Positions 1-64,000 of a DNA stretch of 64,000 bases are shown piece by piece. The stretch covers positions 682,001 through 746,000 of the forward strand of contig NZ_CP026994.1 of the NCBI RefSeq assembly GCF_013407165.1, given 5' to 3'. The DNA is from Nitrosopumilus oxyclinae. GTDB taxonomy: Archaea; Thermoproteota; Nitrososphaeria; Nitrososphaerales; Nitrosopumilaceae. The notes beneath the pieces are model-generated. The model saw only the letters and a program-made list of their open reading frames with translations. It did not search any database and was not told the origin of the DNA. Numbering within the stretch: position 1 is the stretch's first letter; every line of letters begins with the position of its first letter. The position numbers and the translations under genes were made by a program.

Positions 1-56
1 GATGGGTGTCAACATTTGCACCTAAGATTTTTAATCTCTACTTTATGAATAATCCC

Positions 57-458
57 ATGTTCTCGTTTTTTACTACAAATGAAGCAAATGATGCATTACC
101 TGATGTGATAAAGAAATTTGAATATGCTTTGGCTAAAAATACTGAAGTAAAGAAGATTGAGCAAGAATTACAAATTTGCATCTCAACTACAAATTCCTTT
201 GAATCTTATGTTAATTTAAAACAAAAACTAAATTCTGCAATTACCAAATTCTATGAATCTGTAGAATTATTGGAAAATACAGGAGTTATTGTTAAAAGTA
301 TAGAGCAGGGATTGCTTGATTTTCCTTCAAAACGATTTGAAGAGGAAGTATGTCTATGTTGGAAATATGGTGAGACTGACATTAAATTCTGGCATGAAAA
401 AGATTCTGGGTTTATGGGTCGCAAACCAATTGAAGTTGATGACGATACTCTAGTTTGA
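57..458 (+). CDS. DUF2203-family protein
   Basis: The 133-aa protein begins FSFFTTNEANDALPDV, the usual opening of DUF2203 proteins. It ends with the family-like segment CLCWKYGETDIKFWHEKD followed by GFMGRKPI. The biochemical function of this family is unknown to me. The frame is open further upstream (GTG at 6, ATG at 45). I chose the ATG at 57 because the conserved part starts there and a TATA-like TTTTAATC begins about 28 nt before it. The gene converges on the small Cys-rich gene at 459-563. The family call is from memory of its sequence pattern. Confidence 0.75.
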   Translation: MFSFFTTNEANDALPDVIKKFEYALAKNTEVKKIEQELQICISTTNSFESYVNLKQKLNSAITKFYESVELLENTGVIVKSIEQGLLDFPSKRFEEEVCLCWKYGETDIKFWHEKDSGFMGRKPIEVDDDTLV

Positions 459-563
459 TTATTTTAAATCGTGTACGTTTCTAAAATCATTCCAAGAATT
501 TGCTAAATGTGCGCAGAATTCATCTCTGCATCTAGTGCTGTATCCACAACTACATCTACTCAT
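459..563 (-). CDS. small Cys-rich protein (34 aa) coupled to TrmB gene
   Basis: This short frame encodes MSRCSCGYSTRCRDEFCAH and then LANSWNDFRNVHDLK. Its four cysteines could bind a metal, which is inference. Its ATG overlaps the TGA of the upstream TrmB-type gene (ATGA overlap, both leftward), the arrangement of translationally coupled archaeal genes. It stops one base from the end of the convergent DUF2203 gene, so it fills the gap exactly. No family is recognised. The alternative is a chance frame, but the overlap and the cysteine pattern argue against that. Confidence 0.55.
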   Translation of the reverse strand: MSRCSCGYSTRCRDEFCAHLANSWNDFRNVHDLK

Positions 564-1405
564 TTGATATCTACCTCGTCTGAATCTGTTTTTGACCAAA
601 TATTGTTAAACAATAATGCTTTAGAATAGATGATAGTTTCAGAGTTTGTCCAAATTGCCCTCATCTCTTTATTATTTCCTTCATTTTTAATAAAGAATAA
701 TACTTCATCATCATCTTTGATCAAAAAGCACAAGTTTTCTTTTACAGATGAACACAATTGTTTGATTTTAGATTTGTCAATACCTTCAAAAATATATTTT
801 GATTTATTTGTAATTGGAGTTAATAGTTTGTAATTGATTTCCCTCTCTTCTAATGCATCAAGAAAGTTTGCATGATAAAATTTCATAAAGTCTTTCTCTG
901 AACCTAAAATTCTACACTCTTCTTTTGCATTTAATATCATGTCAAAAATTTTACTGTTAACTTGATTTCCCCCTTGCAATACTTTGAATTTCTCTTCTTC
1001 ATCTTCTTTTTTAGTTGTAGTAGCTCCTGGTATTTTTTCCCATATCTCTTCTAGGACTGGGCCTGATTTTTTTAGTTTGTTGAGTCGTTCTGTTTCTGTA
1101 CTGATTAGTAGGTTTACTGCTTTTTTAATTGCCAGTGCTGTGAATTGAATTGGATGTTGGAAAGATGCCTCTACAATTCCTTTGTTTTGTAGTGCTGTTA
1201 ACAAGTGATATGTTTCACTTCTTGGAATATTTACTGCCTTTGCAATATCTGATGCTGTTTTTGATCCTATTTTTCCAAGATAAAAGAAGACTTTGCTTTG
1301 GTTAGGTGTTAATCCAAACCCTACTAATGCATCTCTGATTTCTTCATAATTTGTTTTATCGACTGGAAAAGTTCCTAACTGCATTGTATTTGCAATGATT
1401 GCCAT
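560..1405 (-). CDS. TrmB-family transcriptional regulator
   Basis: The 281-aa protein has an N-terminal winged helix-turn-helix at about residues 20-90 (GLTPNQSKVFFYLGKIGSKT, then ASDIAKAVNIPRSETYHLLT). A charged linker (KKEDEEEK) and a C-terminal sensor-like domain follow. This is the architecture of archaeal TrmB-like regulators, which usually bind DNA in response to a small ligand. The ligand cannot be read from the sequence. A second TrmB-type regulator lies at 5726-6574 in the same orientation, but the two differ clearly. It overlaps the small Cys-rich gene by an ATGA junction. Confidence 0.85.
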   Translation of the reverse strand: MAIIANTMQLGTFPVDKTNYEEIRDALVGFGLTPNQSKVFFYLGKIGSKTASDIAKAVNIPRSETYHLLTALQNKGIVEASFQHPIQFTALAIKKAVNLLISTETERLNKLKKSGPVLEEIWEKIPGATTTKKEDEEEKFKVLQGGNQVNSKIFDMILNAKEECRILGSEKDFMKFYHANFLDALEEREINYKLLTPITNKSKYIFEGIDKSKIKQLCSSVKENLCFLIKDDDEVLFFIKNEGNNKEMRAIWTNSETIIYSKALLFNNIWSKTDSDEVDIK

Positions 1406-1609
1406 TATTGGAAATGATCGATTTTATCTTAAAAGTCTGATCGTTCAATAGTATACAATTCATTACAAATAACTACATTTGAAATTTTTTTTAAAAATTA
1501 TGTATTTTTTATGCCTGCATTTTTCATTTTTTTCAAAATATTTGTACTGATTATTATTATTGATGACTATTTTTTTGTATTTTCATTTTTATGAAATGAC
1601 ATTTTGTGC

Positions 1610-2692
1610 CTATCCTGCACCAATCCAACCTTGGAAAACAACTACTTCTCTTATTCTGTGTGGAATCGGTGTTTTTGATTTATGTTTACCGCGCTTAACT
1701 GATGACCTATGTGATGATTCGTTAATGATTACTTCATTATCTGCACTAACATCGTGATCATCTTTGCCTGCCAGCCTGTTTCTAAGTAAGAATATTCCAG
1801 TTAGTACTAAAACTAGTGATATGATGTCTATTGCAGTAATTGTTTCGGCGAGGAATAGGCCTGAAAATACTACTCCAAAAACTGCAGTAGTTGAATACAA
1901 CAAGACTGTTCTAACGGTACCAATCATTTTCAAAGCCATCAAGAAAAATAATGTTGACATTCCTGTTCCTAAAATTGACATTACTAAGATTCCTGGAAGT
2001 TGAGTTACATCTACATCCATAGGAATCTCAAATATTACAATTAATGAAATGGCAACTCCTGCACAAATGAATGACACAATCTGTGTAACTCTTCTTGCAT
2101 CAAACTTGTCTCCTACATATTTACAAAATGTAATGTCAATTGCATACAATATGCCTGATAGTACTATCAAAAGATCTCCTGTGACCATATGTCCTAAATT
2201 AAAATTATTTTGATAAAGATCATTTCCAATTGGAAGTGCCATCATTCCAATAATTATCATTGAAAACGGAATGCATTCTTTGATGTGTAGTCTTTCTTTG
2301 AATACCATCATTCCTATGACTAGGGCAAAAATTATCTCACTGTTACTGAATATCGATGCGTTAACTGCAGTTGCAGTTGATAGACCGTAAAAGTATGTGA
2401 TTAGTGCTGATACTTCTGCAATTCCAATAGCCCCCATGAACAACCAATCTTTTTTTCCAAATTTGGAAATAGAACTTGTTTTTCGTGCTACTGGGGTAAA
2501 GAAAATACCTCCGATAAAATAAATTAAAAATGCCATAACTACTGGGTTAATTTCAATTAGATTTTCTGAATTTTCAAGCATGGGTTTTGAAATTACGTGG
2601 ATAAGTGCTGATAATGCAGCAGCTAAAATGATCAAATAATATCCGTATTTTGATTTCACTAATGATAGATTTTTTGATATCATTATTCCCAT
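1610..2692 (-). CDS. EamA/DMT-family transporter
   Basis: The 360-aa protein has about ten hydrophobic segments arranged as two EamA repeats, as in drug/metabolite exporters of the inner membrane. Examples are YYLIILAAALSALIHVISKP near the start and IDIISLVLVLTGIFLLRNRL near residue 300. A hydrophilic basic tail of about 50 residues rich in Lys, Arg and Ser follows the last segment. The substrate is not predictable. It stands alone between two regulator genes and is transcribed leftward. Confidence 0.85.
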   Translation of the reverse strand: MGIMISKNLSLVKSKYGYYLIILAAALSALIHVISKPMLENSENLIEINPVVMAFLIYFIGGIFFTPVARKTSSISKFGKKDWLFMGAIGIAEVSALITYFYGLSTATAVNASIFSNSEIIFALVIGMMVFKERLHIKECIPFSMIIIGMMALPIGNDLYQNNFNLGHMVTGDLLIVLSGILYAIDITFCKYVGDKFDARRVTQIVSFICAGVAISLIVIFEIPMDVDVTQLPGILVMSILGTGMSTLFFLMALKMIGTVRTVLLYSTTAVFGVVFSGLFLAETITAIDIISLVLVLTGIFLLRNRLAGKDDHDVSADNEVIINESSHRSSVKRGKHKSKTPIPHRIREVVVFQGWIGAG

Positions 2693-2765
2693 ATTTGGAA
2701 ATGAGATTATCCCTTATAGGTGGATCCTTGATTCTTTGGGAATTACGTGCGTAATTTCTTACTGT

Positions 2766-3320
2766 TTAGAGATCCTCCGTTTTTACAATTTCAAATGAAA
2801 ATCCAAGTTTATTGTACTCTTCATTTAGTGTTCTATATCCAATCTCATTGAGGATTGTATTTATTTGTCCTACAATTAACAATGGCCAGTTTTTACCCAA
2901 GTCATGATGAATGATTATCTTTCTTACTCCATTTACGAACATTTCTCTATATTGAACATTGTTGCTAAGGCATCTTTTTTTGAATAAATCTAAAATTGAA
3001 TCCAAGTCAATGTATCCATACATGTAATTCAATGAATTTTTAAAATCTGACGTTCCTGTTGCTACTGCTATTTTTTCAATTTTTTCTTTAGGAACAGAAT
3101 CTGACAATTCTCTAAATGTTGATCTGAACATTGAAACCCATCCCATTTCTGTTGTTAACTCATTCCAATTAACTTGTTTTTCTAATAGATGATTGATTAG
3201 TGTATTGAGACTGATTTTTTGCTCTAAACATTTTTCATGGAGTTTACTGCTTAGATCTGAATCGATTCTGATTGAAACATTGTCTGTTTTTTTAAGTAAT
3301 TCTTTTTCTTGCGCAGTCAA
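2766..3320 (-). CDS. ribbon-helix-helix protein with C-terminal unknown domain
   Basis: Residues about 12-50 (NVSIRIDSDLSSKLHEKCLE, then QKISLNTLINHLLEKQV) match a ribbon-helix-helix DNA-binding fold: a beta strand with alternating residues and two helices. The remaining ~130 residues form a domain I do not recognise, with a conserved-looking HHDLGKNWPLL segment. It is probably a transcriptional regulator with a sensor domain (inference). The start is a TTG preceded by GGAGAG, a good ribosome-binding site, about 5 nt upstream. The region in front of it carries direct and inverted repeats that could be its operators. Confidence 0.7.
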   Translation of the reverse strand: MTAQEKELLKKTDNVSIRIDSDLSSKLHEKCLEQKISLNTLINHLLEKQVNWNELTTEMGWVSMFRSTFRELSDSVPKEKIEKIAVATGTSDFKNSLNYMYGYIDLDSILDLFKKRCLSNNVQYREMFVNGVRKIIIHHDLGKNWPLLIVGQINTILNEIGYRTLNEEYNKLGFSFEIVKTEDL

Positions 3321-3362
3321 TTTACTCTCCTCTGATCCACTTTTACAATTATTCTCATTTCG

Positions 3363-3414
3363 TTACTATGTTATTTCCAATTTTGGTGATATGAATTAGT
3401 ATGTTATTTTCAAT
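3363..3414. promoter_or_regulatory. two direct repeats, TTASTATGTTATTTYCAAT
   Basis: TTACTATGTTATTTCCAAT at 3363-3381 recurs at 3396-3414 as TTAGTATGTTATTTTCAAT, with two mismatches, 33 bp apart. They lie 43-94 bp upstream of the RHH gene. A near-identical 20-mer to the first copy occurs upstream of the second TrmB gene at 6656-6675. This is a candidate regulator-binding site. Confidence 0.45.
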
Positions 3415-3421
3415 ACTTACA

Positions 3422-3445
3422 ACATTGTACAAACAGTTACAATGT
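3422..3445. promoter_or_regulatory. perfect 8-bp inverted repeat, candidate operator
   Basis: ACATTGTA (3422-3429) is followed after 8 nt by its exact complement TACAATGT (3438-3445). It sits between the divergent RHH gene (start 3320) and the gene at 3578. The symmetry and 16-bp centre spacing fit a dimeric repressor site. Which protein binds is unknown. Confidence 0.4.
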
Positions 3446-3577
3446 ATGCATTATGATGGATCACAAATATGCTAAATTGCGATCATTCTTAGTAAATTAT
3501 TTTTAATATAAAAAGGAGTGTTTGTCACAAATGTTTTGACAATCTGTTTATTAGATATTATATTCCCATAATTGACA

Positions 3578-4198
3578 ATGGAAAACGGATTAGACAACTT
3601 ACTTGTTCCTTCTTTACGAAAATCTATAGAAGAAAATTTGGGTAAGGAGACATTAAATAAAATTGAAGAAAGATTAATGGAAAGACACGGTCTTGGTTTA
3701 GTTCAAGCAATTAAAAATTTCCATAAATTTGATAGTGTTCTAAGGGAATTCTTTGGTGCAGGTGCTGATGGTCTTGAACAAAAATTCTTACAAACAATTG
3801 TTCAAGTTGAAAAAACAAAGCAATCTGATTCCAACTGGATTCACATAAAAGATCCTGAACTTTCAAGAGTATTTTTAGAATCATTTGCTGATCAAGATAA
3901 AAAAGCAGTCCTTGGTTCTGTGATGGATACATCTTTGATAATTGCAAAAATTCTTGAAACTTGTAGTATTCCACAAACATCTGGATATCGAAAAATAAAT
4001 TATTTAATTAATAATGGATTACTAATATCAACTGGATTTGAGTTGGCACATGATGGCAAAAAAGTCAAAAAATATGAAACAATTTTTGACAATGTCAAAG
4101 TTGACATTATTAAAAATGATATTGCAGTAAAAGTTCAACTGAAGAATACTTTGATCAGTGACAGTTCTATTTTACAGACTGTACAAATTTATTCTTAG
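3578..4198 (+). CDS. HTH-domain protein, probable transcriptional regulator
   Basis: The 206-aa protein has an alpha-helical N-terminal part (LLVPSLRKSIEENLGKETLN and onward). Its C-terminal half resembles a winged helix: SLIIAKILETCSIPQTSGYR, then INYLINNGLLISTGFEL, then a wing with KKVKKYETIF. This suggests DNA binding, but I do not recognise the family. ATG 3578 is preferred to TTG 3572 because TTTATTAG starts 31 nt upstream, the leaderless spacing seen elsewhere in the window. It is divergent from the RHH gene. Confidence 0.6.
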   Translation: MENGLDNLLVPSLRKSIEENLGKETLNKIEERLMERHGLGLVQAIKNFHKFDSVLREFFGAGADGLEQKFLQTIVQVEKTKQSDSNWIHIKDPELSRVFLESFADQDKKAVLGSVMDTSLIIAKILETCSIPQTSGYRKINYLINNGLLISTGFELAHDGKKVKKYETIFDNVKVDIIKNDIAVKVQLKNTLISDSSILQTVQIYS

Positions 4199-4225
4199 AT
4201 GATTTTTTAGATAATTTTATAGAAT

Positions 4226-5035
4226 CTAAAGTGTTTTTTTGTGTTTGAGTAAGGCATAGATTACAACCAAGTATCCTGAATACCAAAACATGTTTACTGG
4301 ATGTGTGAGATCATACCCTTCAAACAATTCTAAATTGTAATACCAAAGGTCTCCCAGGTTGTTAAGTAAAATTCCTATGACTAAAATTAACCATGCTTTA
4401 CCAATGGCTCCTTGTCTGAATATTGATGCCCCTACTACTGCTACTGCTAATGTGAGTGTTGCAGAATAAACAAACACGATTCCATAGTAGAAATCAAATT
4501 CTAGAAAGCTGATCTCCCCTTCAGTAGTAGATAATATTGAATATCCTAGTAATACAATTAATGGCATCGCAATTATCCACAGTTTTGATTTTTTGCCTAA
4601 CTTTGGAGAAAAGAATTTGATATTGATGAAAAGATATGTCAATAATAATGGGTATAGTAAAAAGAAGAACACATCTGCAATGGATGGATATGGTTCAATA
4701 TCGTAAACAATATCATATACTGCATATGTGACTTCTGCAAAAAATATACTCAGATATCCTAAGGATAGTGCTAGATATGCTTTACCAAAAACTTGGGTTC
4801 CTTTGTATTTTTTAACTACTGAAAATCCAATAATTGAAAGTGCAAGTGGGACAAACATTGAAAATAGGGAAACTACTGTATCTGCATTTTCTCCTGATAT
4901 GAAATAATTGATGCTTATATGAAATGTTATTACTAAAATTACAATTCCTAGAAATGCTTTGTAATTAAAGGAACTTTCTACTTTCTCTGGTACTACATCT
5001 GGTGTTTCCTTTGGATCAATACCGCCATTGCCCAT
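4226..5035 (-). CDS. multi-pass membrane protein of unknown function
   Basis: The 269-aa protein has seven to eight predicted transmembrane helices after a hydrophilic N-terminus of about 25 residues. The segment YPSIADVFFFLLYPLLLTYL resembles a motif found in membrane sensor regions of some bacterial signalling proteins. No cytoplasmic output domain is attached. It ends in a short basic tail (KHKKTL). Function cannot be assigned. It stands alone between convergent neighbours. Confidence 0.65.
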   Translation of the reverse strand: MGNGGIDPKETPDVVPEKVESSFNYKAFLGIVILVITFHISINYFISGENADTVVSLFSMFVPLALSIIGFSVVKKYKGTQVFGKAYLALSLGYLSIFFAEVTYAVYDIVYDIEPYPSIADVFFFLLYPLLLTYLFINIKFFSPKLGKKSKLWIIAMPLIVLLGYSILSTTEGEISFLEFDFYYGIVFVYSATLTLAVAVVGASIFRQGAIGKAWLILVIGILLNNLGDLWYYNLELFEGYDLTHPVNMFWYSGYLVVIYALLKHKKTL

Positions 5036-5134
5036 ATTGTTTTGTTAGATTTTTTTTATAAATCTCTATTGGGTGAATTAAAAGACATCTGGGGGTTTGA
5101 AAAATTTAAATTATCTAGTTGTAATTTTATTAAA

Positions 5135-5632
5135 TTACAAAATGTTTGTTGGTTTGTATTCGCCTTGATCTTGTAATCTACGTAATCTCTTGATTACAAA
5201 TCTTGCAGTTTCCCTAACATCGATACTTGGATCAACTTCTGCATCTTTAATCAAATCTATAGCATCAAAAGCTCGCATGAGTCCTAAAGATTCAATTGCT
5301 TCATGTTTTGTTAAGATACTTTTGTCATTTAGGGCAGAGTCTACTAGTACTGGAATTTTGCTTCTCATGTTTCTGCCTGCAATTTGATAACATGCCTCAT
5401 GTTTTACCACTCCGTTATTATCATTTTTTAAAACCCATTCCATCAAGTCTGCAGCTTTGTCAAATAACGGGTCGTCTTTTGTTTTATTTTCAGCTAATTC
5501 TCCGATTAACCATACTGCATCCCATCTTTTTGATTCATCACTATCATTTTTGATGATTCTTTCACAAACTGACATCCTTTGTTCATCTGGAAGGTCTCTC
5601 AATTTGTTTTCATCATAGATTTCTATTGCCAT
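5135..5632 (-). CDS. HEAT-repeat protein
   Basis: The 165-aa all-helical protein contains HEAT/PBS-lyase-type repeats, e.g. DAVWLIGELAENKTKDDPLF, VKHEACYQIAGRN, LTKHEAIESLGLMRAFDAID and VRETARFVIKRL. Such repeats make a solenoid for protein-protein contacts. The partner is unknown. The reading frame could begin at TTG 5638, but ATG 5632 (MAIEIYDENKLRDL) is more usual. It lies alone, transcribed leftward. Confidence 0.75.
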   Translation of the reverse strand: MAIEIYDENKLRDLPDEQRMSVCERIIKNDSDESKRWDAVWLIGELAENKTKDDPLFDKAADLMEWVLKNDNNGVVKHEACYQIAGRNMRSKIPVLVDSALNDKSILTKHEAIESLGLMRAFDAIDLIKDAEVDPSIDVRETARFVIKRLRRLQDQGEYKPTNIL

Positions 5633-5725
5633 TTCCAAATCTGGGAATTAATAACTTTTAACGATTTCTATTTTATTAGGCTCGACTTTTATGAAACTCT
5701 TACTTTTGTATGATATTAAATGCAT

Positions 5726-6574
5726 CTAAGATTTTGTTTTTCTAACATACTGTTTTACATCGATGGTTTTGAGTGGTTTTGAAGCGTCCCATAGAAATGA
5801 ACATAATGTGAAAATATTGTCTACCATCTCTGATGAGTTTGTACATAGAGAAAAATCTGCATCTGCATTAGAATTATGAGACGATGCAGCAGAGTCAGAC
5901 ATTATCATTTTTTTATCCATCTGAACCACCATTCTTCCTTTAGATGGAAGTTTTCCTATTCGTGTTTCAGTGGCATTGAATCTTTTAACAAATGGTGCTA
6001 ATTTTGGATCAGTCATATCTACAAGTAATCTGACTTGACCTCCGTTCTTTTCACAAATGCTAATTTTTTCAGGTATTGTGCTATGATACATTCGTGAAAT
6101 ATCATCTAATGTTGTTGCAATGTATGTAATTCCAGTTGAATTTTCAATTAGGTGTGCAATGTCAGCATAGATATTTTGACGACCTTGGACTACTCTAAAT
6201 GTTGGAACTGTACTGACTTGACTGGTGCTAATTTCATTGTTAATTTTATCAATAATTGCTTCTCCTGATTTTTTTATTTTATTTACCTCGTCTTCTTTTT
6301 TCCCTAAAGCAATTTTTAATGCATCATGAGGATCTGCTGCAATACATAATTTTGGACTAGATAGTGTTGTTGAAATAATGTTTCTACTTACTAGTTTATC
6401 CACAGTTCTATACATTCTTGCTCTGTCAATATCTAATTCTTTTGCAAGAGCACTTGCAGTAATTGGTCCTGCTCTTAACAAGTTAAGATATACTTTAGCT
6501 TCCAAATCATCTAAATCTAAAATCTCTTCTAATTCAATTGCAATTCCAGTTACTTGTTCTTGATATGACATCAT
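5726..6574 (-). CDS. TrmB-family transcriptional regulator
   Basis: The 282-aa protein starts with a winged HTH (residues ~15-85): LDDLEAKVYLNLLRAGPITA, then SALAKELDIDRARMYRTVDK. It continues with a linker and a phospholipase-D-like C-terminal regulatory domain (FRVVQGRQNIYADIAHLIEN, then later RLLVDMTDPKLAPFV). This order is typical of archaeal TrmB regulators that control sugar or redox genes. The targets here are unknown. The upstream gap carries a 20-mer shared with the RHH gene. Confidence 0.85.
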   Translation of the reverse strand: MMSYQEQVTGIAIELEEILDLDDLEAKVYLNLLRAGPITASALAKELDIDRARMYRTVDKLVSRNIISTTLSSPKLCIAADPHDALKIALGKKEDEVNKIKKSGEAIIDKINNEISTSQVSTVPTFRVVQGRQNIYADIAHLIENSTGITYIATTLDDISRMYHSTIPEKISICEKNGGQVRLLVDMTDPKLAPFVKRFNATETRIGKLPSKGRMVVQMDKKMIMSDSAASSHNSNADADFSLCTNSSEMVDNIFTLCSFLWDASKPLKTIDVKQYVRKTKS

Positions 6575-6655
6575 TATTTTCTCATCCTCTTGACCATAGG
6601 CTCATTTTTCAGGATTGCATTTAGTATTTTCGTATGATTGCTTAGTCTTTCGAAA

Positions 6656-6675
6656 TATGTTATTTCCATTTTTGG
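6656..6675. promoter_or_regulatory. 20-mer shared with the RHH upstream region
   Basis: TATGTTATTTCCATTTTTGG matches 3367-3386 at 19 of 20 positions. Both copies lie upstream of leftward regulator genes (about 80 nt and 45 nt from the start codons). It suggests a shared operator. Confidence 0.4.
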
Positions 6676-6845
6676 TACTTTCTAAAAGATCGATGTGAAC
6701 TAAAGGATCAGCGTGTTAGATCAATTACTAACAAGAATATGTTGTCTTTTTTTAAAATTACACATTATCATGTTATTATCGTATTAAGTTATTATTTTTT
6801 ATATTCATATTGTACATTTTTTTTAAAAAATGTCTAAAATGAACT

Positions 6846-7772
6846 TTACATTGGAATGTTAAACGCCACCACGGCCATTATGATCATTGCAACAACATGT
6901 TTTGTACCTGCAACATATGATCCGGCACCAATCTTTCCCGCCGCCAGTCCGCCAAACAATGCCTCGATGATTGCCATGTTAAACAATGCTGATTCTAATT
7001 TGTCAATTTCCATACTCGCAAGGGATCCGAATAATCCTTCAGTACCACTACCTGATGCTAGCAATCCTTCTTGGACTTTTTCAATTTCCGTGAAAAAACT
7101 AGTTGTAAGTAATACTGCCACTGCCAAGAACACCCCAAATGAAATGTAAATTGTGTATGTGTATGGTGCTAATGCTGATTTTCTACTTTTTTCAATATTT
7201 TGCATTTCTGATACGTGTTTCTGAATCATTTCTAGATTTTCAGTTACATCTCCTCCAATTTTCATTGCCATTTCCAACAACACCGTTACTCTTCTTGAAA
7301 CTCTAGTTCCAGTTCTTTCTGCAAAGTTTTCAAAAGCATCCTCAATCGGGGTTCCCCAACTAATATTTGCCCTGAGATTTTTTAATTCTGGCGTTAGTGC
7401 TCCCAGGTTTCTCTCACCAGCTTGCTCTATTGCTTTAATTAGATTCGCTCCACTTTGGACAGAACTTAACAAAGCCAGTAAGAATACGGGCATATTCCTA
7501 TCAATATTATCTCTTCTTTGAACTTCTTTTAGTTGGTGTATGGTTAATGGAATTATTCCTACCATTATTCCAAAAATTAATCCTACATCCCTAATTGTAG
7601 TTGAATCTGAATATTCTGAAAAATAGAAACTCATTGAGAGAACGCTAATTGATGCAATTAATGAAAACGTGATTGTCCTTAGAATGTTGTTATTTAGAAC
7701 TGATTCTGATGGCTCTAATGCAGTATATTTTTTAGTTTTGTTTTCTATTTTTTTCCTTTTTACAACTTCCAT
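6846..7772 (-). CDS. type II secretion/archaeal pilus F domain membrane protein (GspF/TadC-like)
   Basis: The 308-aa protein has two N-terminal membrane segments, then a cytoplasmic T2SSF-type helical domain: MPVFLLALLSSVQSGANLIK near residue 95, and RRVTVLLEMAMKIGGDVTEN. Further membrane segments close the C-terminus. GspF-like proteins form the membrane platform on which the secretion ATPase acts during pilus assembly. It is the last gene of a three-gene leftward operon (ATPase, GspF-like 1, GspF-like 2), 4 nt after its neighbour. Two separate F proteins resemble the paired TadB/TadC arrangement. Confidence 0.85.
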   Translation of the reverse strand: MEVVKRKKIENKTKKYTALEPSESVLNNNILRTITFSLIASISVLSMSFYFSEYSDSTTIRDVGLIFGIMVGIIPLTIHQLKEVQRRDNIDRNMPVFLLALLSSVQSGANLIKAIEQAGERNLGALTPELKNLRANISWGTPIEDAFENFAERTGTRVSRRVTVLLEMAMKIGGDVTENLEMIQKHVSEMQNIEKSRKSALAPYTYTIYISFGVFLAVAVLLTTSFFTEIEKVQEGLLASGSGTEGLFGSLASMEIDKLESALFNMAIIEALFGGLAAGKIGAGSYVAGTKHVVAMIIMAVVAFNIPM

Positions 7773-7776
7773 ACTT

Positions 7777-8700
7777 TTACCTCTTTGGCACCATTGTATC
7801 CATCATTACCAACATCAGTACTCCACTAAGTGGGATTACTGCAAATGTTAGAATATTCATCAATGTCAACAAATCAAATCCTGCAAGACTCGGACTCATT
7901 ATACCCATAATTGATAACATGATTACTGCAAGTAATGGAAATACAATCAGTAAAATTGTGTAAATTTCTGCAACACTCCCTAGAGATTCTGTAGTTTTTT
8001 GCATTAGCATTTTCTTTTCTTCTAACTGAACTTTTGCAGTTGCGTTAAAGTATTCTTTAAGATCTCCTCCTGATTGAACTGTAACTATTGCTCCTTCTAG
8101 TAATTCTGAATATGGTCCTGATGGAGTTCTATGTACTAAATCTTTGATGGCGCTAATCAAATCCATTCCTAAAATATCGATATTCCTTACGATAAATCTG
8201 GAGTCTTTTACAATATCTTCATCTGTGTCTTCTTTTGCTATTGCTTTGAAAATCCCTTCTAGTGTTAAACCGCTTGTTGCTAGAGTTGACATATATCCAA
8301 TAAAATGTGGAATTTCCTCAACCAGTTTTGCGGATCTATTTTTTACTCTAATAGCTGGAATCATTTGTAATATTCCAAATGTCATTCCAAAAAGCATCAA
8401 TCCGCTCAAGAGTGGGAGGATCATTCCGACGCTTGCTGGTTGAATGTTGATGAATTGAGCAGCAATAATCCCCATAATTATCCCACATACTCCTGCGATC
8501 ATGCTAAAGAATACCATACTTGAAACATAGACTTCAAATGGAATTGGCATCATTGCTTGTTTGATTGATTTGTCTAGTGATGTTAATTTTGGATGAAGAA
8601 ATTTAACGTGATCATTTAGTAATTTGTAACTGTAGATGTGTAGTTGTCCTACTGATTCTTCTTGAACTTTCTTTTGTTGTTTACTTCCAGCTAATTTCAA
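7777..8700 (-). CDS. type II secretion/archaeal pilus F domain membrane protein (GspF/TadB-like)
   Basis: The 307-aa protein has the same layout as its downstream neighbour. Membrane helices start near residue 55, a T2SSF domain follows (EEIPHFIGYMSTLATSGLTL, then LEGAIVTVQSGGDLKEYFNA), and two C-terminal membrane helices close it. Its start overlaps the ATPase stop by 4 nt (ATGA), so translation is probably coupled. It should act as half of a heteromeric membrane platform for pilin assembly (inference from family). Confidence 0.85.
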   Translation of the reverse strand: MKLAGSKQQKKVQEESVGQLHIYSYKLLNDHVKFLHPKLTSLDKSIKQAMMPIPFEVYVSSMVFFSMIAGVCGIIMGIIAAQFINIQPASVGMILPLLSGLMLFGMTFGILQMIPAIRVKNRSAKLVEEIPHFIGYMSTLATSGLTLEGIFKAIAKEDTDEDIVKDSRFIVRNIDILGMDLISAIKDLVHRTPSGPYSELLEGAIVTVQSGGDLKEYFNATAKVQLEEKKMLMQKTTESLGSVAEIYTILLIVFPLLAVIMLSIMGIMSPSLAGFDLLTLMNILTFAVIPLSGVLMLVMMDTMVPKR

Positions 8701-10316
8701 ATCTGCACCTCTAGTCTTTTTCTTTCATAGTATCTTTCAGGGTCTGCATAATAGTCCATTACGTTTGCAGATACTTCTTTGTGATCTCGAATATCATTTT
8801 TTACCATCCATTCTAATGCTAATCTTCTTTTTGTCAATTCATAATTGATTTTTTCTTCACTATCCCCATCTCGTTCTTTGAGTTTTCTAAAAATTACACT
8901 ATCTCCCATGTATTCATGAACATCTGTCTTTGGGTTCCACTTGAAAATCTCATGTGTTTTAATTTGACCTGTAGTTTCATCAACCCCGTCAATCTCTGAA
9001 ACTTGAATGATTCTTCTAAGTGATTTGTCTCCTACTCTAATTTTTAATTGAAGTGTTATCAAATCAAGACTGTTTGCGATTAGTGCCTTAGGTACATCCA
9101 TTGGAGATGATGTTAGTCTTGTCAGTGTTGCATCCACTGAATCTGCGTGAATTGATGAAAATCCTCCGTGACCTGTAGCCATTGCTTGAAACAATGTGTA
9201 AGCCTCTCTTCCTCTTGTTTCTCCAACAATTATGATATCTGGTCTTTGCCTTAGAGCTGCTCTGAGAAGATCAAATTGATTAATTTCTCCTACTTGTGTG
9301 TCTGTAAAGTTCTGCCTGGATACTGCCGGAATCCAGTTTTCATGAGGTAAATTTAGTTCTTGAGTATCTTCAATACTGACTACTTTTTCTCCTGGTCGGA
9401 TAAATGTGGCAAGTGCATTGAGTGCGGTAGTTTTTCCACTAGCAGTACCTCCTGCAACAAGCATAGTTGATTTTTTTTCTGCCAAATACCACATGTATGC
9501 TGCAATATCAATTGACATTGTTCCAAATTTTATCAAATCAATAACTGTAATTGGGTCTGCTCTGAATCTTCGTATTGTGAATGTACTTCCACGTTTTGTA
9601 ATTTCATGACCTAAAGTTAGATTAATTCTGCTTCCATTTGGTAATGATGCATCAATGATTGGGTCTGCCATAGAAACATGTTTTCCACAAATATATGCCA
9701 TTTTTCTTGAAAAATTATTTAATTCTACATCTTTTTCATATATGATGTTAGTTGGCATTGATTCATGCTCTCTATGCCAAATGTATATTGGAATATTTGT
9801 TCCATCACAACTAATTTCCTCTATCATATGATCACGCATTAATGGTTCTATCTTTCCAAGATAGACGAAATCTCTAACTGCAAAATAATTAATCTTTGCT
9901 ATGTTTTTTGGAGGAATTTTTAATCTGTATTTTTTAATCATGGATGTGATTTTCTTTTTTAATCTTCTTTCTGCATCTTTTTTTGATTTAATATCGTGCA
10001 ATGAAACAGTAAGTTCTGTCATTAGTAATTTTTTAATTATTTCAAAGGCCTTTTGATCACGCTCTGAGAGAACAGGTTCTATTACTTGATATCTTAATCC
10101 TCCTTTAGCTGTGGGATCTTTAATTATACCTGCATGAATCTCATTATTATCCCAATCTAGTTTTGAGAGCGTCATATATTTTGGAATTTTAAAATCTTCT
10201 TCTAATTCTTCTACAACTGTTTTAACCTGCTTTTTTTTGGGTTTGAAATCTAGTTTATTTGCAGGTTGTAATTTTTGCAATGCTGATAAACTATCTTTTA
10301 AAATACTAAATTTCAA
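8697..10316 (-). CDS. type II/IV secretion system ATPase (pilus assembly)
   Basis: The 539-aa protein is a GspE/FlaI/TadA-type ATPase. An N-terminal domain is followed by DGTNIPIYIWHRE (near residue 170), Walker A GGTASGKT (~290), an Asp box VSIEDTQEL, a Walker B-like DIIIVGETRGREA and a His box GFSSIHADS. It powers pilin polymerisation from the cytoplasmic face. The first ~100 residues are hydrophilic and Lys-rich. It heads the leftward operon with both F-domain proteins. A palindromic element plus TATA-like box lies 27-54 nt upstream and matches the pilin promoter. Confidence 0.92.
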   Translation of the reverse strand: MKFSILKDSLSALQKLQPANKLDFKPKKKQVKTVVEELEEDFKIPKYMTLSKLDWDNNEIHAGIIKDPTAKGGLRYQVIEPVLSERDQKAFEIIKKLLMTELTVSLHDIKSKKDAERRLKKKITSMIKKYRLKIPPKNIAKINYFAVRDFVYLGKIEPLMRDHMIEEISCDGTNIPIYIWHREHESMPTNIIYEKDVELNNFSRKMAYICGKHVSMADPIIDASLPNGSRINLTLGHEITKRGSTFTIRRFRADPITVIDLIKFGTMSIDIAAYMWYLAEKKSTMLVAGGTASGKTTALNALATFIRPGEKVVSIEDTQELNLPHENWIPAVSRQNFTDTQVGEINQFDLLRAALRQRPDIIIVGETRGREAYTLFQAMATGHGGFSSIHADSVDATLTRLTSSPMDVPKALIANSLDLITLQLKIRVGDKSLRRIIQVSEIDGVDETTGQIKTHEIFKWNPKTDVHEYMGDSVIFRKLKERDGDSEEKINYELTKRRLALEWMVKNDIRDHKEVSANVMDYYADPERYYERKRLEVQI

Positions 10317-10342
10317 TTTCAGTTTCTATGCGTAACCTATGT

Positions 10343-10370
10343 GTTTTAACGCATGTTCGTTCATTTGAAC
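10343..10370 (-). promoter_or_regulatory. shared palindrome plus TATA box, ATPase operon promoter
   Basis: GTTCATTTGAAC (10359-10370) is a perfect 12-bp palindrome. Reading leftward, a 9-nt gap and TTAAAAC (10349-10343) follow, and the ATPase ATG is 33 nt from the box start. The same order and spacing occur before the pilin (14720) and the Asp-rich protein (18141). An ATGCGT/ACGCAT inverted repeat (10328-10333, 10349-10354) overlaps the box. Confidence 0.55.
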
Positions 10371-10451
10371 AACATTTTCCTTTTACTCTAAACATTGCAT
10401 AGAATATCACCATGGCAAGTGTTCTATTCGTATCATATGAGGTAATTTCTC

Positions 10452-11615
10452 ATGTTTAGAAGAAAAATCTCTTCAAATGATGCACCATTGGATGTAAAAT
10501 CTGAGCACAAATTATCTGGTTTTGGTAATATATCATCAATTTTTAAAGGAAATTCTGATGATTCTACTGTTGAATCTAGCCCTGAAACCATTGTTGATGA
10601 AGATCTTATTTTATCGCTAGAGGCTGATGTAGTAAAACCTTCTACCAGTAAGGCTGTAAAGTTGATTCAAGAAGTTCAGAAACTAGAGGACCGTACCATC
10701 AAACCATTTGTAGATTACAATGAAGGTCTTTTGTTTTATCCAATTTTATCAAAAATAGGGGAAATGCAAGATAATGTTACATGTCTTGATGATTTAGTTT
10801 CTGATGGAATTTTAGAAAAAAAAGTATATGAAAAATTAATTGTGTGTCCTGTACATCCTGAAACTTTTTCATCTAGCATGCGTTTGTATTGTCCCAAATG
10901 CCATTCAATGAGTGTTGAAAAACTTAATCTCTTTGAACATAAAAAATGTGGTTATATTACTGAAAGTATCAATTTTGATTTTACAGACCCAGATAATTCC
11001 AATTGTCCTTCTTGTAAAAAAGAAATTAAAAATTTTGAAAAAGAAGTACGGGTTCCTGCAATGTGGTATCAATGTGATGATTGTGAGGAAAAATTTGATA
11101 ATGCTGTAATTAAATTACATTGCAGAAAACATGAACATGATTTTGATACAAATTCTGGCCAATTTATTACAACATTTAGTTATAAATTAAAAAATTCTGA
11201 AATTTCAATTAATTCTGATACAAATCAAATCAAAGATGAATTGTTAAAATTATTACAGGGATTTAATTTTGATGCCAAACTCAATATTTCAATTAAAGGA
11301 AAAAGTGGAAATATTCATGAAATCCCAATATATGCAAAAAGTAAAACTAGTGGGGAGTCGATTTTAATTTTTATCCGAAATCAACCAACCGGAGTTGATC
11401 AGTCTGACATGAATTCCATATTGGTTCCAAAATTAGACATTGATCCGACAAATACTCTACTAGTTACTGTCTCTGGAATTAATGATGGAATTGAAAGCCT
11501 TGCTCAGCACTATGGTATTAATCTAATTTCAGAACCTGATTTTTCTCAAATTCTTTCTCGCGTAGAAGAGTTTGTTTCTGAATGGTATTCAAAGAATGGT
11601 GGCAAAAGTGAGTAA
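10452..11615 (+). CDS. TackOD1-like zinc-binding protein in the pilus locus
   Basis: The 387-aa protein has a variable N-terminus of about 80 residues. A Cys/His-rich module follows at ~95-215: LLFYPILSKIGEM, CPVHPETF, YCPKCHSMSVEKLNLFEHKK, CGYI, CPSCKK, YQCDDCEE and CRKHEHDF. This resembles the thaumarchaeal output domain TackOD1, found at the end of archaeal signalling proteins. The ~170-residue C-terminal part looks like a restriction-endonuclease-like or receiver-like alpha/beta domain (IFIRNQPTGVDQ), but this is unsure. No receiver domain is attached. It overlaps the first pilin gene by 20 nt, so it may regulate or assist pilus production (inference). Confidence 0.6.
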   Translation: MFRRKISSNDAPLDVKSEHKLSGFGNISSIFKGNSDDSTVESSPETIVDEDLILSLEADVVKPSTSKAVKLIQEVQKLEDRTIKPFVDYNEGLLFYPILSKIGEMQDNVTCLDDLVSDGILEKKVYEKLIVCPVHPETFSSSMRLYCPKCHSMSVEKLNLFEHKKCGYITESINFDFTDPDNSNCPSCKKEIKNFEKEVRVPAMWYQCDDCEEKFDNAVIKLHCRKHEHDFDTNSGQFITTFSYKLKNSEISINSDTNQIKDELLKLLQGFNFDAKLNISIKGKSGNIHEIPIYAKSKTSGESILIFIRNQPTGVDQSDMNSILVPKLDIDPTNTLLVTVSGINDGIESLAQHYGINLISEPDFSQILSRVEEFVSEWYSKNGGKSE

Positions 11616-12129
11616 TGTCTTTTTTAAAATTCCAGTAAAAAATAGACGTGCTGTTAGTCAGGTTATGGGCAGCATTGTGATTTTAGGAATTGTAAGTTCC
11701 GTAGGCTCTGTGATATTGTTTAATGGTATGAATAGTATAAGCGCATTTACCTATGATTTGTCATTCCATGAAAAATCAAAAAATCAAATTCATCGTGAAG
11801 ATATAATTTTTGAACATGTACGATTTGAACCTAACACTGATGATATTTCAATAGATTTGGCAAATATTGGAACGGTTGAGTCCACAATTACAAATATTAC
11901 TATTTTAAAAATAGATACCCAAGAAATTATTGCAAATTGGGTGGATGTAGATGATTCTATTCAGGTAAAAAATAATCAAAAAATAACTCTTGATGGTTCT
12001 GATATAATTTTAACCACTGGAACTCAAACATGGAATGATCCATATTACCTTAATTCTGAATACAAAATTTCTCTTACTACTTCAAAAGGGAATTTCATTA
12101 CTACTGTTGCGTCGCCATTTAATACATGA
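11596..12129 (+). CDS. archaeal pilin-like protein
   Basis: The 177-aa protein carries a class III signal: basic KNRR followed by AVSQVMGSIVILGIVSSVGS, a hydrophobic helix. This is the archaeal type IV pilin N-terminal pattern, cleaved by a prepilin peptidase before the helix. The rest is beta-rich and hydrophilic. The frame is open to 11572, but ATG 11596 is the first standard start. It overlaps the end of the TackOD1-like gene and is followed 1 nt later by the next pilin, so it is part of an operon. Confidence 0.75.
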   Translation: MVAKVSNVFFKIPVKNRRAVSQVMGSIVILGIVSSVGSVILFNGMNSISAFTYDLSFHEKSKNQIHREDIIFEHVRFEPNTDDISIDLANIGTVESTITNITILKIDTQEIIANWVDVDDSIQVKNNQKITLDGSDIILTTGTQTWNDPYYLNSEYKISLTTSKGNFITTVASPFNT

Positions 12130-12130
12130 G

Positions 12131-12835
12131 ATGAAAATGAATTACAAGTTTACTTTCAATCCGAAATATAATAAGGAAAAAAATTCTCGTTTAAGAAATA
12201 GACGTGGAGTTGCTGATATTATTAGTACTATGATGTTGATGGCAGTTACTGTAACTGGAGCAAGTACTTTGACTTATTTTATGAATGATGCATTTGTCAC
12301 TGGAAATCTTGGAACTGTATCTACATTGGATTCTTCATCGCTCAATCTTTTACTTCTTGCATATGATACACGAGATTCTGTAAATCTGTTAACTCTGTTG
12401 GAAGTTGACAATCTAACTGATTCACACTTGTGTAGGGCATCATGTGTTTCAAATCCAGACACAATTCCTTCATCTGGTGGAACTGAGTTTATTGTATTAC
12501 AACTTCAAAACAACGGTCTTAATTCAATATTTTTAGAAAAAGTTATCATTAGCGGTACAACTCATTCTTGGGATTCTTCTACATCGGGGCTTGATTTGGA
12601 TTTATCAGTTGGTGAATTTCCTGCAGATGGCATGTTTTCAATTTTATCTACTGGAAGCAATCCTAACTTGCAGAGTGAAACATTTGAAATTCAAAATGGT
12701 CAAATTGTCAACGTTCTGGTAAAACTTGATTCATCTAGTCCTGATATCCAACTTAACAAAGGAATTCCAGTCTCTCTAAATACTGGTGGAATGCACCTTG
12801 TAGAATTTTTAATTGATAGTGGTGATGCACGATAA
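12131..12835 (+). CDS. archaeal pilin-like protein
   Basis: The 234-aa protein has a ~27-residue hydrophilic leader, then RNRRGVADIISTMMLMAVTV, a class III signal and helix. A long extracellular region follows with two cysteines close together (CRASC), possibly a disulphide. The open frame starts at 12035, but ATG 12131 gives the correct leader and sits just after the preceding stop. It probably assembles as a minor pilin or pseudopilin. Confidence 0.75.
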   Translation: MKMNYKFTFNPKYNKEKNSRLRNRRGVADIISTMMLMAVTVTGASTLTYFMNDAFVTGNLGTVSTLDSSSLNLLLLAYDTRDSVNLLTLLEVDNLTDSHLCRASCVSNPDTIPSSGGTEFIVLQLQNNGLNSIFLEKVIISGTTHSWDSSTSGLDLDLSVGEFPADGMFSILSTGSNPNLQSETFEIQNGQIVNVLVKLDSSSPDIQLNKGIPVSLNTGGMHLVEFLIDSGDAR

Positions 12836-12855
12836 ATTTTGAAAAATCATCATTA

Positions 12856-14619
12856 ATGCCTAAAAATAGGCGTGGATTGTCCTCTGTTGTTGGAGCATTA
12901 TTTTTTACCGTACTGATGATTGCAGGATTTTCTGTTTTGAGTTTGGCTTTGGATGCTCAAACAGATATTGTAACTACTCAAAGAATTGTTTCGGATTTAG
13001 AAATAAAAAAACAACAAGAGCAGTTTGGATTAATAGTTTCAACTGATGCAAATAACTTTCTTGATGTTGGTGTAAATAATTTTGGTCAGAATCCCGTTGA
13101 AATCTCTAGTATTTGGATAACAAACAAAACTTTGCCCACTCAACCTGTTAATCGCTATGATGTAAATTATGATGATGCATTTGTTCCATCTGGTTTTACG
13201 TCAAATGTTGTTGAGAATCAAATATTGCAAATGATTCCTGATACTTATGATATCAAGGTAATTTCTTCATTTGGAACAATTAAAGTTACAGAGTTAACTG
13301 TAGGAACAGGACCTAGTTCATCTGGGTTGCGTGCTGAACTCGTAACAGATCCCCCTGATGTAATTATTGGACAAAATGTTACAATAGCCATGGTTGTAAC
13401 AAATACAGGGAATTCATTAATTAAAAATGTTGAACCTGATACACTGTCCTTTGTTGGAACAGGTTCTGGTTCTGTTGTTGCATCTTCATCACATACTCCT
13501 CCAAGTGTTGATTTAGATAGTGGTGCATCTGTAATGTTTACTTGGGATTATCAGGTAACTGGTGCTAGTTCAGATCTTTTAACTTTTTCAGCAGTAGCAC
13601 GTGGTGATGATGTAATTCCTGATGATGTGTCTAGCAATGTTGTATCTGATGTTAGTATATTGAGATTGCCAACTGATGGTGGAAGTGGAGAAAATGATCC
13701 TGATATAATTAACGAGGAATTACTTGCACGTCCAAAGCTATTTCTGACAATTCCTTCATCTCAAGGAGATTCTGGTCAAAAAGCATTGTGGGGTGTAAAT
13801 ATTGCAAATCCTGTAAATGCTCCAATGGAGGTAACTAAATTATCATTAACTGCATTTTCTCCAGGGGCAAATAACAATGATAAATTATTTGCATCAAATT
13901 GTCAAGCTGAAAATATTTTCCCCACTGGAACTAACGATTGGGATTGTCCATCGGAAAACATCATAATGTGGCAAGATTTTACTAATCCCGTTACAATCCC
14001 TCCGAATTCCACAGAATCTTTCTTGGTTAAAGTATTGCCTGGCTCAATTGCTGGCCAAAATATTTTAGAATCTATTGTGGTCCAAGCATCTGTTTTTACC
14101 AATGTTGGCTCATTTGGAAAATCAGGATATCAAAGTACAATGTATGATGGAGCTGATGTTATTGGTAATGTTTATCTTTCAGATACTGTTAACTCTGTAC
14201 TTAGTACTGATATTCAATCTTCAAGAGTTGGCATTATCCCAAATTCTGTTGAAACATTTAACATTGTATTTGCTGACTTGGACACTGATGATAACACATT
14301 CATTGATTCTGGTGGAAAATTAATAATTAACATTCCTAAAGAATGGACTGACGTAACTATTCTTGGTGGTACTTCTGGTTTTGTGAGTACTCCTTCTGTT
14401 ACTGTATTTGGAGATGGTTCTACACAAATTATAGGAATAACTAGTTCTAATTTAGGTACATCATCAAATGTTGCAGATACAATTCAATTTAGTGCAAGGG
14501 CGCCAAATATAACAAATGATCAAATGTATGTAATGTATGTATTGGCTCAGGGTCAGACAGATAATAATTTCTCAGTAGGACCTTTATCTGAAATTGTCCT
14601 GCAAGTCGATGGCTCTTAA
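12856..14619 (+). CDS. large pilin-like surface protein with CARDB-like domains
   Basis: The 587-aa protein starts MPKNRRGLSSVVGALFFTVL, a class III pilin signal with its helix. Beta-sandwich regions follow, e.g. DPPDVIIGQNVTIAMVVTNT at ~170 and MWQDFTNPVTIPPNSTESFL at ~370. These resemble CARDB/adhesion-type domains. It is far longer than a structural pilin, so it may be a tip adhesin or minor subunit (inference). It lies 20 nt after the preceding pilin gene and ends 52 nt before the major-pilin promoter region. Confidence 0.75.
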   Translation: MPKNRRGLSSVVGALFFTVLMIAGFSVLSLALDAQTDIVTTQRIVSDLEIKKQQEQFGLIVSTDANNFLDVGVNNFGQNPVEISSIWITNKTLPTQPVNRYDVNYDDAFVPSGFTSNVVENQILQMIPDTYDIKVISSFGTIKVTELTVGTGPSSSGLRAELVTDPPDVIIGQNVTIAMVVTNTGNSLIKNVEPDTLSFVGTGSGSVVASSSHTPPSVDLDSGASVMFTWDYQVTGASSDLLTFSAVARGDDVIPDDVSSNVVSDVSILRLPTDGGSGENDPDIINEELLARPKLFLTIPSSQGDSGQKALWGVNIANPVNAPMEVTKLSLTAFSPGANNNDKLFASNCQAENIFPTGTNDWDCPSENIIMWQDFTNPVTIPPNSTESFLVKVLPGSIAGQNILESIVVQASVFTNVGSFGKSGYQSTMYDGADVIGNVYLSDTVNSVLSTDIQSSRVGIIPNSVETFNIVFADLDTDDNTFIDSGGKLIINIPKEWTDVTILGGTSGFVSTPSVTVFGDGSTQIIGITSSNLGTSSNVADTIQFSARAPNITNDQMYVMYVLAQGQTDNNFSVGPLSEIVLQVDGS

Positions 14620-14664
14620 TTTTTGTTCAAATTCAAAAACATACGTACAAACCAGTTAATTGTA

Positions 14665-14692
14665 GTCCATTTTGAACAAAGATCTCTTTAAC
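14665..14692 (+). promoter_or_regulatory. pilin promoter with half-site TTGAAC
   Basis: GTCCATTTTGAAC (14665-14677) is an imperfect copy of the GTTCA-TTGAAC palindrome. TTTAAC (14687-14692) follows after 9 nt, and the pilin ATG is 33 nt from the box start. The preceding TGTAGT also precedes the 18090 copy. Confidence 0.5.
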
Positions 14693-14719
14693 ATCTTTTT
14701 TAATTCTAAGAAATTCATA

Positions 14720-15301
14720 ATGACAAAACTACAGTCAAAAATGACTTCAAGAAGAGCAGTTGCTCCAGTAATCGCAACACTTCTTTTGGTAGCAATCGCA
14801 GTGGTTGGTGGAAGTATTGTCTTTGTGTTTTCACAAGGATTTTTCAGTTCTGCTCAAATCAGTGGTTCACCAAACATTGAATCTCTAAAATTCACAGGCT
14901 ATGATGCCTCAGATGGTACTACTCTAGCAAACCATGATGGTACCACATATCCTGCAACAAATACACCAGGAAATGGTCTTGTTGTAGGTGAACAAGTAGG
15001 AGTTTATGTACAAAGTAACAGTGTAGGTAAACTTACTCTAAGTGAAGTGAGAATTGGAGGTACAGTATACAACTATACTTCTGTTGATCCTGCCCCACAG
15101 GGTTCATTCAATGTTCTTACAAGAGGACCTAGTACAATACTAGGATCATCTTCTGCAGAAGTTCAACCTGGTCAACAGGTAACAGTAATCGCTACACTTG
15201 ATGAAAACATCAAGTCTGGAAGAGACACACAGTTCAAGTTAACAACTGCAAACGGTGCTGTCTTTGTTGGAACTGTTATCGCTGGTCAACAAAGTGGATA
15301 A
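14720..15301 (+). CDS. probable major archaeal pilin
   Basis: The 193-aa protein starts MTKLQSKMTSRRAVAPVIAT and continues LLLVAIAVVGGSIVFVF. This is a textbook archaeal type IV pilin or archaellin-like N-terminus with class III cleavage expected before AVAPV. The rest is Gly/Thr/Ser-rich and beta-structured. It has its own promoter, and its codon use looks less AT-biased than its neighbours, consistent with high expression (impression only). The frame is open to 14672, but the promoter spacing and signal fix ATG 14720. It is the best candidate for the filament subunit. Confidence 0.82.
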   Translation: MTKLQSKMTSRRAVAPVIATLLLVAIAVVGGSIVFVFSQGFFSSAQISGSPNIESLKFTGYDASDGTTLANHDGTTYPATNTPGNGLVVGEQVGVYVQSNSVGKLTLSEVRIGGTVYNYTSVDPAPQGSFNVLTRGPSTILGSSSAEVQPGQQVTVIATLDENIKSGRDTQFKLTTANGAVFVGTVIAGQQSG

Positions 15302-15350
15302 CTCCACCCTTTTTTCCTTTTTATGAAAAAAAATGGAGTGAAAAATAAAA

Positions 15351-18068
15351 ATGGAGAAAAAAATGAAAACAAAAAAACCAATCCTCTTCTTACTTGCTAC
15401 AATTCTATTATTTTCTGGAACTTTTAGTCCTGTTTCGGCACAAAATTTGGAGGCATTATCTGATTATTCGATAAAATTAGCAATATCTCCATCTCATTTG
15501 GAAAGTGGAGTTTCTGAGCACCATATAGGATATGTTTTTGTTCTAAGTAAATTTGGAGTCCCTATTACTTCATCTAATGATGTTCCAATCAGTCTAAGTT
15601 CTGACGATCCTTCTATTGCATATGTTCCAAACAAAATTGTTTTAAAGGCCAATGAAGAATTTGCATCGTTTCCTGTGACAACCAGTGAAAAATCCGGATC
15701 CACTACAATTACTGCTAACCTTGATGGTAAAATTACATTTCAAAAAATTGATGTTGGTACAGATGAAACCTATCTTCCCGATGATTTGATTTTAGAATTA
15801 AACCTTCCAACAAATAACATGCATGTGAATTCTAAAATGCCATTTACAGTTTTTCTAAAAACTAGCGATGGTGTTATAGTTCGTGCACCTAATGATGTTG
15901 ATATTTTGTTAGATTATGATGGACTTTTGGCAACCACTAATTCACAAATTCTAACTATTAATTCAGGTGATTATTATGCATGGGGTACTATCTCTGCCTA
16001 TGATAAAGTGGGAAATACTTTCATTCGTGCAATTCATGAAGATTCTGGTCTTGATGTAGCTAAAAGTATCCAAATTTCATCCACTCTTCCTACGTCATTA
16101 CAATTATCTATATTCCCAAAATTAATTCCTGCTGAGTTTGATAGAACTTTGAATATTTTTGTAAGCGTTGTTGATTCTGATGGCAATCCGACAAAAACTC
16201 CTAATGATATTCCACTGGATTTTTTCTCCAGTGAACAATATCCAATTGGTGAAAATCTTGATAAAATTAGCAAACAAGTAGAAAAACCCATGATAAAAAA
16301 GGATCAGTTTGGATACTTACTTCAGCAGAAATATAGTTTACAAAACTTACTTGCAAATGATATTTTAATTGGAGTTAGTTCTGAAGGATTTGGCACTGCC
16401 ACTGACACGTTTCGAACAATAGGGGAATCTATCGAAATGGATCAAAGAAATCGTCCAAGTGATAATAATTTTGATGATAAAAATTATGATACCACTGTAT
16501 CTGTTTTTGGTTTGAGTAAAATTCCTAGCAACGCTACAGCATTTTTTACATACCAATTATCGATGATTGAAGAAGACGGTGATGATGATGGGTTTAGACC
16601 TGATGGCAAAGAAATTCGAATCCATCCTGAATGTCTCCAAGAATCTGATGAGTCTAATGATGAGGATTCTGAAGAAATAACTCATAATACTGAATTATCT
16701 TCTGAAGATATTATTTTGTACAGTATAGATTGTTTAGAAGAAGATGAACTGTATCCTATTCAATCTAATGAAAATCAATACTCTGATGGATTTGTTCAAA
16801 AAATTAATGTAATATCAAGTGACGATCAGAAAGCTACTATTGTTGATGGAGGGAAAATCCTCAGCTCATATTCTTATGGGACATCTACAATTTCAACAGG
16901 CCAAAAAACTGGACCTGTAAAAATTTCTACATCCATTAATGGTGTAGGTACTGGTTCATTTACTACTGAAGTAATTAATACACTAGAACAAAAAGAAGTT
17001 AGATTATTTTCTCCTACTGGGTTTGATAATATAATTTTTGATCGTGATGGATTTTTTGATATGTTTTTAATTGCACTTGATGCAAAAGAACGACCAAAAA
17101 TTATGAAAGAGACAGGAAAATATTTGATAACTCCAACAAATGGATTAGTTGAGATAAAAAAAGATGATACTTTTACTTTTACACAATTACGAAGTGACTC
17201 ATTTAACATATCTGAATCAGAGACAAAAATTGTTCTAAATGTGGAGCCTATTGGGGAAAATGCTAATTTGAATTTGCAAGGAAGTGCTAATTTTATCACT
17301 CATCCTACATCTCAAATACAAATTTCAATACCTGTAGAAAAAATGAATGCTGATCATCAAGAAAATATCGGTATTGTACAACTGGTAGATCTGCAAGGAA
17401 ATCCTGTCATTCCCAAATTTGATATAAAATCAAAAATTACTTCTTCAAAAGACTCTGTAGTTCGGATTCTTGAAAATGTTATGATTCCTGCAGGTTCATC
17501 CTACACTAAATTTAACATTGAAACAACTGGTTCTGTAGGTAATGCTGTAATTTCTGCAAGTGCAAAGGGCGTGAATGGAACATCTATCTATGTTACTACT
17601 GCTTCCTCTCAATCACAATTAAAAATATTCACAGGAGGATTGGATTCTGAAATTCCTGTTGATAAACCCATTGAATTTAAATTATTTGTAGATGATGAAA
17701 ATGCAGATTCAGTATCTGGCGCTTCGATAAAAATCAGTGCAAATTCTGAGGATGCATTAATTACTCCAAATGTCGTTAGAACTGGTTCTGATGGCAGTGC
17801 AATTGTGAGTTTGACTGCATTGAAAGGTCCTGATATTTCATTTGAAATTATTGCAACTGCTGAAGGTTATGCTGAAGGAAAAGATTCCTTTACTGTGAAT
17901 GTTGATGCTCCTGAACCTGTATTTGACTCAATAGATTTGGACTTGCCTGAATGGATAATTTACATTGTAATTGGTGGAATCCTGATGGTTGGTGTTGTTG
18001 TCTTTATGTTCTTGAGAAAATCTAAAACTAATTTAGAAGAAGAATGGGAAGAAGAGGAAGAACTATAA
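15351..18068 (+). CDS. large membrane-anchored surface protein with Ig-like repeats
   Basis: The 905-aa protein has an N-terminal signal peptide (ILFLLATILLFSGTFSPVSA). A long beta-rich ectodomain with repeated Ig/bacterial-Ig-like segments follows (e.g. SEKSGSTTITANLDGKITFQ at ~110 and VRTGSDGSAIVSLTALKGPD at ~820). An Asp/Glu-rich insert lies near 430-480 (EDGDDDG, SDESNDEDSEE). It ends with a transmembrane helix (IIYIVIGGILMVGVVVFMFL) and a short acidic tail (EEEWEEEEEL). It is probably an S-layer-associated or adhesion protein. It lies 49 nt after the pilin gene, in the same orientation. Confidence 0.75.
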   Translation: MEKKMKTKKPILFLLATILLFSGTFSPVSAQNLEALSDYSIKLAISPSHLESGVSEHHIGYVFVLSKFGVPITSSNDVPISLSSDDPSIAYVPNKIVLKANEEFASFPVTTSEKSGSTTITANLDGKITFQKIDVGTDETYLPDDLILELNLPTNNMHVNSKMPFTVFLKTSDGVIVRAPNDVDILLDYDGLLATTNSQILTINSGDYYAWGTISAYDKVGNTFIRAIHEDSGLDVAKSIQISSTLPTSLQLSIFPKLIPAEFDRTLNIFVSVVDSDGNPTKTPNDIPLDFFSSEQYPIGENLDKISKQVEKPMIKKDQFGYLLQQKYSLQNLLANDILIGVSSEGFGTATDTFRTIGESIEMDQRNRPSDNNFDDKNYDTTVSVFGLSKIPSNATAFFTYQLSMIEEDGDDDGFRPDGKEIRIHPECLQESDESNDEDSEEITHNTELSSEDIILYSIDCLEEDELYPIQSNENQYSDGFVQKINVISSDDQKATIVDGGKILSSYSYGTSTISTGQKTGPVKISTSINGVGTGSFTTEVINTLEQKEVRLFSPTGFDNIIFDRDGFFDMFLIALDAKERPKIMKETGKYLITPTNGLVEIKKDDTFTFTQLRSDSFNISESETKIVLNVEPIGENANLNLQGSANFITHPTSQIQISIPVEKMNADHQENIGIVQLVDLQGNPVIPKFDIKSKITSSKDSVVRILENVMIPAGSSYTKFNIETTGSVGNAVISASAKGVNGTSIYVTTASSQSQLKIFTGGLDSEIPVDKPIEFKLFVDDENADSVSGASIKISANSEDALITPNVVRTGSDGSAIVSLTALKGPDISFEIIATAEGYAEGKDSFTVNVDAPEPVFDSIDLDLPEWIIYIVIGGILMVGVVVFMFLRKSKTNLEEEWEEEEEL

Positions 18069-18089
18069 TTATTTCAGAATCTGTAGTTT

Positions 18090-18118
18090 GTTCAATTGAA
18101 CATCTTTAATTTTAAAAT
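18090..18118 (+). promoter_or_regulatory. shared palindrome plus TATA box before Asp-rich gene
   Basis: GTTCAATTGAAC (18090-18101) is a perfect 12-bp palindrome. TTTTAAAAT starts 8 nt later, and the ATG at 18141 is 31 nt from the box start. TTTAA at 18105 is an alternative box. Confidence 0.55.
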
Positions 18119-18140
18119 CTAAAAACTCTTTGACTCATTA

Positions 18141-18908
<768 letters not shown>

Positions 18909-18917
18909 TAAATCATC

Positions 18918-19121
18918 TTATTTTCTTCTTCTTTTATCTCTACAAATACCACATAGATAATTTTTTTTAAAATGCTCTAATTCAATTTCAAATGCTTTGG
19001 TTTGAGAATATTCCTCTCCAGATATTATTCTGCCTGGTACTGATCTTTTACACTCTGTGCAATGAATTGGAACATTGAATTTTACTCTTTTTTCATCTTC
19101 TCCAATTTCACCTAGAATCAT
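18918..19121 (-). CDS. small zinc-ribbon protein
   Basis: The 67-aa protein has two CxxC-type knuckles, HCTECKR at ~20 and YLCGICRDKRRRK at the end, fitting a zinc ribbon. The basic tail could touch nucleic acid (inference). It converges on the Asp-rich gene with a 9-nt gap. No specific family is recognised. Confidence 0.65.
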   Translation of the reverse strand: MILGEIGEDEKRVKFNVPIHCTECKRSVPGRIISGEEYSQTKAFEIELEHFKKNYLCGICRDKRRRK

Positions 19122-19205
19122 GAATTTTCACCCTTGTTTTCATAATATAATCGTCAATTCCTCAAAACTCATCAATATTATAATGAAAACCTGATAGAAT
19201 AATTC

Positions 19206-20096
19206 ATGCTTTCTGTATGGTTTCGTGTAATTAGAGTACGATTTCTTTTAGCTTCTGTAATTGCTGTGTCTGTTGGATTGGCATTAAATTGGTGGCAAAA
19301 TTCAGCAATTAACCTATTTGATGCAGGGTTGACATTTGCTGGTGTTATGGCGTTACATGCTAGTGTTGATTTACTAAATGATTTTTGGGATTTTAAACGA
19401 GGAATTGATACTGAAACAACAAGAACTAAAATGAGTGGTGGAACTGGTGTATTGCCAGAAGGATTACTGCAACCATCTTCTGTTTATCGTGCAGGAATTG
19501 TATTTTTAATTATTGGTACTATTATTGGCGGATACTTTGTAGTTACAGATGGAATTATTATTGCAATAATTTTGGGGTTTGCAATTTTGTCAATTTATTT
19601 TTATTCTACAAAAATTGTTGACTCTGGATTAGGTGAGTTTTTTGTTGCAGTGAAAGGTTCTATGATAGTAATTGGCACTTTCTTTATCCAATCAGGACAG
19701 ATATCTTTCGAATCAATACTTGCAGGAATTGTTGTGGGATCTCTCTCGTCTCTAGTATTGTTTATTGCATCTTTTCCAGATCATGATGCAGACAAGTCAA
19801 AGGGACGAAAAACTTTGGTCATTGCAGTCGGTAAAAAAACTGGTTCAAAATTATTCTGGATTTTTCCTTTGGTTTCTTATCTGGCAATAATTGTTGGTGT
19901 TTCTACAAACTTGTTCCCTGTATATTCTTTGATTAGTTTTCTTAGCATTCCATTAATGATAAAATCAGGCATTGGTTTGCAAAAAAATTATGATTCTATA
20001 GATCAACTTGTACCTTACATGTCTTCTACATTGATGTTTGGCAGAATCACTGGTGTGCTGTTTGTAGTTGGTTTTTTAATTGATTCTATCACTTGA
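19206..20096 (+). CDS. UbiA-family prenyltransferase
   Basis: The 296-aa integral membrane protein has eight to nine helices and both Asp-rich UbiA motifs. The first is DLLNDFWDFKRGID (~55-70), and the second is FPDHDADKSKGRKTL (~195-210), which bind the prenyl diphosphate through Mg2+. The family joins prenyl chains to aromatic or other acceptors. In this context a MenA-like quinone-biosynthesis role is plausible, but the acceptor cannot be fixed from sequence. An ATATTATAAT box lies 30 nt upstream of the ATG. Confidence 0.88.
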   Translation: MLSVWFRVIRVRFLLASVIAVSVGLALNWWQNSAINLFDAGLTFAGVMALHASVDLLNDFWDFKRGIDTETTRTKMSGGTGVLPEGLLQPSSVYRAGIVFLIIGTIIGGYFVVTDGIIIAIILGFAILSIYFYSTKIVDSGLGEFFVAVKGSMIVIGTFFIQSGQISFESILAGIVVGSLSSLVLFIASFPDHDADKSKGRKTLVIAVGKKTGSKLFWIFPLVSYLAIIVGVSTNLFPVYSLISFLSIPLMIKSGIGLQKNYDSIDQLVPYMSSTLMFGRITGVLFVVGFLIDSIT

Positions 20097-20126
20097 CATA
20101 AATTTAGTGATGAATAGAAAAATTTC

Positions 20127-21227
20127 ATGATCTCTGGCTTTGCTAGTACTGAAGGAACTCAAAAATTTGCTAAAAATTCAGGCGCAAATGAGAGTAATTT
20201 TAAAAAATTTGAAAATTTGTTTCTCTCCAATGTCGGTATTGGAACCTATCTTGGAGAACCAGATGCTAAAACAGATCAATTGGTAACTGATGCTGTAAAA
20301 CAATCTATTTTGTTGGGTATTAACGTAGTTGATACTGCAATTAATTATAGATCTCAAAAGGCAGAACGCTCTGTTGGTAAAGCAATCTCTGAATTAATTA
20401 ACGATGGTAAAATTTCACGTGATGAGATTTTTATCAGTTCAAAAAATGGATATGTCACTAATGATGCTGATGTTCAGTTGGGGTTTTGGGAATATGTTAA
20501 AGAAGAATATTCTCAAAAAGGTGTGATAAAAGAAGGCGATGTGACCTCAGGATATCATTGCATGACTGTTCCATATTTATCTGATCAGTTAGATAGAAGT
20601 TTAAAAAATCTCGATATTGAATGCCTTGATCTAATTTATCTCCATAATGCTATTGAAGGTCAAATCAAAGATGTATCTAAAGAAAAATTTTTAGAAAATC
20701 TAAAATTAGTTTTTGAATTGTATGAACAAAAACGAAAAGAAGGTAAAATTAAATTTTATGGTATGGCAACATGGGAATGCTTTAGAGTTCCATCTGATAA
20801 TCCCCAATATCTCTCATTAGAAGATACGGTAAATTTAGCAAAACAAGTTGGAGGTGAAGATCATGGATTTAGATTTATTCAGTTGCCTTACAACATGAAT
20901 TATGATCAAGCACTACTTGCAAAAAATCAAATACTTGGAAATGAACACGTATCAATTTTAGAATCTGCTGTTAGATTGGGAATCGGCGTGTTCACTAGCG
21001 TGCCATTTATGCAAGGACGTTTGCTTACTCCTGGGGTAATGCCTGAATTTAATGAATTAAAACCCTCTTTACGTGCCTTGCAATTCATTCGCTCAACTCC
21101 TGGTGTTTTAGCACCATTAGTAGGGCAAAAATCTGAAGCGCATGTTTTAGAAAATCTTGGAATTATGAAAATCACATCATTGTCTGAAGATGAATTTCTT
21201 GCATTGGTAAAGAAACTAACTTCCTAA
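20127..21227 (+). CDS. aldo/keto reductase
   Basis: The 366-aa protein has the family's TIM-barrel landmarks. VVDTAINYRSQKAERSVGKA holds the catalytic Asp and Tyr, IFISSKNGY the Lys, and LDLIYLHNA the His. NADPH-dependent reduction of aldehydes or ketones is expected; the substrate is unknown. About 60 residues between the Lys and His motifs, and the N-terminal ~35 residues, are longer than in typical short AKRs. The gene follows the UbiA gene by 30 nt, possibly as an operon. Confidence 0.85.
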   Translation: MISGFASTEGTQKFAKNSGANESNFKKFENLFLSNVGIGTYLGEPDAKTDQLVTDAVKQSILLGINVVDTAINYRSQKAERSVGKAISELINDGKISRDEIFISSKNGYVTNDADVQLGFWEYVKEEYSQKGVIKEGDVTSGYHCMTVPYLSDQLDRSLKNLDIECLDLIYLHNAIEGQIKDVSKEKFLENLKLVFELYEQKRKEGKIKFYGMATWECFRVPSDNPQYLSLEDTVNLAKQVGGEDHGFRFIQLPYNMNYDQALLAKNQILGNEHVSILESAVRLGIGVFTSVPFMQGRLLTPGVMPEFNELKPSLRALQFIRSTPGVLAPLVGQKSEAHVLENLGIMKITSLSEDEFLALVKKLTS

Positions 21228-21262
21228 GTTATTAGCCTCAAAATTTTATACAAAGATAATAA

Positions 21263-21655
21263 ATGAGGACAATTGAGAGTCATAGTAATTTGTCTGCAAA
21301 AATATATGATTACACAAAAATTTGTGATTCAGTTTTTACAATTGATCCTAAAATTCGATTTGCTGGAGTGATAAATGAACGTGGTCGATTGGTAGCTGGT
21401 GGAATGAAGGAAAATGTTGAACCATTAGAAAGTGAAAAAGATGACGAAATGATTTTCATGGAATTGGCATTACGTGTAAAGATGAGAAAAGAGTTTGATA
21501 AACAATTGGGTCCTGTCAATTTTGCTTTGGCATCACGAGAACGTGCACTTGCAATTAGTGTAATAATTAATGATGACATTTTGTATGTAGTATCTGAGCC
21601 TGATTCTGATTATGGTTCTCTCCCCAAAAAAATTATTGAAATAATTCATTCCTAG
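21263..21655 (+). CDS. conserved archaeal protein of unknown function (DUF6659-like)
   Basis: The 130-aa alpha/beta protein has IRFAGVINERGRLVAGGMKE near residue 30 and ALAISVIINDDILYVVSEPD near residue 100. The strand-rich pattern recalls Roadblock/profilin-like small folds. From memory it resembles the thaumarchaeal DUF6659 family, whose function is unknown. It follows the aldo/keto reductase by 35 nt in the same direction. Confidence 0.55.
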   Translation: MRTIESHSNLSAKIYDYTKICDSVFTIDPKIRFAGVINERGRLVAGGMKENVEPLESEKDDEMIFMELALRVKMRKEFDKQLGPVNFALASRERALAISVIINDDILYVVSEPDSDYGSLPKKIIEIIHS

Positions 21656-21723
21656 TTTGATCGGGGTTCCAATTTTGGGACTTTGTGATCTTCTTAATTA
21701 GCAATAACATTTGATTTTTTATT

Positions 21724-21918
21724 ATGTTGACTGATGAAAAACTTGATTCTGATTATTTAGCAATGTCTGAACTGACTAAGGAAATTGGATTGATTGTAAA
21801 AGATTCTTTTGCTGGGGGGCAAACTGATTTGTCTAGTTCGGATATTGAACATATTTTAAAAATTACCTCTGATGTAACTCATAAAATAAAATCTCAAATT
21901 CAGGAACTTACAATATGA
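21724..21918 (+). CDS. small hypothetical protein
   Basis: The 64-aa acidic, helical protein (DYLAMSELTKEIGLIVKDSF) has no recognised domain. Its stop overlaps the start of the next gene by 4 nt (ATGA), so the two are probably translated together. Confidence 0.55.
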   Translation: MLTDEKLDSDYLAMSELTKEIGLIVKDSFAGGQTDLSSSDIEHILKITSDVTHKIKSQIQELTI

Positions 21919-22169
21919 ACCGCTGTCATGATAGACATACACCTGTTTACAAAATAAAATACAAGCCTGTCACTTTTGGTGGAAATGTTAGTGAATGGTT
22001 AGTTTGTGAAACATGTTTTGGACGACAGGAATTTTTTGGTGCTACTGAAGAAATTGAATCCATTGCTTCCCTACAAAATTGTATAGAACTTGGATTGGAC
22101 ATTAATCATCTTTCTATTATGACTGGTACAGTTACAAAAAAACTCAAAAATTGTCTCCTAATCAATTAG
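21915..22169 (+). CDS. small zinc-binding protein
   Basis: The 84-aa protein starts with RCHDRHTPVYKIKYKPVTFG and has WLVCETCFGRQEFF. These Cys/His pairs could form one zinc site. A helical C-terminus follows (IESIASLQNCIELGLDINHL). It overlaps the preceding small gene by 4 nt. The family is unknown to me. Confidence 0.6.
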   Translation: MNRCHDRHTPVYKIKYKPVTFGGNVSEWLVCETCFGRQEFFGATEEIESIASLQNCIELGLDINHLSIMTGTVTKKLKNCLLIN

Positions 22170-22221
22170 GTTGAGTTCTCTACAAATGAAACTATAAATT
22201 GAATTTAAAAGTAAAAAATTT

Positions 22222-22368
22222 GTGCCAGTAGATCCTGTGTGTGGAATTGAACTTGATGAAGAATTAGCTTTAATTCATGATCATGATGGAAAAAAAGTCT
22301 ATTTCTGTTGTTCAGGATGTAGGCGAATTTTCCTCAAAAAGCCCCGAAAATATAAAAATAATATTTAG
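22222..22368 (+). CDS. YHS-domain microprotein (48 aa)
   Basis: From GTG 22222 the frame reads MPVDPVCGIELDEELALIHD and then HDGKKVYFCCSGCRRIFLKK. This is a whole YHS domain, with the PVCG opening and the FCCSGC metal-binding knuckle. YHS domains bind metals, often copper or zinc, and are commonly attached to P-type ATPases; here it stands alone. CTATAAAT starts 30 nt upstream, fitting a leaderless GTG start. Its last four bases overlap the end of the convergent asparagine-synthetase-like gene. Confidence 0.8.
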   Translation: MPVDPVCGIELDEELALIHDHDGKKVYFCCSGCRRIFLKKPRKYKNNI

Positions 22369-23309
22369 ATTGGAAATGCTCCACACATTCTACAGAATTT
22401 AGATTTACCGACATGATGTTTACAGTATGGGCATTTTTCTTCTGATTTTGGATCTGCCGGAGTACCGTACAGTTTTTTAAAAATTTCATAATAGTACATT
22501 GATTCTCTACTTCTAATTACGACATTGTCTGTTTTTTCTACAGTTAATTTTCTTTCAACAAATTGCTCTTCACCCACTATGGAATCAAAGAGATTGGTTA
22601 AACCTGCAGTTCCAGATCCATCTTGCATTGGTGATTTCTCTCTCCATGCAATTTGTTTTGGGATGTTTTTTTCAAAAGTTTTCCGTAAAATCCATTTACC
22701 TTGTCTTTTACCCTCTTCTTCTCTAACTTTGAGATTAACTGGAATTTTTTCAGCCAGTTGAATCACTTTTTCATTTAGAAATGGAGATTTTATGGTTATC
22801 CCTAATGATTTGCCTATTTCCTGTGTTGGAAAATGCATTACTGAGCATATTCTCTTAACTTCACTTTCTAATTCATCCTCGGATTTGTTTATGAGAAAAC
22901 TATATCCTGCAAACAGTTCATCTGCACCATCACCTGTAATTATTGATTTTTCGCCATTGTTTTTTGCCCATTTAATTGCTAAATACATTACAACATTATT
23001 GCGAATTTCAATATCGTTAAAATTTTTTAAAATTTTAATTGTGTCTTCTACTGCTTCTAGTATTTGCTCTGTCTTGACATTGTAAATTGTTAGTGGTAGT
23101 TCCATTTCTTTTGAAATCATTTGACAATATGTCAAATCTTTTGAAACAAAATCATCTGCAATTATTGCCACTGCTTTGGGTTTTCTTTGTTTTAAAAAAT
23201 ATGCAATAATTGAACTATCTAAACCCCCTGATAATGATATTAAGTTTGACTTGCACTCATTACATGACTCTTCTAATGCACTGTACAGATTCTTTGAAAA
23301 CTCTTCCAA
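22365..23309 (-). CDS. asparagine-synthetase-like ATP-pyrophosphatase with C-terminal zinc ribbon
   Basis: The 314-aa protein has the AsnB synthetase-domain PP-loop SLSGGLDSSIIAYFL (~27-41) and SIITGDGADELFAGY (~140-155). A late IKSPFLNEKVIQLAEKIPVN segment also fits AsnB. There is no N-terminal glutaminase domain, so it cannot take ammonia from glutamine by itself. The C-terminus adds CPYCKHHVGKSKFCRMCGAF, a zinc ribbon. It may use free ammonia or a different acceptor, as PP-loop tRNA-modifying enzymes do (inference). Confidence 0.75.
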   Translation of the reverse strand: MEEFSKNLYSALEESCNECKSNLISLSGGLDSSIIAYFLKQRKPKAVAIIADDFVSKDLTYCQMISKEMELPLTIYNVKTEQILEAVEDTIKILKNFNDIEIRNNVVMYLAIKWAKNNGEKSIITGDGADELFAGYSFLINKSEDELESEVKRICSVMHFPTQEIGKSLGITIKSPFLNEKVIQLAEKIPVNLKVREEEGKRQGKWILRKTFEKNIPKQIAWREKSPMQDGSGTAGLTNLFDSIVGEEQFVERKLTVEKTDNVVIRSRESMYYYEIFKKLYGTPADPKSEEKCPYCKHHVGKSKFCRMCGAFPI

Positions 23310-23418
23310 TACAATTGATGCAATTTTGAAATTAAAATAGCTATGCCTAATGAGAGCACATACAATAATTCATTTTTTATTGTAAACTTTAAATCCTCAA
23401 TTCAATCCTTGAGGGGTA

Positions 23419-23835
23419 TTGCTACTTCCTGCTGAAATTGAATCAAAAACTCTAATTCCTGCATTGCGGGCTATTCTTGCAAAAAAACTTGCAGAAGATC
23501 ATAACATCAGAGAAGAGGAAATTTCTAAAATGTTAGGTGTAACGCAAGCTGCAATTAGCAATTATATTCGAGGTACCAGAGGTGACCCTTCTTTAATTGC
23601 AAAACTTTTGGCAGAAAAACAAGTTTCAATAATGATTGATGAACTATGTGATGGTCTATCTTCTGATATGGCCTACACCCCGTCTAGTCTTTCTAAATTT
23701 ATTGGACTGTGTAATTATATCAAATCAAGTTTGTTAATTTGTGAGATACATCACAATTTGGAATCAAACATTGATGAGCAAGTTTGTAAAGAATGTGAAA
23801 ATATGCTTCTTAAAGGCCCTGGAAGCGTCTACTAG
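23419..23835 (+). CDS. Xre-type HTH transcriptional regulator
   Basis: The 138-aa protein has a Cro/C1-type HTH at ~20-60 (LAEDHNIREEEISKMLGVTQ, then AAISNYIRGTRGDPSL). A helical region and a Cys/His-containing C-terminus follow (CEIHHN...EQVCKECENM), which could bind a metal. The start is TTG 23419, preceded by GAGGGG. Its 3' end overlaps the Alba gene by 4 nt, tail to tail. Confidence 0.75.
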   Translation: MLLPAEIESKTLIPALRAILAKKLAEDHNIREEEISKMLGVTQAAISNYIRGTRGDPSLIAKLLAEKQVSIMIDELCDGLSSDMAYTPSSLSKFIGLCNYIKSSLLICEIHHNLESNIDEQVCKECENMLLKGPGSVY

Positions 23836-24146
23836 TTTTTAATTAAAATAATTTCAATTGTTGATGTCATGTTGCCAATTCCTGCAGCTTCTACTGTGTC
23901 TAGATTAATTTTTTGAACTTTTGAGTTACCTTTGAGCATTTTTTCTGTAATGATGTTCGCTACTGCAACAGCATTTGGTATTGAATTTCCCCTTGATTGT
24001 AAAACTACTTTCTTTTTATTTCCTAATATTGTTAATACTTCAAGAGCTGATTCCATTACTGGATAATTTCCTATTTTTATTACGGCCTGTTCAGACTTTT
24101 CGGTCTGCTCTTGACCCCTTGTTTCAGTTGTCCCTTCCATGAGCAT
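23832..24146 (-). CDS. albA: Alba DNA/RNA-binding protein
   Basis: The 104-aa protein has the Alba core: VIKIGNYPVMESALEVLTIL, VVLQSRGNSIPNAVAVANII and TVEAAGIGNMTSTIEIILIK. An N-terminal charged stretch (EGTTETRGQEQTEKSEQ) precedes it. Alba dimers coat archaeal DNA and RNA. The leftward CTTAAAAG box lies about 33 nt from the ATG. Confidence 0.9.
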   Translation of the reverse strand: MLMEGTTETRGQEQTEKSEQAVIKIGNYPVMESALEVLTILGNKKKVVLQSRGNSIPNAVAVANIITEKMLKGNSKVQKINLDTVEAAGIGNMTSTIEIILIKN

Positions 24147-24272
24147 TATTCAATATTTAGAAATTTTGTGTTCTTTTAAGTTTTATCGACGATAGGTTCA
24201 TCTTTGATATACTGTCATATACAATATTGTCTGGTAATCTGTAACTATCTCTAAAATTTTATTCGCTATTGA

Positions 24273-24764
24273 TTATTTCTCAAAATAATCAATTGGTATG
24301 TTTTGATAATCTCCGTTTGGAAGTACACGTCTAATTGTAATTGGGATTACTCTTTGTTCTAATTCTTCCATTGAGATATCTAGTGAAATTCTTGCTGATT
24401 TTGGAATTGGGATAAATGGTGGTGCCCCTAATGATAATTGTAATGCTCTTGCTCCCATGATTCTTGCCTTTTCAAATCTTGTCAATGTCGGTGGTCCGAT
24501 TGTAATTTTATTCTTCTCACAAGGAATTTCTACTGGTTCATGTTCTTCAATTCTTTCAACAACTTCTCTGTTTTCAATTTCTTTGATTCTTTTTTCAAGA
24601 CTATCTTGTTCTTTTTCAGTTAATGGTTCAACAAGATCTTTTCTATCTATTAATTTTCGATATGTATCTAATGCTTTGTTTAACCCTGCATTCTCCTCAA
24701 CCTCTTCATCTAATTCTTCAGGTTGTGGAGCTTCAATTAATTCAGTTTCATTAACATCAGACAA
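24273..24764 (-). CDS. rpoK: RNA polymerase subunit K (Rpb6) with acidic N-terminal extension
   Basis: The last ~65 residues are a clear RpoK/Rpb6 core: LTRFEKARIMGARALQLSLG, then APPFIPIPKS, and EELEQRVIPITIRRVLPNGD. About 95 charged residues precede it (DELDEEVEENAGLN...), much longer than a typical RpoK. The frame is open to ATG 24803. I prefer TTG 24764 (MSDVNETELIEA), 31 nt from the palindromic TATA TTATATAA that also serves the divergent gene. RpoK helps assemble and stabilise RNA polymerase. Confidence 0.85.
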   Translation of the reverse strand: MSDVNETELIEAPQPEELDEEVEENAGLNKALDTYRKLIDRKDLVEPLTEKEQDSLEKRIKEIENREVVERIEEHEPVEIPCEKNKITIGPPTLTRFEKARIMGARALQLSLGAPPFIPIPKSARISLDISMEELEQRVIPITIRRVLPNGDYQNIPIDYFEK

Positions 24765-24787
24765 GTAAGAAAATTTCTTTAAAACGT

Positions 24788-24795
24788 TATATAAT
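24788..24795. promoter_or_regulatory. palindromic TATA box, probably bidirectional
   Basis: TTATATAA is self-complementary. It begins 29 nt before the rightward TTG at 24817 and 31 nt before the leftward TTG at 24764. One box could therefore serve both genes. Confidence 0.5.
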
Positions 24796-24816
24796 CTAAT
24801 CATTTTAAAGTACGAA

Positions 24817-25203
24817 TTGAGTACATCGTCAGTCTCCAGAAAACAGCTAATATTAGAAATTCGTGGAAAAGCAAAAATTTCATGTGATCTAAAACGTCAC
24901 TTGTCTCCAAGAACTGTTGGAACCATTATGAGATCTTTACCGTTAGAGGGCCATGCACATTTACTTGGAAAAAGTATTCTGTATTTTGAATCTAACATTG
25001 ATTCTGGAATTGAAAGATCTAAAACTGAATTCAAAAAAGGCGATGTTGCATTTTTACCCTCAACTGGAAGTTTGTGTTTTTTTCTAAATGATGCTGTATT
25101 TACAAAAACAATGACTCCTATAGGAAAATTAGGTGAAAAAATTGATGCATTAAAGGATGTTAAATCTGGAGATGTACTTTGTATTTATGAAGAAACTGCT
25201 TGA
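24817..25203 (+). CDS. cyclophilin-like fold protein
   Basis: The 128-aa beta-rich protein matches the small archaeal/bacterial cyclophilin-like family (PF04126 type): LILEIRGKAKISCDLKRHLS, then MRSLPLEGHAHLLG, LYFES and FKKGDVAFLPSTGSLCFFLN. Enzymatic activity is not established for the family. The start is TTG with a TATA box 29 nt upstream. It converges on the S25e gene with a 19-nt overlap. Confidence 0.7.
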   Translation: MSTSSVSRKQLILEIRGKAKISCDLKRHLSPRTVGTIMRSLPLEGHAHLLGKSILYFESNIDSGIERSKTEFKKGDVAFLPSTGSLCFFLNDAVFTKTMTPIGKLGEKIDALKDVKSGDVLCIYEETA

Positions 25204-25493
25204 TACAAATAGTGACCTGAATATCCGCCAACTCTTTTTACTATTCCTTTACTTGTAGATTCTTTTAGGAATGCATTTGCTGCAGAAATTTTAACACCTG
25301 TTTGTCTTGCAAGATCCTGAACAGTGAGAACTTTGGAATTTTGAATAATTTTTAATGCTTGTTGCTCATTTACTATAACGGTAATTTCTGCTTTCTTTGG
25401 TCCCCCTTCACCTTTGTCTTTCTTTTTCTTTGTATCTTTAGAACCTGCAGATTTGTCTTTGTTTCCTGCTGTTGGTTTCTTTCCTCCACCCAT
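25185..25493 (-). CDS. rps25e: ribosomal protein S25e
   Basis: The 102-aa protein has a long Lys/Gly-rich N-terminus (KPTAGNKDKSAGSKDTKKKK). The S25e winged-helix core follows: IIQNSKVLTVQDLARQTGVK and LKESTSKGIVKRVGGYSGHY. It is a small-subunit ribosomal protein of archaea and eukaryotes. TTTATAAG lies 30 nt before the ATG, reading leftward. Confidence 0.93.
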   Translation of the reverse strand: MGGGKKPTAGNKDKSAGSKDTKKKKDKGEGGPKKAEITVIVNEQQALKIIQNSKVLTVQDLARQTGVKISAANAFLKESTSKGIVKRVGGYSGHYLYQAVSS

Positions 25494-25615
25494 GATTTTA
25501 GAAAAAAATATTCCTCTTATAAACGATGAACCAATTTTGAAATTGCTCCTTTGTAGATAATAATAAATTTAAAAATTATTTTCAAGTATAAATAACATCT
25601 TGATTATTATTCAAT

Positions 25616-25828
25616 ATGGGAATAATTTCAAAAGGAGCAAAATGCAATTTTGAAGGCTGTGATCAAGATGGCACTCGTTCTCTAAATACTAGTAAAGTCG
25701 AAAATGCAGGGTTGCGTGTAAACTCATCTGGAAAAAAAACTGTTCTTTGTAAAGAACACTACAAAGAATACAAGAAAGAATCTAAAGATGATCGTGATCT
25801 AGAACGTGCTCGATTTGATAGGTTTTAG
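25616..25828 (+). CDS. small conserved zinc-binding protein
   Basis: The 70-aa protein has CNFEGCDQDG near the start and VLCKEHYKEYKKE near residue 45, a C-x4-C plus C-x2-H pattern that suits one zinc ion. The C-terminus is strongly charged (KDDRDLERARFDRF). GTATAAAT lies 28 nt upstream. The function is unknown; it overlaps the end of the convergent deoxyhypusine synthase gene by 4 nt. Confidence 0.65.
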   Translation: MGIISKGAKCNFEGCDQDGTRSLNTSKVENAGLRVNSSGKKTVLCKEHYKEYKKESKDDRDLERARFDRF

Positions 25829-26919
25829 TTTTTCTTCTTTGATTTTTTTACTTTGTTGGCAGGATTATTGAAATAATCATCACTTAGTTTTTTGTATAGT
25901 GTGTTTAGTTTTTTGTAAAGTCTTTTTGGTTTTCTACTCTTTTGATTACTTAGAACGTACAATGCTAGAATTGGAAATGCTATGGTGGCATCCGCATAAA
26001 CTGTAACCATACCGTTATGTGCATCTTGAACTTTGCCCCAACTCTTCCCTTCTTGAAGTGTTGCACCTGACAAACCTCCTGTATCTGGACGTGCATCTGT
26101 AATTTGAATAATGTAATCTTGTCCTCCATCATCTCTTTTTAGAATTTGATCTAATAGTGGTCCTGTTTGCTGAGCCGTATTCTTTGGTACTCCTCCCCCC
26201 AATTCTAAAATGCCTGATTTTTTAGAATCATACAAGATGGCGGCTTGTTCAATGATTTCTCTTACGAAATCCAAATTGTATGTTTTACCTGCTAATCTGT
26301 GTACTGCTAAATTCAAAGCTAATGATGAATCTTTCATAGTTGAAATGTATACTGGGACATCATAATCATATGCTGATGTGACAAAACTTTTTTCAGGATG
26401 TTTTGCTTTTTCTTTACTTAGTTTTCCCATTAAATTACAAAATTCTGCAGTTGTAAATGATTCATCTGGAAAATCATCTCCAAACATTTTTTGAACTAAT
26501 TCATCTTGAGCTTCTAATGTTTCATGAAATTTGATATACACATCTCTAATTCTAACGATTTCATTTTCATACAATTTCATGTCATCGACATCAAAACTTC
26601 CTTGCTTTACTGGCAGTCCCCAAGCAAAATGATCCTCATGATACACATTTGCCCCTGTCGTAACAATCCAATCTACAAATCCTCTTTCAATTAATGTTTT
26701 GATTATTCCTCCAAATCCAACTGGCGTCATTGCACCTGAAACTGTTAGGCAAATTGTTGCATCCTCTTCAATCATTTTTGCATATAATTTGGCTGCATCA
26801 CCTAACTGCCGTCCATTATATCCTGAACTTGCAAACACATCGACCAAGTCTTCTATGGTCATTTTTGGGTCTAGTTTGATATGTGGAATATCTTTACCAT
26901 GAAACTTGTGAGGATCCAT
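25825..26919 (-). CDS. dys: deoxyhypusine synthase
   Basis: The 364-aa protein matches archaeal deoxyhypusine synthase: CLTVSGAMTPVGFGGIIKTL, DWIVTTGANVYHEDHFAWGL, and ITDARPDTGGLSGATLQEGK. SWGKVQ carries the Lys that forms the enzyme-substrate imine. It transfers an aminobutyl group from spermidine to aIF5A. A basic tail (NKVKKSKKKN) ends it. The agmatinase-family gene at 31.4 kb supplies a related polyamine step. Confidence 0.9.
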   Translation of the reverse strand: MDPHKFHGKDIPHIKLDPKMTIEDLVDVFASSGYNGRQLGDAAKLYAKMIEEDATICLTVSGAMTPVGFGGIIKTLIERGFVDWIVTTGANVYHEDHFAWGLPVKQGSFDVDDMKLYENEIVRIRDVYIKFHETLEAQDELVQKMFGDDFPDESFTTAEFCNLMGKLSKEKAKHPEKSFVTSAYDYDVPVYISTMKDSSLALNLAVHRLAGKTYNLDFVREIIEQAAILYDSKKSGILELGGGVPKNTAQQTGPLLDQILKRDDGGQDYIIQITDARPDTGGLSGATLQEGKSWGKVQDAHNGMVTVYADATIAFPILALYVLSNQKSRKPKRLYKKLNTLYKKLSDDYFNNPANKVKKSKKKN

Positions 26920-26994
26920 GTTTGAAAACTAATTTTTTGGTAAATAATGCTATCGAATCCTTTTTGATGGATGCTGAAAATCAAAATGTATTAA

Positions 26995-28266
26995 ATGACC
27001 ATTAAGAAATATATTTTCAAAAATTTATGGCTACAAGTTGTAATCTCTTTAATCATAGGGCTTTGTGTAGGGCTGATTTTAGGTGATGATGTGGGTGTTG
27101 GGTTAGATGATGAGACTTTAGATACTCTAACATCGTATCTGAAAATTCCTGCTAACATATTTTTGAGTATAATTCAAATGATAATTGTTCCGTTAATCTT
27201 TGCCTCCATCGTTGTAGCTATTACTAATTTAGGGGCAAAAGATAAACTAAAAACTCTGGGATTAGGCGTTGGTGTTTATTTTGTAATCACCACAACAATC
27301 GCAATACTTGTAGCCGTATTTCTTGCGTCCGTTATATCCCCTGGTAGCATTCTTGATCTTACTGCTCTTCAAGAATCTCATGATCTTTCAGATGATGATC
27401 TACAAATTAAAGATGGCTTTTCACTAGATGATATTCCAAGTATAATACCTAACATAATTCCAAGTAATCCTATTTTTTCATATCTGGAAGGGCAGATGTT
27501 TAGCATCTTGGTGATGGCACTCATTGTAGGACTGTCAATGGCAGCACTTCCAAAAGAATCAGTCAAACCATTATTGGATATATTGGAATCAATTCAAAAA
27601 ATAACATTATACATTCTATTGTTTTCTATGAAGATTGTACCGTTTGCTGTTTTTGGATTAATTGTTGGAATGGTTGCCACCGTTGGTATGGGAACAATGG
27701 TTGGATTAGGGGTATACATGGGAACTGTTGTTCTGGGTCTTGGAATTATGTTGCTGGTATACATGTTGATCTTAAAGTTTGTAGCAAAAAGACCGATATC
27801 TTCTACATTTTTAAAATTCCGCAATCCGCAAACTTTGGCTTTTTCAACAGCTAGTTCAATGGCAACAATGCCTGTCACACTAAAGACTGCAGAAGATGAT
27901 CTCAAGATTGATCCAAAAGTTTCAAAATTTGTAATTCCACTTGGAACTACTGTGAATATGGATGGTACTGCCTTGTATCAAGTGATAGCTGTTTTCTTTT
28001 TAGCACAACTCTTTTCAATTGAATTGAGTCTGTTGGCTATGCTTGTAATCATTGTCACCTCTCTTTTGGCTTCTATTGGAACACCTGCTGTACCAGGAGC
28101 TGGTGTAATTGTCTTATCTACCATATTGGTAACTGTGGGAATCCCTCCTGTTGGAATCTTACTATTGATTTCTGTAGATAGAATTTTAGACATGATCAGA
28201 ACTATGGTTAATGTTACAGGAGATCTTACAGCTAGTTGCGTGTTTGATAAAATAACGCGAGATTAG
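26995..28266 (+). CDS. dicarboxylate/amino acid:cation symporter (DAACS family)
   Basis: The 423-aa membrane protein has the GltP/GltPh features. These include the hairpin segment STASSMATMPVTLKTAEDDL, the NMDGTALYQVIAVFFLAQLF substrate/Na+ motif, and a final amphipathic region with IPPVGILLLISVDRILDMIR. It should import acidic amino acids or C4-dicarboxylates with Na+ or H+. About eight membrane helices and two re-entrant loops are expected. Confidence 0.9.
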   Translation: MTIKKYIFKNLWLQVVISLIIGLCVGLILGDDVGVGLDDETLDTLTSYLKIPANIFLSIIQMIIVPLIFASIVVAITNLGAKDKLKTLGLGVGVYFVITTTIAILVAVFLASVISPGSILDLTALQESHDLSDDDLQIKDGFSLDDIPSIIPNIIPSNPIFSYLEGQMFSILVMALIVGLSMAALPKESVKPLLDILESIQKITLYILLFSMKIVPFAVFGLIVGMVATVGMGTMVGLGVYMGTVVLGLGIMLLVYMLILKFVAKRPISSTFLKFRNPQTLAFSTASSMATMPVTLKTAEDDLKIDPKVSKFVIPLGTTVNMDGTALYQVIAVFFLAQLFSIELSLLAMLVIIVTSLLASIGTPAVPGAGVIVLSTILVTVGIPPVGILLLISVDRILDMIRTMVNVTGDLTASCVFDKITRD

Positions 28267-28339
28267 TTCTCTAATCCTTTCTGATGGGAATTTGTGCTGA
28301 TATTATTACTTATTTAGGAATAATTCTAAATGATACAGA

Positions 28340-28675
28340 ATGAATATTGTTGATTTACATAATCCTAGACGTGTAGATCGAACTCCTGATGCTGTTAAAA
28401 TTTTATTTTCTTCTGGAAATTTTATCCAAGATGAATTCAAAATTTCAAAAGTAGAATTACGACTTTATTCAGAACGAACTGATGAGAAATTAGGTGTTTT
28501 TTCTTTAATAACATCTTTTGTTGAGACTGATAAAGGATCTGTGGAAATGATTTATGATGAAGGATTTCGAGGGGAAGCATCTCTTTTGAGGGCTAGTGAA
28601 TTTCTTACATCTAATTTGGGTATGTCTGGCTTGATTTTACGTTCAGTTATTACACTACGAGAAAAATTAAACTAA
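28340..28675 (+). CDS. hypothetical protein
   Basis: The 111-aa alpha/beta protein has IVDLHNPRRVDRTPDAVKIL near the start and LGVFSLITSFVETDKGSVEM in the middle. It has no signal peptide, membrane segment or recognised motif. It lies 73 nt after the symporter gene, in the same direction. Confidence 0.55.
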   Translation: MNIVDLHNPRRVDRTPDAVKILFSSGNFIQDEFKISKVELRLYSERTDEKLGVFSLITSFVETDKGSVEMIYDEGFRGEASLLRASEFLTSNLGMSGLILRSVITLREKLN

Positions 28676-28727
28676 ATTTAATTTTGGATTCATTTTAAAA
28701 TAAACTGTATCTTTTTTTGATTATACT

Positions 28728-29225
28728 TTACCATGAATTTCCTTGCTGCTTTAATTTTATTTTTTTATCTTCAGAAATTGTGTCTAATGTGTGTGAATCA
28801 TAGTTTGCTCCCTCAAAATTTGTCTCTTCTAAAACTGCTCCCTCAAAATTTGTGTGTCTGAGATTTACTCCACTGAGATTAGCTCCGCTCAAATCCACAC
28901 TTCGTAAATCTGCATAAAACAAATCTGCCCCTCTGATGTCTGCTCCTCGCATATCTGCTCCATACAAATCTGCATCCCATAGCTTTGCATTGGATAGATT
29001 GGTGTTTTGTAAATCTGCACCTCGCATTTTTACATAAAACAATATTGCCCCGCTCATATCTGCTCCACTAAGATCAGTACATCTCAAATCCGCATTGTGT
29101 ATATCTCTGTTTTTGAGATTCACTCCCTTCATGTTGGAATCTGAAAAATCTCTTCCAATCAATTCCTCATATTCAAAATTGGTCTTTGAGAGATTCCTTT
29201 TTCTAAAAACATCTGATGGATTCAT
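28728..29225 (-). CDS. pentapeptide-repeat protein
   Basis: The 165-aa protein is mostly A(D/N)LXX repeats: NADLRCTDLSGADMSGAILF, and LWDADLYGADMRGADIRGAD onward to LSGANLSGVNLRHTNFEG. These repeats form a right-handed beta-helix. Functions range from gyrase protection to structural roles and cannot be chosen here. The frame is open to 29255, but ATG 29225 (MNPSDVFRKRNL) is more likely. Confidence 0.85.
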   Translation of the reverse strand: MNPSDVFRKRNLSKTNFEYEELIGRDFSDSNMKGVNLKNRDIHNADLRCTDLSGADMSGAILFYVKMRGADLQNTNLSNAKLWDADLYGADMRGADIRGADLFYADLRSVDLSGANLSGVNLRHTNFEGAVLEETNFEGANYDSHTLDTISEDKKIKLKQQGNSW

Positions 29226-29287
29226 TATGTGTATTGATTTATTGATATAGTACATTTGAATTTAGATCTAAAATGTACCTTGAGTGA

Positions 29288-29437
29288 TTACTTGTATAGT
29301 TCCAATTCTTGTAAAATTTTACCCATGTTGTGCTTCCATCTTCGCATTTCATCAATTCCATGTGGTCTGTTTTTTTCTAACTCTTTCTTTTCTTTGAGTA
29401 GTTCTTGATGTCTATGCTCATCTTTTCTACCTTGCAT
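29288..29437 (-). CDS. small charged helical protein (49 aa)
   Basis: The frame encodes MQGRKDEHRHQELLKEKKEL, then EKNRPHGIDEMRRWKHNMGK and ILQELELYK. It looks like a soluble charged helix. It fills the space between the pentapeptide-repeat gene and the ThrRS gene. No family is known to me, and a chance frame is possible. Confidence 0.45.
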   Translation of the reverse strand: MQGRKDEHRHQELLKEKKELEKNRPHGIDEMRRWKHNMGKILQELELYK

Positions 29438-29564
29438 GACTCATTTGTGGATATTCTGAATAAATTTCAATAGTATATCTGGGCTTACTGTTCTTCTGGA
29501 ATTTCCTCGCATTCTTGAGATTTTTGAGAATCGTATATTTATGCCCGATTTAACATCTCTAAAC

Positions 29565-31433
29565 ATGCGTATATTGCAACTTCATTGTGATAACATCGAG
29601 TATACTCCAACCAAAAAGGAGATACAATCTGCTGAAGATATTGAAAATCCTCAAACTCAGAGATTGGAAGAACTTGTGGTGGTATTTGTTGCAATTGAAG
29701 ACGGTGATGACTCCTCAGTGGCACAAAATGCAATCACTCAGATTAAATCATCAATGGAAAAAATTGGATCTAAAAAATTATTGTTATACCCTTATGCTCA
29801 TCTTAGCTCAAATCTTGCAAAACCATCGATTGCCATTAAATTACTTAAAGAGATGGAAGATGCAGCATCCGAACTTGAAGTATCTCATTCTCCATTTGGT
29901 TGGACAAAATCTTACAAAATCCAAGTAAAGGGACATCCACTTGCAGAAAGTTCCAAAGTTGTCACAAAAGATTCTGCATCTGTAAAACCTGATGAGGAAT
30001 TAACTTCTGATGCACTCAAAGGTGAATCTAAAATTCGCTCATTTTGGAAAATACTTTCTCCAGATGGAACAATGACAAATATTGGTGATTTTAATTTTGC
30101 AAAATATCCTAAACTAGAAATTTTGGCAAAATATGAATCGGCAAAAATTCGTAAAGTGGACCAACCACCACCACATGTTGCATTGATGAAGAAGATGGGA
30201 ATAGCAGACTATGAACCTGCATCTGATTCTGGAAATATGAGATTTTATCCTAATGGTCGTTTGATCAAATCATTAATTGAACGATATGTTACTGACAGAG
30301 TTAAAGAATATGGTGGTTATGAAGTTGAAACTCCAATCATGTATGATTCAGAACATCCAAGTATGGTTAGTTACTTTAACCGGTTCCCTGCAAGACAATA
30401 CAATATTGACTCTGAAGGCAAAAAACTCTTTTTGAGATTTGCTGCATGTTTTGGTCAATTCCTGATGGCCAATCAATACCAATTATCATACAAGAATTTG
30501 CCCTACAAACTCTATGAGTTAACTCGTTACAGCTTTAGACGTGAACAATCAGGGGAATTAGTCGGTTTAAGACGATTAAGAGCATTTACCATGCCTGACT
30601 GCCATGCATTTTGCAAAGATATGCCTCAGGCAATTGATGAAATTAAGGTAAGATTTGATCTTTCTCAAAGTGTTCTCAAAGAGCTAGGGATTGATGAAAC
30701 TGACTATGATATGGCAATCAGATTCACAGAGGACTTTTACAATGAAAACAAATCATCCATTGAGGAACTCGTCAAAAAACATGGAAGACCAGTTCTTGTT
30801 GAAATGTGGAAAGAGAAATTCTTTTACTTTGTATTGAAATGGGAGTTTAATTTTATTGATGGTCTGGGAAAAGCCTCTGCTTTATCAACTGACCAGATTG
30901 ATGTAGAAAATGGAAATAGATACGGAATTGATTTTGTAGATGAAAATAATGTCAAACAAAATCCAATCATATTGCACAACTCCCCTAGTGGCGCAATTGA
31001 GAGAATTATCTATGCATTGTTAGAAAAAGCTGCTAAAGATTCTCATGAGGGGCGAAAACCTCAATTCCCACTTTGGTTGGCCCCTACTCAAGTTAGAATA
31101 ATTCCACTCAAAGAAGAATTCAATACATTTACTGAATCATTATCTGATAAAATTTCTGCAAGTGATGTTCGTGTTGACATTGATGATAGAAACGAAAGTA
31201 TTGGAAAAAGAATACGTGAAGCTGAAAAAGAATGGATTCGATACATTTTGGTGATTGGTGAAAAAGAAGCAAATTCTCAAAATCTTAGTATACGTGATAG
31301 ACAAACTGGTGATGTGCGGGAATTGTCATTTGATGATTTTATTAATGAAATTAAAGACCAAACCAAAGGAAAACCTTTCACTGGTTTGAATCTTCCAAAA
31401 TATCTCTCAAAGAGACCAAATTTGATGGTGTAA
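29565..31433 (+). CDS. thrS: threonyl-tRNA synthetase, archaeal type
   Basis: The 622-aa protein begins MRILQLHCDNIEYTPTKKEI, the archaeal D-aminoacyl-deacylase-like editing domain. The class II catalytic core follows: YGGYEVETPIMYD, motif 2 LYELTRYSFRREQSGELVGL, RAFTMPDCHAFCKDM and motif 3 at ~485 (GAIERIIYALLEK). A C-terminal anticodon-binding domain ends it (LAPTQVRIIPLKEEF). It charges tRNA-Thr. The frame is open to ATG 29541, but GTATATTT lies 32 nt before ATG 29565, where archaeal ThrRS proteins usually begin. Confidence 0.93.
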   Translation: MRILQLHCDNIEYTPTKKEIQSAEDIENPQTQRLEELVVVFVAIEDGDDSSVAQNAITQIKSSMEKIGSKKLLLYPYAHLSSNLAKPSIAIKLLKEMEDAASELEVSHSPFGWTKSYKIQVKGHPLAESSKVVTKDSASVKPDEELTSDALKGESKIRSFWKILSPDGTMTNIGDFNFAKYPKLEILAKYESAKIRKVDQPPPHVALMKKMGIADYEPASDSGNMRFYPNGRLIKSLIERYVTDRVKEYGGYEVETPIMYDSEHPSMVSYFNRFPARQYNIDSEGKKLFLRFAACFGQFLMANQYQLSYKNLPYKLYELTRYSFRREQSGELVGLRRLRAFTMPDCHAFCKDMPQAIDEIKVRFDLSQSVLKELGIDETDYDMAIRFTEDFYNENKSSIEELVKKHGRPVLVEMWKEKFFYFVLKWEFNFIDGLGKASALSTDQIDVENGNRYGIDFVDENNVKQNPIILHNSPSGAIERIIYALLEKAAKDSHEGRKPQFPLWLAPTQVRIIPLKEEFNTFTESLSDKISASDVRVDIDDRNESIGKRIREAEKEWIRYILVIGEKEANSQNLSIRDRQTGDVRELSFDDFINEIKDQTKGKPFTGLNLPKYLSKRPNLMV

Positions 31434-31438
31434 CTAAA

Positions 31439-32314
31439 ATGAGCTATCTTGATCTATACATGAATAATAATCCGCTAATTACATCATCTGATGATGATTC
31501 CGAACCTGTAGCTACGATATTCGGAATACCTTTTGATGCTACTCACTCTTACAAGCCTGGTTGTAGATTTGGACCTGACGCAATTCGTGACTCTTTTAAT
31601 AATATTGAGATATTTCATCCTGACCTTGGAATTGATTTAGAGACTGTCAATATTGAAGATTTGGGAAACACACGTCATACTGTTGTGGCATCTGAAATGA
31701 TTGACATGGTCAAAAAAATTACTTCTGAACTTGTTGCAAAGCAAAGACAGTTGTTCATTTTGGGCGGAGAGCATTCCATTACTTATGGTACGTATACTAG
31801 TTTTCCAAAAGATACTGGATATGTTGTTTTTGATGCACACTATGATTTACGTGATGAATTTGCTGACATTAAACTAAGCCATGCATCTTACTTGAGACGC
31901 ATTGTAGAAGAGAGAGGGGCTGACAATATTTTACATGTTGGAGCAAGAGCCTTTGTCAAAGAGGAATTAGAATTTCTAACTGAAAATAAAATTAAAACTA
32001 TTACTTACAAGCAAATTTGTGAAGGCAAAGGTCCTAGTCTTCTAAGAGATCATGTCTCTACATTTGATACTGTATATTCTAGTTTTGATCTTGATGTGTT
32101 AGATCCTGCATATGCTCCTGGCGTTGGTAATCCTGAAGCTGATGGAATTACGTCTAGAGAACTATTTGATATGATCAACATTTTTCAGGAAACCAAAGTC
32201 ACTGGTGTGGATATTGTTGAATTAAATCCATACCATGATAATGGCGCCACTGCATCATTGGCTGCAAAAATAATTTCTACTTTGATTGCAATTAATCTAT
32301 CCCGAAATAATTAA
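31439..32314 (+). CDS. agmatinase/arginase (ureohydrolase) family protein
   Basis: The 291-aa protein keeps the binuclear Mn ligands of the family: GGEHSIT, FDAHYDLRDEF and SFDLDVLDPAYAPGVGNPEA. Agmatinase is the most likely role, making putrescine for polyamines and hence for deoxyhypusine synthesis. Arginase or another guanidino substrate cannot be excluded. It starts 5 nt after the ThrRS stop. Confidence 0.85.
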   Translation: MSYLDLYMNNNPLITSSDDDSEPVATIFGIPFDATHSYKPGCRFGPDAIRDSFNNIEIFHPDLGIDLETVNIEDLGNTRHTVVASEMIDMVKKITSELVAKQRQLFILGGEHSITYGTYTSFPKDTGYVVFDAHYDLRDEFADIKLSHASYLRRIVEERGADNILHVGARAFVKEELEFLTENKIKTITYKQICEGKGPSLLRDHVSTFDTVYSSFDLDVLDPAYAPGVGNPEADGITSRELFDMINIFQETKVTGVDIVELNPYHDNGATASLAAKIISTLIAINLSRNN

Positions 32315-32530
32315 TTTATTCCCTAACATATGCTCAAAAATTAATCAAGAATATTGAAAAATTAACTATCCTTACAAATACTCCTTTGATTTGTTCTTTA
32401 ATTTTCATATTAACATTATCTATTATTTTGCTTCAAATTTGAAAAATCTCGCTATTTGATGGATTATTGACCTATTTTGCCTCGATTTCACTCCTGTTCA
32501 CTTTATTAGATGGTATTTTGGGTGTAACTC

Positions 32531-33103
32531 GTGTTAAATAATCTGCGAGATACTCTAAGGCCTACTTTAGAAAAAATAGGTAAGGGATTTGCATCTACAG
32601 GATTGTCTGCAAACTTTTGGACATTTGTAGGATTGGCATTTGCACTGGTGTCTGCAGTTGTTTATGGAATGGGAATAGAATATGGATTAATTCTTGGCGG
32701 TGTTTTGTTACTTGTTTCAGGATTTTTTGACATGGTAGATGGTCAAGTAGCAAGAGTTACTGGAAAGACTTCGAAAAAAGGTGAATATCTTGATTCTATG
32801 TTTGATAAGATTTCTGAAGTTGCAATATTTTTAGGACTTTTAGTTGGAGGATATGCTGAGCCGTATCTTGTATTGCTTGCAATTACATTGTCTTTGTTAG
32901 TAAGTTATGCTAGATCCAAATCTGATATTATTAACATTAAACTTCAAGGAATAGGAATTGGCGAACGAGCTGAAAGATTATTGGTGATTGCAATTATTGG
33001 AATGATTGGATTTATGGAATATGCTGTAATTATTGTAGTGATAATTGCAGGGATTACTCTAGTACAGAGAATGGTTTACACTGCTAAAAATATTAAAGAA
33101 TAA
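32531..33103 (+). CDS. CDP-alcohol phosphatidyltransferase
   Basis: The 190-aa membrane protein has the full family signature at ~65-90: DGQVARVTGKTSKKGEYLDS continuing to MFDKISE, i.e. DG-x2-AR-x8-G-x3-D-x3-D. In archaea such enzymes make archaetidylinositol phosphate or related polar lipid heads. Which one cannot be told. The start is GTG 32531, with TTTATTAG about 28 nt upstream. Confidence 0.88.
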   Translation: MLNNLRDTLRPTLEKIGKGFASTGLSANFWTFVGLAFALVSAVVYGMGIEYGLILGGVLLLVSGFFDMVDGQVARVTGKTSKKGEYLDSMFDKISEVAIFLGLLVGGYAEPYLVLLAITLSLLVSYARSKSDIINIKLQGIGIGERAERLLVIAIIGMIGFMEYAVIIVVIIAGITLVQRMVYTAKNIKE

Positions 33104-33106
33104 TTG

Positions 33107-33394
33107 CTAACGAAGTTTTCCACGTTTTCTTCTACTATCTGCAGATCTAATTTTTAGAATCTTAAAGTGAATTGCACATGAAATACAGTAATGTTTCAAA
33201 ACTGTTGGTGATGCAATATATGCGCCTTGTGCACGTAGTTCTTTTGCTAAAGTATGTTCAACCAAATTTAATTTAGAAGTAACTTTCTTTGCCTTGTCTT
33301 TTGGGACAGTCTGTCCACAGTTTGTACATTGTACAACACCTGAAGATCCTTTTCCTCCTTTTGTACGACCTCTACTTGCACGCTTAAGTGGCAT
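33107..33394 (-). CDS. rps26e: ribosomal protein S26e
   Basis: The 95-aa protein starts MPLKRASRGRTKGGKGSSGV. It has the zinc ribbon VQCTNCGQTVPKDKA paired with HYCISCAIHFKILKIRSADS and a basic tail RRKRGKLR. The frame is open to 33406, but AATATAAG lies 30 nt before ATG 33394, and the family begins there. Confidence 0.9.
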   Translation of the reverse strand: MPLKRASRGRTKGGKGSSGVVQCTNCGQTVPKDKAKKVTSKLNLVEHTLAKELRAQGAYIASPTVLKHYCISCAIHFKILKIRSADSRRKRGKLR

Positions 33395-33524
33395 GAACAT
33401 GAGCAAATTTGCCTACTTATATTCTTGTAGAATTTTAATACAAATTGGTCCTTTTGTGCCTGATTTTTAGATAAAAATCATACATGTTTTAATCCTAGAT
33501 CGAAGAAATCCAATTGATACAATC

Positions 33525-33632
33525 ATGCGTGGACTTTGCCATACTTGTTTTAGGTCGGGGGTAGAAGTGGTAATTATTCATGGTGAGATAATTTGTGAGC
33601 AATGTATTGCTGAAAAAAATGCAAAAAACTAA
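33525..33632 (+). CDS. zinc-knuckle microprotein (35 aa)
   Basis: The frame encodes MRGLCHTCFRSGVEVVIIHG and then EIICEQCIAEKNAKN. Two CxxC knuckles 16 residues apart make a minimal zinc ribbon. It lies 26 nt before the PfkB gene in the same direction. No family is recognised. Confidence 0.55.
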   Translation: MRGLCHTCFRSGVEVVIIHGEIICEQCIAEKNAKN

Positions 33633-33658
33633 ATCCGTACTGATTAAAAACAAGAGAA

Positions 33659-34528
33659 ATGAAACTAGCTGTTTTTTCACATTGCGCAATTGATACAATA
33701 ACTATTGATGGAAATAACTATGAGCAAATTGGTGGGGCGGCTTGTTATTCTGGTATTACAGCTCGACAATTCAAATTTGATGTGGATTTGTACACAAAGT
33801 TTGGCCCTGATTTTCCAAAACAATATCTTAATGAAGATAAAATTAATCTTGTAGATTCTGAATCTCAAAAAAATACCACCAAGTTTGCTATTTCGATAAC
33901 TGGTTCTGATAGAACTCTCAAATTAGAAAATGAATGTGAAGAAATTAACTATTCTCAAAGTGCTGCAGATGCTCACCTTGTAAGCCCAATTTACCATGAA
34001 ATATCTGATGAGACATTTAAAAAAATTAAGAATGATTCTAATTTCCTCTTTGTTGATCCTCAGGGATTTTTAAGACGAAAAGATTCTGAAAATAATGTTT
34101 TCTTGGAACAAACTGATCTTGATTTATCAAATGTTGATGCAATCAAGGTCAATCCTGAAGAATCAAGACAGATTGTAAATGGAACTAGTGATGAGATGAT
34201 GTTGGCATTGCAAAAAAAAGGAATCAAACATGTGTTGTTAACTGACAAGGCAAATGTATCATTGTTGGTAAAAGACAAAATCTATTCAATTACTTTACCA
34301 AATAGGACTATTCACGATACCACTGGCATTGGAGATATTTTCTGTACTGCTTTTACTTGTACAATGCTTAAAGAGAAGGATTTTTTGTGGGCTCTGTGTT
34401 TTGCTGGAGGTGCTGCACAAGCGGCATTAGAATCAAAGAATGTAGGCTTACAAAAGATTCCGAAAAAAGGAACAATTGAAACGAATGCATCATATTTTTA
34501 CAATTTAGTAAAATTTCGAGATTTGTAA
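33659..34528 (+). CDS. PfkB-family carbohydrate kinase
   Basis: The 289-aa protein has the ribokinase-like fold: an N-terminal IGGAACYSGITARQF and the C-terminal anion-hole motif HDTTGIGDIFCTAF with its catalytic Asp. Phosphorylation of a sugar or nucleoside is expected. The substrate is unknown. It is followed 102 nt later by the NAD kinase. Confidence 0.85.
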   Translation: MKLAVFSHCAIDTITIDGNNYEQIGGAACYSGITARQFKFDVDLYTKFGPDFPKQYLNEDKINLVDSESQKNTTKFAISITGSDRTLKLENECEEINYSQSAADAHLVSPIYHEISDETFKKIKNDSNFLFVDPQGFLRRKDSENNVFLEQTDLDLSNVDAIKVNPEESRQIVNGTSDEMMLALQKKGIKHVLLTDKANVSLLVKDKIYSITLPNRTIHDTTGIGDIFCTAFTCTMLKEKDFLWALCFAGGAAQAALESKNVGLQKIPKKGTIETNASYFYNLVKFRDL

Positions 34529-34630
34529 TAGAATGAATTCTAAAAAAGTTATAGATATGGAAAAAGAACTTTCAGTATTGCCTTACAGATTTGAATATTC
34601 TTTTATTCTACCAAATTGACTGTTTCTTCT

Positions 34631-35629
34631 ATGCAGATAGGCATTTACGGTTCAGGTAGCACAGAATCAGCTGCAAAGACAATTAAAAAAATTCTTGACG
34701 AATCTGGAATTACGTCATTTCCAATTTCTAAAACTAAAAGCAAACAAGCTGATTGTATAATTGTCCTTGGGGGGGATAAGGGAGTTAGGAATTATTTTCA
34801 TAGAACATTTGATTCTACTTTACCTGTACTGGGAATAAGTGAAGGTGAGGCAAGTGGATTTTTGGCTCAAATTGAATTGAGAGAATTTTCATCATATGTC
34901 AATTTATTGAAAAAACAAAACTACAAAGTAGAACAAGTACCTAGACTTGGTGTAAAAATTGATGGAAAAAATGTCTATCCGGTATTAAATGATGTTGCAG
35001 TATTTTCATCAAAGAGTGCAATGCTGATGGAGCATACTTTGCGTGTTAATGGTGATGAGGTATGGCATGATAATAGTGATGGAATAATTGTATCTACTCC
35101 AATTGGATCATCTGCATATTCAATGTCTGCTGGAGGTCCAGTATTGTTCCAAGACTCTGCAGTTTTTGAAATAATTTCTGTAAACTCTCTTGATGTAACC
35201 CGTAGACCAATCATTGTTTCAAATAGCAGTTCTATTGAAATTGATGACATATCTGCACGGTTACACTGTGAGGTTGTTTTGGATGGTTTGGATAGGTACA
35301 AAGTAAAGAAAACAGTTGAATGCACACAGTTTTTCCCACCTGCTCAAATTATTAGATTAAAAAAAGATTCAACAGCGATCTCTGCCCTTGCAAAAAAGGT
35401 CCATCTTGCTGAAGAACTTCTTAGCATGCCTCCTAGTTCTAAACTTTTATTGAAAACTCTGGAGTATGAGGGGGCTTTAACTCAAAAAGATCTTGCAAAC
35501 AAAACATTACTTCCTGATAGAACTGTTCGGTTGGCTCTGAGCCATTTACTCAAAAAAGGCTATGTCAAAAAGAAAGTTTCAATTCGTGATGCAAGACAGA
35601 AAATTTATGAAATTTCAAAGATTGAGTGA
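34631..35629 (+). CDS. NAD kinase fused to a C-terminal winged-helix domain
   Basis: The 332-aa protein has the ATP-NAD kinase core: IIVLGGDKGVRNYF (variant of the GGDG loop), LNDVAVF, and DGIIVSTPIGSSAYSMSAGG. About 75 C-terminal residues form a winged HTH: LLLKTLEYEGALTQKDLANK, then TLLPDRTVRLALSHLLKKGY and VKKK. The core makes NADP from NAD. The tail suggests DNA binding or autoregulation (inference). The loop is GGDK where most enzymes have GGDG. TTG 34616 is an alternative start. Confidence 0.82.
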   Translation: MQIGIYGSGSTESAAKTIKKILDESGITSFPISKTKSKQADCIIVLGGDKGVRNYFHRTFDSTLPVLGISEGEASGFLAQIELREFSSYVNLLKKQNYKVEQVPRLGVKIDGKNVYPVLNDVAVFSSKSAMLMEHTLRVNGDEVWHDNSDGIIVSTPIGSSAYSMSAGGPVLFQDSAVFEIISVNSLDVTRRPIIVSNSSSIEIDDISARLHCEVVLDGLDRYKVKKTVECTQFFPPAQIIRLKKDSTAISALAKKVHLAEELLSMPPSSKLLLKTLEYEGALTQKDLANKTLLPDRTVRLALSHLLKKGYVKKKVSIRDARQKIYEISKIE

Positions 35630-35788
35630 CTAGTTTTCATCTAATTTTGAAATTTTTTTAGTGTGTGACTCTTCATTTTCTGTAGCTTCATTGATTCTTT
35701 TTTGAATATCTATTTTGTAACACTTATCTGAACAAAATTCTTTTATTCCACTTTCATACTCTTTACCGCACTCTTTACACTTTGACAA
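35630..35788 (-). CDS. small zinc-finger protein (52 aa, TTG start)
   Basis: From TTG 35788 the frame reads MSKCKECGKEYESGIKEFCS, then DKCYKIDIQKRINEATENEE. It has a C-x2-C plus C-x3-C zinc knuckle and a charged helix. Its stop abuts the NAD kinase stop with no gap. The pattern resembles small zinc proteins scattered through this window. No ATG or GTG is available, which lowers confidence. Confidence 0.5.
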   Translation of the reverse strand: MSKCKECGKEYESGIKEFCSDKCYKIDIQKRINEATENEESHTKKISKLDEN

Positions 35789-35840
35789 TTTATGGATTTA
35801 GAGTGTATGTTGTCTTATTTAATTTTAACAAAAATTAATT

Positions 35841-35856
35841 TTCCCACAGTTGGGAA
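35841..35856. terminator. short hairpin downstream of matrixin gene
   Basis: TTCCCA-CAGT-TGGGAA is a perfect 6-bp stem with a 4-nt loop. It lies about 55 nt past the matrixin stop, reading leftward. It is a possible 3'-end structure only. Confidence 0.25.
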
Positions 35857-35910
35857 TTTCTAAAAATCACTACTATCTATTGAAACGAAAAGATGGATTG
35901 AACTACTAAA

Positions 35911-36522
35911 TCAGTAGATGCTTGCAAGAGCTTGTAAATCTAAAAGTGATATTGCATTAAAGTTCATGTTGATCTTTGGTTGCATCAAATCATTTTCTAC
36001 ATTTGTGTGTCCTAATCCAAGTGCATGGCCTAATTCATGTCTGATGATTGATTCAAGTTGCAACTTGTTTAATTCATCTGTATTGTAGATTGTTACAAGA
36101 GCTTTTATGATATTTCCATTTGCATCATAGAACAAATTTGTATATCCGTTATAGCCATTTGAATTTGTTTTCTCACTGAGATGAATAATTATTGCCTCTG
36201 TTCTTTCAAGTTTGTATTGTATTTCTAATGTTGGAACTTTTACTCCAAATGATTTTGAAATTTCTTTGATTCCTTCATTCCATCCCAAAAATAACGTTCT
36301 TCCAGAATTTTTTACTTTTTTTGAATTGATTGCGTCTTCTACAATATCCACCTGAGTTTCACTCACCTTTGCATCTCTAACAATTAAGACTGGAATTTTA
36401 TTCTCTTTTACATTCTCCCAATGTCTTAATTCACTCCATTGCTCACTATTTTCAGCCCAAATTTCTACTGGAATGAAAATAGCTATACTTACTGCCATTA
36501 CTGGCAGAACCATACCTCTCAC
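35911..36522 (-). CDS. secreted matrixin-like zinc metalloprotease
   Basis: The 203-aa protein has an N-terminal signal peptide (MVLPVMAVSIAIFIPVEIWA). Near the C-terminus it has RHELGHALGLGHTNVENDLM, the HExxHxxGxxH zinc motif of M10 peptidases plus a Met-turn-like LMQPKIN. It should act outside the membrane. Its target is unknown. A second matrixin-like protein lies at 58671-59570, and the two share the motif but little else. Confidence 0.82.
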   Translation of the reverse strand: MRGMVLPVMAVSIAIFIPVEIWAENSEQWSELRHWENVKENKIPVLIVRDAKVSETQVDIVEDAINSKKVKNSGRTLFLGWNEGIKEISKSFGVKVPTLEIQYKLERTEAIIIHLSEKTNSNGYNGYTNLFYDANGNIIKALVTIYNTDELNKLQLESIIRHELGHALGLGHTNVENDLMQPKINMNFNAISLLDLQALASIY

Positions 36523-36671
36523 AAAGTATGAAAATCTTAATGTATCTTAATCATAAGTTTGTAATAAATATTACATACTTATTTTCACACAAATTTGTCT
36601 CAAGTAAAATGTTACAGTTAATTTTAGTCGGTAAATTTTACATGAAAAATTGTAATTATTTCAATAAATGA

Positions 36672-38276
36672 TCAATTATTTTCAGATGCAGCTTTTATGA
36701 ATGCTGAAAATACTTCTTCAGGAAACCCTGGTCTGCTATTGAATTCCGGATGGAACTGTACTCCCAGATAGAATTTATGCAAAGGAATTTCAAGTATTTC
36801 CATTCTTTTCCCACCGTCACTATCTGCAGAAAATATCAATCCGTTTCTTTCAAATTGAGGAATGTACTCTTGGTTGATTTCGTATCTATGTCTATGTCTT
36901 TTACTGATTACTGTTGAGTTGTAAATTTTCTTGGCATTTGTGTTCTCTTTGATTATTACATCATTAGCTCCTAATCGAAGTGAGCCTCCCATATCTGAAA
37001 TATTTTTTTGTTCTGGAAGTAAATCTACAATTGGATTCTTTGTATCTTTTTTTATTTCTGTAGAGTTTGCATCTTCTAGATTCAATACGCTACGTCCAAA
37101 TGCAATTGCAGCTAATTGGAATCCGAAACATATTCCAAGATATGGTATGTTTTTCTCCCTTGCATAATTTGCAGTTTGAATAATTCCCTCTGATCCTCGG
37201 GTGCCAAATCCGCCTGGTACTAGAATTCCGTCATATTTTGATAGTGTATTGTAATCTGTTATTGATTCAGAATCTATCCAATCGATATCAATTGATTTGC
37301 CCATTTGCGCACCTGCATGCTTTAGTGCATGGTTTACGCTCACATAACTATCAGCTAATGTGACATATTTTCCAACCATTGCAATTTTCACTTTGTTATT
37401 TTCATGGTTTATCATGTTCTGAGCAATCTTATTCCACTTGTCCCAATTAGCTGATGCATTAACCATTCCCACTTTTCCGAACTTTCTAAATATTGAATCC
37501 ATGATTCCTTGGTCGTATAGCATTTGAGGCACCTCGAAAATTGATTTTGCATCGTGGCATGATAGGACATCTTTTGGTGTGACATTTGTAAACATTGCAA
37601 TCTTCTTTTTTGTCTTCTCTTCTAATGGTAATGTGCATCTAACTGCCAAAAAGTCTGGCTGAATACCTATTCTTCTTAATTCCTGAACACTGTGTTGTGT
37701 TGGTTTTGTCTTTTGTTCTCCAACCACATCCAATGATGGTGCTAATGTTACATGAACAAAAATTACATTTTCTGGTCCTTCCTCGACTCTCATTTGCCTT
37801 AATGCCTCTAGAAATGGAAGTGACTCGATATCCCCTACTGTTCCACCACATTCTACAATCAAAAAGTCTAGTTTTTCCTCCTCTGCAATTTTTGAAATTC
37901 TATTTTTAATTTCATCAGTTACATGTGGGATGATCTGAACACATGCTCCTAGATATTCTCCTTTTCTTTCGGCCTCAATTACTGAAGAATATACTTGTGC
38001 TGTTGTAATGTTGTGGCTTTTTGGAATATTTTGATTTAGGAATCTTTCATAGTTTCCAATATCCATGTCACATTCTCCTCCGTCATCTGTTACGAAGACC
38101 TCTCCATGAGCTACTGGGTTCATTGTTCCGGCATCATAGTTGAGATATGGATCTATTTTGATGCATGAAACTTTTTGATCTGCTAATTGTAATAATTTTG
38201 CAATCGATGAAGTAGTTACGCCTTTTCCAAGGCCAGACATCACACCACCTGTGACAAAAATTAACTTTGTCTGCAC
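36672..38276 (-). CDS. pyrG: CTP synthase
   Basis: The 534-aa protein has the synthetase N-terminus [20 protein letters not shown], then [15 protein letters not shown], and a C-terminal glutaminase domain with [17 protein letters not shown] (nucleophile Cys) and GVQFHPEF. It aminates UTP to CTP. I chose GTG 38276 because the family begins with this sequence; TTG 38285 is also open. It is divergent from the cupredoxin gene with an ~80-bp gap. Confidence 0.94.
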
Positions 38277-38356
38277 ATTAAACAAACGGGTATCTAGTTT
38301 TTGTATGTTTTGTCTATCATGCTAGGTTGAAATAGTAGAGGTTGAATTACTATGAT

Positions 38357-39184
38357 GTGCGAGTTTATCTTTTACCTTTGTTAGTTCTATTTGTTGCAGG
38401 CTATGCCAGTTTGGCATTTGCTGAAACCACATTTGAAATTAAAATTCCTTCTGGTGCTTCTGATCCTGGCGCTCCATTTTTTTGGTCTGAAAAATCAACT
38501 GGTGTGACAACTGGTGAAATTACTGTCTTTCCAGGTGATTCTGTAATTTGGCATAATGCTGATACTGCATTTCATACAATAACCTCAGTTTCAGCAGATA
38601 GTATTCAAACAGGTGAATTTGAAGTAGATGGTAAATTTGATAGTGGATTTTTTACTGCAGGTAAATCATTTACTCAAAAATTTAACGATGTGGGTGATTT
38701 TTACTATTTTTGTAGTATTCATCCTTTCATGAATGGAGTCGTTCATGTTGTGAAAAACCCTGGCAATGTAAAATCAATAGATAATGTAGGTTCAGGGTTT
38801 AGTGATGATGGCTTAGGATTTAAGGTAAAGTATATTCTTGATACAAATTTGCAAAAAGCAGTACATGTTAATCCTGATGAGAAAAGCTTAACTTTTAGAA
38901 TTTCTGGAAGTAGCGGAAATGATCAGATTACACTTGTTTTACCACCTAAATTAATTGAAAATCCAAATGCCGTATTTGTTGACGGAGTGATGACAGAATT
39001 TGAATCCGAATCCACATCCTCTGGAACTAAACTAATCCTTCCAATAACTGCAGATTCTAAAGACATCAAAATCATGGGAACTAAAGTAATTCCAGAATTT
39101 GGTTTCTTGGCAATTAGTATTTTGAGCATTGGTGTTGTTTCGATGTTGTTTTTGACTCGCTCTAAACTTTTGATGTTTAGATAA
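38357..39184 (+). CDS. plastocyanin-like (type 1 copper) membrane-anchored protein
   Basis: The 275-aa protein has a signal peptide (VYLLPLLVLFVAGYASLAFA). A cupredoxin domain follows with the ligands in WHNADTAFHTITS (His) and FYYFCSIHPFMNG (Cys-His-Met). A second beta domain and a C-terminal anchor (FLAISILSIGVVSMLFL) end it. Such proteins are numerous in ammonia-oxidising archaea and are thought to carry electrons outside the membrane. The start is GTG 38357 by signal-peptide fit; TTG 38342 is possible. Confidence 0.85.
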   Translation: MRVYLLPLLVLFVAGYASLAFAETTFEIKIPSGASDPGAPFFWSEKSTGVTTGEITVFPGDSVIWHNADTAFHTITSVSADSIQTGEFEVDGKFDSGFFTAGKSFTQKFNDVGDFYYFCSIHPFMNGVVHVVKNPGNVKSIDNVGSGFSDDGLGFKVKYILDTNLQKAVHVNPDEKSLTFRISGSSGNDQITLVLPPKLIENPNAVFVDGVMTEFESESTSSGTKLILPITADSKDIKIMGTKVIPEFGFLAISILSIGVVSMLFLTRSKLLMFR

Positions 39185-39296
39185 TTACGATCTTTACAAT
39201 TGTGAAAAATTCGTCTGTATTTCAAATGAATTTTAGGTTTTGATACCGTCCATGTTTTATTTTTCTAAAAGTATTATGTTATGAGAACCTCTAGTT

Positions 39297-39354
39297 TGGC
39301 GGCCATTACTGAAATCGAGTTCCCCTCAATGAAAGTTTGAAAACTTGACCGCCA
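39297..39354. other. structured intergenic element between cupredoxin and trpA
   Basis: TGGCGG (39297-39302) pairs with CCGCCA (39349-39354). Inside lies a strong hairpin, AAGTTTGAAAACTT (39333-39346), and a weak GAG/CTC stem. The region separates two convergent genes and could be a 3'-end structure or a small RNA. Direction is not determined. Confidence 0.35.
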
Positions 39355-39369
39355 GCTTTGACGTTTGTT

Positions 39370-40170
39370 TTAGAGAATTGTTTGTTTTTTGAGACTTTTT
39401 GTAAATGACGCAATTTTTGATTCTAGGTTGGTTTGGGGTGTTTTTTCAATTAATTTCAGATATGCACTACCGACAATTACTGCATCTGCTCCTGCTTTGA
39501 TGTATTTTTTTACATCTTCAGGTGTTGATACCCCAAATCCAATCCCTACTGGAATTTTTCCTTTGGTTTGCTTCTTTACTTGCTTTATTGCATCAAGTGT
39601 GTATTTTTTAATTCCAGTTTTTACACCCGTTGTTCCAAACACTGCAACAAGATACAAAAATCCTGATGATGCTTTTGATATTTTTTGAATTCTTGTATTG
39701 CTAGTATTTGGTGAGATTAGAAATATGGTATCTGCCTTGTTTTTTGCTGCCTGTAAGTACTCTTTTGATTCCTCAATTGACATGTCAGGAAGGATAAATC
39801 CATCAATTCCTGCTTTTTTGGCTTCTGAGATGAATTTTGCATATCCTTTGTGGTATAGGATATTGGTGTAAGTCATTAAGATTAATGGAATGTCTGTCTC
39901 TTTTCTGATCTTTTTTACAAGACTGAAAAACTTTGCAATCTTTGTTCCTTTTTCTAAAGATATGGTGCTGGCATTTTGAATTACTGGACCATCTGCTAAT
40001 GGATCTGAGAATGGAAATCCTAATTCAATGATATCTGCCCCTCCTTTTACTAATCCTCTCACTGTCGAGATTGTGGCTTTTTCATTTGGAAATCCTGCCA
40101 TGATGTATGCTATCAGGGCTTTTTCCTTTTTTGCCTTCAACTCTGCAAATTTTTCTTTAATTCTTGTCAT
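39370..40170 (-). CDS. trpA: tryptophan synthase alpha chain
   Basis: The 266-aa TIM-barrel protein has [40 protein letters not shown] and the phosphate-binding [13 protein letters not shown]. It cleaves indole-3-glycerol phosphate to indole for the beta chain. It is the last gene of the leftward trp operon and overlaps trpB by 14 nt. Confidence 0.94.
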
Positions 40171-41347
40171 GTTTATTCAAATAATTTTGTACTTCTTCGA
40201 TGTCTTTGTCTCCACGTCCTGAAAGTGTAACAACTATGTTTTCTGACTTTTTACTCTTTCTTGCAACTTTAACAGCTTCTGCAATTGCATGAGATGATTC
40301 CAAAGCTGGAATGATTCCTTCTGTTCTAGTTAACAACAAAAATGCATCAATAACTTCAGCATCAGTTGCTGAGTGATATTTTACTCGTTTAGTGTCTTTA
40401 TAGTATGAATGCTCAGGACCCACTCCTGGATAATCTAATCCTGCTGAAATACTATGAGTCTCTGTAACTTGGCCTTCTTTATCTTGTAGTAGGTATGTCA
40501 TCATTCCATGTAATACTCCCTTACTTCCTGCAGACAATGTTGCAGAATGCATTTTGGATTTTAATCCGTGACCTGCAGCCTCTACTCCTATTATTTCTGA
40601 ATTAGAATCAACTAGTGGGTAGAATGTTCCAATTGCATTTGAACCTCCGCCGACACATGCAATTACAGTATCTGGTGTTTTATTGTTAATTTTTTTCATC
40701 TGTGATTTTATCTCATTTCCAATTACACTTTGAAAGTCCCTTACCATTACAGGATATGGATGAGGGCCGACTGCTGATCCTAGCAAATAGTAGGTGTTCT
40801 CTACATTTGTAATCCAGTCACGAATTGCCTCATTAATTGCATCTTTGAGTGTTTTAGAGCCTGATTTTACAGGATGAACTTTACACCCAAGCATATTCAT
40901 TCGAAGTACATTTTGTTTCTGTCTAATTGTATCTCTATACCCCATGTACACTTCTGATTTCATTCCTAATGCTGCACATGCCATTGCAGTTGCAACTCCG
41001 TGTTGACCTGCACCAGTTTCTGCAATGATTCTTTTTTTGTTCATCTTTTTTGCAAGCAAAGCTTGGCCCAAAGTATTGTTTATCTTGTGAGCTCCTCCAT
41101 GTAGCAAGTCTTCTCGTTTTAGATAGATTTTAGCACCTCCTATTTTTTCAGATAAATTCTTTGCATAGTATAATGGAGTTGGTCTTCCGGCATAGACTTT
41201 GAGATAGTAATCTAATTCTGCTTTGAATTTTTTATCGTTTTTAAATTTGAGATAATTTTCTTCTAGTTCCTCAATTGCTGGAACTAGTGTTTCTGGAATG
41301 TACTTTCCACCAAATTCTCCAAATCTGCCATTTTTAGGATATTTCAA
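40157..41347 (-). CDS. trpB: tryptophan synthase beta chain
   Basis: The 396-aa PLP enzyme has [20 protein letters not shown] (PLP Lys), [20 protein letters not shown], and [20 protein letters not shown]. It condenses indole with serine. The sequence is of the alpha-dependent TrpB1 type. It overlaps trpC by 4 nt and trpA by 14 nt. Confidence 0.95.
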
Positions 41348-42120
41348 TACGCATTCACCAGTTTTTTTACTTGTTCTTCAATGTTGTCACTTTTCATTAT
41401 GCTTGAGCCTATCAAAAACGCATCTGCTCCGCACTTTTTTAGGTATTGAATATCTTCAGGTGTATTAATTCCGCTTTCAGAAAGTATTGGTCTTGACTTT
41501 TCCACTCCTGATAGAATGTTCTCTGTAGTTTTAAGATCAATTTCTAAAGTGTCTAAATTCCTGTTGTTAATTCCAATAAGATCAGCTTTTGTGTTTAATG
41601 CATTTTCTAGTTCTTGTTTTGTATGCACTTCAAGTAAAATTTGTAATCCTTGCTTGTGTCCATAAGCGATAAACTCGTCAATGTCTGTTAGGAATTTTTG
41701 GTCATACAATGACTGAATTACCAACATGTAATCTGCACCAATCTTCTTTGCAGCATCGATTTGGATTTTATCAATCATGATATCTTTCATCAACATTGGA
41801 ACATCTACTGCCTCCCTAACCTTCATGAAATACTCTGGAGAGCCATGAAACAGGTGTGGTTGAGTCAAAACTGAGAGTGCTTTTGAGCCTCCTGTAATCA
41901 TCTGCTTTGCAATGCTTACGGGATCTGTCAGTGTTCTGATTTTGCCTAGGGATGGAGATGCAAATTTTACCTCTGTAAGTAATGTTGCATGAGGATTTGT
42001 TTTAATTATATGGATAAAGTCTTTGGATGACTTTTGCAAATTTGCTTCCACCTCATAAATTCCATCATTAATTGCCATCTGAGAGTTGTTTACTAGTTTT
42101 CGTAGAATATTTTCAGCCAT
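41344..42120 (-). CDS. trpC: indole-3-glycerol-phosphate synthase
   Basis: The 258-aa TIM barrel has [53 protein letters not shown] and [13 protein letters not shown]. These match the IGPS active-site strands. It makes indole-3-glycerol phosphate for TrpA. It overlaps trpD by 8 nt and trpB by 4 nt. There is no fused TrpF domain. Confidence 0.93.
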
Positions 42121-43159
42121 TAGTAATCTCCTTTAATTTTGAGATGTCTCCTGTATCTTGTACAAACTTTTCTAACAATGAAAATGCTTTTCCATTCTTT
42201 ATTGTATCTAGTGCAAGTTCTACTGCTTCCTCAAAGTTTTTAGAAATGTTTGCAACAATTAATCCTCCTGCTGCATTTAGTGCTGTAGTTTCAATCATTG
42301 CTTGGTTTGCTGTATTGTTTAACACTTCTACAAATGATTTTATCGCATCTTCTTTTGTACTAATTTGAATATCTTTTAATGTTGATTTGTGCAATCCTAC
42401 AATTTCAGGATCAATTGCATTCATTAACACTTTGTCATTTTTCAATACACATACGCGATTAACTGCACTTGTTGAAAATTCATCCATTCCATCATCTGAG
42501 CGAACAGTCATGATGTTCTCAGCCCCTTTTCTTTTTAGTAATAATGGTAATCTATCCAAATATTCAATTGAGAATACTCCTACTAGTTGATTTTTTACAT
42601 CTGCAGGATTTGATAGTGGTCCTAGAAGATTAAATGCCGTTCTTTTACCAAGTTGCTTTCTTGCAGTAGAGACATGTTTCATTGCTGGATGGAACTTTTG
42701 TGCAAACATAAAACAGATGTTGTGTTTTTGTAGAATCTCTGCAATCTTTGCCGGCTCTGAACTCAAATCATATCCGAAATGTTCAAAAATATCTGCACTC
42801 CCTGAAACTCCTGAACTTGAACGGTTTCCATGCTTTGCCACCACTCCACCTGCAGCTGCTACCACAAATGATGCCGTTGTGGATATGTTGAATGTTTGGA
42901 GTTTGTCCCCTCCAGTTCCGCACATATCGATGAGTTTTCCTTGATTTTTAGCCTCAACTTTGAGTGAAAATTCCTGCATTTTATCTAGCATTCCTAATAG
43001 TTCATCATCAGTTTCACCCTTGTCTGCCAAATATGACAAAAAATCTGCATTTTCTAAATCATCTGTTTTGCCCGAGAGAACATCTGTCATGACTTTGTTC
43101 ATCTCGTCATATGTAAGATCTGTTTTTTCTTGTAGTTTTGAAATGATATCTGTGATCAT
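42113..43159 (-). CDS. trpD: anthranilate phosphoribosyltransferase
   Basis: The 348-aa protein has the PRPP site MCGTGGDKLQTFNISTTASF, then KHGNRSSSGVSGSADIFEHF, and RTAFNLLGPLSNPA. It attaches phosphoribose to anthranilate. It overlaps trpG by 4 nt and trpC by 8 nt. Confidence 0.94.
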   Translation of the reverse strand: MITDIISKLQEKTDLTYDEMNKVMTDVLSGKTDDLENADFLSYLADKGETDDELLGMLDKMQEFSLKVEAKNQGKLIDMCGTGGDKLQTFNISTTASFVVAAAGGVVAKHGNRSSSGVSGSADIFEHFGYDLSSEPAKIAEILQKHNICFMFAQKFHPAMKHVSTARKQLGKRTAFNLLGPLSNPADVKNQLVGVFSIEYLDRLPLLLKRKGAENIMTVRSDDGMDEFSTSAVNRVCVLKNDKVLMNAIDPEIVGLHKSTLKDIQISTKEDAIKSFVEVLNNTANQAMIETTALNAAGGLIVANISKNFEEAVELALDTIKNGKAFSLLEKFVQDTGDISKLKEITNG

Positions 43160-43752
43160 TTTTTTCTCTCCTTTACTTGGTTGATGAAATTGCCTAGAAT
43201 CTTTTTCCCATCTTCAGTCATTATAGATTCTGGATGAAACTGCACTCCTTGAATTAAAAATTCTTTATGTTCAATTGCCATGACTTCCCCATCATCTCCT
43301 GCAGTAGCTATGACTTTGAGTACCTCTGGAATTACTGTTTTATCTCCAACCAAACTATGATATCTTGTTGCCCTAAATGGATTCTTTACACCTGCAAACA
43401 GTTTTGATTCAATGTAGTCTACTGGACTAGTCTTTCCATGTCTTACACATCCTGCATTTGTAACTTTACCTCCAAATGCATCAATGATTCCTTGATGTCC
43501 GAGACATACTCCTAAAATTGGAGTGCTTGGTCCCATGTCTTTGATCACTTCTGAACACACTCCGAAATATTTTTTGTCTTCTGGTGTTCCTGGTCCTGGA
43601 GAAATTATTATTGCATCATAATTTTTATCTTTAATCTGCTGTAGGGTGATTTTGTCATTTCTAATCACATCACAATTTACTCCAAGCTCTCCAAGATACT
43701 GTGCAATGTTATACACGAATGAATCGTAGTTGTCGATAATTAGAAATTTCAA
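43156..43752 (-). CDS. trpG: anthranilate synthase glutaminase component
   Basis: The 198-aa class I glutaminase has IISPGPGTPEDKKYFG, the nucleophile in ILGVCLGHQGIIDAFGG, and VQFHPESIMTEDG. It delivers ammonia to TrpE. The close relative PabA cannot be excluded by sequence, but the operon makes TrpG clear. It overlaps trpE by 4 nt. Confidence 0.93.
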   Translation of the reverse strand: MKFLIIDNYDSFVYNIAQYLGELGVNCDVIRNDKITLQQIKDKNYDAIIISPGPGTPEDKKYFGVCSEVIKDMGPSTPILGVCLGHQGIIDAFGGKVTNAGCVRHGKTSPVDYIESKLFAGVKNPFRATRYHSLVGDKTVIPEVLKVIATAGDDGEVMAIEHKEFLIQGVQFHPESIMTEDGKKILGNFINQVKERKK

Positions 43753-45098
43753 CTTGTTGCCTCCTTTAATGCTTGAAGCATTGCTCCTGCTTTATGTTCC
43801 GTTTCCTTGAATTCATTTTCTGCAATAGAGTCTGATACTATGCCTGCCCCTGATTGAACAAAGCCCTTGTCATTTTCTATGAAGATACTTCTAATTGCAA
43901 TTGCAAAGTCACAGCATCCATTGTATGAGAAATATCCGACAGCCCCTGCATATGGTCCTCTAGCTTCTGTCTCTAATTCATCAATAATCTCCATTGCTCT
44001 AACCTTTGGTGCTCCTGATACTGTTCCTGCAGGAAATACTGCCTGAAATGCATCAAACATATCGTTTTCAGGTGCCAAATTCCCTACCACATGACTAACT
44101 ATGTGCTGAACATGGCTGAATCGCTTTATCTCCATTAGTGATTCTGGATGGACAGTTCCATACTTGCAAATTCTGCCAATATCATTTCTCCCCAAATCTA
44201 CAAGCATTGTGTGCTCTGCCAGTTCTTTCTCATCGTGGATTAATTCTTCAGATAATACTTTGTTTTTTTCCTCGTCATCTGTAATTTTCCTAGTTCCTGC
44301 AATTGGAAATGTCTCAACTTTATCATCTGTAATTCTAACTAGCATTTCAGGAGATGCTCCGATAATTGTTTTGTTTCCTTGTTTTAGATGATACATGTAG
44401 GGTGAAGGATTTAGTTTTCTCAATGTTTTGTAAAGTGTTAGATTGTCCCCTGTTGTATCAAAAACAAACTTTCTTGATAATACAACTTGGAAAATATCTC
44501 CATCATGGATGTATTTTTTTGCCTTGTTTACAATTTCTGAATATTTTGTTTCATCCATGTTTGGTGTCACTTCGCTTGCATGGAATTTTTCAAAAGTATC
44601 ATCACTCATTACAAATTTATCAAATCTGTTTTCATCATGGTAAAAGTAGAATAGTTTTTCATGTATTTTGTCATAGAGAATTCCGTCATCATAAATTCCA
44701 AATTCAATTAATGGCTGTGGTGTATTGTGAGAGTTGCTTATGTTTTCTACTAATCTGATTGCATCATAGTTTACTACACCTACTGCTCCTCCTAAATATC
44801 GATAACTTTGATCATCAGATTTTCCTAATAGTTTCTTTAGTTCTTCAAATGGATTTGTGGTTTGGATGACTGTAGTTTTTCCATTCTCAATGATTTCTAC
44901 CTTATCTGAATATCCTTTGAGGATTATTTTTGGGTCAAATCCCATAACTGATGTTTCAGCTAGAACTTCAGGTCCTGTTAGAGATTCAAAGAGAAATGAA
45001 TGTGAATAGTTTCTTGAAATTTTATTGTAAATTTGAAATTGGTTTTCAGATAAATCTAGGGGTATTACTTTTGCTTGTGTCTTTCCAAAGGTGTCCAC
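43749..45098 (-). CDS. trpE: anthranilate synthase component I
   Basis: The 449-aa protein has chorismate-enzyme motifs: [70 protein letters not shown] and IAIRSIFIE. With TrpG it makes anthranilate. The N-terminal LLESxx-like inhibitor segment reads [10 protein letters not shown]. The start is GTG 45098, the head of the operon, with a TTTAAATA box about 34 nt upstream. Confidence 0.94.
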
Positions 45099-45188
45099 CC
45101 ATAAACAAAATTTTGGTGGTTTATTATTTAAATTGATAAGATAATTCTGATCTCTCTGGGTTTGGTTGAAATTGTTGATCTCTTAGGC

Positions 45189-45224
45189 ACGGTATTATTA
45201 CGGTATGGTACGGTACCTTTATAG
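45189..45224 (+). promoter_or_regulatory. three ACGGTA repeats next to a TATA box
   Basis: ACGGTA occurs at 45189, 45200 and 45210, 10-11 bp apart, so all face one side of the helix. TTTATAG (45218-45224) follows, 32 nt before the ATG at 45250. The array is also about 90 nt upstream of the divergent trpE. Confidence 0.5.
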
Positions 45225-45249
45225 TCTAGTTGATCGTACTATAATCACC

Positions 45250-45438
45250 ATGCAGGGGGCAAACCAAACAATCATGCAGAAAATGCATATTCTCAAATCA
45301 CAAACTATCTCATCTTCGGTAAGTAAGGTGGAATGCTACATTTGTGGGAAGGGAATTGATGAGGGTCATAGTATTACTGCAAAAACATTACCTAATGGAA
45401 TAGTATTATTTTGTGATGTTCATTATCCATTACAGTAA
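45250..45438 (+). CDS. small zinc-binding protein divergent from trpE
   Basis: The 62-aa protein has VECYICGKGIDEGHSITAKT and ends LFCDVHYPLQ, a C-x2-C plus C-x2-H zinc site. The frame is open to 45205, but ATG 45250 sits 32 nt after the TATA box. It shares its upstream region with the trp operon. A regulatory link is speculative. Confidence 0.65.
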   Translation: MQGANQTIMQKMHILKSQTISSSVSKVECYICGKGIDEGHSITAKTLPNGIVLFCDVHYPLQ

Positions 45439-45506
45439 TTGCGATCAAAAGTTCCATTTCGGAATGTATTTTTTGTTTTAAATTCCGTCATCATTATGTG
45501 TACTTT

Positions 45507-45629
45507 ATGTATAGTATATTCATGGTACAATGCCCACACTGTGAAATACAATTAATCAGTTCAGGTTTTCTAAGCAGACATGTGAGAACATTGCATGCAC
45601 CTGAAAGATCAATTGCAAATTTACAATAA
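45507..45629 (+). CDS. C2H2 zinc-finger microprotein (40 aa)
   Basis: The frame reads MYSIFMVQCPHCEIQLISSG and then FLSRHVRTLHAPERSIANLQ. It is a single C2H2 finger (CPHC...HVRTLH). TTTTAAAT lies 30 nt before ATG 45507, and ATG 45522 is an internal alternative. Its last 9 bases overlap the end of the convergent helicase gene. Confidence 0.6.
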   Translation: MYSIFMVQCPHCEIQLISSGFLSRHVRTLHAPERSIANLQ

Positions 45630-48263
45630 ATTAAACGCAGAGAAGAACTCCTTTGCGCCGTTTTTAGAGAGTTCTTTATTTTTTGTTTGACAATAGTTTG
45701 TGGTAAATGTACATTTTGGACATCCTCCCCAGTTCTTTTCACCTTTCTGATTTTTATCAGTTGGACAATCACAGTCATTTATCAGTGAATATCCTGTGTT
45801 GAGTATCTTTTCAAACTCGTCATAGATGATTTTACTGCATCCGTTAAACCCATCTGATGAATTATCATAGATGTAGATTACTCCTTTTTCATAATATACA
45901 TCAATATCACTTGATTCAGCTTTTGTCATAATCTTACTTGCGTTTACTAGAACATGTGATATGGTGTGAACTATGGGGTCATTGACAATTGGACTTTTTG
46001 AATCAGAGCTATTTTTTGAGATAAATTCTGGAGGTAGTATTATACTAACTGCTGAGTGCTTTGACTTCCAATGAAAATTTCTCCATGATGATGTGTTGGC
46101 ACCGTTATGCATTTCATATTGGTCTGTTGTTTCGTTATAGTTTCCTTTCATGTATCCTGTAATAGTTCTATCAAGGGAGATAATTCCATAGCGCAGGGAT
46201 ATTTTTCTCTCCTTGAAATTGATTTCTCTATGAATGGCTTTGCCTTCAGATGTTTGAATTATTGCTGTTCTTACAATTGGAATGGTTCTCTTTTGTTTTT
46301 CATGTGATTTTACAAGATACGCTCTTGCTCCGTTTTGAGATTTTATCAATGAATTTACTTCATAGTTTTGTTTATTGAAGTGATAAATTGCCTTTTGATG
46401 TAGTTGATAATATCCTACAGGGACTCCTCTAGTTCCTATTTTTCTTGAATTATAATAAATTGAAATCTCTCCTGATGCTCCACGTAAATTTACACTGTTT
46501 GCAAAGTCAAAGAACTGCGATTTGTCTGACTCATCCATTGCTTGGTCTTCGATATCCACTGACTCTTCATGTTTTTCAGAAATTATTGGATTTTTCTTGT
46601 TAATTGGAATAACGTGGTCTTGTGATAGATACTCATCAATATGCCGTGCAAAATAGTGACATGCCGCATCGTCTGGATCAAAAACACAGATAGCATAAGA
46701 TTTCTGACCCTTCCTTCCTGCTCTGCCTATTCTTTGAATAAACGAATCAAACTCATTTTTAAATGCAGAGATAACTACATCCACGTGTCCTATGTCTATT
46801 CCCAATTCCAAAGTTGGAGTACATGAAAGTACGTCTAGCTCTCCTGCTTTCATTTGAGATTCGTACAGTTTCCTATCCTTTTGATCAAGGCCTCCTCTAT
46901 GTATTTGAATTCTAATCCCACTGTTTGCCTCCTCAACATTTGATGCTAAAAATTCTGCATCATTGTGAGAGTTACTAAAGACTAGTTGCGTTGAATTGTT
47001 CTTGTAACAAATTGATGATAGCATCTCCATTGTGGTTCTTTGTTTAAATTTTCTAGGCATCACAAAAAACATGTGCATGTTTTGTTTTCGTCTAAATTTA
47101 CTTTTGATATATGTAAATGAATCTTCAGGCAAATCAAACATGTTTGAGAAAAATTCCTTTGAATTGTCAAGTGTAGCTGACGCTCCTACAAATTGGACTT
47201 TACCCATGAATCTTTTCATTCTTTTTAACACGTGATACACATTGGAGCCATGAAAACTGGTGTAGGAATGTGCCTCATCCATTACGATAATTTTTGCATT
47301 CTTGAATAGTTCATTCCATTTTTTGTCTTGTAAAATTAAATGGTAATTGATAAAATCAAAATTTGTTGCAATGATTAGGGATTTCTGACTTGCATCTGAA
47401 ATTATCATGTCTTTGTAGTCTGTACTTTGTCCTCCGTGAATCGAGTAGACTGCCATTTTCTCTGATAATTTACATTTCTGAATTAAATCTGAAATCTTTG
47501 ATACTTGGTCATCAATTAACGCATTTAGTGGATACACAAGTAATGTGAAAACTCCAGGGGTTGGATTCTCTGAAATTTTCTGCAAAACTGGGATTGCAAA
47601 CGCTTCAGTTTTTCCAGACCCCGTAGGTGCTGAAATAATTGAATTTTCTCCCCTTAGAATTGCTCTAACTGCTTCCTCTTGGAATGGTAATAATCCTGTG
47701 AAGCCATACTTTGCCAATCCTTTGATAATATTTTCTGATAACACATCACTTAGAGTTTCAATTGGAATCTTTTCAGCTTCTGGCGCAATTAGTCTTTGAT
47801 AATGAATTAGTGCAAGGGATTCTTCCTTGTGCCCTTGAACTATCTCTCGAATTATGGGGTCATTGTCAATTAATGATTTTGGAATTTTAGAAAGATCATA
47901 CATGATGCTTTCAGGTAATGGAATTTTATTTTCAGGTTCTTTTGGTTTTGGTTTTGAATATTTTTTAATTTCATCTGGATAGTATGACATTCCAGATTCT
48001 GATGGACCATCACATCTGTGTGGCTCATCTGTCCTTGAATCAATTGGGATAAATTTCCCGCTATCAGACTTGAATCCCTCATCCCAGTAAATCTCAGCAC
48101 CGCAACCTTTGGAGCATTGTTTAGTTTTTCCTGAATAGTTTACACCGTATGTTGGGGTTTTGACCAGAATCTTTTCGGGGTTACATTTTGGACAAACCCA
48201 TGGACCTCCAACATCTTCATAGCTTTGAACGAGCCTAGAATCACAGTTGGGGCAAAATTTCAT
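45621..48263 (-). CDS. SF2 DEAD/DEAH helicase, MrfA/YprA (DUF1998) type
   Basis: The 880-aa protein has N-terminal zinc knuckles (FCPNCD, VCPKCN, CSKGCG). Motif I is SAPTGSGKTEAFAIPV (~216), with DEAHSY (~326), VGASATLD and motif VI QRIGRAGRKGQ (~511). A C-terminal four-Cys DUF1998-type cluster reads CDCPTD...GGCPKCTFTTNYC. This layout matches YprA/MrfA and Hrq1 helicases, which in bacteria repair DNA crosslinks. Here the repair role is inferred from family. Confidence 0.85.
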   Translation of the reverse strand: MKFCPNCDSRLVQSYEDVGGPWVCPKCNPEKILVKTPTYGVNYSGKTKQCSKGCGAEIYWDEGFKSDSGKFIPIDSRTDEPHRCDGPSESGMSYYPDEIKKYSKPKPKEPENKIPLPESIMYDLSKIPKSLIDNDPIIREIVQGHKEESLALIHYQRLIAPEAEKIPIETLSDVLSENIIKGLAKYGFTGLLPFQEEAVRAILRGENSIISAPTGSGKTEAFAIPVLQKISENPTPGVFTLLVYPLNALIDDQVSKISDLIQKCKLSEKMAVYSIHGGQSTDYKDMIISDASQKSLIIATNFDFINYHLILQDKKWNELFKNAKIIVMDEAHSYTSFHGSNVYHVLKRMKRFMGKVQFVGASATLDNSKEFFSNMFDLPEDSFTYIKSKFRRKQNMHMFFVMPRKFKQRTTMEMLSSICYKNNSTQLVFSNSHNDAEFLASNVEEANSGIRIQIHRGGLDQKDRKLYESQMKAGELDVLSCTPTLELGIDIGHVDVVISAFKNEFDSFIQRIGRAGRKGQKSYAICVFDPDDAACHYFARHIDEYLSQDHVIPINKKNPIISEKHEESVDIEDQAMDESDKSQFFDFANSVNLRGASGEISIYYNSRKIGTRGVPVGYYQLHQKAIYHFNKQNYEVNSLIKSQNGARAYLVKSHEKQKRTIPIVRTAIIQTSEGKAIHREINFKERKISLRYGIISLDRTITGYMKGNYNETTDQYEMHNGANTSSWRNFHWKSKHSAVSIILPPEFISKNSSDSKSPIVNDPIVHTISHVLVNASKIMTKAESSDIDVYYEKGVIYIYDNSSDGFNGCSKIIYDEFEKILNTGYSLINDCDCPTDKNQKGEKNWGGCPKCTFTTNYCQTKNKELSKNGAKEFFSAFNLL

Positions 48264-48413
48264 GAATAAATTTTTAGACTAAATTACCATTAATGAACCG
48301 ATGAGATCAAAAAATTAGTCATTATTTTTTCAATTCTAACTCTAAAATTGACAAACTAAAAGATAAAACATAATTTAATTTCAAACCTTCCATATTCCAC
48401 ATTTTTGATGGTA

Positions 48414-48569
48414 TTAGTTGAGAGTTGAAGTATTGTCTTCTCTATGTCTATAATTATAATGACATCTCTTGTTGCAAAACCAGTCCATTCCACCAAGATA
48501 TTCTACACGGTCTGACTTTCCACAAAATGTGCATTTTATGAAATGTTTCATGTTTTTTTCTTTGTTCAT
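48414..48569 (-). CDS. small zinc-finger protein (51 aa)
   Basis: The frame encodes MNKEKNMKHFIKCTFCGKSD, then RVEYLGGMDWFCNKRCHYNY. It has C-x2-C and C-x3-C-H groups that can bind zinc, somewhat like MYM/FCS fingers. A CATAAATC box lies about 28 nt upstream. It is separated from the helicase gene by 150 bp. Function is unknown. Confidence 0.6.
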   Translation of the reverse strand: MNKEKNMKHFIKCTFCGKSDRVEYLGGMDWFCNKRCHYNYRHREDNTSTLN

Positions 48570-48718
48570 TACAGTGCCTCTTTTCTTGATTTATGATACA
48601 ATACACAGTTTATAGTGTAGATGAAGTATAATAATGCAGAATGATTTTTTGCATTTTAGTTCGATTTAGGAGCACATTTGACATGATGAGAATTTTTTCC
48701 TAGGGGTTGAAAAATTAA

Positions 48719-48967
48719 ATGACTAGATTTGATAATGTAAATGAAAAAAATTATGGGAAAATAAAAAGAGGATTAAAAAAGTCATTTAAGACAATTCCTT
48801 GTCTAAGTGATAGTAGATCTATAATTGAAACTTTTGATATAGTCCTGACAAATTCCAAATTACCTGTTACTTATTTCAAAACAAAAACACTTGAAATCAA
48901 GGATGACTCTTCAAAGGATTCAAAAAAAATAATTGAAGTTATACACGGTATTCTAAATATTGCTTAA
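48719..48967 (+). CDS. hypothetical protein
   Basis: The 82-aa protein (NVNEKNYGKIKRGLKKSFKT, then LSDSRSIIETFDIVLTNSKL) is basic at the N-terminus and has no recognised motif. It ends with a helix (KKIIEVIHGILNIA) that echoes KKIIEIIHS at the end of the 21263 protein. Confidence 0.5.
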   Translation: MTRFDNVNEKNYGKIKRGLKKSFKTIPCLSDSRSIIETFDIVLTNSKLPVTYFKTKTLEIKDDSSKDSKKIIEVIHGILNIA

Positions 48968-49044
48968 GAAGAATATCGAAATTTAATCTTGAATTCATCA
49001 CTAAACACCTAAACGTATAAGACCAAGTTTTGTGTGAAATAATC

Positions 49045-49134
49045 ATGGGATGGAAAAAAACTTTAAGTAAATTTTGTATCATGAAAAAGGTTAGAGATAA
49101 GGCAAACGAGCCTGATGAAGAGGAATCTTCATAA
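49045..49134 (+). CDS. possible microprotein (29 aa)
   Basis: The frame reads MGWKKTLSKFCIMKKVRDKA and NEPDEEESS: a basic amphipathic helix with an acidic tail. CGTATAAG begins 31 nt before the ATG, the leaderless spacing used by many genes here. No homologue is known to me. Confidence 0.4.
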   Translation: MGWKKTLSKFCIMKKVRDKANEPDEEESS

Positions 49135-49175
49135 TTATTTAAAAAATTATTAATCAATTTACTGCAAATGCTATC

Positions 49176-49583
49176 ATGCCATTAGACAAGATGCCAGAAC
49201 CTGATGAGTATGTTCTTACACACAATTCTAAAGTATTACACGCAAAGGGTCAACCTATTGCATGTATAATTGACAACCAAAATGATTCTCAGTATGCATC
49301 ACTGCCAAACGATCCTTCATTGAAGGCAAGCTTGATTGGATTTTTAAATAAACATGACGATCTGGGACTGCTCATGGGATTCAAGTTAAAAATACAAACT
49401 GATTCTGAATTTTTAGAGTATACTGTATATCCTGATGAGGAGTTTATTGATACTGTAATTTATGATGAAGCAATTCACATTATCAATGATTCAATGGAGA
49501 ATCTTTTCTCACTGAGAAAAATCGTAACGGATCAATTTGTAAAAACTAGATCTGAGTTTGAGAAATTTAAAAAAATGATGTGA
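49176..49583 (+). CDS. hypothetical protein
   Basis: The 135-aa acidic alpha/beta protein (YVLTHNSKVLHAKGQPIACI and DEEFIDTVIYDEAIHIINDS) has no signal, membrane segment or recognised motif. A long helix closes it (VTDQFVKTRSEFEKFKKMM). It precedes the PD-(D/E)XK nuclease gene by 41 nt in the same direction. Confidence 0.55.
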   Translation: MPLDKMPEPDEYVLTHNSKVLHAKGQPIACIIDNQNDSQYASLPNDPSLKASLIGFLNKHDDLGLLMGFKLKIQTDSEFLEYTVYPDEEFIDTVIYDEAIHIINDSMENLFSLRKIVTDQFVKTRSEFEKFKKMM

Positions 49584-49624
49584 CATCCAAATCATTCAAT
49601 AACTACTAGAATCAAAAAATTTTA

Positions 49625-50290
49625 GTGGCAAGTTTTACACAGATGCTAAAGGCAAGAGAGCCTACCCTTTTGGATAGGGAAGATGGACATTGGTATCAGA
49701 CCAAGTTTGACAAAATTTATCCCTCAATCAGCACTATCCTTTCGGCAACTGCTCCAGAACACAAGAAAAATGGGTTGCAATCATGGAAAGAAAATGAGCC
49801 CGCTCATGAATATATTACAAAACAAGCCCAAGACATTGGTACACAGTCCCACAAAATGATAGAAGACTATCTTGGCAATAAACTTGCAATGGAAGAATTT
49901 GATTTACTACCTATTGCACATTTTAATAATTTGAAACCTTTTCTTGATAACATTTCAGATGTCACATCCATTGAGCAGAGAATGTATTCTGACAAATTAC
50001 AAGTTGCAGGTACTAGTGATTTGATTGCAGAATACAATGGGGAATTATCTATCATTGATTACAAAACAAAGCGCAAGCCTCAGATTGATGAATACATGTA
50101 CGAATATTATTTGCAAACTACATGTTATGCCCATATGTTTGAAGAAGTAACTGGTCAGAAAATCAATCAGGTGGTAATCTTGGTTAGTAGTGAGAAGAAT
50201 ACTAGGCAGGAATTTATCAAAACATGTGATGAGTATGTAGGGCCTATGATGGAGCGAGTAGAGAAATACTATCTGAATAATTTACAATAA
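49625..50290 (+). CDS. PD-(D/E)XK superfamily nuclease (RecB/MGME1-like)
   Basis: The 221-aa protein has a GTG start. It carries IGTQSHKMIEDYLGNKL near ~80 (the His/Glu of RecB-type motif I), VAGTSDLIAEYNGELSIIDY and TKR at ~135-155 (the G-x-x-D and (D/E)xK motifs), and a late YYLQTTCYAHMFEE with the Q-x3-Y helix. This matches single-domain RecB-like exonucleases such as MGME1. It lies close to two repair-type helicases. Confidence 0.8.
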   Translation: MASFTQMLKAREPTLLDREDGHWYQTKFDKIYPSISTILSATAPEHKKNGLQSWKENEPAHEYITKQAQDIGTQSHKMIEDYLGNKLAMEEFDLLPIAHFNNLKPFLDNISDVTSIEQRMYSDKLQVAGTSDLIAEYNGELSIIDYKTKRKPQIDEYMYEYYLQTTCYAHMFEEVTGQKINQVVILVSSEKNTRQEFIKTCDEYVGPMMERVEKYYLNNLQ

Positions 50291-50291
50291 A

Positions 50292-50969
50292 TCAAGATAG
50301 GTTGTCTAATTTATTATCTAATTCTTGTACTTGTTTTGTCAAATCACTGACTAGATTATCTAGGCCATCTGGGTTTTTTTCGGGTTCTTGTGTTTTCCCA
50401 TTTGACCAATCAAACATTGCAGATAGTATCTCCATTGCTTGGGATGAATAGTCGGCTAAATCTTTGATGTTTAATTGTATCTTGTTTTCATTCTTGTGAT
50501 TAATTATTAAAATGCCTATTTTTTCAATTACAAATTGCTGTTGAGTTGTTGCTTTTCTAAAATCTAGTAAGAATAATCCATTAATTGAATTTTGTAATTT
50601 GCCATTATACTTCATTTTTTTACAAATTCGTTCTATCATTTGCTCTAATGTGGTATCTTTACCAAAACCTTCATCTAGTTTTATTGGATTGATAATGATT
50701 TTCAAGAATTTCTTTATTGCATCAAGATGAGAATTAATGTATGACATCTCTGAGTAAATTATAAAATTTGTCAACTCTTCATTTTTTGTCTCAAATGTAT
50801 CTAGTTTACTAATTAACTCACTCATTGAATGTGAGAATGACTTTCTAAATTTTATAAAATTCCTGAAAAATTCCTCATCAAGGTATTCCTTGTTGAACTG
50901 CACTAGTCCTTTTGATTCAATATCCTTCAGAATTACAACTGTGGCTTTGTAGTTTGGATCAAGTGTCAA
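50292..50969 (-). CDS. hypothetical helical protein
   Basis: The 225-aa protein is mostly alpha-helical. It begins at TTG 50969 and ends in a coiled coil (LVSDLTKQVQELDNKLDNLS). No catalytic motif is visible. Its 3' end abuts that of the nuclease gene. Confidence 0.55.
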   Translation of the reverse strand: MTLDPNYKATVVILKDIESKGLVQFNKEYLDEEFFRNFIKFRKSFSHSMSELISKLDTFETKNEELTNFIIYSEMSYINSHLDAIKKFLKIIINPIKLDEGFGKDTTLEQMIERICKKMKYNGKLQNSINGLFLLDFRKATTQQQFVIEKIGILIINHKNENKIQLNIKDLADYSSQAMEILSAMFDWSNGKTQEPEKNPDGLDNLVSDLTKQVQELDNKLDNLS

Positions 50970-51034
50970 TAATTTTTTTGAAATTTCTGTGAACTTAAGC
51001 TTATTGGAGTTTAGATTCTATTTCTCTGATTTAT

Positions 51035-51292
51035 CTAGCTTTTTTTCCAGCCTTTCCATCTGCTTCTAAATTCTATCTCTTCTTTTCTTTCTATGATCTT
51101 TCGACGATTCATTTCCAGCTGTTTCATCTTTTTTTGTAGTTTATCCCATTCTTCTTTAATTTCTGCCCTTTTGGTGGGGTCTTTTGTACTCCTGTATTCA
51201 TGTTTTAGAACGTTCCATTGCTTAGTTACCTCCTCAATCTCATAATTTGCTGCAATCAGTTCCTTTGATACCTCTACAATTGGCTCATCCAT
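51035..51292 (-). CDS. small coiled-coil protein
   Basis: The 85-aa charged protein is almost entirely helix (VTKQWNVLKHEYRSTKDPTK, then EWDKLQKKMKQLEMNRRKII) with a basic Trp-containing tail (RSRWKGWKKS). It may form a dimer or bind nucleic acid (inference). It lies upstream of the 225-aa helical protein in the same direction. Confidence 0.55.
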   Translation of the reverse strand: MDEPIVEVSKELIAANYEIEEVTKQWNVLKHEYRSTKDPTKRAEIKEEWDKLQKKMKQLEMNRRKIIERKEEIEFRSRWKGWKKS

Positions 51293-51434
51293 TGATTAAT
51301 TCTTAAGCGATCTCCAAACTTAAGCCTATTGATTATTTTTAATTTTTAGAATTAAAAAATGAACATACTGTTAGCTATTGGTTTATGGAATTTGAAAAGA
51401 GAGGATTATCTCTTTGATTGTTTTACATTGTTTT

Positions 51435-51548
51435 ATGATGACTGAGAAAGAAATTCAACTATTGAAAAAAGAATTACTTGAGAAAATTAATTCAGGAGAT
51501 AATTCATACTATGGATTATCTTTAGAGAACCTAGTTTTAAAAAATTAA
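51435..51548 (+). CDS. possible microprotein (37 aa)
   Basis: The frame reads MMTEKEIQLLKKELLEKINS and GDNSYYGLSLENLVLKN: a charged helix and a short tail. No domain or clear promoter was found, so it may be a chance frame. Confidence 0.3.
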   Translation: MMTEKEIQLLKKELLEKINSGDNSYYGLSLENLVLKN

Positions 51549-51564
51549 TTTTTTTATGACTATG

Positions 51565-51597
51565 ATTAGTTCCAACTAATTAGAAGAAGCTAATTAG
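51565..51597. promoter_or_regulatory. overlapping palindromes upstream of a zinc-ribbon gene
   Basis: ATTAGTTCCAACTAAT (51565-51580) overlaps CTAATTAG (51576-51583), which recurs at 51590-51597, 14 bp on. TTTAAATC (51619-51626) lies 29 nt before the ATG at 51648. It is a candidate operator cluster. Confidence 0.45.
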
Positions 51598-51647
51598 GAG
51601 ACTCTAATTTTCCTAGTGTTTAAATCAACCAATGGGTATTTTGTAAT

Positions 51648-51821
51648 ATGAAACAAGATTCATGCAGACGATGTGGTAATGAATTGCAAGTTAACAGAAA
51701 ATGTGACATTTGTAACAAAGAAAACCAATTCTATTGTGATGAGTGTGGTTATGAAACAATAGAACAGATTCATTTTGAATGCATGATGAATGGTCTTAAG
51801 ACAACTTCTATTACAAACTAA
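51648..51821 (+). CDS. double zinc-ribbon protein (57 aa)
   Basis: The frame encodes MKQDSCRRCGNELQVNRKCD, then ICNKENQFYCDECGYETIEQ and IHFECMMNG. Four Cys pairs or near-pairs suggest two zinc sites. TATA TTTAAATC is 29 nt upstream, and a palindrome cluster lies beyond it. It precedes the rhodanese gene by 38 nt. Confidence 0.65.
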   Translation: MKQDSCRRCGNELQVNRKCDICNKENQFYCDECGYETIEQIHFECMMNGLKTTSITN

Positions 51822-51859
51822 TTACGCAGAAATAAATTATACTACAAATAATATCAATC

Positions 51860-52156
51860 ATGGCAGATAAAATTACTGCAAAAGAACTAATGTCACAAAA
51901 AAATGATTTTGTAATCATTGATGTCAGAGAATCTGATGAACTAGGGGGTGGAAAAATTGAAAACTCTATTCATATGCCTTTGGGATTGAGCATTAGAAAC
52001 GCAAAGAAAAAACAGATTGAAGACTATAGGGATAAGAAAATCTGCACTTACTGTGGAACCGGCTATAGGGGAAACATTGCAGCTGATGAACTGGTAAAAG
52101 AGGGATTCAATGCAGTAACTTTAGACGGTGGTTATTCTTCATGGGATCAATCTTAA
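51860..52156 (+). CDS. rhodanese-like domain protein
   Basis: The 98-aa single rhodanese domain has DFVIIDVRESDELGGGKIEN, IHMPLG, and the active loop CGTGYRGNIAADEL with Cys as the expected sulfur-carrying residue (C-x2-G-x-R). GGYSSWDQS closes it. It may shuttle sulfane sulfur; the partner is unknown. Confidence 0.85.
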   Translation: MADKITAKELMSQKNDFVIIDVRESDELGGGKIENSIHMPLGLSIRNAKKKQIEDYRDKKICTYCGTGYRGNIAADELVKEGFNAVTLDGGYSSWDQS

Positions 52157-52161
52157 TTTTT

Positions 52162-52512
52162 TTATTCATTCCAGATTGTTTGTGTTTTAAGCCAGGCAAT
52201 CAAATCTTTGTATAGTTTACTTTTTTGCATGTTTAATACACCAATTTCTAAATTAGTTGAGGATTTTACTGTCTTTGTGTAATTCTCATAAACTGCAAAA
52301 ATGATCTTATCTAGAAACATTTCATTTTGCATCTCTTTTTTTGCCAGTTCTTCAGATTCAGTCATTGCAAAGCTTGCAAACAATACTCCATCAACCCAGT
52401 ATGCATTTGCTGCATCTAACGATGACATCATGCCGATTAGATCGTCTAGATTTAGCTTTATCATGTCTCTGACGTAGATTTTGTCATATGGTTTATGGAC
52501 AAATTCTGTCAT
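52162..52512 (-). CDS. hypothetical protein
   Basis: The 116-aa protein (LDDLIGMMSSLDAANAYWVD, then GVLFASFAMTESEELAKKEM) is predicted mixed alpha/beta and cytoplasmic. No known motif is seen. It converges on the rhodanese gene with a 5-nt gap. Confidence 0.5.
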   Translation of the reverse strand: MTEFVHKPYDKIYVRDMIKLNLDDLIGMMSSLDAANAYWVDGVLFASFAMTESEELAKKEMQNEMFLDKIIFAVYENYTKTVKSSTNLEIGVLNMQKSKLYKDLIAWLKTQTIWNE

Positions 52513-52582
52513 GACGTTTCCTTTTTGTTTGGTTTAAAGAACATTTTGGAAATTTTATAACTAGTTTTTTTAGAATAATGTC

Positions 52583-52807
52583 ATGAGTGATGATGAATCA
52601 TCAGAACATGAAATGTTTGTAACAGAATTCCCAAAGAAAGGATTTGGAATTGTTGATTATCTTCAAGGACGGATGCATTTTTCTATAATGGACCAGATGA
52701 AGCTAATGCACAAATCAGGAATGAGTCAAGAGGAGATCAAAAAGACATTGCTTTCAAATATAACTGAGATTATAGATAATTTTGAACCTGAATCAAAAAG
52801 TCCTTGA
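52583..52807 (+). CDS. small hypothetical protein
   Basis: The 74-aa acidic protein (FGIVDYLQGRMHFSIMDQMK, then MSQEEIKKTLLSNITEIIDN) is helical and has no recognised motif. Its 3' end overlaps by 15 nt the small Cys-rich frame on the other strand. Confidence 0.5.
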   Translation: MSDDESSEHEMFVTEFPKKGFGIVDYLQGRMHFSIMDQMKLMHKSGMSQEEIKKTLLSNITEIIDNFEPESKSP

Positions 52808-52921
52808 GTCTAGTTTTGTAGATTCAGCCATGATGATTTTGTGACATTGACATGTGCAATTAGTATGAGGCATGTCATTATCCATCCTGTATTTGCACTC
52901 TTTAGTGTGCTCTAGCATCAT
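52793..52921 (-). CDS. possible Cys/His-rich microprotein (42 aa)
   Basis: The frame reads MMLEHTKECKYRMDNDMPHT and NCTCQCHKIIMAESTKLDSR. The H-x3-C and C-x-C-x-CH groups could bind a metal. No promoter was identified. Confidence 0.4.
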   Translation of the reverse strand: MMLEHTKECKYRMDNDMPHTNCTCQCHKIIMAESTKLDSRTF

Positions 52922-53005
52922 TTTTTAAAAATCCCTCTTTACCATATCATGATATTTTCCATATACTAGAAAAGAGTTGAGTTATTTTAAGAAATTCTTA
53001 CAAAA

Positions 53006-53308
53006 TCAGGATTTTGCAATATCGTAATCTTCCTTACCGTTTCCAAATTTCTGAGTGATGATTTTTACTCTGTATTTTTTCCCTCTTTGAATATCTTGAG
53101 ATAATATTGTCGGTTTACCATTATCATAAAATTTTGCAACGATCATTTTTCTTGAAGTGTAAAAGTTCTTTACTCCATCAAATGATTCTTCAGTTTCAAT
53201 ATTAACTTCAGTGATTGTTTCTTTCCCTACTTTTCTTTCAACGCTTTCAACTTTTACAATGGTAAAAACTCCCTTGTCATCTAGTTTTGAAAGTGAAGCT
53301 TCGGCCAT
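53006..53308 (-). CDS. hypothetical beta-rich protein
   Basis: The 100-aa protein has alternating strand pattern (GVFTIVKVESVERKVGKETI, then VNIETEESFDGVKNFYTSRK, then KKYRVKIITQKFGNG). This is reminiscent of a single OB-like barrel. This fold is a guess. It is the second gene after a 32-aa frame with a 2-nt gap. Confidence 0.5.
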   Translation of the reverse strand: MAEASLSKLDDKGVFTIVKVESVERKVGKETITEVNIETEESFDGVKNFYTSRKMIVAKFYDNGKPTILSQDIQRGKKYRVKIITQKFGNGKEDYDIAKS

Positions 53309-53310
53309 CT

Positions 53311-53409
53311 TTACTCATCATCTTGCCCGTCAGTATTGATATTATCACATTCAGGCATTGACATTGATATTTGATCATTTTGTTTTATCAAAAAATCTAA
53401 TGTATTCAT
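53311..53409 (-). CDS. possible microprotein (32 aa)
   Basis: The frame reads MNTLDFLIKQNDQISMSMPE and CDNINTDGQDDE, acidic and without motif. It ends 2 nt before the start of the 100-aa beta-rich protein gene, as in an operon. Confidence 0.3.
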   Translation of the reverse strand: MNTLDFLIKQNDQISMSMPECDNINTDGQDDE

Positions 53410-53466
53410 GAATTTTCTACCATACTTTTGAACTTAAGCGTATTGCCAAAAGAGTTTAGAGTTTTA

Positions 53467-53730
53467 TCACTCAAAATCCCATTCAGGAATAAATACAATT
53501 TCATCTCTTCCTAAATTTAACATAGAAAATGGCATGTTCTTTGTTAATCTCATCGCTGGTTCATAACAATTTAGACTATTGCAGTCCAAGCATATCCAAC
53601 TACCTCCATCTACATGAGTCATGATCATTTGTAGATCATCGCTATTGCAATGGTAACAAATTTCTGGAATTTGTTCTAACTGCCTAGCCCTTGAAATTAT
53701 TAGTCTTCCATCTTTATCGTAATCGGCCAT
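53467..53730 (-). CDS. small zinc-ribbon protein
   Basis: The 87-aa protein has ICYHCNSDDLQMIMTHVDGG followed by SWICLDCNSLNCYEP, two CxxC knuckles of a zinc ribbon. The N-terminus reads KDGRLIISRARQLEQIP. No specific family is recognised. It follows a 56-aa frame in the same direction. Confidence 0.65.
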   Translation of the reverse strand: MADYDKDGRLIISRARQLEQIPEICYHCNSDDLQMIMTHVDGGSWICLDCNSLNCYEPAMRLTKNMPFSMLNLGRDEIVFIPEWDFE

Positions 53731-53747
53731 TAGTCTTTCTGTAAAAA

Positions 53748-53918
53748 TTATGAACTTAAATCTTGTTTGGATGATTTTTTCAAATCAAAATACTCTACTA
53801 ATGCGTCACTGAATTCTTTTAATTTTATTTCATCAAACTTTGATTCTTTTAGTTCTTCCCAATTTTTTTCAATATTTTCTTTGAGAACAAAAAGAGTGCG
53901 CTTGTCATCACAATGCAT
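53748..53918 (-). CDS. small helical protein (56 aa)
   Basis: The frame encodes MHCDDKRTLFVLKENIEKNW, then EELKESKFDEIKLKEFSDAL and VEYFDLKKSSKQD. It looks like an amphipathic helical protein. It lies 17 nt before the zinc-ribbon gene on the same strand and fills the gap to the membrane-protein gene. Confidence 0.45.
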   Translation of the reverse strand: MHCDDKRTLFVLKENIEKNWEELKESKFDEIKLKEFSDALVEYFDLKKSSKQDLSS

Positions 53919-53946
53919 GATTGTACATCTCTGATACAGAATTTAT

Positions 53947-54993
53947 CTATATTGTTGATTCCACTGGGATGGAAATTTTCTTTTTTGCAACTTTGACTGC
54001 GATAATTCCCATTATGGCTCCAGGTATGGCCATAAATCCTAGATTTATCGCCAATGTCTCTGCAAATTCTGGTAGTAATGTATATCCTGAGACTCCATTA
54101 AATACGTAAAATTGAATAAATGACATTCCGACCAAAGGCATACTATACACCAAAAACACTGCACCAACTAATGCCCCTGCAATTTCTTCTTTGAATTTAC
54201 CAATTTTGATTTTATTATTGATAATTCCATCAGCAACTAATGCAATTATCATTGGAACTGCAAACCATGGAAGATATCCCCACAATGCAGTGGCTGGAAT
54301 GACATTTGCAGTTACATTGAGAATTATCAGTCCTGCAGCTGATACACTAGCCCATCCAAATTTTTTCATGGATTTTGCAGCTCCCCAGAAAATTAATGTG
54401 CAGAAAAACGGCATGGTGACTGCAAGAATAATTCCTGCAACATATGGATCCGGATTCAAGTTCATTGTTTCACCTTTAGAAATTGGCAAGGTAAATTGAA
54501 AAATAAATGCAATTACGATAAACCATAATGCTGAAAATCCAACTGTGATTGAAGGTTTTGTCACTTTGAAATTGTATTGAATCATTCTTGTTAATCCTAT
54601 GACAATTCCAACTGACTGTATCAAAATCCCAGTAATTAGGGTCAAGTGTGTTGGACTGAGTAATCCATCTGTTCCAAATAGTTCATGCCATAGATAATCT
54701 CCAGGACCTGCAACAACCTGGATTACGCTACCAATTATGATTAATTTTAATCCCAAAGAAAATGATTTGCGGAGAATTTCTTTATCTTTAACAATCATTC
54801 CCAATGCTGTAATTGCTGCAATCAGCGATATTCCAACTCCAGAATATAACACTGCGTGAGGTGGTGTGAAAAATGATTCAGGCGCACCCAATGCGTGACT
54901 AGTAATGTCCCAACTTCCTCCCCATATCTCTAAAACACTACCAAATAATGAAATAATTAAAACAACCGTCAGTATTTTTGGTGTCAATTTCAT
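53947..54993 (-). CDS. polytopic membrane protein with duplicated Asp/His motif
   Basis: The 348-aa protein has about ten membrane helices. Two related loops stand out: WDITSHALGAPESFFTPPHA near residue 30 and DYLWHELFGTDGLLSPTHLT near residue 105. Each has Asp, His and a (S/T)P-x-H group. The repeated charged residues next to membrane helices suggest a metal or cofactor site (inference). No family name is recognised. ATG 54993 is preferred to TTG 55005. There is no obvious operon partner. Confidence 0.65.
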   Translation of the reverse strand: MKLTPKILTVVLIISLFGSVLEIWGGSWDITSHALGAPESFFTPPHAVLYSGVGISLIAAITALGMIVKDKEILRKSFSLGLKLIIIGSVIQVVAGPGDYLWHELFGTDGLLSPTHLTLITGILIQSVGIVIGLTRMIQYNFKVTKPSITVGFSALWFIVIAFIFQFTLPISKGETMNLNPDPYVAGIILAVTMPFFCTLIFWGAAKSMKKFGWASVSAAGLIILNVTANVIPATALWGYLPWFAVPMIIALVADGIINNKIKIGKFKEEIAGALVGAVFLVYSMPLVGMSFIQFYVFNGVSGYTLLPEFAETLAINLGFMAIPGAIMGIIAVKVAKKKISIPVESTI

Positions 54994-55042
54994 ATTACAA
55001 GACAAAAAAGTATCTTTATCAATATTGTGAATTAAAAAATAA

Positions 55043-55063
55043 TGCTTTAGATTGTCTAAAGCA
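55043..55063. other. perfect 9-bp hairpin
   Basis: TGCTTTAGA-TTG-TCTAAAGCA folds with a 3-nt loop. It stands in a 465-bp gene-free stretch (55006-55470) that also holds the 13-bp tandem repeat and a second hairpin. Between them (55064-55243) I see no convincing gene. Confidence 0.4.
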
Positions 55064-55243
55064 GTTCGTCAGTGCTATTGGGTTTCTCCAGTTTACACCA
55101 ACAGTTAGGGCTGCAAATGTTTCCAGGCAATTTATTCGTCTGACACTAGCCAAGAAAGGCCGATTGCTTCTTCCCAATTTTGTTGATTATTGTTATCTTC
55201 CATAATGTATCATTGGAGAATTTTCTATTTAACGAAGATGAAC

Positions 55244-55373
55244 GATTTCTCAGTACGATTTCTCAGTACGATTTCTCAGTACGATTTCTCAGTACGATTT
55301 CTCAGTACGATTTCTCAGTACGATTTCTCAGTACGATTTCTCAGTACGATTTCTCAGTACGATTTCTCAGTAC
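55244..55373. repeat. 13-bp tandem repeat GATTTCTCAGTAC, 10 exact copies
   Basis: Ten identical, head-to-tail copies with no spacer run from 55244 to 55373. The unit is not a multiple of three, so it is not a coding repeat. It has no CRISPR spacing. GTAC at each junction is self-complementary. The function is unknown. Confidence 0.95.
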
Positions 55374-55431
55374 GAAAGAGTAGTAATGCATTATATTCAA
55401 ATTAAATAATTACTGTTACCCGACCATACCT

Positions 55432-55472
55432 GGTGATGATTCAATCCTAGAATTTTTGAATCTCACCTTTTT
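55432..55472 (+). terminator. 12-bp bulged hairpin followed by T5
   Basis: GGTGA plus GATTCAA pair with TTGAATC plus TCACC (one bulged T, loop of 11 nt), then TTTTT. It looks like an intrinsic terminator on the plus strand. It also lies directly downstream of the leftward gene ending at 55471, for which it lacks a T-run. No plus-strand gene precedes it except the repeat region. Confidence 0.45.
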
Positions 55473-55938
55473 AATTCTGAGAGTTTGCAGTTTTCTCGTA
55501 ATAGTATTCTTGCCTTTTCAAATCTTTTTCAGAAATAATTCGGCATTTTCGCATTGGAACTAGTCGTGAAATTTGCTCATATGTGTTCATGTCTCTGACA
55601 TCTGCAGCATATGCAATTTGTAATAGTGGTGGTTTTTCTATAATCATTGGTTTTGCCTGTTCATATCCTCCACTCTGTCTCATACCCGTTCGAAACAATC
55701 CTAGATGACTGTTATTTTTTGAAATTTGAGGATCCTGATAACAACAAATTGCAAATTCATCATTTTCTTTCTCAATGATAGTTAATCTCGTAAATTTATC
55801 ACTCCAATCTTCAATCTCTTTGGCAATGGCTAGTGCCTCATTTTTGTCCTCAAAAACTGTGGATACTACCAATCTATCTTTTTCATAAGCCCAAGAAATT
55901 CCGTAAAAATTGTTCTTCCATGTAATATCTAAAGACAT
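55471..55938 (-). CDS. hypothetical protein
   Basis: The 155-aa protein is beta-rich at the start (SLDITWKNNFYGISWAYEKD, then RLVVSTVFEDKNEALAIAKE). It has FAICCYQDPQISKNNSHLGL and IAYAADVRDMNTYEQISRLV later. No family is recognised. Confidence 0.5.
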   Translation of the reverse strand: MSLDITWKNNFYGISWAYEKDRLVVSTVFEDKNEALAIAKEIEDWSDKFTRLTIIEKENDEFAICCYQDPQISKNNSHLGLFRTGMRQSGGYEQAKPMIIEKPPLLQIAYAADVRDMNTYEQISRLVPMRKCRIISEKDLKRQEYYYEKTANSQN

Positions 55939-56004
55939 GTTTTCATCTGATGTCTATTCAAATTAATGCTTTCTAATTCTTTAGTCTAAATAAAAAAAAC
56001 TAAT

Positions 56005-56253
56005 CTAGCACTGTTTTTCACATTCACATTGTCTACTAGTAAACAAATTCTTGAATGCTTCAAATCTTGACTGTCCAATTACTGGTTTTTGTCTTCCGAC
56101 AATTTTGAATAGATTGATTCCAGTCTCAGAGCTAGTTCCCTTTAGTGCCCAGGATCCATTCTTCATTAGATATGGTTTTGGATTGTTCATTGACACTTTC
56201 TTTTTTGCTTTGATATCATATGCCTCTATTGTTGACATGAGCCATGATGGCAA
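56005..56253 (-). CDS. DUF5679-like protein lacking the zinc cysteines
   Basis: The 82-aa protein carries AYDIKAKKKVSMNNPKPYLM and then KNGSWALKGTSSETGINLFK. This lines up with the zinc-ribbon family DUF5679, which as I recall reads AYCVKC...NP...MKNG...KGTCPVCG..MF. All four zinc cysteines are replaced here (Asp, Ala, Ser, Thr). The C-terminus instead has QCECEKQC. It may be a metal-free fold or have moved its site. Confidence 0.55.
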   Translation of the reverse strand: MPSWLMSTIEAYDIKAKKKVSMNNPKPYLMKNGSWALKGTSSETGINLFKIVGRQKPVIGQSRFEAFKNLFTSRQCECEKQC

Positions 56254-56345
56254 AATTCGTATTACAGATTTAAAGTGAGTTTTTTCTCAGTGTTAAGCTT
56301 AAAAATAATATTTCTTTATGCCTGTTTTAATTTTACAAAAATAAA

Positions 56346-56492
56346 TTATTGTGTGATTGGGCTTATCTCACAATCACACTCTTCTCGTTTTCCACAGTAT
56401 GGACAGTTGCAGTTGCAATAAATCAGGGCAACGCCGCATGTTCTGCATTTTGTATACTCTGCAAAGTCATCGTTCATGGTATTATTTGGCAT
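56346..56492 (-). CDS. small Cys-rich zinc protein (48 aa)
   Basis: The frame encodes MPNNTMNDDFAEYTKCRTCG, then VALIYCNCNCPYCGKREECD and CEISPITQ. Eight cysteines in CxxC, CxC and CxxC groups strongly suggest metal binding. The gene is leftward and unrecognised. Confidence 0.6.
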   Translation of the reverse strand: MPNNTMNDDFAEYTKCRTCGVALIYCNCNCPYCGKREECDCEISPITQ

Positions 56493-56616
56493 GATGAATT
56501 GATAAATTAAACGTGGCAAATTCTAAAAATTAGTTTTATTATTTTCATTTTACTAAACAAATGTTTAAAAAATCATTACATGATCTTTTATATCTCGAGC
56601 CTGAATGATTATTGAC

Positions 56617-56683
56617 GCCTTCGTTTAGTGGTCTATGCATGCTATAAACGACCACTATTCCAAGACGTTGGTTATCTCTTTTT
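56617..56683 (+). ncRNA. candidate small RNA with tRNA-5'-half-like sequence
   Basis: TTTATATC at 56587-56594 would start transcription near 56617, and TTTTT at 56679-56683 could end it. The segment has two interleaved complementary pairs. TCGTTTA (56621) pairs with TAAACGA (56645). TAGTGGTC (56626) pairs with GACCACTA (56650). GTTTAGTGGTCTATGCATG resembles the 5' part of tRNA-Asp/Glu, but there is no anticodon or T arm. It could instead be a 3' structure of the leftward gene at 56672. Confidence 0.4.
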
Positions 56684-56818
56684 CAATAATGCTTCTTCAG
56701 GAGTTTTCTCTTTGTTTGATTCCCAATGCCAATTATGATGTTTCTTCCAATGGGTTTCTAATTTTTCAGTAGTTGGCTCTTTTCCTAATGGAGTACCGCA
56801 TAATTTACACTGTATCAT
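56672..56818 (-). CDS. small zinc-finger protein (48 aa)
   Basis: The frame reads MIQCKLCGTPLGKEPTTEKL, then ETHWKKHHNWHWESNKEKTP and EEALLKKR. C-x2-C with H-x3-HH gives a C2H2-like finger. GAGGT lies 5 nt before the ATG, a good ribosome-binding site. Confidence 0.65.
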   Translation of the reverse strand: MIQCKLCGTPLGKEPTTEKLETHWKKHHNWHWESNKEKTPEEALLKKR

Positions 56819-56918
56819 TTTTTACCTCTTTTTGCTTTTTCTTTTTTGGTTTTATTATGGGATGACATTGCACTGGTAAATTTTCATCATCCATGCATTT
56901 TGTACTGATAATTTAGAA

Positions 56919-57275
56919 TTAAGAGTTTTCTTTTTTTGGTTTGGGTTTTACTTTGGATTTTTTATTTTTATCTTGATATTTCTGCTTTTTTCTTTTTTGC
57001 TCTAAATCTAATATTGAATATGTTTTTCCCATTTCACATAGTTTCATTTCACCTGTATGATCATCATGAATTGATTCAAAGGAACCGCTGGATAATAATT
57101 CGCCCACAATACTCCATGCCATGTCTTCAGATACGTCAAACTTGTATGATATGGTTGAAACTTTGGTAAAGTATCCATTTTGAGAATTCCTCTTTACAAA
57201 ACTTTCTACCTTTTGCTCTGCTGTCAATGATAGTTCTCTTTTTTTAAAATTTCTATATGGTTTTCTCTCAGACAT
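56919..57275 (-). CDS. winged-helix-like basic protein
   Basis: The 118-aa protein has a probable winged helix at ~20-80 (NGYFTKVSTISYKFDVSEDM, then AWSIVGELLSSGSFESIHDD). A Lys-rich tail follows (KKQKYQDKNKKSKVKPKPKK). DNA binding is likely (inference). It is leftward, 32 nt after the 221-aa protein. Confidence 0.55.
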   Translation of the reverse strand: MSERKPYRNFKKRELSLTAEQKVESFVKRNSQNGYFTKVSTISYKFDVSEDMAWSIVGELLSSGSFESIHDDHTGEMKLCEMGKTYSILDLEQKRKKQKYQDKNKKSKVKPKPKKENS

Positions 57276-57307
57276 TATCTCATTATCCCTTTATCTTGTA
57301 TTTTAGC

Positions 57308-57973
57308 TCAATCCTTTGAATGTAATGTGTCCGGATCATTGTTGCCTGGCAAATATTTATCTCCTAACTTGTTTTGCATTCTCTCATCAAATTCTTCTTG
57401 CAATCGTGTGAGGTATAGTTCAGCTTCTGTTTCATCATCTGGAATTCCAGTATCTGTATTGAAATTAAATCCAGTTGCCAGATGATAAAACTCCTCAAAG
57501 AATTCTTTACAGTCAATTACATCTGCTTTTTCATCTATAGTTACTACTAGAGCCTCGTTTTCTATTCTAAAATTAAGGCAAACTTCCTCCTCTATCATAA
57601 TATCTGCCATAACTGACATGAGATAAACCACGTATTTTGAGTCTAATTTGCCTTGGTCTTTATTTGAAATCCATAATTCGTAGCCGTCCAGAAAATTATC
57701 AAATGTCCTAACTACTATATCTCGAATAAACACATCAGGATTTGCCATTTTTGTATTCCATGATTCAAAACTATTGGGTTCTGCATAGACTGTATCAAAA
57801 GTTAATTCCTCATTTAGTTGCTCAAACTCCCAAATCTGTTTGTTAGTCCACATTGGGGAGTATTCTTGAATTAATTTTTTGGTACTTTGATTCAATGAAA
57901 TTTGTGTTTTTTTCTTCTGTTTAATCTTATCTTGACCTAGTTTATTCCTGATTTGAGAAATTCTATGGTGCAT
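57308..57973 (-). CDS. hypothetical protein
   Basis: The 221-aa protein has a basic N-terminus (NKLGQDKIKQKKKTQISLNQ). An acidic alpha/beta body follows (VFIRDIVVRTFDNFLDGYEL, then EFFEEFYHLATGFNFNTDTG). No motif is recognised. It overlaps the upstream zinc-protein gene by 37 nt, which is long, so the true start may be further in. Confidence 0.5.
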   Translation of the reverse strand: MHHRISQIRNKLGQDKIKQKKKTQISLNQSTKKLIQEYSPMWTNKQIWEFEQLNEELTFDTVYAEPNSFESWNTKMANPDVFIRDIVVRTFDNFLDGYELWISNKDQGKLDSKYVVYLMSVMADIMIEEEVCLNFRIENEALVVTIDEKADVIDCKEFFEEFYHLATGFNFNTDTGIPDDETEAELYLTRLQEEFDERMQNKLGDKYLPGNNDPDTLHSKD

Positions 57974-58155
57974 TCAGCAAGTTCTTTACTTGAATGTTTT
58001 TTGATATCATGTTTGCAATTTGGACATATTCCTGACTCTTCTTCTGTAAATTCATCCCCTACTTGCTTCATACAGCATTCCATTAGTTCTTCAGTAGAAT
58101 GTGATTCCATTGCAAGTTTACACGTCGGACATTCAGTCAAAGTTGAATTCTTCAA
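57937..58155 (-). CDS. tandem-duplicated zinc-finger protein (72 aa)
   Basis: Two copies of one motif are visible: CPTCKLAMESHSTEELMECC (~9-28) and CPNCKHDIKKHSSKELAECT (~44-63). Each has C-x2-C-x6-H and a later Cys in HS(T/S)xEL-x-EC, so each can bind one zinc. The internal duplication is clear. Function is unknown. Confidence 0.65.
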   Translation of the reverse strand: MKNSTLTECPTCKLAMESHSTEELMECCMKQVGDEFTEEESGICPNCKHDIKKHSSKELAECTIEFLKSGIN

Positions 58156-58201
58156 AACTTTGTTGTTATTAAATTATATTTGATTTTGCAAATGGTCTGA
58201 T

Positions 58202-58456
58202 ATGTCAATTATTGATAAATTTCAAAACACATTACATTGCATGTGTAAAGAAGATGTAATTTTTGAAATTATAGATGATGTTGAATGTGATTGGGGAATT
58301 CACACTGTAATTCAATGTCCAAAATGTGAAGAATTGTTTTCAATTGATTGTGGATGTCCTGCTTTTCAAGATGTTATGAAATTGACATTGTTAAATCAAA
58401 ATTTATTTTCAGATGAGCAAAACTCTAACTATTTGAAAAACTCTCATCCCAATTAA
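58202..58456 (+). CDS. small zinc-ribbon protein
   Basis: The 84-aa protein has HCMCKEDVIFEIIDDVECDW and HTVIQCPKCEELFSIDCGCP, a set of Cys pairs fitting one or two zinc sites. The C-terminus is helical and hydrophilic. No family is recognised. Confidence 0.6.
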   Translation: MSIIDKFQNTLHCMCKEDVIFEIIDDVECDWGIHTVIQCPKCEELFSIDCGCPAFQDVMKLTLLNQNLFSDEQNSNYLKNSHPN

Positions 58457-58477
58457 AATTCTGGGCCACAGATAAAA

Positions 58478-58514
58478 TTGGTAATCAATGTCGAGTGCGT
58501 TAGGCGATTACCAA
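58478..58514. other. perfect 9-bp inverted repeat, 19-nt loop
   Basis: TTGGTAATC (58478-58486) pairs with GATTACCAA (58506-58514). It begins 22 nt after the preceding stop. No T-run follows, so it may be a 3' structure or a binding site. Confidence 0.35.
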
Positions 58515-58670
58515 CATCCAGCTATTCTATGGCAATGATTCTAATTCGATAATTCTTTTAAAATAAAAAAAGTATGAAAAAGTTGATTTAGTTTATCAAA
58601 AAATTCAATTGAGCCTGATTCTATTAATTTAATGGAAAGTTTTAGGTACTCCAATTAGTTTAACTGATTA

Positions 58671-59570
58671 TTGAAAACAATAGTTGTGTTAATTGTATTT
58701 TTAGTGGGTTTTGGATATGCGTGGTATGCTGATTTACTCCCGTTTAACACTGAAACTAGTAAGGGACTTTCGCCATCCATTGAAAATCTTCAACAAATAT
58801 CAAATGTAGTGACATCTAAAGATCATCAGATTATTTACTATTCTTTTGAAGATGTCCCTGATGTTCCAGATAAACAGATTCCAATTGATGCATTAAAAAA
58901 AGCGTTAGATACTTGGGAGGAATATAATCCTAATTTAGAATTTATAGAATCTAAAAATTCTAACATTGAAATAAAATGGCAAAAATATGCATCCTCTACT
59001 CATACCGGTTTAGCAACATGCAATACTGTTTTGTTTGGAATTCTAAGTCACTGCATATTGGATATATCCATTGGTGCACAAGATTGTAATTCTAACTTTG
59101 TTCAAAATGATGAAAATATGGTTGTAAATATTTTGATGCATGAAATTGGACATACGATGGGGTTGGGTCATACTAGTGAGAAAAATCACTTGATGTATTC
59201 TACTGAATCTCCGCAAATTGATTATAACACTAAAGGATATTCTATCCCTGAAAGATTTGAAGAATTGTACGTTGGACAAAAATTATTACTATCTGAAGAA
59301 AAAGAAATTGAATCTCAAATTAAATTGTTAGATGATAAAATTGCACGTGAACAATCACAATATGATGAATACTATAAACAGTATGAATTTTATGAAGGAA
59401 AGACTCTACCTCCAAAAGAATTTGAAAAAGCTCAACAAGCTCATGACAAATTAAATAAACAAGCAGAAAAAGTAAATGACTTGATTGATCAACAAAATGA
59501 ATTAATTGAACAAATCAATGAAATATTGAATCAGCTTGGATGCAATCCTAATTTTGAAATTTTATCTTAA
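58671..59570 (+). CDS. matrixin-like zinc metalloprotease with coiled-coil tail
   Basis: The 299-aa protein starts at TTG with a membrane-anchor or signal segment (IVVLIVFLVGFGYAWYADLL). The catalytic MHEIGHTMGLGHTSEKNHLM at ~160-180 (HExxHxxGxxH with a Met after) follows. Its C-terminal ~95 residues are a charged coiled coil (SEEKEIESQIKLLDDKIARE and onward), absent from the matrixin at 35911. Four Cys are present (TCNT, HCIL, DCNS, GCNP). It likely acts at the outer face. Confidence 0.78.
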   Translation: MKTIVVLIVFLVGFGYAWYADLLPFNTETSKGLSPSIENLQQISNVVTSKDHQIIYYSFEDVPDVPDKQIPIDALKKALDTWEEYNPNLEFIESKNSNIEIKWQKYASSTHTGLATCNTVLFGILSHCILDISIGAQDCNSNFVQNDENMVVNILMHEIGHTMGLGHTSEKNHLMYSTESPQIDYNTKGYSIPERFEELYVGQKLLLSEEKEIESQIKLLDDKIAREQSQYDEYYKQYEFYEGKTLPPKEFEKAQQAHDKLNKQAEKVNDLIDQQNELIEQINEILNQLGCNPNFEILS

Positions 59571-59648
59571 TTATCCAAACAACAAAACTAATCCTACAAT
59601 TAATGCAGCTACTGAAATTCCCATCCATATGTAGAATTTTTTCATCAT
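59571..59648 (-). CDS. single-helix membrane microprotein (25 aa)
   Basis: The frame reads MMKKFYIWMGISVAALIVGL and VLLFG: a basic start and one transmembrane helix. CTATTAATC lies about 31 nt upstream, and GAGG precedes the ATG. It ends exactly at the stop of the convergent matrixin gene. Confidence 0.5.
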   Translation of the reverse strand: MMKKFYIWMGISVAALIVGLVLLFG

Positions 59649-59690
59649 GGATAGCCTCTAAATTGTCTGAGATTAATAGTTTAGAATTAT

Positions 59691-59770
59691 GAAAGCAAGC
59701 AAATTTGATATCTTATCATCGGCCCTTTGGGGGTTACAGTAGATATCAAATCCGCAATCATCTTGCTTTC
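59691..59770. ncRNA. 80-nt strongly structured intergenic element
   Basis: GAAAGCAAG (59691) pairs with CTTGCTTTC (59762). ATTTGATATC (59703) pairs with GATATCAAAT (59742), nested inside, with 3 nt and 10 nt joining. The apical loop holds CCC-TTTG-GGG. Both stems are perfect. No coding frame explains it. It lies in the 462-bp gap 59649-60110, whose middle part (59771-59977) shows nothing recognisable. Strand is undecided. Confidence 0.45.
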
Positions 59771-59977
59771 AATATTTGTAATGATTGGTATTTTGAAAAA
59801 TTCATAAAATTGACCATGTCTTGTATTTTGATCAAAAAGGGTTGAAAAAGTGATCCATTACCCACTCCTGCAATGTTGAGCCTGATGTTTGAAAAATTCC
59901 ATGCATGAATAATTTTGTTCAATTTGCACACACGTTTTCTTTTAGTCTAATCTGCTAAATCAATTACAGAGTCATCT

Positions 59978-60038
59978 GTTTGACGGCGTCATACATTTGC
60001 CTTAATTGACCATACCTAGAATTCCTTTGCCGTCAAAC
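59978..60038 (+). ncRNA. 61-nt stem-loop, candidate small RNA or terminator
   Basis: GTTTGACGGC (59978-59987) pairs perfectly with GCCGTCAAAC (60029-60038). The 41-nt loop contains GACCATACCTAGAATT, part of which recurs at 55422-55454. ACTCTTTTC follows. The next gene starts 72 nt downstream. Confidence 0.4.
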
Positions 60039-60110
60039 ACTCTTTTCTAATAATAAATTCACACCTAAAAAATAAAGAATAATTTTATTCTCATAGAAAT
60101 ACGGCTAGAT

Positions 60111-60647
60111 ATGGGTGAAAAAACAACTTTGGAATGGACTTCTAATTTTGCCCTTTCGTGGTCTGATTTTCAAGCAGAATCAAATCCTGCCGTGTTTGAA
60201 GACAGTCATAGTGTAATAAAATATAGATTCACTTGGGTTGTGGATTCAGAAATAGTTGATAGAAATGTTGTTTTTCTAATTAATGACATTTCTCTTTTTG
60301 TAGAGTTTCATCCATTGTTATCTTGGGTACGACAATCTGATGCAAATGAATCATTGCTAAATCATGAACAAGGAAATTTTGACTTGGCTGAACTAGTAAA
60401 ACGTGAAAATATGGTACATCTGCAAGAACAATTTTACAAAAAACATTTTTCAACTCGAGGTCAAAATGATGAACAACGAAAACAATTTGCAAAAGAAGAT
60501 TCTGGTAAAATGATTAATGAACAGGTGGAAAAATTACAAAATCTCTTCAATGAACGATCTCAGAAATATCAAAACGATACAAATTATGGAAAGAATTTTG
60601 AGGAACAATCAAAATACGATCTGATTTTTAAACAATTGCATACATGA
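60111..60647 (+). CDS. DUF922-like protein with degenerate HExxH (HExxN)
   Basis: The 178-aa protein has NFALSWSDFQAESNP near the start and SLLNHEQGNFDLAELVKREN near ~80-100. These match the DUF922 pattern of W-x-DF and HEQxHFDxAE, as I recall it. The second metal His is Asn here, so peptidase activity is doubtful. A charged helical C-terminus follows. There is no signal peptide, so it is probably cytoplasmic. Confidence 0.6.
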   Translation: MGEKTTLEWTSNFALSWSDFQAESNPAVFEDSHSVIKYRFTWVVDSEIVDRNVVFLINDISLFVEFHPLLSWVRQSDANESLLNHEQGNFDLAELVKRENMVHLQEQFYKKHFSTRGQNDEQRKQFAKEDSGKMINEQVEKLQNLFNERSQKYQNDTNYGKNFEEQSKYDLIFKQLHT

Positions 60648-60763
60648 TTTGTTTTACATGGATAATCTATTTGTAATTTATGTAAAAGTAAATTATATTT
60701 CAATTCAACTATGATGGATTATCAGAATTTAATTTAAATTATATTGAAAATAAATGGTATTTA

Positions 60764-60790
60764 TAAAAAAATCAACTATGGATTTTTTTA
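60764..60790. terminator. 10-bp A/T hairpin between convergent genes
   Basis: TAAAAAAATC-AACTATG-GATTTTTTTA is a perfect stem. It can act in both directions, ending in a T-run on each strand, 24 nt from the end of the leftward gene at 60814. Confidence 0.45.
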
Positions 60791-60813
60791 TTGTATGCTA
60801 TATCTTTGAATAA

Positions 60814-61110
60814 TTATGTTCTATTTTCTATAATTTTATTTTCAGGAACCGAATTAATGTAATTTACCAGACTTCTATAATATTTTAAATGGAAATTTAA
60901 ATCTCTTATTTCTGTCTGCTTTAATTCTTCAAGTTCTGGACCGAAATCTGTTTTGTTTGTTTCAATGTGATTTAATGTATTTTCATTTACTTCAATCATA
61001 TGGAAAAGACTGTGTAATACTTCTCCTTTTGTGAGTGTTTTATCACATGATTTTTCCAATAAAGTTTCAACCCAATCCATATAATTTGTAAAAATAATTC
61101 TTATATCCAC
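60814..61110 (-). CDS. hypothetical protein
   Basis: The 98-aa helical protein (IRIIFTNYMDWVETLLEKSC, then EVLHSLFHMIEVNENTLNHI) resembles a four-helix bundle in pattern. No motif or membrane segment is seen. Confidence 0.5.
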   Translation of the reverse strand: MDIRIIFTNYMDWVETLLEKSCDKTLTKGEVLHSLFHMIEVNENTLNHIETNKTDFGPELEELKQTEIRDLNFHLKYYRSLVNYINSVPENKIIENRT

Positions 61111-61169
61111 TCCAGAATTTGAAATATTCTGACCTTTGCTCTATTTTTTTTTAGTCTAGGCTTGAAAAT

Positions 61170-61301
61170 TTATTTTTTAGAAGTCTTTTTCTTCCTTTCC
61201 ATGATTTCTTTATTCCTTTCAATATCTGAATGAACTTCCACATGGTTGTATAGCTCTTCTTTTGAATCAAACAATTGCTCGCAATAGTAGCACTGATGCA
61301 T
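61170..61301 (-). CDS. C2H2 zinc-finger microprotein (43 aa)
   Basis: The frame reads MHQCYYCEQLFDSKEELYNH, then VEVHSDIERNKEIMERKKKT. It is a single classical C2H2 finger (C-x2-C-x12-H-x3-H) with a basic tail. GGGGG and a TTTAAC-like box about 30 nt upstream support expression. Confidence 0.7.
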   Translation of the reverse strand: MHQCYYCEQLFDSKEELYNHVEVHSDIERNKEIMERKKKTSKK

Positions 61302-61453
61302 TGCATTATTCCCCCTTTCTAAGTTAAATTGGTTTCTTGAAAAATATAAAAATTACTCCTAATAATTCGGCAAAAAACTATTTTTTGATATAATATGGAT
61401 GATAATCTACTTGTATCATAATTCATTTTTATATCCATTTTTGTACTAAATCT

Positions 61454-61479
61454 CAAAAATATCCTTGATGATATTTTTG
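61454..61479. terminator. 10-bp hairpin downstream of GIY-YIG-like gene
   Basis: CAAAAATATC-CTTGAT-GATATTTTTG is perfect. It lies about 70 nt past the stop of the leftward gene at 61548. Confidence 0.35.
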
Positions 61480-61547
61480 TTTAAAATGACTAAAAATGAT
61501 TTTTTGTATTGATCATATTCAATTTTAGTAAAACACAATGAAATGGT

Positions 61548-61865
61548 CTAATGTGTTTCTACTTTGATTTCTGCATTACACACCGGAATATTCCCAGTCT
61601 CATTTTTAAAATCTTCAATTAATTGCAGTTGCATCTCTTTTGGATTTTCTGAAAATACTCTCTGATAGAATGATGTTTTTTGTTTGCATTCATCTCCTTC
61701 AAATTCTGTATCGACATATTTTGCAAATTCTGCTTCCAGGCTATCTGTTTCTCCAATGAATATTACATCCCGTTTTCTATTATACAAAACGTATACTCCT
61801 GGGTTTGCTTTTACATATTGGGAGCTATCTGTCCACACTCTCATTTTATCCTCTAATAATTCCAT
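61548..61865 (-). CDS. GIY-YIG-like domain protein
   Basis: The 105-aa protein has NPGVYVLYNRKRDVIFIGET and then DSLEAEFAKYVDTEFEGDEC. This fits the GIY...YIG core with G-x-T (GVYVLY, IFIGET), as in small GIY-YIG nucleases. The usual catalytic Arg after the YIG region is not evident (SLEAEFAKY), so nuclease activity is uncertain. A Lys/Glu-rich C-terminus follows. Confidence 0.6.
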   Translation of the reverse strand: MELLEDKMRVWTDSSQYVKANPGVYVLYNRKRDVIFIGETDSLEAEFAKYVDTEFEGDECKQKTSFYQRVFSENPKEMQLQLIEDFKNETGNIPVCNAEIKVETH

Positions 61866-61933
61866 GATTTATCATAGTGGCACTAGATATTAAACTAGAT
61901 TACACATTCATTATTCTCCAATAACCCTTATGC

Positions 61934-61941
61934 TTTTAATA
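61934..61941 (+). promoter_or_regulatory. TATA box of the XPD-like helicase gene
   Basis: TTTTAATA begins 30 nt before CTG 61964, the spacing seen before many start codons in this window. It supports initiation at CTG. Confidence 0.45.
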
Positions 61942-61963
61942 CTGAGTAAAAAAAGATGTAATC

Positions 61964-63643
61964 CTGTCATTATTAGAAAAATTTCCAGATCATTTTACTC
62001 CTAGAGAAATTCAAAAAGAGATCATTTCTCAAATTGATGAGAAATTAAAATCAGGCTTCAAGAAAATAATTCTATGTGCACCTACAGGTGTTGGAAAATC
62101 TCTTGTGGGTGCAACAATTTCAAATTATTTTGATAGTTCATTTACAGTAACTGCATCAAAACATCTTCAGGATCAATACATCAAAGATATTCCATTTCTA
62201 AAGCCAGTAAAAGGCAAGCAAAATTTTCCGTGTCTCAAACTTATGGAATCAGAAAAAGTTGACAATGATAGAAGGGCAATGAGATGGGGTTTGACCTGTG
62301 ACAAAGGTGAATGTCAGGAAAGAGTCTCAAAAAACGGCAAAGAAGTTTTTGAGGTCTGCAAATTCAAGCCTACTATTAAACAGGTTGAAGATAACACTAC
62401 AGATGCAAAACCATGTCATTATTACATGCAAAAATATGATGCACTTGTTTCTAATCATTCTTTGTGGAATTATCACGCATTTTTTACAATAATGAAATTT
62501 AACAAAAAACTCTTTGAAGATTATCTTGATAGGAAAGTAACCGTTTTTGATGAGGCACATAAAATTGAAGACCAAATTATTCAGTTTGTAGGTTTTGATA
62601 TTTTTGCAGGGCAAGTTGATGAATGCAATCTAAATTCAGAAAAATATGATTTTACAGATTTGGATTCAATGATTCAACTAACTGATGATATGGCATTTTC
62701 TTATGCTAAAAAAATTAAAGATATCAAAGAAAGTGCTGCTTTTCAAAATGATCCTGACTATGAATTACTTACGGGATTGGAACGAAGACATGACAGGTCT
62801 GCACAAGCTAAAATTGACATCATGACTGACAAGGATAATTTTGTTGTAAATGATCCTGTCAAAGATTTTAATGGAAATTTTAGAACTATCTCTGTAAAGC
62901 CAATTGATGTTTCAAAGTTTGCAAATTCCTTTTTTGAAACAGAATATCAGTTGTTCATGTCTGCAACAATTGACAAAAATAGTTTCTGTGAAAACATGGG
63001 ATTGGTAAAAGATGATGTTGCGTTTGTTGATACTCCAAAATCTCCATTCCCAATTGAACATAGAACTATAGATCTTCTAAACATTAAGAGGTTAAGCTAT
63101 GGTTCTACTGAAGAAGATGAACTTGAAGTAATCAAAACAATTGATAGGATAATGGATGAGCATTCAAACGAGCGTGGGCTTATTCTTACATCCTCTATTC
63201 CTAGATGTCAAAAAATCATACGTCATCTTTCTCCAAAAAATGCTCAAAGAATTAGGCTCTGTCATAGTAAAAATAAAGATGGCAAAACTCAGGATGAGGT
63301 AATTTCTGAACATGCAACTGATCCTACTGGAGTTTTATTGTCTTCCTCATTATGGGAAGGAGTTGATTTGAAAGATGATTTGTCTAGGTTTCAAATAATT
63401 GCCAAAGTTCCATATCCAAATTATACCGAAAAGAGAACAAGAGCCAAAATGAACAAATTTCCATCATGGTACACATCGCAAACATTAACAAAAATTCTAC
63501 AAGGTTTTGGTCGTTCAATTAGAAGTGATGATGACTGGGCAAAAACATATGTCTTGGATACTGCTGTGAATAATGTATTTTTCAAAGGTCAACCAATGAT
63601 TCCAAGGGCATACTATGATGTTTTAGGAATGGATGATGTTTAA
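61964..63643 (+). CDS. XPD/DinG-type SF2 helicase, probable CTG start
   Basis: From CTG 61964 the 559-aa protein reads MSLLEKFPDHFTPREIQKEI. It has Walker A CAPTGVGKS (~39-46), four Fe-S-type cysteines (FPCL, TCDKGEC, VCKF, PCHYY), FDEAHK (~196), MSATID, SSLWEGVDLKDDLSRFQIIA and QGFGRSIRSDDDW. It should unwind DNA 5'-3' in repair. The first standard start (GTG 62105) lies after Walker A and would destroy it. No ATG, GTG or TTG is in frame between the upstream stop (61943) and there. Confidence 0.85.
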   Translation: MSLLEKFPDHFTPREIQKEIISQIDEKLKSGFKKIILCAPTGVGKSLVGATISNYFDSSFTVTASKHLQDQYIKDIPFLKPVKGKQNFPCLKLMESEKVDNDRRAMRWGLTCDKGECQERVSKNGKEVFEVCKFKPTIKQVEDNTTDAKPCHYYMQKYDALVSNHSLWNYHAFFTIMKFNKKLFEDYLDRKVTVFDEAHKIEDQIIQFVGFDIFAGQVDECNLNSEKYDFTDLDSMIQLTDDMAFSYAKKIKDIKESAAFQNDPDYELLTGLERRHDRSAQAKIDIMTDKDNFVVNDPVKDFNGNFRTISVKPIDVSKFANSFFETEYQLFMSATIDKNSFCENMGLVKDDVAFVDTPKSPFPIEHRTIDLLNIKRLSYGSTEEDELEVIKTIDRIMDEHSNERGLILTSSIPRCQKIIRHLSPKNAQRIRLCHSKNKDGKTQDEVISEHATDPTGVLLSSSLWEGVDLKDDLSRFQIIAKVPYPNYTEKRTRAKMNKFPSWYTSQTLTKILQGFGRSIRSDDDWAKTYVLDTAVNNVFFKGQPMIPRAYYDVLGMDDV

Positions 63644-63656
63644 TTTTTTAATTTGA

Positions 63657-63854
63657 TTATTTTCTTTCTGCACATGCACATTTTACATAAACCATTTTGA
63701 ATTCCCCATCTGATTTTATGTTATGTGACATTGGTTTTCTACATTGCTGGCATTCTGTAAATCCAAAATATTCATCAACTTTTATCATTTTATAATCCCA
63801 TGATTTTTTTTCCTCATTCCAAAATACAGAGTTTAATTCAGATGGTCCTTCCAT
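63657..63854 (-). CDS. small zinc-ribbon protein
   Basis: The 65-aa protein has FGFTECQQCRKPMSHNIKSD and ends MVYVKCACAERK, giving CxxC and CxC groups for one zinc. The N-terminus (SELNSVFWNEEKKSWDYKMI) is hydrophilic. It converges on the helicase gene. Confidence 0.6.
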   Translation of the reverse strand: MEGPSELNSVFWNEEKKSWDYKMIKVDEYFGFTECQQCRKPMSHNIKSDGEFKMVYVKCACAERK

Positions 63855-63889
63855 GAGTAATATTGGAAATTGTTTTATTAATTAATTTT

Positions 63890-64000
63890 CTATTTGTTTA
63901 GATTTTTAAAATCTAGACACTTTGTATCAAATTCATTGAGATATTTTTTAGCATTAATGTTTCCATCCATTATGTAAATTTCACATGTTTCTGAATCAAT
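63890..64000 (-). CDS. partial reading frame, start beyond window
   Basis: The frame reads IDSETCEIYIMDGNINAKKY, then LNEFDTKCLDFKNLNK and a stop. It is open to the window edge, so the N-terminus is missing. No family is recognised. Confidence 0.4.
   Translation of the reverse strand: MDSETCEIYIMDGNINAKKYLNEFDTKCLDFKNLNK

Follow-up and report, generated by a model that had tools for sequence, protein, structure and literature searches.

A conserved operator at fixed distance from the TATA box in the type IV pilus locus of Nitrosopumilus oxyclinae points to a TrmB-family candidate regulator

Results

The stretch of DNA analysed here (64,000 nucleotides, below called the window) contains a thaumarchaeal type IV pilus locus, recognised by matches to PF00437, to PF00482 (twice) and to PF07790/TIGR02537. 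Its genes are the following.

5726..6574, minus strand: TrmB-family regulator, the proposed operator reader (PF01978, E=1.8e-13; 50.6 bits against a cut-off of 25.6)
6846..7772, minus strand: TadC-like membrane protein 2 (PF00482, E=9.4e-17)
7777..8700, minus strand: TadC-like membrane protein 1 (PF00482, E=3e-14)
8697..10316, minus strand: type IV pilus assembly ATPase (T2SSE/FlaI-like), first gene of its operon (PF00437, E=1.2e-41)
10412..10459, plus strand: short leaderless upstream ORF that overlaps the TackOD1 start and includes the Shine-Dalgarno-like GAGGT of TackOD1
10452..11615, plus strand: TackOD1-domain protein, first gene of the divergent pilin-like operon (PF18551, E=2.2e-22)
11572..14619, plus strand: three pilin-like or adhesin-like genes of the TackOD1 operon (ORFs; gene order conserved)
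14720..15301, plus strand: major type IV pilin (PF07790, E=4.2e-6; TIGR02537)
15351..18068, plus strand: large Ig-like surface protein following the pilin (weak Ig-like matches)
18141..18908, plus strand: secreted, Asp-rich surface protein with His/Lys/Asp repeats (ORF)

The short upstream ORF had a counterpart in all of the leaders examined (18/18). Three promoters of this locus had been predicted to share a palindrome ahead of a TATA-like box, and the elements assigned to them are these.

10344..10349, minus strand: TATA box TTAAAA of the ATPase operon, starting 33 nt before the TTG at 10316
10354..10374, minus strand: operator 1, TGTTGTTCAAATGAACGAACA, between the divergent ATPase and TackOD1 units (core palindrome 10359-10370)
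10380..10387, plus strand: probable TATA box of the TackOD1 operon, CTTTTACT, 9 nt from operator 1 on its opposite side
14624..14649, plus strand: distal operator-like element TGTTCA...ACGTACA, probably the second of the pilin promoter
14661..14681, plus strand: operator 2, TGTAGTCCATTTTGAACAAAG, major pilin promoter (conserved in 28 loci; found by the ATPase-trained model described below)
14687..14693, plus strand: TATA box TTTAACA of the pilin, conserved, starting 33 nt before the ATG at 14720
18087..18103, plus strand: operator 3, TTTGTTCAATTGAACAT, promoter of the Asp-rich protein (ATPase-trained model, p=0.0004)
18111..18118, plus strand: TATA box TTTTAAAA of the Asp-rich protein, starting 30 nt before the ATG at 18141

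All three palindromes lie where the original prediction placed them. Of the two that it called perfect, 18090-18101 (GTTCAATTGAAC) is so and 10359-10370 is not, being an inverted repeat GTTCA-TT-TGAAC with 5-bp arms and a 2-nt centre; 14665-14677 (GTCCA-TTT-TGAAC) is imperfect, as it had said, and has a 3-nt centre. Footprinting over 40+ orthologous loci gave a conserved operator of approximately TGTTGTTCA-N2/3-TGMAC(N)ACA, which is longer than the bare palindrome. The right arm, TGAAC, is exactly 9 nt from the TATA box at all three sites, so that the range of 8-9 nt proposed at first shrinks to its upper value; the 31-33 nt proposed between TATA box and start codon held for the ATPase and the pilin (33 nt each) and gave way to 30 nt for the Asp-rich protein.

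This architecture is kept in related genomes. The TATA spacing of the ATPase promoter is the same across orthologs (gap-free ATPase alignment), and so, in most of them, is the distance of the TATA box on the TackOD1 side, which reads TTTACAT in Nitrosotenuis. Operator 1 faces both the minus-strand ATPase gene and the divergent TackOD1 operon, and the three sites serve four units; where insertions have split the divergent promoters (genomes G080 and G098), the operator is retained at both ends. Relatives of the Asp-rich protein gene also carry an operator in three genomes (G032, G048, G122), and the ortholog of the large Ig-like surface protein has its own in G018. The distal element of the pilin promoter is an inverted repeat in several orthologs (L044, L045, L060, L070) and is detected by the model of the proximal site in L044, L045, L048 and L070.

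A motif adjoining the TATA box at fixed distance might be an extended core-promoter element for a dedicated TFB paralog, with no regulator involved, and many archaeal pilus loci have TFB homologs linked to them (PMC4858521). We consider this scarcely credible for a motif that is a palindrome of about 20 bp, serves two divergent promoters symmetrically and has a probable second copy further upstream in the pilin promoter.

Counts of the palindrome alone are uninformative in both the window and the genome. With up to two mismatches it occurs in the window at chance level (28 versus 29.3), and the core palindrome is not enriched genome-wide (10 sites versus 10 in the reversed control). What excludes chance is conservation, held-out cross-prediction between promoters and the genome-wide specificity of the operator plus TATA box.

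At least 37 orthologous loci, from Nitrosopumilus, Nitrosarchaeum, Nitrosotenuis and relatives, keep operator 1; the operator and its 9-nt spacing at the ATPase and pilin promoters are kept across many genera, and also in about six named genomes outside all models (L136-L139, L146, L149). A 1-nt difference in operator spacing kept covariance models of either promoter type (ATPase or pilin) from detecting the other, and we therefore used a spacer-tolerant half-site model. Trained on ATPase promoters only and then run on the other promoters, it found the pilin operator with a median empirical p of 0.0009 (10179 background windows), in most Nitrosopumilus loci at -59/-60 relative to the ATG and in others at -63 to -73; the reverse held-out test gave a median p of 0.0002. 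The operator was missing in a divergent locus type (G020, G021, G059, G116) and in one rearranged locus (G069), and it was not found at distant ATPase relatives (Bathyarchaeota, Nitrosocaldus, Asgard and others). Absence from orthologous pilus loci, which would have counted against a shared control element, was not what we saw: essentially all close orthologs have it. The shared palindrome is thus confirmed as real, and the case for it is stronger than first stated.

Across 121 genomes, 67 of the 69 matches of a combined model at E<1e-4 (counted by hand) were promoters of ATPase/TackOD1, pilin or Asp-rich protein genes. The strong matches included pilin paralogs that lie at new places, three of them in G002, and almost never fell in genomes without a pilus locus; in a scan of the genus, 25 of the 40 genomes had no match at E<=0.02. 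Recurrence before unrelated genes was seen for the bare palindrome and not for the full operator-plus-TATA module: TGTTCAnnTGAACA recurs upstream of a phasin-like gene in several genomes, pilus-less ones among them; at that gene it stands at about -110 without a TATA box 9 nt away and is a related site with another use. The core palindrome also precedes another TrmB gene (G130) and a wHTH gene (G109). Other weak genome matches (window 59909, C1:851303 and others) were mostly intragenic or lacked the TATA box at 9 nt and were set down to chance. The operator is therefore restricted mainly to pilus and surface promoters. With its conservation and fixed TATA spacing, this supports well the proposal that one dedicated regulator serves the pilus and surface units.

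The regulator first suggested was the TackOD1 protein (10452-11615), whose gene adjoins operator 1 and is conserved in the locus. In some proteins the TackOD1 domain is joined to receiver and wHTH domains (PMC5847659). This candidate fared poorly: the protein has only its cysteine-rich, double-zinc-ribbon-like TackOD1 domain, with no DNA-binding domain recognised by Pfam, and its gene is itself under the operator. Moreover, the operator-less locus of G059 retains a TackOD1 gene, and the domain occurs far beyond the range of the operator (PMC5847659). That TackOD1 binds the palindrome is, in our view, very unlikely.

A better candidate is the syntenic TrmB-family protein (5726-6574), which is the most likely reader of the operator. 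Its PF01978 winged helix is N-terminal, as in the TrmB family, and the HTH segment is among the best conserved parts of the protein. The predicted structural model (pLDDT 84.5) matched TrmBL2 (E=1e-12) and TrmB 3qph (E=1e-10) over nearly full length at a low TM-score (about 0.4), as if the domain arrangement differed; it places a TrmB-like sensor domain at the C-terminus, after a helical linker.

The TrmB gene was found in 36 of 37 operator-bearing loci (G080 included) versus 1 of 5 operator-less loci, the latter from at least four genera including the window's own (Fisher p about 6e-4, without correction for phylogeny). In G040, a relocated TrmB gene is divergent from a pilin gene with two operator matches between them, and in G002 a relocated copy lies near a pilin operator. 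G069 has TrmB and no operator at its rearranged ATPase gene; G024 has the operator, and TrmB was not detected in this 88% complete genome. No convincing operator of the TrmB gene's own was found in the window.

Since seven TrmB-family proteins above the cut-off are encoded in the genome, another of them could be the reader. The same genes would then be co-controlled by an unlinked winged-helix protein (another TrmB, or one of MarR/Lrs14 type), and the adjacent TrmB would function otherwise; the core palindromes before the phasin-like, TrmB and wHTH genes fit such a reader, and the Lrs14 regulators of Sulfolobus pili are encoded outside pilus loci (PMC4858521). Against it, the operator is tracked by the presence, absence and relocation of the syntenic TrmB, and we regard an unlinked reader as rather unlikely.

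Discussion

We propose as the probable explanation that Nitrosopumilaceae have a regulon dedicated to their type IV pilus, in which the adjacent TrmB binds the operators and activates the motor, pilin and surface genes. The three sites would be the operators of this regulon. A dimeric winged-helix TrmB regulator, whose gene closes the ATPase/TadC cluster, would bind an imperfect palindrome of about 20 bp, TGYTGTKCA-N2/3-TGMAC(N)ACA. This site stops at the upstream border of the BRE, and the TATA box lies at its fixed 9 nt; once bound, the regulator would recruit TFB or TBP and so activate transcription. One operator would serve both the ATPase/TadC operon and the divergent TackOD1/minor-pilin operon. 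The major pilin/surface-protein operon would be a further target, as would the Asp-rich protein in loci that have it. The cell would then produce motor, pilin and surface proteins together in response to a ligand, presumably sensed by the C-terminal domain of TrmB.

Archaeal activators bind upstream of the BRE (PMC5512572), and TrmBL1 activates from sites upstream of BRE/TATA and represses from sites downstream (PMC4706686, PMC4158304). At the three promoters and their orthologs the operator is likewise just upstream of the BRE at a fixed TATA distance, a position that, by analogy with TrmBL1 and EarA, suggests activation rather than repression. At the ATPase promoter the right half-site extends, with its outer part (TGAACGAACA), to about 4 nt from the TATA box and therefore into the BRE, which speaks for a repressor of the same regulon, possibly the same protein, that keeps TFB off the BRE until released by a signal. 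The site is, however, mostly upstream of the BRE, its TATA spacing does not vary, as contacts with TFB/TBP would lead one to expect, and TrmBL1 sites so placed activate (PMC4706686); repression is accordingly a minority possibility beside activation by TrmB.

Very little is known of how ammonia-oxidising archaea regulate their surface structures. Our literature searches found no earlier description of an operator or pilus regulator in these organisms, and in a review of the TrmB family the thaumarchaeal member is listed as uncharacterised (PMC4158304). It is an evenly balanced proposition that a TrmB-family protein has moved from metabolic control to the role of master activator for the type IV pilus of an archaeon, with a bidirectional operator balancing the motor and minor-pilin operons and with relocated or duplicated pilin and surface genes carrying operator-TATA modules of their own. 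With the operator conserved, a candidate regulator named and the targets defined, the question can be tested directly in vitro, and the operator is a marker for finding more co-regulated surface genes.

The locus corresponds to the thaumarchaeal pilus loci with arCOG06883/TackOD1, which contain a secretion ATPase, TadC proteins, pilins, an adhesin-like protein and a double-zinc-ribbon protein (PMC4858521, PMC5847659); the terms tried in these two papers found no cis operator or TrmB regulator of it. AbfR1 and other Lrs14 regulators of Sulfolobus, which control the archaellum and adhesive pili, also have a PF01978-type winged helix (PMC4858521). They are small one-domain proteins encoded outside pilus loci, whereas the TrmB protein has two domains and is encoded within the locus.

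EarA, which acts on the archaellum operon of Euryarchaeota, is, as proposed here for TrmB, a dedicated activator of a type IV pilus-like filament with sites immediately upstream of the BRE (PMC5512572, PMC10665913). It binds repeated 6-bp sites, in contrast to the long palindrome and TrmB candidate described here, and a PF07381 search of the genome (G000) gave no match while the same search was positive in M. jannaschii. The motif of the Thermococcales glycolytic (TGM) regulon, TATCAC-N5-GTGATA, is not at these promoters, and its window matches with two mismatches are near chance. The TrmBL1 system of Pyrococcus and Thermococcus nevertheless resembles the one proposed here in using a TrmB-family protein, a palindrome upstream of BRE/TATA at activated promoters and several operons under one protein (PMC4706686, PMC4158304); the targets of TrmBL1 belong to sugar metabolism, and those found here are pilus and surface genes.

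The pilus locus and its palindromic operators

The window covers 682001-746000 of a single-contig genome of 1.585 Mb. Judged from the ATPase, which is 95% identical, its closest named relative is a Nitrosopumilus MAG. Pfam domains and open reading frames (ORFs) mark the region as a type IV pilus locus. The minus strand encodes the ATPase (PF00437) together with a pair of TadC-like proteins (PF00482), and the plus strand the TackOD1 protein, pilin-like genes, the major pilin (PF07790) and an Ig-like surface protein. Thaumarchaeal pilus loci with a double-zinc-ribbon arCOG06883/TackOD1 protein were already known (PMC4858521, PMC5847659).

5726-6574, minus: TrmB-family protein
8697-10316, minus: ATPase
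10354-10374, minus: operator 1 (ATPase/TackOD1)
10452-11615, plus: TackOD1 protein
14661-14681, plus: operator 2 (major pilin)
18087-18103, plus: operator 3 (Asp-rich protein)
18141-18908, plus: Asp-rich protein, secreted, with a long HDK repeat and then a long C-terminal Asp run; fast-evolving, present in few relatives

The three palindromes lie where the original prediction put them, with small corrections only; their spacing to the TATA box is fixed, as it claimed, at exactly 9 nt from TGAAC in all three rather than 8-9 nt. On the divergent side of operator 1, again at 9 nt, stands CTTTTACT, which is probably the TATA box of the TackOD1 operon, so a fourth controlled unit had been overlooked. 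The bare palindrome by itself proves nothing: GTTCA-N1-4-TGAAC has 10 copies in the whole genome, equal to the reversed control, and the majority of the other copies lie inside genes.

The TackOD1 operon's expected transcription start is also the start of a leaderless upstream ORF (10412-10459), which is 12-16 codons long. In 18 of 18 leaders examined it terminates at position +1 or +8 relative to the TackOD1 start codon, with a GAGGT Shine-Dalgarno-like motif mostly inside it, a sequence arrangement that suggests translational coupling or merely a conserved initiator, CCATGG.

Conservation and specificity

A search of 121 family genomes found ATPase orthologs, and 47 regions were extracted with their syntenic genes placed. 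At the ATPase promoter, Nitrosopumilus and Nitrosarchaeum share TGTTGTTCAwwTGAACGAACAAGCGTTAAAAC, where a Nitrosotenuis-like genus (including genome G082) has TGCTGTTCATTTGCACTCACAATCTCTTATG; the pilin promoter reads TGTAGTCCATTTTGAACACAAATCTCTTTAACATC, or, in the Nitrosotenuis-like genus, TGCTGTGTTGAATGCACAGCATTTGCCTTAACA, whose arms are 7 bp long. By hand alignment, TGMAC stands 9 nt from TATA in both promoter types, while the position relative to ATG ranges from -59 to -73 among genera. The same site occurs in named GTDB genomes, about six of them outside every model's training, the genomes compared being phylogenetically non-independent; it is absent from the distant archaea examined. The operator, or a degenerate version of it, also stands at relatives of the Asp-rich gene in G032, G048 and G122, which count as further members.

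A half-site model trained solely on ATPase promoters, with a centre of 2-3 nt permitted, was run against 10179 background windows. It detected the pilin operator at a median p of 0.0009, and that of the Asp-rich gene at p 0.0004. The reverse test gave a median p of 0.0002. In some genomes the weakest cases had p 0.01-0.05.

R1, a model of the operator with its TATA box built from sequence only, scored 35 and 32 bits at both training promoters of the window's genome and 19 bits at the next match; 25 of 40 genus genomes had no R1 match at E<=0.02. Among the 121 family genomes, 67 of 69 matches at E<1e-4 were ATPase/TackOD1, pilin or Asp-rich promoters, a hand count resting partly on hand classification and including many training promoters. 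Held-out pilin promoters were matched in G002 (three paralogs), G018, G060, G075, G081, G087, G115 and G120, and in G018 a separate operator serves the surface-protein gene. Scoring was confined to the top 53 or 150 first-look candidates of each genome, so weak sites may be missed.

The remaining two strong matches, the sole ones outside pilus/surface promoters, precede orthologs of a single gene in G063 (locus L256) and G071 (locus L255). These operator-like sites have similar TATA spacing, and the gene encodes a cysteine-containing protein (VNKSLLQYYCGHCNN...). A further member is a very small zinc-ribbon gene (C1:855341), whose same-form site is conserved in G068 and G074. Operator-like sites also precede a small-protein family (...ERFGRVR..LMKQLR..YGD.IANRALYRINKRIS) in two genera (L267, L278, L281, L283), a possible additional regulon member. 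Several genomes, pilus-less ones included, have a phasin-like gene (MSTQPQTSDAFAMYKQN...) preceded at about 110 nt by TTTGTTCAwwTGAACAAA, sometimes doubled 29 bp apart.

Phasin-like gene sites:
L092
L134
L219
L223
L228
window's genome, C1:890000

This is a similar site of another regulator; the core palindrome serves at least one further purpose, before this gene.

A candidate regulator

The original prediction named the TackOD1 protein as a candidate for the dedicated regulator. From sequence and modelling, the best candidate for the operator's reader is the TrmB-family protein, whose gene in most loci comes after those for the ATPase and TadC proteins. In the 121-genome search, kinship ignored, a syntenic TrmB was found in 36 of 37 operator-bearing versus 1 of 5 operator-less loci, G080 counting as operator-bearing through a covariance-model hit (36.8 bits) missed by a stricter pattern. 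Among the operator-less loci are one from the same genus as the window (G059) and one from the Nitrosotenuis-like genus (G116). In G040 the TrmB gene has been relocated and is transcribed divergently from the pilin gene, the interval between them holding two operator matches, and in G002 it lies ~2 kb from a pilin operator. The wHTH segment ranks with the best conserved stretches of the candidate, whose predicted structure resembles TrmBL2 and TrmB. With seven TrmB proteins in the genome, it is the best candidate and not a proven one.

A second pilus/archaellum-type ATPase in this genome (42% identity; C1:771174) has a TrmB-family gene ~5 kb off (C1:776400); filament loci more generally may have TrmB regulators as partners.

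Operator placement

In two loci the divergent pair is split by insertions with an operator at both ends (1.9 kb in G080, ~90 bp in G098), consistent with each divergent promoter needing one; the pairing could also be a by-product of insertion. The 1.9-kb G080 insert (L046:5628-7523) lies within the operator, whose 21 bp (TTGTTCGTCCATATGAACAAC) are duplicated at both ends; its termini form imperfect inverted repeats of ~27 nt, and neither of its two ORFs has a Pfam match. The ~90 bp between two operator copies at the same divergent promoter of G098 (L043:13856-13974) looks like a further insertion at the operator.

The operator's downstream end lies at the BRE's upstream edge or slightly within it. 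TrmBL1 is an activator where its site lies upstream of BRE/TATA and a repressor where it lies downstream (PMC4706686, PMC4158304), and archaeal activators such as EarA and TFB-RF1 recruit TFB from upstream of the BRE (PMC5512572). Given the operator's similar placement and these precedents, activation is the likelier reading: a regulator bound there would recruit TFB or TBP and so activate transcription.
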